Positions 1 to 33,374 of a DNA stretch of 33,374 bases are shown one piece after another (within the stretch, counting starts at the first letter, position 1; each line of letters begins with the position of its first letter). Source of the DNA: a bacterium (GTDB lineage: Bacteria; Planctomycetota; Planctomycetia; Pirellulales; Pirellulaceae). A program made the translations under genes and the position numbers. Location of the stretch: positions 1 to 33,374 of the forward strand of contig JAUIHJ010000002.1 in assembly GCA_030432015.1 (NCBI GenBank). The letters run 5' to 3'. Below the pieces are notes generated by a model that had not been told where the DNA came from, did not search any database, and worked only from the letters and a program-made list of their open reading frames with translations.

Positions 1-1
1 G

Positions 2-2539
2 GGGTCACTGCCGCCTCAATTCACACCGACCGCGGCCGCCCCGGCGATGGCGCGCAGTGTCAGCATCACAGGCCGCACGAGCGTGCCGCCACAGTTGCAG
101 TCGTACCCCAGCGCCGATCCCAACGAAACGGTCGTGGCCATCAGTCCGGGCGTTCGCGTCCGGATCAGCGGCATCGAGAATGTGCCGGGATTGACCAGCG
201 ACGTCGTGACGATCGAAGCCGATCGCGTTGTGGCCTGGACGACCGCCATCGGCAGCTTGAATACCGACGGGCAGTCAATTCAATCGGCGGACGGCGGCGC
301 AGGACGCTGGGAGTTTTATCTGGAAGGCAACATTGTCTACACAGAAGGCGACCGCGTGATCTATGCCGATCAGATGTACTATCACGCCAACGAAAATACG
401 GGCGTTATTCGCAATGCCGAAGCGTTGACGCCGGTCGAGGATTACGAGGGGCTGCTGCGCATCAAAGCGGATGTCCTGCAGCAATTGAATGCCCAGAGCT
501 TCGTCGCATACGGTGCCGCGTTTACCTCCAGCCGCATGGGCGTTCCTCGGTATTGGATGCAGGCCGAAACGATCACCTTTCAGGACAACCAGCGCCCCCA
601 GGTCGATCCCTTTACGGGAGGCGCGGCGGTCGACTATCGCACGGGTGAACCGGCGGTCGAGCACGAGATGTTCGCCACCAGCCGAAACAACTTGCTCTAC
701 GTGGGTGGCATTCCCGTCTTCTACTGGCCGGTCATGGCGACCGATTTGACCAAACCTTCGTTCTATGTGGACCGCATTGGCGTGCGGCGCGACGACGTGT
801 TCGGCACGCAGATTCTTGTTGACTGGGACACGTACCAGGTCTTGGGTTGGAAAAACCCTGCCGACGGGACCAAGTGGACGTTCTCCACGGACTGGCTGAG
901 CGACCGCGGCTTCGGGCTCGGCACCAAGTTTTCCTACGAGCGGACCGAGCTGTTCCACTTTAACGGACCCGTTACTGGCTTCGTGGACGCGTGGGGCATT
1001 AAGGACAGCGGCCTGGATAATTTGGGGCTCGACCGCCGCGCACTTATCCCGGAGGAAGAATATCGCGGCCGCCTGCTGATGCGGCACCGTCATCACCTGG
1101 CCAACGGGTACCAGTTTACGGCGCAAGTTGGGTTGATAAGCGACCGCAACTTTCTGGAAGAATACTACGAGTACGAATGGGATCAACAGAAGGACGAGGA
1201 CACAGCGATTTACCTCAAGCGGTATGTGCTCAACAGCACGTGGGGAGTTCGCGCGTCCGTACGCACCAACGATTTCTTTACCCAGACCGAATGGCTGCCG
1301 CGTTTCGATCATTACTTGCTCGGGCAATCGCTGTTGGGCGATCACTTGACGTGGAGCGCCCATTCGCATGTTGGTTACGCCAACCTCCGTGTCGCCGAGC
1401 CTCCGAGTGCGATCAACCCATCCGAGGTGGCCAAATTCGATCCACTCGCATGGGAAAAGGAGGTCGAAGGGATCCATGTCAGTACGCGACAGGAAATTGA
1501 CTGGCCGATCCAGTTGGGTGGGATCAAGGTGGTCCCCTATGCGTTGGGCGAGCTATTCAATATTGGCGAGGATCGCGACGGCCAGTCGCTCACCCGGGCC
1601 TTGGGGCAGACCGGCATGCGGGCGAGCCTACCGATGTGGCGAGTCGAACCTGGAGTCCGCAGCGAGTTGCTGAACCTGAACGGGCTTGCGCATAAAGTCA
1701 CCTTCGAGACGGAATTCCTGTATGCCGACGCGGACCAGGATATCGACCAGTTTCCTCTCTACGAAGAGTTGGACGACGACTCCGTGGAGGCCTTTCGTCG
1801 GCGTTTCTATTTCGACACGTTTATGGGCGTTCCCGGCGGTGATGTGCCCCGGCGTTTCGACGAACGCAACTATGCGTTTCGCAGCGGGATGCAAAGTGCC
1901 GTCACCGCACCCAGCACTGCCATCGCTGACGATCTGATGCTTCTCAAATCGGCCATTCGCCAGCGCTGGCAGACCAAACGCGGTATGCCGGGTCATGAAC
2001 GCATTGTCGATTGGATCGTGCTCAATATCGAGGGAAGCTACTTTCCCAAGGCATCGCGTGACAACTTTGACGAGCCGTTTGGTCTACTCAATTACGACTT
2101 CCGTTGGCACGTGGGCGATCGATTGACACTGCTTTCGGACGGGTACGCCGATACATTTGCGGATGGATTACGAACGATCTCGCTGGGTGGCCGGATCACA
2201 CGCCCGGAACGCGGTAGCGTCTATTTGGGAATGCGGTCGATTGAAGGACCGATCAGCAGCAGTATTCTGACCGCGGCGCTCTCCTATCGAATGACCGACA
2301 AGTGGATTCTCTCCGGCGCCGCCTCGGTCGACTTTGGCGAAGTCGGTACGATCGGGCAAAACCTGGCCGTAACGCGGGTGGGCGAGTCTGTCTTGCTGCG
2401 GATCGGTGGCTACGTTGATTCCAGCCGCGACAATGTTGGCATCAGTTTTGCCATCGAACCCCGTTTCTTGCCAAGCAGCAAGTTGGGCCGCGTGGGTGGT
2501 GTGACCATTCCGCCGGCCGGCGCCTATGGCTTGGAGTAG
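2..2539 (+). CDS. lptD: LptD/OstA-like outer-membrane LPS-assembly protein, 5'-truncated by the window edge
   Basis: The ORF listed from 47 stays open upstream to base 2 in the same frame (GSLPPQFTPTAAAPAM...). OstA-like N-terminal pattern (VYTEGDRVIYADQMYYHANENTGVIRNAEAL) followed by a long beta-rich region. Confidence 0.7.
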   Translation, partial: GSLPPQFTPTAAAPAMARSVSITGRTSVPPQLQSYPSADPNETVVAISPGVRVRISGIENVPGLTSDVVTIEADRVVAWTTAIGSLNTDGQSIQSADGGAGRWEFYLEGNIVYTEGDRVIYADQMYYHANENTGVIRNAEALTPVEDYEGLLRIKADVLQQLNAQSFVAYGAAFTSSRMGVPRYWMQAETITFQDNQRPQVDPFTGGAAVDYRTGEPAVEHEMFATSRNNLLYVGGIPVFYWPVMATDLTKPSFYVDRIGVRRDDVFGTQILVDWDTYQVLGWKNPADGTKWTFSTDWLSDRGFGLGTKFSYERTELFHFNGPVTGFVDAWGIKDSGLDNLGLDRRALIPEEEYRGRLLMRHRHHLANGYQFTAQVGLISDRNFLEEYYEYEWDQQKDEDTAIYLKRYVLNSTWGVRASVRTNDFFTQTEWLPRFDHYLLGQSLLGDHLTWSAHSHVGYANLRVAEPPSAINPSEVAKFDPLAWEKEVEGIHVSTRQEIDWPIQLGGIKVVPYALGELFNIGEDRDGQSLTRALGQTGMRASLPMWRVEPGVRSELLNLNGLAHKVTFETEFLYADADQDIDQFPLYEELDDDSVEAFRRRFYFDTFMGVPGGDVPRRFDERNYAFRSGMQSAVTAPSTAIADDLMLLKSAIRQRWQTKRGMPGHERIVDWIVLNIEGSYFPKASRDNFDEPFGLLNYDFRWHVGDRLTLLSDGYADTFADGLRTISLGGRITRPERGSVYLGMRSIEGPISSSILTAALSYRMTDKWILSGAASVDFGEVGTIGQNLAVTRVGESVLLRIGGYVDSSRDNVGISFAIEPRFLPSSKLGRVGGVTIPPAGAYGLE

Positions 2540-2544
2540 GCGGG

Positions 2545-3009
2545 ATGGACTTAACACCCCATGACAGACAAGCTGGCGATAAGCAAGCCGGGGACAGGTC
2601 GACCGACGGCGCGCAGTCGGATCACACGCAAACTGGCCACAAGCGTACGTGGGTCTCCAAATTCGCGGATGCGTTTCGCGGTGTCTGGCACGGTGTGGCT
2701 GGAGAAAGCAGCTTCCTGATCCATGGACTGGCGGCGGCCGTGGTCGTGACGTTCGCCGGCGCGCTGCGTGTGGCGCCGGGCGAATGGTGTCTGCTGGCGC
2801 TGTGCATCACCGGAGTCCTGGTTGCCGAGTTGTTCAACAGCGCGCTGGAGTCGATGGCCAAGGCGGTTGACGAGCATCACAACCCCGCTCTCGGCTCTGC
2901 CCTGGACATCGCCAGCGGCGCGGTCCTGGTTGCTGCCGGCGGCGCCGTAATTGTCGGCGTGGTCATCTTTGTGCCGTATCTCTGGCCGTTGCTGTTCAGG
3001 GTTGCCTGA
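2545..3009 (+). CDS. dgkA: Diacylglycerol kinase (DgkA family, integral membrane)
   Basis: FADAFRGVWHGVAGESSFLIH...ELFNSALESMAKAVDEHHNPALGSALDIASGAVLV matches the DgkA E-x-x-N-[ST]-A-[IL]-E and D-x-A-S-[AG]-A-V signatures. Confidence 0.88.
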   Translation: MDLTPHDRQAGDKQAGDRSTDGAQSDHTQTGHKRTWVSKFADAFRGVWHGVAGESSFLIHGLAAAVVVTFAGALRVAPGEWCLLALCITGVLVAELFNSALESMAKAVDEHHNPALGSALDIASGAVLVAAGGAVIVGVVIFVPYLWPLLFRVA

Positions 3010-3118
3010 GCGGTCCAATGGTTTGCCCGTTTTTGACCACAGCGGCTTTCTTTCGCGCGCCTCAACCGCTAAACAAGGGGCTGGAATTGCTCGCCGCGCT
3101 GCCGATTTCCTGGAATCC

Positions 3119-4162
3119 ATGATGAATTTTAACGACCTCCCTGCGCCGACGACGGTTGAGGAACTGGAGGCGGGGCTGAGCGAGCCGACCGAAGGCGTCG
3201 TGAAGGCCATGGGCGAGTTGACGGGGGATATTCTCGTCTTAGGCGTTGGCGGTAAGATGGGCCCGACGCTGGCCCGAATGGCACGGCGCGCATCCGACGC
3301 GGCCGGCATTTCGCGTCGCGTGATCGGGGTCTCACGTTTCTCCACTCCGGGTTTGCAGCGCCGGCTCAACTGTTGGAATGTCGAGACCGTTTGCTGCGAC
3401 CTGTTAGACCCCGCTGCGATCGACCGCTTGCCGGATGCGGAAAATGTCGTTTTCATGGCCGGCATGAAGTTTGGTGCCACGGCGAATCCCGCGTTGACGT
3501 GGGCCATGAATTGCCATCTGCCGGCGCTGGTCGGCCAGCGCTTTCCCGACAGTCGCATCGCGGTATTCTCGTCAGGGAACGTGTATGGTCTGACTTCGGC
3601 GTCTGGGATGGGTTCGGTCGAATCGGATTCGCCGGCGCCGATTGGCGAATACGCATCGACGATCCTCGGACGCGAACGGATCTTCGAGTACTTTAGTTGC
3701 CTGAATAACACGCCGGTGGTCTCGCTGCGACTGAACTACGCTGTCGAGTTGCGGTATGGTGTGCTGGTCGACCTGGCCAGGAAGATCGTGGAGGACAAGC
3801 CGATCGACGTGTCCATTGGCAGTGCAAACGTCATCTGGCAGTCGGAGGCCAATGCCGTCTCCTTGCAGTCGCTGTTGGTTGCCGAGAGCCCACCGCGTGT
3901 GCTGAATATCGCCGGTCCCGAGTTCTTCCGCATTCGTGATGTCAGCGAGCGGTTGGCCGAGCAACTCAATAAGCGCGTCCGTTTTGTGGGGACCGAAGCG
4001 GTCGATGCACTGCTCAGCAATGCCACCCGGAGCCACCGGCTGTTTCAGCGGCCCACGGTATCGCTCGACCAGATGATTCGTTGGACGGCCGACTGGATCG
4101 CCCGCGGCGGTGAAGACCTCGGTAAACCGACACATTTTGAAAGCCGGGACGGAAAGTACTGA
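3119..4162 (+). CDS. NAD(P)-dependent epimerase/dehydratase family protein (extended SDR)
   Basis: Rossmann-like ILVLGVGGKMGPTLARMAR, VVFMAGMKFG, SSGNVYGL, LNIAGPEFFRIRDVSERLAEQL. Start placed at the ATG at 3119 (MMNFNDLPAP) rather than 2951, which overlaps dgkA. Confidence 0.75.
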   Translation: MMNFNDLPAPTTVEELEAGLSEPTEGVVKAMGELTGDILVLGVGGKMGPTLARMARRASDAAGISRRVIGVSRFSTPGLQRRLNCWNVETVCCDLLDPAAIDRLPDAENVVFMAGMKFGATANPALTWAMNCHLPALVGQRFPDSRIAVFSSGNVYGLTSASGMGSVESDSPAPIGEYASTILGRERIFEYFSCLNNTPVVSLRLNYAVELRYGVLVDLARKIVEDKPIDVSIGSANVIWQSEANAVSLQSLLVAESPPRVLNIAGPEFFRIRDVSERLAEQLNKRVRFVGTEAVDALLSNATRSHRLFQRPTVSLDQMIRWTADWIARGGEDLGKPTHFESRDGKY

Positions 4163-4170
4163 CCGATGCC

Positions 4171-6015
4171 ATGGATATCAATGAACCAATGAACGAGCCT
4201 CTGCCTGCCGTCAAGACGACCAGCGTGCGACACTGGGTGGTCGGCACCACCGCGTTGATGGCCGTCCTGCTTTACCTCGATCGTTTCTGCATTTCGTTTG
4301 CGGAAGGCTTCATCAAGGAAGACCTCGGATTGGCGGATTGGCAAACCGGCTGGATGCTGGGCTGCTTCTTTGGATCGTATGCGTTGGGCCAGGTCCCGGC
4401 CGGGTGGCTTACCGATCGCTTTGGTTCACGCGTGATGTTGACCACCTACGTCCTGATGTGGTCGCTCTTCACAGCGCTCACGGGGTTGGCATTTGGTTTC
4501 GTCATGTTGATCGTGTTGCGACTGGGGTTTGGCTTTGCACAGGCCGGTGCCTATCCCACGGGCGCAAGCGTTGTTAGCAAGTGGGTGCAATTCGAATGGC
4601 GTGGCACGGCCAGCAGTATCGTTTCAACCGGTGGTCGTCTGGGCGGTTTCCTGGCGTTGTATGCCACGGGGTTTGTGATCGTCTGGCTCACCCCCGCAGC
4701 GACGCCAGCGCGGCTGTCAAACACCGACCTGTTGGACGTGCCCAGGCTTTGCCGGGAATTGGACGGTCAGGGCGAGTTAGACGAAACGGCCGCGCGCGTC
4801 GCAGGTCAGGTCCGAGCCGATTTGTCCACGGACCAACAAGCGGCCGTGCAACAGATTGCCGCCGCGGACGTAGCGTTATCGTTCGCTGTCGATGCTGCCA
4901 CCACGGCAGTCGCTGAGGGGACATCGGGAGCGGCGCTGGCGACCCTGAAAGCCGCCTCCGCAGCGGCGGCTGCCGAATTGGCTGAGGCAACCTCGGAGGT
5001 CAACACGACCGCGATTGTGGCCGGCCTGAATCGCATCATCGAGCAACCTGACTTTTTTTCGGACCAACTATTGGCGACGCTGCCGCTGGAGCGCGAAGCA
5101 GTCCGCACGTTGAAACGCGACCCTGGCGATCGAACCGCGGCCCAGTCGGAACGCGTCAACCGGTTGGTGTTCGAGGCCGTGCATCCTGACAGCGTACGAA
5201 AAATCTATGGCGCCGGTTGGCGCCCCATGATGTTCGTTTACGGTTCGCTGGGACTGCTGGTTGGCGGTTTGACATGGATCAACTGTCGCAATTCGCCGAA
5301 CGACCATCCCGGTTGCAACGCCGCGGAAGTTGCCCTGATCAACCGCGATCCACGCATGTCCGCCAACGCTGGCGGCGCCGTGACGTCGGTTCCCCTGTGG
5401 CCGCTGATCTGTAGCTTCAGCATGTGGTGCAGTTGCGTTGCGCAGTGGTGTACCAATGTTGGCTGGGTCTTCGTGGTGACCTGGGCACCGCGCTATTTTC
5501 AGGACGCGCATCATGTGCCCCTGGAGTCGCGGGCGTTGATGGTCGCCATCCCGCCTCTGGCCGGATTGGTCGGGATGTTTTGCGGGGGTACGCTGACCGA
5601 TGTGATGGTGCGTCGCTTCGGCGTTCGTTGGGGCCGTGCGTTGCCAATGTCGCTGACCCGCTTTCCCGCCATGGGGGCCTATCTGTATTGCCTGACACAC
5701 CCTTCGCCGTGGACGGCCGTGGTCATGTTTTCGATTGTCACGTTCTTCACAGGACTCGGTACCGCATCGGTCTGGGCCTATTGCCAAGATGTGGGGGGCA
5801 AGCAGGTCGGGTCGATTCTGGGGTGGGGGAATATGTGGGGGAATTTTGGTGCCTTTGTGACCCCGCCGTTCTTGATCTGGATTGTCGGTCCGAACAAGAA
5901 TTGGGATTTGGCCTTTATGGTCTGCGCCGGCGCATTTCTTGTCTCCGGCCTGGTCGCTTTGGGCGTCAATGCCACGATCCCCATTGCGCAAGTCGATGAG
6001 GTCACCGAAAAGTAA
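4171..6015 (+). CDS. MFS transporter (ACS-like) with about 170-aa Ala-rich insert
   Basis: Multiple TM segments, MFS motif GWLTDRFGSR, PTGASVVSKW...ERGT-like motif (FEWRGTASSI), C-terminal half with GTLTDVMVRRFGVRWGR. Confidence 0.85.
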   Translation: MDINEPMNEPLPAVKTTSVRHWVVGTTALMAVLLYLDRFCISFAEGFIKEDLGLADWQTGWMLGCFFGSYALGQVPAGWLTDRFGSRVMLTTYVLMWSLFTALTGLAFGFVMLIVLRLGFGFAQAGAYPTGASVVSKWVQFEWRGTASSIVSTGGRLGGFLALYATGFVIVWLTPAATPARLSNTDLLDVPRLCRELDGQGELDETAARVAGQVRADLSTDQQAAVQQIAAADVALSFAVDAATTAVAEGTSGAALATLKAASAAAAAELAEATSEVNTTAIVAGLNRIIEQPDFFSDQLLATLPLEREAVRTLKRDPGDRTAAQSERVNRLVFEAVHPDSVRKIYGAGWRPMMFVYGSLGLLVGGLTWINCRNSPNDHPGCNAAEVALINRDPRMSANAGGAVTSVPLWPLICSFSMWCSCVAQWCTNVGWVFVVTWAPRYFQDAHHVPLESRALMVAIPPLAGLVGMFCGGTLTDVMVRRFGVRWGRALPMSLTRFPAMGAYLYCLTHPSPWTAVVMFSIVTFFTGLGTASVWAYCQDVGGKQVGSILGWGNMWGNFGAFVTPPFLIWIVGPNKNWDLAFMVCAGAFLVSGLVALGVNATIPIAQVDEVTEK

Positions 6016-6032
6016 TGTGTGTCGGGGCTTCG

Positions 6033-6087
6033 GCCAGCCGGCAGTTGGCAAGAGCCGTTGCCAGCCGGCAGTTGGCAGTTGGCAAGG
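6033..6087. repeat. Short direct repeat GCCAGCCGGCAGTTGGCA (2 full copies at 6033-6050 and 6060-6077, plus a partial copy)
   Basis: Read directly in the sequence between the convergent MFS and recQ ends. Confidence 0.8.
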
Positions 6088-6112
6088 GCAACCGTGGCGG
6101 CGTGCCATGGCG

Positions 6113-8038
6113 TCACGCGTCGGTCATTCGCTTGAGCACTTCTTGGAATGGGACATCCGCAAGCTTGCCAAACAGGGGATGTGACCGGAGTTTTGCTTTG
6201 GCCAGGCGAGGTGACGGCACACCGCACAGGAGCCGTGCCATAACGATGGGTTGCGACAACACCTCGGGATGTTGCTGCCGGAGTTTGGTGGCGTCGTCCC
6301 AGGTCTGTTCAGGAATCGGTGCGAAAAAACGCTCGGCAAGCTGCACGGGCGTTTTCTGTTCGCACCAGGTGCAATGGCCGCACGGTTGTTCCAGCGGAGC
6401 ATCAAAGTGTTCACACAGGGCGGCGACTTGGCAGGCGTCGCCCTCAATCCAATCCACGACCTGCTGCAAACGACCAATTTCCCGGGCTTCGCGCTGCAGC
6501 GACGATTCGTGCAACTGGGCGGCCAGTGCGGTCATGTCCTTGGGCGACTTAAGGCGGCGGTAGCGATTGCGCACGCCGGCGACCTTCAGTTCGAGCATTT
6601 GCTGTTCGCCCAAGTAATCCAGAGCACGCACCAAGCGTTCGCGCGGCTGCTGCAAGGTTGTCGCTACGGCGTCCAAGTCCAGGCTGAACCATGAGCGGGC
6701 CTTGCGGGCGTGCCGGAAAACGTTAGCCAGAAATTCGCGCCGTTCCCCATCAAATTTTGCCAGCATTTCCGCCGATGCCAACCGCGGCTTGAACTGGTAT
6801 TGCGAATAGAACGGGGTTCCGCCCTCAAGGTAGCCCTGCAATTCGAGGTACGTCAGCAGCGTGCGTACGACCAGAATGCGAATATCATGAAGCCCCGACA
6901 GATCGTAATAGCTCACGTCGAAATCGACGTCGCGTGAGAAGATGTCGTCCACAAAGGATTGCACGGCTTCGCCGGTGGGCGTATCGCCGTAGACAAAGTT
7001 TTCCAATGGGTTCATGTCATCGGCACAGGCCAGGAGATGACAGATCGAAGGCTGGCCGTCGCGACCGCTGCGACCCGTCTCCTGTGAGTAATTCTCCAGG
7101 CTCTTGGGCAAGTTGTAGTGGTATACGTAGCGTATATTGGCTTTATCAATCCCCATGCCAAAGGCAATGGTGGCGACCACGATGCCGCGATCCGAGGCAA
7201 TGAACCAGTCCTGGACGGCAGACCGCACATCGTCTTTGAGGCCGGCATGATACGCCTTGGCGGGTAGCCCCGCGGCCGACAGCCTGTCGGCGACCTCCAC
7301 AGCGGTGCGCTGCAAGGTCACATAAACGATCGTGGGGCCAGGCTCACGATGGCGGATCTGTTCGAGCAAGAAGGTGTCGCGTTGGTCTGCAGAAACGGAG
7401 GACGTGATCACGGCCAGATTTTCTCGGTAGAAGCCCGTGCGAACCGCACATTCTGGTTCGATCTGAAAGGCGCGACGGATGTCTTCCAAGACCGCGCGAG
7501 TGGCGGTGGCCGTAAGCGCCAGGACACATTCGGCCTGACAATTGCGTGCGAAGGTGGCGAGCTTCAAATAGTCGGGCCGAAAGTTGTGTCCCCATTCGGA
7601 GATGCAATGGGCCTCATCGACCGCGAACAAGGACACTCGGGTCTGCAGCATGGATTCGCGAAAACGTTCGTTATTGAAACGCTCGGGAGCCACATAGAGC
7701 ATCTTCAGACGTCCGTCTCGAAAACGCGCCATCACGTCCCGGTACTCGTCAGCCGACAACGTGGAATCCAGTCGCTCGGCGGCAATCCCCTTCGCAACCA
7801 AGGCGTCGATCTGGTCCTTCATTAAAGCGATCAGCGGTGATACGACCAACGTTACCCCAGGCAACAAGATTGCCGGCAGTTGGTAGCAGAGCGATTTGCC
7901 GCCCCCGGTTGGAAAGACCGCCGCCGCCGAACGTCCCGCCAACAAGTGCCCGATCACGTCTCGCTGGCCCGGTTGAAATTGGTCGAAGCCGAAGTGCTGT
8001 TGAAGTTCTTGCTGAAGATCCTGAGGCATGGCAAACAA
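6113..8038 (-). CDS. recQ: RecQ-family ATP-dependent DNA helicase
   Basis: FPTGGGKSLCYQLPA (Walker A), DEAHCISEWGHNFRPDY (DEAH), SGRDGQPS, C-terminal Cys cluster CEHFDAPLEQPCGHCTWC. Confidence 0.92.
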   Translation of the reverse strand: MFAMPQDLQQELQQHFGFDQFQPGQRDVIGHLLAGRSAAAVFPTGGGKSLCYQLPAILLPGVTLVVSPLIALMKDQIDALVAKGIAAERLDSTLSADEYRDVMARFRDGRLKMLYVAPERFNNERFRESMLQTRVSLFAVDEAHCISEWGHNFRPDYLKLATFARNCQAECVLALTATATRAVLEDIRRAFQIEPECAVRTGFYRENLAVITSSVSADQRDTFLLEQIRHREPGPTIVYVTLQRTAVEVADRLSAAGLPAKAYHAGLKDDVRSAVQDWFIASDRGIVVATIAFGMGIDKANIRYVYHYNLPKSLENYSQETGRSGRDGQPSICHLLACADDMNPLENFVYGDTPTGEAVQSFVDDIFSRDVDFDVSYYDLSGLHDIRILVVRTLLTYLELQGYLEGGTPFYSQYQFKPRLASAEMLAKFDGERREFLANVFRHARKARSWFSLDLDAVATTLQQPRERLVRALDYLGEQQMLELKVAGVRNRYRRLKSPKDMTALAAQLHESSLQREAREIGRLQQVVDWIEGDACQVAALCEHFDAPLEQPCGHCTWCEQKTPVQLAERFFAPIPEQTWDDATKLRQQHPEVLSQPIVMARLLCGVPSPRLAKAKLRSHPLFGKLADVPFQEVLKRMTDA

Positions 8039-8302
8039 TCCGTGATTGCGACGACGAGTGAATGGACGTGGAATCGCGAGTCAAGGTGTGCCGAGGACCG
8101 GCAATTCGCGAACAGGTGCATGAGCTTGGCAGATGGTGGACGCACTCGCTAGAGGACGACTTGATGAATACCAGTAAATACCTCTCGTATTGGCCAGCTA
8201 TCGCATGCGCGAATCTTCCGTCTTACCCTTGGATTTTGGGGGTGCCGGAGTTTGTGGCGTAAGCTTCCAGCTTGCGATGTGCGAACGATGGCAAGTCGTA
8301 CC

Positions 8303-8395
8303 GTGTCATGGGGACCGCATCATGAGGGGTACGCGTCGTGGGACGCCGCGTCATGGTGACCGCGTCATGCTGACCGCGTCATGGTGACAGGCACC
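8303..8395. repeat. Degenerate tandem repeat, unit about GCGTCATGGTGACC (14-16 bp, six units)
   Basis: GTGTCATGGGGACC / GCATCATGAGGGGTAC / GCGTCGTGGGACGCC / GCGTCATGGTGACC / GCGTCATGCTGACC / GCGTCATGGTGACAGGCACC. Confidence 0.75.
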
Positions 8396-8696
8396 TTTTT
8401 CGCCGTTCAGCCCTGTTTCCCTGTTCGATCCGTTGGGCGGCGAAAAACGAGCCAGTCCCCAGATCGGCGCCGAATTCCGCTCGATCATTTCGATCCGCTC
8501 TTGGCGCGCGACCGGCACAACGGCCAGTCGTTGTCCAGATGTCCTCTCCGGAGGTTCGTGGCGCAGGCCGCTTGGCTGATTCTCGCAGTTCGTGGTTTGG
8601 CTTGCCAATATGGTAAACTGGAGACGTGGCCTCTTGAGCGATGGGACCGTCGCATTCTGGGGGTGTGTGACTTGAACGCTCGGGACGAGAGCAGCC

Positions 8697-11537
8697 ATGC
8701 GAAACAAATACCGGCTGAAATTCCTCGCGGCATTAATGCTGTCTTTGCCGGCGCTGGGCGGGCAGGCCGCCGCCGAACCGCCATCGAGGGAAAGACTCGT
8801 CGACGCTGTTAGCCGGTTGTCGGACCCAAAGTTTGCCGAGCGGCGCGAGGCGTCTCATGAATTATGGTCGGCAGGGTTGGAGGCACGTCCGCTATTGGAG
8901 GCCGCGACCCATAGCACCAACGCGGAAGTTCGCTTGCGTGCCCAGGCCATTCTTGAGCAGTTCAAGATTGGCATTTTCGCCACGACGCCTGCGGAAGATG
9001 TCGTGCTGATTCGCCGATTTCGCGCCGGAGATGTCAGAACGCAGGCGGAATCGCTCAAGCAACTCGCTGATCGCGGTTCAATCGGCGTTGTCCTGCGTCT
9101 GCTGGGACTGGAGGACAACAAGCGTCTGCAAGCGTCGGTGCGGCCGAAGCTGGTTGGTTATCTCGAACAATACGGCGAAACGGACGAGATGTTGCAACTG
9201 GCCGCGGAAGCCCCCACCGAAACGCTTCGCAAGGATATCGTTCGGATCGCCTTGACGAGGCACGAAAAGAGCAAGAATTTCAGCGCCATCGTTCGGCTGG
9301 GAACGTCGCACGCAAGCCCCGCGGTTCGCCGGGCGATCGAGGCGTGGGTTGAAGGAGCTTCGCCACGATTTGTGCCGGTGCTGATGACGCAGGGAGATTT
9401 CCCGACCGTCGAGCGTTTGTTGGAAATTGGCGCCGCAGACGATCTCGGCATGCGCCATCTGGCCGTCTTTGGGCTGCTCCGCGGCGACCTGGAGCAGCGT
9501 ATTGAGCAACTCCGCAAGCGTCGTCCGTCGACGGACGCACCGGAGGAGGTGCGCGCGACGCGTCTACTGGCCTACCTGTTGCGTGCCAATGGCGAGCACG
9601 CCGAGGCCCGCCGTGTCGTCGAGCGATTAGGGGACGACGGGACCGAACTGATGCGAACGCTGCTCGACGAACTTGCCGATTGGCCCGCCGCATTGCGGTT
9701 GAATCAAACCAACCCTCGTCCCAGCGATTTGGAATGGGCCAAGACACAGAATCTGGGCTTTCAGGCGGCGTACCAAAGACTCGCCGGCGACGACGCAGCC
9801 TTTCAGGAAACCATTACCGAACTCGATGAATTAGGAACCTCGAACCCCCAATGGAGCCAACCGTGCGCCAAGGTCCTTTTGATCCATGGCGAGACCGAAC
9901 GCGCCATTAAGCTCAAGCAAGTGGAAGGGCCGGTCGAGGCCTTTGAACTGATGTGCGAGCAATTTCGATACGCCGAGGCCTTTCGCTGGGCGGAGATCGG
10001 TGAAAACGAAGCCGAGCGGCACAGCTGGTTTAAGCAGGTCGCGCAAGACGCCAAGACGCATGCTCATCTTTCGTCACAACGACTGAGTATCGGGCTTTAC
10101 GCGGCACGTGTCCTGGCCCGACTCGGCCATCGGGCGGAAGCGCAGGAGACATTCGAGAAGTTTGGCCAGGCGCTCAAAACGGACGGCTTTGTTTCTCGCA
10201 TCCGCGCCTTATGCGACGCGGAATTGAAAAGCGGATTTCATGACCTCGCCTTTCAGCATGCGACCATGATCGTGGGCAAAGATCGCTCGATTCTATCGAC
10301 CCTGTTCCCCAAGCATCACGAAACGGCCGATACCCTGTGGGACTATTTTCGCCACGTCGATGAAAAGGAAACCTACGCGAAAACGCTGGATCGAATCCGG
10401 AAATTCTTGTACCGCAGCCCCAACCAGACCGAGCCGCCCGATGATCTGACCGCACTGGTCGTGTCTGTCGAGCAAGCGGCGACTGACCTGTCTCCGGCCA
10501 AGGCGGCACGCTGGATATTCTCCGCAGGACGTACCTCCATGCTGTGGGGGCGTCGCGACTTGGCCAAACGGTGTTTTGCTCAGATTGCGGATCGCCATGC
10601 GGATGCGGCCTTAAGTCTGGCGGACCAGTTCGTGGCGGAGAAAGATTGGAATGAGGCCGCCCATTGGTATCGTGTCTGTTGGGAATTGGATCATCGACGC
10701 TCGGGCGCGATCTATCTGCAGGGAAAGATGCTGGCCAATGCCGGGCAGCAGGAAGAGGGAGACCGGTTGATGGAGTTGGCGCGACTGATGCCGCTGGCCA
10801 ACGCACAGAATCGCTACCAACAACTGGCTCGGCCGTTGAAGTCACATCAACTAATGGACGACGCGGTCGCTCAGTGGGAATTGATCGTACAGCAAGGCAA
10901 TTGGACGGAAGAAGAGGTCCTAAGCTCAGTTCGTGACCTGGGCAATGCCGTCGAGAGCCGTGATCTGCTGGCAGCCGCCCGTTACTGGGAGAAGATGTTG
11001 CTGGCATGCCTGCAACTGAAGTTCGGGTTCACACAGCCGGCGGGCTACATTCAGATTCCCTACCTCGTTCATAAAACACGAGCCCGTGGTTTGCTGGCCC
11101 GGGGGAGCGTCGATGAGGCGCTGCCAGTGATCAAGCTGGCGCATGCAATCTGCCCAGGGGATGGCGACCTGATCGAACGTATCGTGCCAGACCTGGAGGC
11201 GGCCGGACATCCGGAGCTGGCGGATCGACTCTTTGATCGTTCATATGAGATCATGGAGGAGTCCTGTCGCCTCTTTGCCCATAGTGCCCGGGTCCGCAAC
11301 GATCTGGCGTGGATGTCCGCGCGATGCAACCGTCGATTGGATGAGGCATTACAGTTGGCCCAGGAGGCGATTGAATTTTCGCCCCGGACCGCGTCCTACA
11401 TCGACACCCTGGGGGAAGTGCACTTTCGCCGGGGTGAAATTGTTAAAGCGACCGCGTGTGCGGAACGCTGTCTGGAACTCGAGCCCGGCAACGCCGGATA
11501 TCAGCAACAGCTCGATCGCTTCCGCGGGTCTCAGTGA
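8697..11537 (+). CDS. Secreted HEAT/TPR repeat-containing protein
   Basis: N-terminal signal peptide (MRNKYRLKFLAALMLSLPALGGQAAA), HEAT-like LSDPKFAERREASHELWSAG...AEVRLRAQAIL, C-terminal TPR-like DEALQLAQEAIEFSPRTASYIDTLGEVHFRRGE. Confidence 0.75.
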   Translation: MRNKYRLKFLAALMLSLPALGGQAAAEPPSRERLVDAVSRLSDPKFAERREASHELWSAGLEARPLLEAATHSTNAEVRLRAQAILEQFKIGIFATTPAEDVVLIRRFRAGDVRTQAESLKQLADRGSIGVVLRLLGLEDNKRLQASVRPKLVGYLEQYGETDEMLQLAAEAPTETLRKDIVRIALTRHEKSKNFSAIVRLGTSHASPAVRRAIEAWVEGASPRFVPVLMTQGDFPTVERLLEIGAADDLGMRHLAVFGLLRGDLEQRIEQLRKRRPSTDAPEEVRATRLLAYLLRANGEHAEARRVVERLGDDGTELMRTLLDELADWPAALRLNQTNPRPSDLEWAKTQNLGFQAAYQRLAGDDAAFQETITELDELGTSNPQWSQPCAKVLLIHGETERAIKLKQVEGPVEAFELMCEQFRYAEAFRWAEIGENEAERHSWFKQVAQDAKTHAHLSSQRLSIGLYAARVLARLGHRAEAQETFEKFGQALKTDGFVSRIRALCDAELKSGFHDLAFQHATMIVGKDRSILSTLFPKHHETADTLWDYFRHVDEKETYAKTLDRIRKFLYRSPNQTEPPDDLTALVVSVEQAATDLSPAKAARWIFSAGRTSMLWGRRDLAKRCFAQIADRHADAALSLADQFVAEKDWNEAAHWYRVCWELDHRRSGAIYLQGKMLANAGQQEEGDRLMELARLMPLANAQNRYQQLARPLKSHQLMDDAVAQWELIVQQGNWTEEEVLSSVRDLGNAVESRDLLAAARYWEKMLLACLQLKFGFTQPAGYIQIPYLVHKTRARGLLARGSVDEALPVIKLAHAICPGDGDLIERIVPDLEAAGHPELADRLFDRSYEIMEESCRLFAHSARVRNDLAWMSARCNRRLDEALQLAQEAIEFSPRTASYIDTLGEVHFRRGEIVKATACAERCLELEPGNAGYQQQLDRFRGSQ

Positions 11538-11666
11538 CCTGCGGCAGAAGATGCTCCCATGCACATCGTGGCGAGCGGGTTCGACATACCGCGGACGATT
11601 CGGCCCACGACGCAGCCCAGGCGTCTTGTACGCCAATTCGCGGCCTGGCCGGCATAATCGTCACCC

Positions 11667-11697
11667 AAAAAAAGCGGCTGCCATTGCTGACAGCCGC
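11667..11697 (-). terminator. Intrinsic terminator of the rpoBC operon
   Basis: Minus strand reads GCGGCTG-(10 nt)-CAGCCGC followed directly by TTTTTTT, 33 bp past the rpoC stop. Confidence 0.9.
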
Positions 11698-11729
11698 CTG
11701 GTAATTCGTCTTAACTTCGTCCGACGCGA

Positions 11730-14700
11730 TTATTCGTCGCTGGGCGCTTCGCCGGAGTTCTTGAACAGATCATCCAGGGCAGACGACGTGGTCGGTGCTT
11801 CGGATGTCTCGACCGCCGGAACGGTCGTATCCGATCCGCTGGCGGCGTCGGACTCGCCGTTGCCGCCCTCGGAATCCTGGAGCAAGGGGAAGCTGGTGAC
11901 CAGCGACTTTTCGGTTTCCGCAGCCATGGCCTTGAGTGCCTCGGGGCGGTAGCGGACTTCGGATTCCTGGAAGGTTCGGAACCCGGTTCCGGCCGGAATC
12001 AGATGCCCGAGAATCACGTTCTCTTTCAAACCGACCAGGTGATCGACCTTGCCGGCCAACGCCGCTTCGGTCAATACCTTTGTCGTTTCCTGGAAGCTGG
12101 CCGCCGAGATGAAGCTCGAGGATTGCACGGACGCCTTGGTGATCCCCAGTAGCTGGGTACTGGCCGTCGCCGGTTTGGGACGCGTCGCTTTGGCGGGTTC
12201 GCCGCCGAGTGCTTCGATCTGAGCATTAACCTGTTCCAGCGCATCTTTGGGGACAATGGTCCCAATCTCGAAATCGCTATCACCCTTCTCAGAGATCTTG
12301 ATGCACTTGGCCAGATCGTTGTTGATCGTACGGAATTCAAAGCGATCGAGGTCGAGACCCGGCAGCACACTCGTGTCGCCAGGACTTTCCACTTTCACCT
12401 TCCGCAGCATACGTCCCACGATAATTTCGATGTGCTTGTCGTTGATTTCCACGCGCTGACTTCGGTACACGCTTTGGATTTCATGCAGCAGGTATTGCTG
12501 CACGGCTTCCTCTCCCGAGATCCGTAGGATGTCGTGGGGAACGAGTGGGCCATCGACCAACGCCTGACCGGCTTTGACGATATCGCCGGCATGCAGGAGG
12601 AACCGCTTTCCGTGGGGCACCAGATGCTCGCGTTCGATTCCGCTCTCGCTACGAACGATAATCGTTCGCTTTCCACGTCGCTTTTCACCCAGGATTTCCA
12701 CGACGCCATCGACTTCCGCGATAACGGCAGGATCCTTGGGTTTGCGGGCTTCAAAGATCTCGGTTACGCGGGGCAGGCCACCGGTGATGTCCGTAACACC
12801 GGACGCTTCGCGGGGTGTTTCCGCCAAGGTCGCACCGCCATCAATCTGAGCGCCCTCTTCGACCACGATATGGGCACGTTCCGGAAGGTAGTAGACGTCC
12901 AACGGCTTGCCATCGGCGTCTTCAACCACGACCTGCGGATGTAATTCACCCTTATGGTCCGTGATCATGCGACGGACGTGACCGCTAGGATCTTTCTCCA
13001 TCCGCATGGTCTCGCCTTCGACCACGTCCTCGAACCGTACCTTACCGGGGACTTCGGCGAGAATCGGAATCGAGTGTGGATTCCATTGGCAGAGGATCTT
13101 ACCGGCCCGAATTTCATCATCTTCCTTGACCATCAACTGAGCACCGGCAGGCACTTCGTACTTCTCGATTTCGCGTCCTTTCGCGTCGAGAAGCGAGATT
13201 TCGCCATTCCGGGTCAGGACCAGGTCCTTGCCCTCAGGCGTGGTCACCGAACGCATCCGAATGAAGCGAACCTTACCTCCTCGTTTGGCCTTGGTTTCGC
13301 TGTCTTCCACGCTGGTATTCACCGTTCCACCGATATGGAACGTCCGCATCGTCAATTGCGTACCGGGTTCACCGATACTCTGTGCCGCAATGATGCCGAC
13401 GGCCATGCCTTCTTCGACGATGTTACCCGTTGCCAGATCCATGCCGTAGCAGCAGCGGCAAACACCAAGCGGTGCATCGCAGGTCATTGGGCTGCGGACT
13501 TGAATTCTTTCCAGTCCCAGGTCTTCGATCCGGCGAGCGACCTCATTGGTAATCATCTCGCTGTCACGCACAATCACTTCATCGGTAATCGGATTAACGA
13601 TGTTCTGCCGACTGACGCGTCCCATAATGGCATCCGCCAGCCGTACCTCGACCTTCTCACCACGGTAAATCACCCCCTTGGTAATTCCCTGCGTGGTCTT
13701 GCAGTCGTGCATTGTGACGACAACGTTCTGTGCGACATCCGCCAGCTTTCGCGTAAGGTAACCGGAGTCCGCCGTCTTGAGTGCCGTATCCGCCAATCCT
13801 TTTCGAGCACCGTGGGTCGAACTGAAGTACTCCAGCACGGTGAGTCCTTCGCGGAAGTTGGCCTTAATCGGCGTCTCGATGATTTCGCCCGTTGGCTTGG
13901 CCATCAGACCACGCATGCCCGCCAACTGCCGAATCTGTTCGACACCGCCACGAGCACCAGAATGTGCCATCAGATACACGGGGTTGACGTAGCCGTGACC
14001 GCCTCGGTCGTCCGACTTCATCGCTTCCATCATTTCGCTGGTGATTGCTTCCCGCGTATGGGTCCAGGTGTCGAGCACCTGATTGTAGCGTTCCTGATCG
14101 GTGATGACACCGCGCTCGTAGAGCTTCTTAAACTTGAGCACCGTCTTTTCCGCTTCACCGATGTGACGTTGCTTCGAGTCGGGGGTTACCAGATCGTCGG
14201 TGGCAAACGAGAGACCGCTGCGCGTACTCTCGCGGAAGCCAAGCTGGTTCATGTTGTCCAGCAGCTCGATCGTGGCCTTCCGTCCGAGCCGTTGATAGCA
14301 ATCGGAAATGACCGCCGCGAGGTCGCCTGACTTGAGCGGTGCGTTGTAAAAGTCCATCCCCTCGGGCAGGATCATGTTAAACAGGATTCGCCCGTAGGTG
14401 GTGGAGATCAAGACGCCCGACTTTTGATCATCCTCCTCGGACTTGACGCGGCGGTTGGCTGGCAGACGGACCTTAATGCGGGCGTGCATATCGACCACGC
14501 CCAATGAATAGGCCAGATCCGCTTCCTCCAACGTCGAGAAGACCATGTTCTCGCCGGGTCGATTGGGCAGTTCAAGCGTGATGTAGTTGCAACCCATCAC
14601 CGTATCTTGCGACGGGCTCATGATGGGCCGACCATTGGCCGGTCCAAAAATGTTGTTCGTCGCCAGCATCAGCGTATGCGCTTCCACCTGGGCCTCGATC

Positions 14701-16112
14701 GACAGCGGCAAGTGGACCGCCATTTGATCGCCGTCAAAGTCGGCATTAAAGCCCTTGCAGGCGAGGGGATGCAGGTGGATGGCGTTGCCTTCAACCAAGA
14801 TTGGCTCGAACGCTTGAATTCCCATGCGATGCAGCGTGGGTGCCCGATTGAGCATCACCGGGTGATTCTGAATCACCTGTTCGAGGATATCCCAAACCTC
14901 TTCGTCTTTCCGCTCGAGCATCTTCTTGGCGCTCTTGATCGTATCCGCGTGGCCCAACTCCTTGAGCTTGCGAATGATAAAGGGCTGGAAGAGTTCCAGG
15001 GCGATTTTCTTGGGAAGACCGCATTGATGCAGCTTGAGTTTCGGTCCCACCACGATCACGCTGCGTGCCGAATAATCGACCCGTTTTCCCAACAGGTTCT
15101 CGCGGAACCGACCCTGCTTGCCCTTGATCATGTCGGTCAACGACTTGAGCGGACGGTTGCTGCTGCCCAAGACCGGACGTTTGCAGCGATTGTTGTCGAA
15201 CAAGGCGTCGACAGATTGCTGAAGCATTCGCTTTTCATTGCGAATGATCACCTCCGGCGCGTTAAGGTCGACCAGCTTTCGGAGGCGGTTATTACGGTTG
15301 ATAATCCGCCGATAAAGATCGTTGAGATCGCTGGTGGCAAAGTTTCCGGAGTCCAGCAGGACCAGCGGCCGCAGGTCCGGTGGAATCACCGGGATGACGT
15401 CGAGCACCATCCACTCGGGGCGATTGTCGCTGTCCCGAATCGACTCGACGATCTTCAGGCGATTGATCAGGTCTTTTCGTCGCTGCTTGGAATTCGTCGT
15501 CCCCAGTTCTTCACGGAGACGCTGCGACAACGTGACCAGATCCAGGACCGAAAGCAGCTTACGGACGGCTTCGGCGCCCATATCCGCCTCGAAGGTGCCT
15601 TCCCCAAACTGCTCTCGTGCCGCACGGTACTCTTCTTCGGTCAGCAGTTGCTGCATTTCCAAGCTGGTTTCGCCTGGGTCGACGACCACGTAGTCCTGGA
15701 AGTAAACGACTTTTTCCAAGCTGGTGGTCTTCATTTCCAGCAGGTTCCCCAGGCGACTCGGCATCGCCTTGAAGAACCAGATGTGGACGACCGGTGCGGC
15801 AAGTTCGATGTGCCCCATCCGCTTGCGGCGGACGCGCGAGTGCGTCACTTTGACGCCACAGCGATCACAGATCATGCCCTTGTACTTCATACCGCGATAC
15901 TTACCGCAGGCGCACTCCCAGTCTTTCTCCGGACCAAAAATCCGCTCGCAAAACAGCCCATCTTTTTCGGGGCGGTAGGTGCGGTAATTGATGGTCTCTG
16001 GCTTCTTCACTTCGCCAAAAGACCAGCTTCGAATGTCATGGGGACGCGCCAAGCTGATTTTGACGGCCGCGTAGTCATTAATACGATCGTAAGAGCTTTC
16101 GCCGATGGTCAT
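11730..16112 (-). CDS. rpoC: DNA-directed RNA polymerase subunit beta'
   Basis: [16 protein letters not shown] catalytic motif, N-terminal zinc finger [40 protein letters not shown]. Confidence 0.99.
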
Positions 16113-16247
16113 CTGCGCGGGCTCCTTTATGAGTCACCGAGGTGTTGGGGCGCTAGTTGCGGTTCCGCAAAATGCGGTCGTGCACGAATCACGGACGCGG
16201 CGTCACCTGCCAGTCGGCAGGCGACCCGGGCCCGGAACAATGGTCTC

Positions 16248-19200
16248 TTAAACCCGACGTTTTTCCAGCTGCATGTTCAGAGCGAGGCCGCGAATTTCGT
16301 TGGTGAGCACGTCAAAGCTGGCAGGTGTGCCAGCCTCGAGCGTGTTTTCGCCTTTCACCATCGATTCGTAAATCTTGGTGCGACCCTCGACATCGTCGCT
16401 CTTGACCGTCAGGAGTTCCTGCAAAATGTAAGCTGCACCGTAGGCTTCCAGGGCCCAGACTTCCATTTCGCCGAAACGCTGGCCACCAAAGCGAGCCTTG
16501 CCGCCCAGCGGCTGTTGGGTAATCAACGAGTAAGGCCCGGTGCTCCGTGCATGGACCTTGTCGTCAACCAGGTGATGCAATTTCAGCATGTAGATGTAGC
16601 CGACGGTCGTCTCTTGCTCCATCGGGATTCCCGTGCGGCCATCGTGCAGGGTCGCCTTGCCGTGAGCCGGCAGTCCGGCTTCGGCCAAGCAACTATTGAT
16701 GTCTTCTTCGGAGGCACCGTCGAAGACCGGCGTGATGGCTTGGAAGCCCAGCTTGGCTCCGGCCCAACCCAGGTGGGTTTCCAGAATCTGCCCGACGTTC
16801 ATACGACTGGGAACACCCAATGGATTCAGCATGATCTGAATCGGCGTCCCATCTGCCAAAAACGGCATGTCCTCAACCGGGAGAATCTTCGAGATCACAC
16901 CCTTGTTACCGTGTCGACCTGCCATCTTGTCGCCAACGGAGATGACCCGCTTGGTCGCGATGTACACCTTGACCATTTGCAGCACGCCGCTGCGAAGTTC
17001 GTCACCTCGCTTCATGCTGTTGAGTCGTCGGTCACGCTCATCAATGGCATTTTCGACGGCTGGCCACTGCTCTTTGTAGATGCGACGCGCTTCCGCAATG
17101 AGGGCGTCGCTTCGCATGCTGCCGATCACGTTCTCGAGGCGGAACTGCTGCGCTCGCTCGGCAACGAACTTGGGATCCTGATCACGGACCAAGGGCGTGC
17201 CGTCGTCGTCGGTCAAATTTCGGCCAAGAGCCTTTTCCATCTCTTCGACCAGCGATCCGAAGACGTCACAAATTCGGGCGTTGCCCTCCGTCTCAACGTC
17301 TTTCAACTCTTTCTCGAACTTCTTGCGTTCCTCTTCAGTGAGACTCATCCGCCGCGAGAACTTTTGCGCGTTGATGACAATGCCTTCAATTCCCGAGGAA
17401 ACTTCCAGCGAGTCGTTTTTGACGTCCTCGCCTGCGCGGCCGAAAATGGCATGCAGAAGTTTTTCTTCCGGTGTCAACTCGGTCTTCGACTTGGGAGAGA
17501 CCTTGCCAACCAGGATGTCGCCGGGACGCACGTAGGTACCCACCTGCACGATGCCGCTATCGTCGAGATTGCGGAGCGCCTTCTCACTGACATTGGGAAT
17601 GTCGCGGGTGAACTCTTCACGTCCCAGTTTTGTCTCGCGAATTTCGACATCGAATTCTTCGATGTGGATCGACGTGTACGTGTCGTTCTTGACCAGTTCT
17701 TCACTGATGATGATGGCATCTTCATAGTTGTAACCATCAAACGACATGAAGCCGACCAGCACATTGCGGCCCAGGGCCAGCTCACCTTGGAACGTCGCCG
17801 GTCCGTCCGCAATCACCTGCCCTGCCTCGACCTTGTCACCGAGATTGATAATCGGTTTTTGATTCAGGCAGGTTCGTTCATTCAGCCCTTGAAACTTCCG
17901 CATTTCGTAGACGTCGTTGCCAATCTCAATTCGATCAGCATCACAGTACGTGATCTTGCCGGCCCGTTTGGCGGTTACGACCATGCTCGAATTCTCGGCG
18001 ACCTCTTTCTCCATCCCGGTGCCGACGATCGGCGGCTCGGCCACGAGCAACGGCACGGCCTGCCGCTGCATGTTCGAGCCCATCAACGCGCGATTGGCAT
18101 CGTCATGTTCGAGGAAGGGAATGAGTCCGGCGGAAACTCCGACCATCTGGCTGGGCGCGACATCGATGTATTCGACCAACTCAGGGTTGACGATTTCAAA
18201 GTCGCTGCGGTGCCGGGCAATCATATTGGCGCCGGCGACGAGCTTGCCCTTTTGCACTGAAGTGTCGGCAGGAGCGACGTACGCTTCGGATTCCTCATCC
18301 GCGCGGAGCCACACCACTTCCTCTTCCAGCTTGCCCTTATTGACACGACGGTAAGGTGTCACGAGAAAGCCGTAGTCATCCACGCCGGCGTAGATGGCCA
18401 AGCTGGAGATCAGACCGATATTCGTACCTTCAGGGGTCTCGATCGGACAGATGCGCCCGTAATGCGAAATATGCACGTCGCGGACTTCAAAGCCAGCCCG
18501 TTTGCGGTTGAGGCCGCCCGGCCCCAACGCGGAGAGACGACGCTCGTGCGTCAGTTGCGACAGCGGATTCGTTTGATCGACCACCTGCGATAATTCGCCT
18601 CGACCAAAGAAATATTCGATCGCGGCGGAGACGCTCTTGGGATTCACCAGGCTTCGCGGCGTCATGTCGTCCGCGTCCTTGAGACTCATCCGCTCCTGGA
18701 CCGTCCGGCGAAGCTTCAAGAAGCCCTTTCGCAACTCGTCACACGCCAATTCGTCAATGGTCCGCAGGCGGCGATTACCAAGGTGATCAATGTCGTCGAT
18801 CTCGGCTTCGCCACCGGACGAGGCCAGGTTGAGTAGATACTTGATCGATGACGTCAGGTCGTCGGGCCGCAGGGTCATTTCCTTTTGCGAGACCGTCAGC
18901 TCAAGCTTGCGGTTAATCCGGAACCGTCCTACGCGGCCTAATCGATAGCGATTGACGTCGTAGAATTTCTCCTGGAATAAAGTCCGTGCTTTTTCCAGCT
19001 GCGGCGGATTACCCGGACGCAATCGCTGATAGATTCGCAACAGAGCCTCCTCGTGGCTCGACGTTGCGTCGTCCTTGAGGCTGTTCATGATGAGGGGCAC
19101 TTTTTGGTCCGCCATCACTTCGACTTTGGTCACCCCGGACGTGCAGATCAGTTCGGCCGAGTTTTTCGAGATCTTGCTGCCCGCGTCGACGATGACCTCA

Positions 19201-19970
19201 CCCGCTCGGTCGCTCGACGTTGGGTAGACGATATCGTCGACGGCGATCTTGCCTTCGATCTTTGTCACGCTGCGACCGTCGACAATCTTTTCAACGGTGG
19301 TTTCATAGAAGGCGCGCAGGATGTCGGAGTCAGAACTGTAGCTGGGATCCATCGCCCGCAGCAGCGTGATGGCAGAGAATTTGCCACTCTGGTCGATCCG
19401 GACGCTCAGAATATCTTTCTTCGTGGCATTGATCTCAATCCAGCTTCCCCGCTCCGGAATGATTCGGCAACTTGGCAGCTTGCGATCCGACGTGCCGTCC
19501 TGTTCCATCACGAAGTCGACGCCGGGGCTGCGATGCAGCTGGCTGACGACGACGCGTTCGGCACCGTTGATAATGAACTCCCCGCCACCCAACATGATGG
19601 GGATATCGCCCAGATAGACTTCCTCTTCGACCGGTTCATCTTTGTTCAGTCGCAACCAAACTCGGAACGGTCGTCCATACGTCAGACGAAGCTGACGGCA
19701 CTCGTCGGGCGTATACCGCGGCTTCCCCAGTTCATACTTGAGGTATTCCAGATTGATTTGCTTGTCGTAGCTCTCAATTGGGAAGATCTCGCGCAGGACG
19801 CTTTCCAGGCCGTGGTCCTTGCGCTTGTCGGCGGCTGCGTCGTCTTGCAGAAATGCGGCGTAGCTGTGCGTTTGAATTCGCGTCAGGTCAGGCGTGACTT
19901 GCGATTCCCGCCCGGTGCCGAATCGACGAACTTCCGTGGGCATCAACCGTCGGTGTGCAGTGGTAGCCAT
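16248..19970 (-). CDS. rpoB: DNA-directed RNA polymerase subunit beta
   Basis: [93 protein letters not shown]. Confidence 0.99.
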
Positions 19971-20025
19971 AGGCTTGCTCGCTCCGGTTCAATTACAAAT
20001 AGACTGAGATGAGAGGCATACCATA

Positions 20026-20088
20026 CCGAGGCGTGGACGCGGCGCGGATCGGGACCCCCAGGGTACCCAGCGCGCACCGCGACCTCGG
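20026..20088 (-). other. Large inverted-repeat/stem structure in the rplL-rpoB intergenic region
   Basis: CCGAGG...CCTCGG outer pair enclosing GCGGCGCG / CGCGCACCGC and the palindrome GGGTACCC. Confidence 0.55.
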
Positions 20089-20148
20089 AATAAAGCACGC
20101 TCCTGCGTTGATGGCAAAGAGTGCTGATCAAACAAATCATTCACCCGT

Positions 20149-20178
20149 GCCTCGACCCTGGAGGGCAGGGTTCGAGGC
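20149..20178 (-). promoter_or_regulatory. Hairpin in the rplL-rpoB gap (attenuator/processing-site candidate)
   Basis: Plus strand GCCTCGACCCTG-gaggg-CAGGGTTCGAGGC: 12-bp stem with one bulge and a 5-nt loop, 24 bp downstream of the rplL stop; no U-tract. Confidence 0.65.
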
Positions 20179-20201
20179 TGTGACGAGTTTAAGAGTCTGG
20201 T

Positions 20202-20609
20202 CTACTTCAGTTCGACAGAGGCACCAGCTTTTTCGAGCTCTTCCTTGACCTTGTCGGCGTCTTCTTTGGAGACCTTCTCTTTGATCGTGGCCGGCACGCC
20301 TTCGACCAACTTCTTGGCTTCCATCAGCGTCAGGCCGGTCAACGCCTTACAGGCCTTGACGACATCCAACTTCTTGTCGCCGAAGCCGGTCATGATCACA
20401 TCAAATTCCGTCTGCGCCGCGGCAGCTTCGCCACCTTCAGCGGCAGGTGCGGCCATCACAACGCCGCCACCAGCGGCGGGCTCGATGCCGTGCGCATCAG
20501 AAATGTAGTCGCTCAGTTCCTTGGCCTGCTTCAATGTCAATCCGGCGATCTGGTCACCCAGGCTCTTGAGTTCCGGGGCGACTTCTACGGTTGCGGTTTC
20601 GTCTGACAT
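20202..20609 (-). CDS. rplL: 50S ribosomal protein L7/L12
   Basis: [68 protein letters not shown]; start placed at [10 protein letters not shown] (20609), not the listed 20738. Confidence 0.98.
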
Positions 20610-20750
20610 GGTCGGTTCGGTTCCTTTCTTGCCATCGACCACCTTCACGGGAACGAGGCGGATCGATGCGGTTTGTCGAGAGTTGGTTCTGGCGGGGTGC
20701 GGCTCCTGGTTACATCCCAGTCGCTTCGTCCGTTTCAAAATCGTTTTACG

Positions 20751-21272
20751 CTATTCTTCTTTTTCTGAAATCTGCTTGATCTGGCTGGCCAGGTTCGCGC
20801 CTGGAGCCTCGATCTGGGAGAGCAATTTTGATCCCGGCGACAAGATCTGCCCCATCAAAATACTCAGTTGCTCGGCGCGATTAGGCCACTTGCTGATCTC
20901 CAGGACATTTTCCTGGGTCAGCGGTTCGCCATCCATGACCCCGCCCTTGGCCTCAAATTCCTTGAATTCGTCGTCCTTGTGGAGGGTCGTGATCTCTTTG
21001 ACCAGCGAGACGAAGTCTTCGCCGCCCCAGACCAGCGCCATGGCGCCTTGGGCGTTCTCAAATGCTGCAGCCAACTGCGTGCCCTGGGTCGCGCGGCGAG
21101 CCAGGCTGTTCTTGATGACCAGCACGTTGATATCTTTTTCTCGCAGTTGCTTGCGGAGTTCCACGGACTTGTTGGCGTCCAGTCCAATCATATTGCATAG
21201 CAACGCGTCATCGACGCCATCAATACGACGTTTGATGTCATCCGTGACAAGATCTTTGACATACTTACTCAT
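20751..21272 (-). CDS. rplJ: 50S ribosomal protein L10
   Basis: Position in operon, length 173 aa, L10-like KNSLARRATQGTQLAAAFENAQGAMALVWGGED. Confidence 0.95.
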   Translation of the reverse strand: MSKYVKDLVTDDIKRRIDGVDDALLCNMIGLDANKSVELRKQLREKDINVLVIKNSLARRATQGTQLAAAFENAQGAMALVWGGEDFVSLVKEITTLHKDDEFKEFEAKGGVMDGEPLTQENVLEISKWPNRAEQLSILMGQILSPGSKLLSQIEAPGANLASQIKQISEKEE

Positions 21273-21311
21273 GCGTCAGGTACTTTCATTGCGAGGGCGA
21301 CCAAGCGGGAC

Positions 21312-21992
21312 TCAGGCAGCAACGGGAACGCCCGGACTCATCGTGGCGCAGATCGAAATATTCTGCACGTAGGCGCCTTTGATGGCGATCGGCTTGAGGC
21401 CAACGATATGGTTAATGAAGGCCTGGATATTCTCTTCCAGGCTCTTGTTCTCAAAGCTCAGCTTGCCGACGATCGCATGGACGTTTCCGCCGGAATCGTT
21501 GCGAAATTCGACCTTACCCGCCTTGTACTCCGAAATGACTCGTGCCACATCCGGCGTCACCGTACCAGCGCGAGGCGATGGCATCAGGCCCCGTGGCCCC
21601 AGCACCCGGCCCAGCGGGCCAACCAGGCCCATCATGTCCGGCGTCGCGATGCAGACATCGAAGTCGACCCAACCACCTTTGATCTTGGTCGCCAACTCCT
21701 CTTGTCCCACTTCATCCGCGCCGGCTTCCTCGGCAGCCTTGGCCAAGTCACCTTTGGCGAACACCACGACACGCTGCGTTTTGCCGATGCCATTGGGCAG
21801 GACGACTGAGCCACGCACGATCTGATCCGCCTGCTTGGGATCGACGCCCAGCCGCATGTGAATCTCGACCGTCTGGTCAAACTTAGTGGGCTCGAAGCTT
21901 TTCAACACGCCAATGGCTTCTTCAAGCAACATCGGCTCAAGCTTCTCTGATTTGCTCAGATCGGCCCGATATCTTTTTGATGGTTTTCTCAT
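21312..21992 (-). CDS. rplA: 50S ribosomal protein L1
   Basis: [61 protein letters not shown]. Confidence 0.98.
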
Positions 21993-21995
21993 TGG

Positions 21996-22421
21996 TTAGT
22001 CCTCGACCTCAATCCCCATGCTGCGTGCGGTACCCTTGATCAAGTTACGTGCATGCTCAAGGTCGCGGGCGTTCAAGTCCGCCATTTTCTTTTGGCAAAT
22101 GTCGTCGATCTGACTGAGATTGACCTTGCCGACTTTGTCTTTGTTCGGCACACCAGACCCCTTAGCGATGCCGGCTGCTTGCTTGAGCAGCGAGGCCGCA
22201 GGTGGGCTCTTGGTCACGAAATCGAAGCTGCGGTCGTTGTAGACCGTAACGATGACGGGAATTGGCGTGCCGTTAAACTCTTTGGTTCGATCGTTGAACT
22301 GCTGGACAAACTGTCCCAGGTTGATGCCGAACTTACCCAACGAGGTGCCCACCGGGGGAGCCGGTGTGGCCTGCCCACCAGGGACTTGAAACTTTGCTTG
22401 ACCGGTTACTTGTTTTGCCAT
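21996..22421 (-). CDS. rplK: 50S ribosomal protein L11
   Basis: FQVPGGQATPAPPVGTSLGKFGINLGQFVQQFND, ARNLIKGTARSMGIEVED. Confidence 0.98.
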   Translation of the reverse strand: MAKQVTGQAKFQVPGGQATPAPPVGTSLGKFGINLGQFVQQFNDRTKEFNGTPIPVIVTVYNDRSFDFVTKSPPAASLLKQAAGIAKGSGVPNKDKVGKVNLSQIDDICQKKMADLNARDLEHARNLIKGTARSMGIEVED

Positions 22422-22457
22422 GAATGCTTCCTTGCGACGCCGATGGAAATCGGGCCG

Positions 22458-23321
22458 CTAGACTTTTTCGATTTGCCAGTACTGAATTTCGACGGGCGTG
22501 GGGCGATTGAAAATATTGATCACAACCGTGATCAAACCGTGCGCCTCGTCGATCTTGTCGACGTCCCCTTCGAAGTTTTGGAAATTGCCTTCCTTGACCC
22601 GAACATGATCGCCAATATTGAAGGGGATCGAAGTCTTGACTTGCGTTTCCTCGTCCTCATCAACATCTCGGCGCAGAATCCGTTCAACCTCTCGCGGATC
22701 CATCGGTGTTGGCTTGCCTGCTGAACCAGTAAAGTCACCGATGCCCGGCGTTTCCCGAACGGCGAACCAGGTGTCGTCGTTGATCACCATGTTGACCATG
22801 ATGTATCCGGGGTACAGCTTGCGTTTCGTAATCTTGCGTTTGCCGCTCTTGGTAAACTCCGCAATATCCTCCGTCGGTACGACGATCTCGTCGACATACG
22901 GCTCCAGACCTTCAAGCTTCACGCGCCGCTGCAAGGCATCGCGAATCGTCCCCTCGCGGTTGACCTGAACCTTGAGTATGTACCAGTGCTTTTCGGCCGC
23001 CTCGCCGGCCGCTTCCTCCTCCACCAATTCCAGCGGCTCGACATCCATGTCAGGATCTTCGTCCGACAAGTTGGCCGCAGCCTTCGCGCCGGTCGCATCA
23101 GGTGAAGCCGGGCTGTCCGCTGACCCCGCATCAACCTCGGGTGCGGAATCGACGGCTTCATCTTCGGCCACCCCAGAGCCCTCCTGCTCGACAACATCCG
23201 TCACGTCGCCAGTGACTTCCGCCCGACCAACGTCGTCCGGCCGACTGTCGACCTCCGCTTCGCCTACCTTGTCAGGCTTGGCGGCGGGGGCATCACCATC
23301 GCTGTGGGACTCTGTACTCAC
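22458..23321 (-). CDS. nusG: Transcription antitermination protein NusG with acidic N-terminal extension
   Basis: HWYILKVQVNREGTIRDALQRRV (NGN) ... IGDHVRVKEGNFQNFEGDVDKID (KOW). The GTG at 23321 has an upstream AAGG at about 8 nt spacing; an alternative GTG at 23366 overlaps the secE stop but lacks an obvious SD. Confidence 0.93.
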   Translation of the reverse strand: MSTESHSDGDAPAAKPDKVGEAEVDSRPDDVGRAEVTGDVTDVVEQEGSGVAEDEAVDSAPEVDAGSADSPASPDATGAKAAANLSDEDPDMDVEPLELVEEEAAGEAAEKHWYILKVQVNREGTIRDALQRRVKLEGLEPYVDEIVVPTEDIAEFTKSGKRKITKRKLYPGYIMVNMVINDDTWFAVRETPGIGDFTGSAGKPTPMDPREVERILRRDVDEDEETQVKTSIPFNIGDHVRVKEGNFQNFEGDVDKIDEAHGLITVVINIFNRPTPVEIQYWQIEKV

Positions 23322-23362
23322 CAGGTTTACCTTACCTAAATGGATTTCACGACTTATGGACT

Positions 23363-23815
23363 TCACTGCGGCGTCAGGAGAATGCCACAGAATTGAAACA
23401 GGCCTCGCCAGAAGAGGTCAAATCCAAACAAAATGATTGCGAGCGAGAAGATCACGAAGATCACCACGATCGAGCTTCTAATCAGCTCACCCCGCGACGG
23501 CCAGGAGACCTTATTCATCTCCGCTTCCACGGCGATCAGAAAGTCTGCGAATTTTGGGTAATTCACAACTCGAAAGGTAGCCCAGAATCCCGCCACCAAA
23601 ATGGTGAGCGGAACGATGTACTGCCACGTGTCGGTTCCGAACAGCGACTTCCCAAGCAGCGTCTGATAGGACGTCCAGGCTGCCATCGCCAGAACCACCC
23701 AAAAGACAGCGCACGTCGCTTGCCGCGTAACTCTTCCCTGGCTTGGCTTGTACAGTCCAACCTGAAAGATCTCGCCCACAAGAGAACCTGCGGCCATCGC
23801 TTTCTGTTTTGACAT
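23363..23815 (-). CDS. secE: Preprotein translocase subunit SecE
   Basis: C-terminal EMNKVSWPSRGELIRSSIVVIFVIFSLAIILFGFDLFWRGLF is the SecE signature; start placed at MSKQKAMAAG. Confidence 0.92.
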   Translation of the reverse strand: MSKQKAMAAGSLVGEIFQVGLYKPSQGRVTRQATCAVFWVVLAMAAWTSYQTLLGKSLFGTDTWQYIVPLTILVAGFWATFRVVNYPKFADFLIAVEAEMNKVSWPSRGELIRSSIVVIFVIFSLAIILFGFDLFWRGLFQFCGILLTPQ

Positions 23816-23947
23816 TGCACTCTGCCGCATTCCATGCGGCACCTCGGCGGAGTAAATTCGAACCTAAACAACAGTCAATCAAAGGGGGAACCCGGAACCG
23901 GACGGCCAATTGACGAATCAAAATTCGCCGACTGACCGCCGACTAAG

Positions 23948-24020
23948 CAGGGGCGGCGGGAATCGAACTCGCAACCGCTGGTTTTGGAAACCAGTGCTCT
24001 ACCAATTGAGCTACACCCCT
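23948..24020 (-). tRNA. tRNA-Trp (anticodon CCA)
   Basis: Acceptor AGGGGTG/CGCCCCT, anticodon arm CTGGT-TTCCAAA-ACCAG, T-arm GCGAGTTCGATTCCCGC; discriminator G. Confidence 0.96.
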
Positions 24021-24044
24021 TCCGGCGCTTCGCGTTCCGGGCAA

Positions 24045-25241
<1,197 letters not shown>

Positions 25242-25319
25242 GCTTTCATACCTACATTTAACTGGGTGATTGCTGAAGAAAAAACACTTGTTGTACGAAT
25301 GTTGCCGCAGAGCGGCCAG

Positions 25320-25392
<73 letters not shown>

Positions 25393-25509
25393 CGAATCTT
25401 TTTTTAACCGGCCAACCGGGACGTGCCGGTGCGACCACCGGACGAAGTCATGACTAAAATACCCTGGGGTTGCTCGATGTCTCGAAAGGTGTGCCTGGGC
25501 GGGTTCAAG

Positions 25510-25580
25510 AGCGGGCGAAGGGAATCGAACCCTCGTCTTCAGCTTGGAAGGCTGTGGCTCTACCATTGAGCTACGCCCGC
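25510..25580 (-). tRNA. tRNA-Gly (anticodon TCC)
   Basis: Acceptor GCGGGCG/CGCCCGC, anticodon loop CTTCCAA, T-arm GAGGGTTCGATTCCCTT; the first anticodon-stem pair is A.A. Confidence 0.95.
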
Positions 25581-25665
25581 GTCTGTACTTAAAACATTTT
25601 CATCATCAAGTGGTGCCGATCGCCGCAGAAATCCGTCTTTCTCGCCGGCTCAAACTGCAACCAAA

Positions 25666-25747
25666 TGGGGGGAACAGGATTCGAACCTGTGAAGGCGTAG
25701 CCATCAGATTTACAGTCTGACCCCTTTGACCGCTCGGGAATCCCCCC
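25666..25747 (-). tRNA. tRNA-Tyr (anticodon GTA)
   Basis: Acceptor GGGGGGA/TCCCCCC, anticodon region CAGACTGTAAATCTG, long variable arm (class II), T-arm ACAGGTTCGAATCCTGT. Confidence 0.95.
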
Positions 25748-25827
25748 TTCCAAAACAGCCACAGACGAGCAGCCTCTTCTGGAAGTTCAATAACCTGTTT
25801 CGATGTCAACAATTGCTTCATATCTGG

Positions 25828-25900
25828 AGCCAGCGGAGGGACTTGAACCCACAACCTGCTGATTACAAATCAGCTGCTCTGCCAATTGAGCTACGCTGGC
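25828..25900 (-). tRNA. tRNA-Thr (anticodon TGT)
   Basis: Acceptor GCCAGCG/CGCTGGC, anticodon arm GCTGA-TTTGTAA-TCAGC, T-loop GGTTCAAGTCC. Confidence 0.95.
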
Positions 25901-25926
25901 GACTTTTGGCTACTTGCAAACCCGCT

Positions 25927-25954
25927 AATATAGCGAACCTCACGACTCGTGCAA
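25927..25954 (-). promoter_or_regulatory. Sigma-70-type promoter of the tRNA-tuf operon
   Basis: Minus strand TTGCAC - 16 bp - TATATT, with the -10 box about 27 bp upstream of the first tRNA 5' end. Confidence 0.7.
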
Positions 25955-26079
25955 GCCGAGATGGGCGTCGCCCAAGAGGGTGACCGCATACAACAGACCG
26001 CCTACCGCCAAAAATCGTCGTCGCCAAAAAATCGTTCATTCAAAAAATTGACTGCTCGCAAAAAGCTTGAGCCGCCAGC

Positions 26080-26210
26080 AAAAAAAACAGGAGAGCTACA
26101 GAAAAGCCCACAGAAAAGATGGGCCTGCCTAAGCTTCCACTCAGGCAAACCCTTGACTCTTCCGCGTGGCTCGCTTGTAGCTCTCCTGGATAGATCCCCT
26201 GTCTGGGGGA
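26080..26210 (-). terminator. Multi-hairpin terminator or structured RNA downstream of the sigma-factor gene
   Basis: 13-bp perfect inverted repeat CAGGAGAGCTACA (26176-26188, minus) / TGTAGCTCTCCTG (26088-26100, minus), followed immediately on the minus strand by TTTTTTTT. The 75-nt loop contains two further hairpins; a third lies just upstream (26195-26210). Confidence 0.75.
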
Positions 26211-26237
26211 ATTTCATTGGTGTTAATTCAGGCGGGA

Positions 26238-27905
26238 TCAGTCCGGCGCATCCATTCGCTCTTCTTGCGCCGCCATCCGCAGCTTGTTCAAGGCACGTGC
26301 TTCGATCTGCCGGACACGCTCTTTTGTGACGCCGAGGTCGGCACCAACTTCTTTGAGCGTTTGTGGTTCCTGACTATGATCCAAACCGAACCGGCTAATG
26401 ATAATCTTCTGCTCGCGTTCGTCAAGGCGGGCCAGAATATGGTTGACCTGCTGCTTCCGGACGCGTTGCGCCGATTCTTGCTCATACTGATCCGGCCGTT
26501 CGTCCTGTTGCCCGGAAAACATCTCTTCCAGGCTGGTCCGAAACCGATCCCGATGCTTGAATTCGTGTGGAATCGATCGAGCGAAGTTTTTCATAATTGC
26601 CCAGCTGGCGTACGTGCTGAACTTATTCCCACGCCCGTAGTCGAACTTTTCGGACGCTCGAATCAAGGAGACATTGCCATCGCTTACCAAGCTGAAAAAG
26701 TCCTGGTTGGGTGAGACATGCCGTTTCGCGATAGAAACCACCAAGCGAAGATTGGCTTTGACGATCTCGTTCTTGGTTTCTACCGCCTGCTCGTAGAGCC
26801 ACTCGATACGATCCATGATGCTAGCACGAGGCCGCTCGTGGTTGATCTGCTTCCGCAGTTTGCTGGCGGTGTATTTCAGGTAATTCAGCTTTCGGAACAG
26901 GTGGTACTCCTGTTCGCGCGTCAACAGGGCGGTGTCGTACAGCGACGCCAAGTAAGGGGGCAACCCCGCCGGGGGACGTGAACGTCGCCGGCTGGATTCC
27001 TCGACCTCTGGCATCGGGCCCAGAATCACTTCCTTATTGCTTTCTTTTTCAAATTCCGCGTTATGAATGAAATCCAGCGGCAGTTCGAGGATCCGCTGCA
27101 ACCGCCGTTCGTTCACGATGCGATAGATACTGGTCCGCGTGCGGCAATAGCGCTTTGCGAGCCGTTCGACCGTCATCCCGCGACGATACGCCTGATAGAT
27201 CTTATTCTTCGTTTCCTCGTTCAGCGTGCCGGTCCGGTGCGGAAACACCGCCAGGTCCGGGTGCTTTTCGTCAAATTGCTTCAACGTATAGCGAATCGTC
27301 TCGACACTGCGATCGGTCTGGCGAGCGATCCGCCGGGCGATTTCCGAGGGGCAGGAGCCGGCTTGGGACATGCGCCGCGCCCGTTCGATAATCTCGTCGC
27401 GCTCTTCGTCGGAGAGCTGGCTGAAGCGTTCGCCGCGTTCGATCCGCTGGCGATTACCGGCCACGAAACGGTCGACGCTACTACGGAGAAAACCAACCCG
27501 CTTGCGACGTCCAAAGATAAAGCGCCGGCTCACCAGCCCTTGCTGCCGCCAACGGGAAATCGTCTTGGTCGAAACCTTGAACAGCTTGCTCAATTCTTCG
27601 ACCGTATGAACGGGTTCGGCCGCGTCTTCCACGCGAATGTCCGCGGCATCGGATACGTCCTCGACAAACAGCCGCAAATCATGGCTCGCTTCCTGGCCAG
27701 ACAGGGTGTTGCCCTGTGCTGCGTCAGGTCGGTAGTCGGTAATCCGGAAGCAAACGTATTCGTAGCTGTAGGTTTTTTGAGGCTCGATTTCGGCCAGTAA
27801 CTTCTCGGCACGATTTGCTTGTTCGAGCTTCTTTTCGCGCGGCGCAAACCGTACCTGTTGGTCGCGCAGTTGCTTGATGATGTTGCTTTGGTATTCAGTA
27901 TGCAT
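26238..27905 (-). CDS. Sigma-70 family RNA polymerase sigma factor with multiple N-terminal HTH-like modules
   Basis: Region 2 (KANLRLVVSIAKRHVSPNQDFFSLVSDGNVSLIRASEKFDYGRGNKFSTYASWAIMKNFARSI) and region 4 (LDEREQKIIISRFGL...LKEVGADLGVTKERVRQIEARALNKLR). ATG at 27905 with GAGG 7 nt upstream is preferred over the TTG at 27929. Confidence 0.93.
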   Translation of the reverse strand: MHTEYQSNIIKQLRDQQVRFAPREKKLEQANRAEKLLAEIEPQKTYSYEYVCFRITDYRPDAAQGNTLSGQEASHDLRLFVEDVSDAADIRVEDAAEPVHTVEELSKLFKVSTKTISRWRQQGLVSRRFIFGRRKRVGFLRSSVDRFVAGNRQRIERGERFSQLSDEERDEIIERARRMSQAGSCPSEIARRIARQTDRSVETIRYTLKQFDEKHPDLAVFPHRTGTLNEETKNKIYQAYRRGMTVERLAKRYCRTRTSIYRIVNERRLQRILELPLDFIHNAEFEKESNKEVILGPMPEVEESSRRRSRPPAGLPPYLASLYDTALLTREQEYHLFRKLNYLKYTASKLRKQINHERPRASIMDRIEWLYEQAVETKNEIVKANLRLVVSIAKRHVSPNQDFFSLVSDGNVSLIRASEKFDYGRGNKFSTYASWAIMKNFARSIPHEFKHRDRFRTSLEEMFSGQQDERPDQYEQESAQRVRKQQVNHILARLDEREQKIIISRFGLDHSQEPQTLKEVGADLGVTKERVRQIEARALNKLRMAAQEERMDAPD

Positions 27906-28675
27906 CGTAATGCCTCTTCTCTTCTGCAAACCTTGCCGGTGTTCCCTGCGACTCCTCGCCCGACAAAATTCCTCGTCCGCTTCGGAAAAGCAGCCAATCC
28001 CGTGCTGCTTCCGCTATTGCAATCCTGTTCCGTCCTTGATACGTCCCGCTCTCCATGTTGGTTCTCTCAGACCCCATTTTCGCCTGAGACGTTCCGAAAC
28101 TCAGTGCGAATTCCCACAAATCCCAGCGTTGCAGCGACCGATCGGGGAGTCAGTGCCGGGTCCCACGGGGCCCGGCGGGGATTATAGAGTGGCTGTCAAG
28201 TATTGTGACCCACGACCGTCACCCCCCCTCTAGTTTTGCCCAGTTTCCCTGGCTCCCCGAATCCCCTTGAAAGGCGTTCGCTACGCGTCGCTCGTTTTCT
28301 TCCGGCTTCCATGTTCTTGTTCCGGTCCCAACCTCGGAGGCTCAGGCCACTGAAGTTCAAACCCCTGAAAAACCCCTGCGGCCCCGCCTGCTTAAGTCTT
28401 GACAAACAAACGGCTTTGCGGGTTCGCTGCCGCCGTGCAAAAGCTGTCGTTTGAGAAAAACAAGGGCCATCCTCAGCGGACTCAATTGACTCGCCAGAAT
28501 AAACCGCGCCCAGGCGCCCAATGTTTCGCTCGTTCGCCTATTTCGTTGAACAAACCGCCAAATCCGGGTCGATGAACCGAAAACGGCCCTTTTTGCTGGC
28601 AACTTTTCTCGAGAACCTTATTTCCGCTCGCCAAGGCAAAAAAATCGCGGCTGCGGAGGAATCAAGACTGGCGAC

Positions 28676-30151
28676 ATGGTATTCGACGTGCGACCCCGTT
28701 TCTTAGTTTCCTCGATTTGCCGAATTGTTGCGTGCGACCGCAGGACTTTCCGGAAGATTGGCGGAGTTCTGCTCGCGATCGGCGTTTTCGCGGGCGTCGC
28801 CCGCTCGGCCAGGGCAGTCGAGCGAGTCACGTTGGTTCCGCAGATTGCGGCAAATCAAGCGGCCCGAATTCGCGTGGTTCAGGATGTGAAGGGCGATCTC
28901 AAGCTCAATGCGGACGGTCGGCAGGTGACCCGACTACCCTTCACGGCGCGGGGTCAGATGGTCTACGACCAGCGCGTGCTGAAAGTTGGCGCTGACGTGC
29001 GTCGCGATGCACGCTATTACCGCGAGGCCACAGCGCGGATCCAAGTCGGAGAAGCCAACCACACTTCGGAGCTCTCACCGCTGCGGCGCACCATCGTGGT
29101 GGATTGCGGTTCGCAAGGAAGCCGGGTGTACTCGCCGCTCGGCCCCCTGACACGCGATCAACTGGAGCTGATCGAAATCCAAGGCAATCCGGCCCTGCTC
29201 GATCGCTTGCTCCCGCGCGGCGAAGTCGCCATCGGCGAAAAATGGACGCATGATGATTCTCTCCTTGCGCAGCTGTTCGGGCTCGATGCAATCCAACGCA
29301 ACGGGTTGTCGAGCACTCTCAGGGCGGTCGAAAACGAAACTGCGGTGATTGACCTGTCCGGCACGCTGCGGGGGGCGATTGGAGGCATTTCCAGCGACGT
29401 CGAAGTGCGGGCCAAGTACCATTTCCATCGGCAGCAGCAACGTGTCGTATGGCTCCAAATGACCATCAAGGAGAATCGTTCAATCGGGCACGCCTCGCCC
29501 GGTTTCGACGTGACCGCACGTATTCGGCTCACCATCGATCCGGAGGAAGTCGCGACCCAGTTACGGGACGACGCCTTGGCGGGCCTGGATCTGGCCGCCG
29601 AACCCGGCTCCCTGATGCTTGAATTCGCCTCACAGCCAGGCGGGTTTAAATTCCTGCATGGCCGCATGTGGCAGGTCATGGTGGACCGGCATGATGTCGC
29701 TGTGCTGCGCATGATCGACCAAGGAGAGTTGTTGGCTCAATGCAATGCGTCCAAACTTCCCCACCTGCCGGCAGGCAAGCGTGTCTCCCTGGAGGCGTTT
29801 CAGGCGGACATTCAGCGCGCCCTGGCAAAGGACTTTGGGGAGTTCGCGCAGGCCACTCAGGGGACCGCCGGTAACGGCCTGCGGGTGCTTCGCGTGGTGG
29901 TGGCCGGGCAGGCATCCGGGCTGCCAATTCAATGGCGGTACTATCACATCTCCAATGATGCGGGCCGGCAGGTTTCGTTTGTCTTCACCATGGACGCCAA
30001 GCTGATCGAACGATTCGCTGAAGCCGACCGGGGGATCATCACCTCATTTGAGTTCGCGGCTGCAGGTGCGTCGCCCACTCCCGCGCCCCGGCAGGGGCCC
30101 GAACGTGCCGCTGCCGCTGCGGCCGCGACCGATGGCGGCGAACTGCGGTAG
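28676..30151 (+). CDS. Secreted/exported hypothetical protein
   Basis: 491-aa ORF with a signal-like hydrophobic segment (IGGVLLAIGVFAGVARSARA); no family recognised; start codon uncertain. Confidence 0.65.
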   Translation: MVFDVRPRFLVSSICRIVACDRRTFRKIGGVLLAIGVFAGVARSARAVERVTLVPQIAANQAARIRVVQDVKGDLKLNADGRQVTRLPFTARGQMVYDQRVLKVGADVRRDARYYREATARIQVGEANHTSELSPLRRTIVVDCGSQGSRVYSPLGPLTRDQLELIEIQGNPALLDRLLPRGEVAIGEKWTHDDSLLAQLFGLDAIQRNGLSSTLRAVENETAVIDLSGTLRGAIGGISSDVEVRAKYHFHRQQQRVVWLQMTIKENRSIGHASPGFDVTARIRLTIDPEEVATQLRDDALAGLDLAAEPGSLMLEFASQPGGFKFLHGRMWQVMVDRHDVAVLRMIDQGELLAQCNASKLPHLPAGKRVSLEAFQADIQRALAKDFGEFAQATQGTAGNGLRVLRVVVAGQASGLPIQWRYYHISNDAGRQVSFVFTMDAKLIERFAEADRGIITSFEFAAAGASPTPAPRQGPERAAAAAAATDGGELR

Positions 30152-30256
30152 TGAACACGCTAGGTGATTGGACCGACACGGAGTAAACGCCGACGCAGCG
30201 GAGTCCACATTCGGACGCCTGCCTTCAGGCACACGGAGCGGCAGGAGTCGGCTTCG

Positions 30257-33205
30257 CTATTCGACAGCGTCGGCTGGCTCGTCCCAGTTGGCAATCAGAT
30301 CGGCGATCGCGGCGAGTCCCCCGGTCGCTTCGATGTTCTGGCCGCCTTCCTGGAGCAGCCGTTCCAATTCGAGCCACTCCTGATCAGCAAACCCAAGCTC
30401 CTTGGCCTTGCGTAACGCTTCAAGCGCTTCCGGCCATCGCTGCTGGGCGACGAAATAGCAAGCCTTGTTTACGTACAACCACGAATTTCCTGGCCGCAAC
30501 TTCTCGGCGACCTCCAGGTTTTGTTTGGCATGGCGACGATGAATCTCCGCTTGTTCCGGGGATAGCCGCGCCAGGCGCAGATGAACCAGGGCCAGGTTGT
30601 TATACGCTTTGTAGAGGCTGCGGTCTTTTGCCAAGGCGGTCGTCAGGGCTGCTTCGGCATCTGTCAACAGGTCGCGGGTGGGTTCCGACCGATGGGGCGC
30701 ACACAATACGAGTCCCAAGGTGTTATACAGGTCGGCTTCGCCGACTTCATTCGCCCCGCCTCCGCCGCCCGTCAACGTCTTGGTGATTGAGAGTCGGGCA
30801 GGATTTGGCTCGCGGTCCCGCATGTATTCCGCCCAACCGCGCCAACGGTACGCTTGCACGCGCTGATCGCCCTGTAACGTTTCTTCGTATTCTGTCGCGA
30901 GTTGGATCGCTCGCTCGAAATTCCCCAGCAAGCACTGCGCTCCGACGAGCGACGGGACGCCGCCGACCTCGCCGGCTGCCAGGTACTTCTCATTGAGTGC
31001 GACAAGTTGGTTGAGAGATTCCTTGTGGGGAGGAATCGCTGCCAGCCGAAAGGCGTGGAGCGACACGTCGGTTTTCCTTTCCAATGGCATCTCGGACTGC
31101 CATACCGTTTCCGCGAGCTGTGCAAAAACGCTGGAAGGCGCGGCCTGTTCGTCTGCAATTCCAATCAGAACGTCAAGCGCGTCCAAGTTACTTTCCGCAA
31201 CGTAGATCTTCGTGAGCGCGGCCACAATGCTGCCAACTTCCAGCTTGTTCAACACCTCGTCTTCGTTGGCCGGCTTCAATTTCAGGGCCTGCGAGTAGCA
31301 GGTGGTCGCAAGTTGAGCCAGTCCCTGATCGGACGTTGATTGGTCAAGCAACTCGTCCGCGACGGCTTGGAATACTCGTGGTTGGGTTGCCGTTTTGACG
31401 AGCTGTTCGATGTGTTGCTCAATACCCTGCGTGTCCGCAGCCTCCCTTAGCAACTCCAACAAGCGGATGTTGGGATCGATCTGATTCGGGAAATCGTCAC
31501 AGGCCTTGCGCCAACAGGCAATCGCCAGCGGGATGTTATCCTTGTCCTTGAACAGGTGGCCCAGGGCGGTATAAACGCCGAGTGCCGCCGGATCCTCCTT
31601 GTTGACTTGATTCAGCAGGGCCCCTGCCTCTCCCGGTTGTCCTCGCAGCAGGTAGCGCTGGGCAAGATTGTGGAATGAGCCCGCAAAGTGAGGGTGTGGC
31701 GGGCTGATGGCGTCTTGGAGGAGTTTGATCTGGTCTTCCGGGTCACTCGCCTGCAACGCAAGTTCATACTCGACCAGACCGCCAAACTGTTGCCGTGCGT
31801 CCTCGGGCATCGACGCCAGCGTCAACTTCGGTTTGAACTGTTCGAAATACGACGGCGACCAGATCGCCAAGGCGGCGCCAGCCAGCACCAGCCCGGCGAC
31901 CGCTGTCATACCAAGTCGACGACGATTCCGTGCACGCTGCCAGCGGTACGTGTTCTGGATTGATTCAAGCAGACGATCATGACTCAATTCGACATACCGT
32001 TCACCATCGCGTGACTCGGCCCGCAAGATCGCCTCCCGTTCCAGGGTTACGATGTCAGCCGGCGTCACGCCGTAACGACGGATAAGCTCGGACTCCTTCC
32101 GGAGAATCCGAAAACCGTTGGCATCGATCAGCCCGCGCGTGATCAGCCGCTGCACCTGCTTGGCCTTGCCTGAGCGAAAGAGCCGCTCCAGCGTTCGCTG
32201 ATAATACTCACCAAGCATCTTTGACATGCCGGCGTCGCCACCGAGAAAAGACGCGTCGATGGTGCTCGGCGCCCGGCGAAACCAGCTGCGCCGCGCACGC
32301 CGCTTGTCGTCGATACTCCGGCAAAGGACCTGGAGCTGGTAGGGAGCGATTTCGTTCAATTTGACGAACTCGCCGCGTCTTTTTTTGCTCGACAGGAAGT
32401 CGAGAATTTGCCGGACCGCGTCATCGGTGTATTCGAACGTGTCGCTGCCGACATCTTTGTGCACGAACAATGCCGGTTCGCGAATCGCATCTTCGCCGTC
32501 GTCATACGACAACCCGGTCAGTCGTACGCGATTACGAAAGATGGCTGGGATGTTGTTGGCAATTTCTTCCAGCTCACCGAGATAGTCTTCCCGAATGACG
32601 ATCAGAATTTTGACATCCAGCCGACGTTGCTTGGTCCGCCCGCCACTCTGTCGAGCTTGTGAGATCTTCAATTGTCGCAACAGGTTGGCCAGTTCGGCCA
32701 CGAAAGGGGTTCGCGACGACACGTCGTGCAGGGTGAAGAGCTCTTCAAACTGGTCGATCACCAGCAGCGGTGTGATCGGGCGATCATCCTGCCAGAATGC
32801 CGTGCTACGAAAAAACTTGGTCAGGTTGGACCGGTCGCCGTGATGGTATTCTCGGGCGTCGCCTTGTTCGAATTCGCGACCGGCCGATTCGATCTGCCGG
32901 ACGACAGAACTGAGCAAGCTTTCCTGATCGCCTCGTATGTTTCCCGGCCCCGTCTGGACTGGCCCCGTGTGGACCCGAACTGAAATTGGCAGCACATCCC
33001 GCTGCCGCAATCGGCCAAACAGACCTGCCTGAAGCAGCGACGTTTTCCCCATTCCGGAACGCGAGAACAGGACCACCAGGTCTTCCGACAGAATGGAATG
33101 TAAGACCTTCTCGGCATCGCCATCGCGGCCAAAGAAAAGGGCGCGATCGATCGAGTCTTGGGTAAACGGACGAGCTCCTGGATAGCGCTCGCGAGTTGCC
33201 GCCAT
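30257..33205 (-). CDS. nSTAND-like P-loop NTPase with central TM helix and C-terminal TPR repeats
   Basis: PGARPFTQDSIDRALFFGRDGDAEKVLHSILSEDLVVLFSRSGMGKTSLLQAGLF (nSTAND-type N-terminus and Walker A), LLVIDQFEELFTL (Walker B), ELSHDRLLESI, TM GMTAVAGLVLAGAALAIW, TPR-like C-terminus. Start at ATG 33205 with AAGGA upstream. Confidence 0.85.
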   Translation of the reverse strand: MAATRERYPGARPFTQDSIDRALFFGRDGDAEKVLHSILSEDLVVLFSRSGMGKTSLLQAGLFGRLRQRDVLPISVRVHTGPVQTGPGNIRGDQESLLSSVVRQIESAGREFEQGDAREYHHGDRSNLTKFFRSTAFWQDDRPITPLLVIDQFEELFTLHDVSSRTPFVAELANLLRQLKISQARQSGGRTKQRRLDVKILIVIREDYLGELEEIANNIPAIFRNRVRLTGLSYDDGEDAIREPALFVHKDVGSDTFEYTDDAVRQILDFLSSKKRRGEFVKLNEIAPYQLQVLCRSIDDKRRARRSWFRRAPSTIDASFLGGDAGMSKMLGEYYQRTLERLFRSGKAKQVQRLITRGLIDANGFRILRKESELIRRYGVTPADIVTLEREAILRAESRDGERYVELSHDRLLESIQNTYRWQRARNRRRLGMTAVAGLVLAGAALAIWSPSYFEQFKPKLTLASMPEDARQQFGGLVEYELALQASDPEDQIKLLQDAISPPHPHFAGSFHNLAQRYLLRGQPGEAGALLNQVNKEDPAALGVYTALGHLFKDKDNIPLAIACWRKACDDFPNQIDPNIRLLELLREAADTQGIEQHIEQLVKTATQPRVFQAVADELLDQSTSDQGLAQLATTCYSQALKLKPANEDEVLNKLEVGSIVAALTKIYVAESNLDALDVLIGIADEQAAPSSVFAQLAETVWQSEMPLERKTDVSLHAFRLAAIPPHKESLNQLVALNEKYLAAGEVGGVPSLVGAQCLLGNFERAIQLATEYEETLQGDQRVQAYRWRGWAEYMRDREPNPARLSITKTLTGGGGGANEVGEADLYNTLGLVLCAPHRSEPTRDLLTDAEAALTTALAKDRSLYKAYNNLALVHLRLARLSPEQAEIHRRHAKQNLEVAEKLRPGNSWLYVNKACYFVAQQRWPEALEALRKAKELGFADQEWLELERLLQEGGQNIEATGGLAAIADLIANWDEPADAVE

Positions 33206-33218
33206 GTCGGTTCCTTTT

Positions 33219-33374
33219 TCAGCGTGTGTTTTCTCGGCGCCGCAGATCCTTGCGGACCGCCTCGTCAATCTTGGCGACGTCTTGTGGCAACTCAAGACAC
33301 TCGATGCGGTGAAGGTCCCTGAGCTCTTCCAATTGGGCGCCGGGTGCAATCGCGACGGGCAAGATCCATTTGAT
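33219..33374 (-). CDS. C-terminal fragment of a gene truncated by the window's right edge (possible TIR-like domain end)
   Basis: Open minus frame without a start in the window: IKWILPVAIAPGAQLEELRDLHRIECLELPQDVAKIDEAVRKDLRRRENTR*, stop at 33219, 13 bp before the NTPase start. Absent from the supplied ORF track. Confidence 0.55.
   Translation of the reverse strand: MKWILPVAIAPGAQLEELRDLHRIECLELPQDVAKIDEAVRKDLRRRENTR

What the first reader, a model, noticed from the sequence alone, without database searches (positions are those of the whole stretch)
30257..33374. Possible STAND-type sensor/effector operon: truncated upstream gene plus nSTAND-like NTPase-TM-TPR protein
The NTPase has an nSTAND-like N-terminus (PGARPF...FFGRDGDAEK...SRSGMGKTSLL, then LLVIDQFEELF) followed by TPR-like repeats, as in regulated STAND signalling ATPases. 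A separate frame encodes the C-terminus of an upstream gene (IKWILPVAIAPGAQLEELRDLHRIECLELPQ...) ending 13 bp before the NTPase start, so the two are probably co-transcribed. That tail loosely resembles the end of TIR-like domains (I.PV.....L...L..I.CLELP), which would make this a TIR + STAND pair, an arrangement typical of bacterial immunity or conflict systems. The TIR call is weak because only 51 residues are visible.
Basis: partly seen in the sequence, partly recalled or inferred. Interest (0 to 1): 0.72.

Follow-up and report, generated by a model that had tools for sequence, protein, structure and literature searches.

The report
Dead-sirtuin–TIR enzyme paired with STAND sensor
Next to a membrane-anchored STAND-type sensor ATPase sits the gene for a protein that joins a sirtuin-like domain with no active site to an intact-looking NAD-destroying TIR domain; this pair is conserved in distant bacteria and is probably an undescribed two-gene self-destruct immune system.

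Summary
Contig C422 of the same assembly overlaps the window end by an exact, unique 127 bp and completes the upstream gene: a 436-aa protein with an N-terminal SIR2-like domain (SIR2_2, 3.5e-12) and a C-terminal TIR domain (TIR_2, 8.7e-23), ending 13 bp before a 982-aa nSTAND1–TM–TPR protein.

The pair is conserved. All 22 distinct SIR2–TIR loci I examined (Planctomycetota, Verrucomicrobiota, Candidatus Binatota, Pseudomonadota) have an nSTAND1 gene directly downstream. The SIR2 domain has lost its catalytic Asn (T/A/G) and His (L/M/F/V) in 22/22, while the TIR glutamate is kept in 22/22. Pairs of an intact SIR2-only protein with nSTAND1 also exist (GAGA, TTNYD and HG kept in 5/5). Most economical reading: a pseudo-sirtuin adaptor carrying a TIR NADase, switched on in trans by a STAND ATPase. 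In 16/18 partners one TM segment separates the ATPase from variable repeats (TPR, WD40, multihaem cytochrome), so the sensor is probably extracytoplasmic.

Function is inferred, not shown. I found no description of this arrangement in the open literature searched or in PADLOC/NCBIfam. It is a new variant of STAND–NADase conflict systems.

The parts
33219..33374 (-). 3' end (51 codons and stop) of the SIR2-like–TIR gene; the remaining ~385 codons lie on contig C422 (L003:9876-11160, + strand), which overlaps the window by 127 bp
   Evidence: exact unique overlap; TIR_2 8.7e-23 and SIR2_2 3.5e-12 on the L003 part
33206..33218 (-). 13-bp intergenic gap with Shine-Dalgarno AAGGA
   Evidence: sequence
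30257..33205 (-). nSTAND1–TM–TPR protein, 982 aa
32447..33184 (-). nSTAND1 NTPase domain, best-scoring stretch (residues 8-253)
   Evidence: E 1.8e-26
33041..33064 (-). Walker A SRSGMGKT (residues 48-55; the first P-loop Gly is Ser here, G in most relatives)
32741..32764 (-). Walker B LVIDQFEE (residues 148-155)
   Evidence: DQFEE invariant in the 12 aligned partners
31859..31915 (-). single transmembrane-like segment LGMTAVAGLVLAGAALAIW (residues 431-449), strongly positive on its N side
   Evidence: Kyte-Doolittle 2.0; net charge +6 before, +1 after
30395..31756 (-). TPR repeat region (about residues 484-937), putative sensor

Best explanation
This is a two-gene NADase conflict (probably anti-phage) system. 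Gene 1 encodes a pseudo-sirtuin fused to a TIR domain. The SIR2-like half no longer has the residues for NAD+ hydrolysis and probably serves as the adaptor or oligomerisation surface that docks onto the STAND protein. The TIR half keeps the catalytic glutamate and is the effector. Gene 2 encodes an nSTAND1 ATPase tethered to the membrane by one TM helix, with the ATPase in the cytoplasm and variable repeats (TPR here) on the other side. On ligand binding the nSTAND1 switches nucleotide state and oligomerises, clusters the SIR2–TIR proteins, brings TIR domains together and so turns on NAD+ cleavage, leading to growth arrest or death. Shown by sequence: gene order and spacing, domains, conserved pairing, loss of SIR2 catalytic residues, retention of the TIR Glu, TM position. 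Inferred: direct binding, TIR activation by clustering, topology, trigger, and immunity.
For: Full upstream protein and domains. nSTAND1 directly downstream in 22/22 distinct SIR2–TIR loci. Catalytic residues tallied on an alignment with intact SIR2 proteins: Asn of TTNxD is T19/A2/G1, His of HG is L15/V3/F2/M2, the A of GAG is P11/S4/E4/W2/Q1; TIR Glu 22/22; five SIR2-only relatives keep GAGA, TTNYD and HG in 5/5 (register agrees with ThsA). Fold of the L060 homologue (pLDDT 82.6): Foldseek best hits ThsA, Avs5 SIR2-STAND, KomC and DSR2 for the SIR2 part and SPARTA TIR-APAZ and MyD88 TIR for the TIR part. A related gene on a Haliscomenobacter plasmid has a SIR2 without GAG or His fused to EAD11 instead of TIR, again before an nSTAND1 gene, on the same plasmid stretch as BREX and 5mC-restriction genes: the SIR2-like module stays while the effector module changes. 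One TM-like segment just after nSTAND1 in 16/18 partners, with more positive charge on the N side in most; sensors include a five-haem CxxCH cytochrome and a thioredoxin domain, both after the TM, and in Haliscomenobacter the WD40 proteins are separate and start with signal-peptide-like sequences.
Against: No functional data. The family is sparse (7 of 398 genomes of the class). No defence island around the window copy. HG alone is not decisive: Avs5 proteins with NG remain active (PMC12931631), so residual SIR2 activity cannot be excluded from sequence; the D of TTNxD is kept in 21/22. Two partners (L067, L069) and two SIR2-only partners (S056, S094) show no clear TM at this position. The nSTAND model is low confidence (pLDDT 58).
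Confidence: 0.6

Rival explanations
1. Dual NADase: the SIR2-like half is still active by a non-canonical mechanism and works together with the TIR.
For: SIR2 fold kept; D of TTNxD kept in 21/22; Avs5 NG variants are active although HG was thought essential (PMC12931631).
Against: Asn and His are both gone in 22/22 and GAG is altered in 22/22, while the intact SIR2–nSTAND1 pairs keep all three; Asn110Ala abolishes Avs5 defence (PMC12931631).
Confidence: 0.1
2. Signalling rather than execution: the TIR makes a cADPR-type messenger (Thoeris-like) or is a non-enzymatic TIR scaffold, and a separate effector does the killing.
For: TIRs in Thoeris do this; patatin (L060, L061, L069) and SLATT-type (L060) genes lie near some relatives.
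Against: No second conserved gene in most loci; the window's assembly has no other SIR2_2 gene that could be a ThsA-like receptor (assembly 85% complete); TIR Glu kept in 22/22.
Confidence: 0.2
3. Not immunity but envelope or redox stress signalling or developmental cell death in bacteria with complex cell plans.
For: Sensor repeats predicted outside the cytoplasm, some with haem or thioredoxin domains; mostly Planctomycetota and Verrucomicrobiota hosts.
Against: Patchy distribution and highly divergent sequences (20-29% identity to the window protein) across phyla, a plasmid copy of the related EAD11 form near BREX and restriction genes, and NADase/STAND partners typical of phage defence.
Confidence: 0.2
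4. The join is an assembly artefact and the SIR2–TIR gene is not really next to the NTPase.
For: The join rests on a 127-bp contig overlap in a metagenome-type assembly.
Against: Overlap exact and unique; frame stays open; the TIR fold and length match relatives; the same gene order occurs on unbroken contigs of 21 relatives.
Confidence: 0.01

Closest known systems
Avs5 (AVAST type 5, SIR2–STAND)
   Same: STAND ATPase switch with C-terminal repeats coupled to a SIR2-fold NADase module; closest solved SIR2 folds include Avs5 filaments (PMC12931631)
   Different: Avs5 is one soluble polypeptide with an active SIR2 and nSTAND3; here two genes, degenerate SIR2, added TIR, nSTAND1, TM segment
Thoeris ThsA/ThsB
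   Same: SIR2-like domain of the ThsA type (best PDB match) and a TIR domain in one system
   Different: In Thoeris the TIR (ThsB) makes a messenger and the active SIR2 (ThsA, with SLOG) kills; here both domains share one chain, SIR2 has lost its catalytic residues, no SLOG, and a STAND protein is the partner
TIR–STAND NLR-like proteins and nSTAND1 conflict systems of Kaur/Burroughs/Iyer/Aravind (eLife 2020, 2021)
   Same: nSTAND1 NTPase with superstructure repeats coupled to a TIR-type effector; effector modules interchange with EAD adaptors (PMC7159879, PMC8195603)
   Different: The passages found in those papers do not describe a SIR2–TIR fusion with nSTAND1; the adaptor here is a degenerate sirtuin rather than an EAD or Death-like domain
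Intact SIR2 + nSTAND1 gene pairs (found here: L054, L055, L056, L094, L097)
   Same: Same two-gene order and related domains
   Different: SIR2 keeps GAGA, TTNYD and HG and ends without a TIR
Swarozyc / TEP1 (DUF4062 TIR-like NADases)
   Same: TIR-fold NADase; in TEP1 within a STAND/WD40 architecture (PMC13174449)
   Different: DUF4062 clade, no SIR2 part; the window TIR matches TIR_2 far better than DUF4062 (8.7e-23 vs 0.005)

Membership tests
TIR NADase (TIR_2, PF13676) | Domain match above curated cut-off | tested here: met
   81.5 bits against a 28-bit cut-off
TIR NADase (TIR_2, PF13676) | Catalytic Glu in helix alphaC | tested here: met
   E in 22/22
TIR NADase (TIR_2, PF13676) | NAD+ cleavage | not testable with these tools
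   needs enzymology
SIR2 NADase (SIR2_2, PF13289) | Domain match and fold | tested here: met
   47.1 bits against 24.5; ThsA/Avs5/KomC/DSR2 fold matches for the L060 homologue
SIR2 NADase (SIR2_2, PF13289) | Catalytic Asn (TTNxD), His (HG) and GAGxS | tested here: not met
   Window protein has T, F and GPGT at these places; Asn and His absent in 22/22
nSTAND1 NTPase (PF20703) | Domain match above cut-off | tested here: met
   94.1 bits against 27.1
nSTAND1 NTPase (PF20703) | Intact P-loop GKT and Walker B acidic residues | tested here: met
   SRSGMGKT and LVIDQFEE; the first P-loop Gly is Ser
Thoeris | ThsA with active SIR2 plus SLOG, and a separate ThsB TIR | tested here: not met
   No SLOG, SIR2 residues lost, TIR fused, only weak partial ThsA/ThsB matches; no second SIR2_2 in the assembly
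Avs5 (SIR2–STAND) | One chain with active SIR2 and nSTAND3 | tested here: not met
   Two genes, nSTAND1, SIR2 catalytic residues lost
Swarozyc (DUF4062) | DUF4062 domain above cut-off | tested here: not met
   17.4 bits against 24.7
Anti-phage defence system | Protection against phage | not testable with these tools
   no experiment; no model for the system in PADLOC or NCBIfam

The most novel reading that the evidence does not exclude
A degenerate sirtuin has become a general adaptor that couples membrane-spanning STAND receptors, with their sensor outside the cytoplasm, to interchangeable effectors (TIR in most, EAD11 in Haliscomenobacter). This would be a bacterial receptor with Toll-like topology: repeats outside, NTPase switch and TIR NADase inside, evolved from an active SIR2–nSTAND1 pair by loss of the SIR2 active site and gain of a TIR.
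Probability: 0.35. Interest if true: 0.8.

Novelty: new variant of a known kind. Interest (0 to 1): 0.6.

Why it matters
Two of the main NAD+-destroying immune domains, SIR2 and TIR, are here in one chain with the first apparently turned into a non-enzymatic part, and with intact-SIR2 pairs still existing as a comparison. That makes effector replacement in a STAND system open to direct test by single mutations. The predicted topology also raises a testable claim that some bacterial STAND receptors sense from outside the cytoplasm, whereas the Avs-type receptors studied so far sense phage proteins inside the cell.

Tried and rejected
Single-protein search of the class gave many TIR-only hits, set aside because they cover only the TIR part. 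L041-L045 were read as weak SIR2 hits and set aside: no such pair seen there. My first reading of the motif table put the lost Asn against F/I/P (also in the third notebook entry); the column count corrects this to T/A/G. PADLOC scan of 54 neighbouring genes gave mainly kinase-type models, shared by three proteins, not informative. No match in phage records. The structure of the window's own SIR2–TIR was not predicted, because the folding tool names only window proteins and loci from certain tools as allowed; a homologue (L060) was folded instead. The nSTAND model is too poor to interpret. A single origin of the SIR2–TIR fusion could not be shown: window and L035 group with the EAD11 protein (96/92) apart from the other 20, but branches are long.

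Full report
WHAT IS THERE. The window is the whole of contig C773 of a metagenome-type assembly (7.5 Mb, 867 contigs, 85% complete). Its right end cuts a gene on the - strand. The last 127 bp of contig C422 are identical to the window's end and occur nowhere else in the assembly, so the two contigs join there. The frame stays open and the complete upstream protein is 436 aa from the ATG at L003:9879; ATGs at 9876 and 9837 are alternatives. Its stop lies 13 bp before the ATG (33205) of the 982-aa NTPase, with an AAGGA ribosome-binding site between them. The next genes on both sides face the other way, so the unit is two genes.

DOMAINS. The upstream protein has SIR2_2 (3.5e-12) in its first half and TIR_2 (8.7e-23) in its second. 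The NTPase has nSTAND1 (1.8e-26), a single hydrophobic segment at residues 431-449 and a TPR region. PADLOC and NCBIfam have no model for either whole protein; only the TIR and, weakly, the ThsA-type SIR2 parts match.

CONSERVED PAIR. A search of 398 genomes of the class gave six further full-length SIR2–TIR proteins (20-29% identity), each followed on the same strand by an nSTAND1 gene. A phylum search added one more, a scan of 84,980 species genomes gave further loci in Planctomycetota, Verrucomicrobiota and Candidatus Binatia (L065 has two copies), and a plasmid search gave Paraburkholderia caribensis. Removing duplicates, 22 of 22 distinct loci have nSTAND1 directly downstream, in several cases with 4-bp overlapping genes (for example L037, L040). 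The window's assembly has three nSTAND1 genes over the cut-off and one SIR2_2 gene, so adjacency by chance is very unlikely even once.

THE SIRTUIN IS DEGENERATE, THE TIR IS NOT. On an alignment with five SIR2-only relatives, the catalytic Asn of TTNxD is T in 19, A in 2 and G in 1 of 22 SIR2–TIR proteins; the catalytic His of HG is L/V/F/M in 22; the Ala of GAG is replaced in 22. The five SIR2-only proteins keep all of these. The register agrees with the profile match to ThsA. The TIR glutamate is kept in 22 of 22. AlphaFold2 on a homologue with 17 sequences gives pLDDT 82.6, and Foldseek places the first half with ThsA, Avs5, KomC and DSR2 and the second with SPARTA TIR and MyD88 TIR. Caution: Avs5 proteins with NG in place of HG are active, though their Asn is needed (PMC12931631), so inactivity here is a strong inference, not a measurement.

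RELATED PAIRS. Planctomycetota outside the window's class (L054, L055, L056; L057 decayed), Nonomuraea (L094) and Ensifer (L097) have an intact SIR2-only gene followed by nSTAND1 or an nSTAND1-like gene. A Haliscomenobacter plasmid has a SIR2-like protein that keeps Asn but lacks GAG and His, fused to EAD11 rather than TIR, followed by an nSTAND1-like protein with a TM segment and by separate WD40 proteins with signal-peptide-like starts. It lies beside an integrase (across the record start) and about 15 kb from brxL, pglZ and 5mC-restriction genes. In the SIR2 tree this protein groups with the window and L035 (96/92), apart from the other 20 SIR2–TIR proteins and from four intact SIR2-only proteins; branches are long, so the order of events is unsure. 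The nSTAND1 tree shows a similar split but with long-branch warnings.

SENSOR AND TOPOLOGY. The partners' C-terminal parts differ widely: TPR (window, L060), WD40 (L036, L053, L064, L065b, L068, L069, L073), thioredoxin plus weak WD40 (L040), five-haem cytochrome (L038/L059), DUF2610 plus TPR (L062, L063), weak PQQ (L065a). In 16 of 18 one TM-like segment follows nSTAND1, usually with more positive charge on the N side, +6 against +1 in the window. Haem-binding CxxCH motifs and the thioredoxin domain lie after it. By the positive-inside rule and the known periplasmic maturation of c-type haem, the variable part is predicted outside the cytoplasm; this is inference.

MECHANISM. I think it most likely that the STAND protein senses a ligand through its repeats, switches nucleotide state, oligomerises and clusters the SIR2–TIR protein through its SIR2-like half, so that TIR domains assemble and cleave NAD+. 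TIR activation by clustering is established for SPARTA and SARM1 (general knowledge). The trigger is unknown; phage contact or injection at the envelope is a candidate. Confidence 0.6 for the overall scheme, lower for each inferred step.

KNOWN OR NEW. nSTAND1 was named by Burroughs, Aravind and colleagues as a conflict-system NTPase (PMC8195603), and SIR2–STAND (Avs5), TIR–STAND, Thoeris and Swarozyc are known. None has this make-up, and defining features of Thoeris, Avs5 and Swarozyc were tested and not met. Nine searches of the open-access library found no SIR2–TIR/nSTAND1 description; subscription papers and most preprints are not covered, so prior notice cannot be excluded.

Noticed in passing
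L093 (NC_015512.1:732-7709) and L096: Haliscomenobacter plasmid pHALHY02: SIR2-like protein lacking GAG and His fused to EAD11, then nSTAND1-like protein with TM, then separate WD40 proteins with signal-peptide-like starts, on the same stretch as brxL, pglZ and 5mC-restriction genes.
   Followed up: partly
L055:7572-8282 (-), L057:5853-6461 (+): A similar small membrane protein gene (KPVGIIGIASTMAYLIIFSG / RPVGIAGIIPITAYLIIFSG) lies just upstream of the SIR2-only + nSTAND1 pair in two genomes; no Pfam match.
   Followed up: no
L038:4002-7322 (-) / L059:8517-11837: nSTAND1 protein whose C-terminal part is a five-CxxCH multihaem cytochrome c554-like domain; a haem-bearing STAND sensor is unusual.
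   Followed up: partly
L060:10977-13551, L061:5160-6838, L069:7001-7969: Patatin-like phospholipase genes, in L060 also a SLATT-type 2TM gene, beside the SIR2–TIR/nSTAND1 pair in three loci; possible additional effectors.
   Followed up: partly
L065:477-15324: Two divergent SIR2–TIR/nSTAND1 pairs back to back in one Verrucomicrobiaceae genome, one with WD40 repeats and one with a partner of over 2,300 aa.
   Followed up: no
L039:2-1063 (-): nSTAND1 partner split by a stop into two ORFs, suggesting decay or a sequencing error in that genome.
   Followed up: no
window:24045-25361 (-) and 26238-27929 (-): By sequence resemblance, an elongation factor Tu gene and a sigma-70-type factor gene: ordinary housekeeping surroundings.
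   Followed up: no
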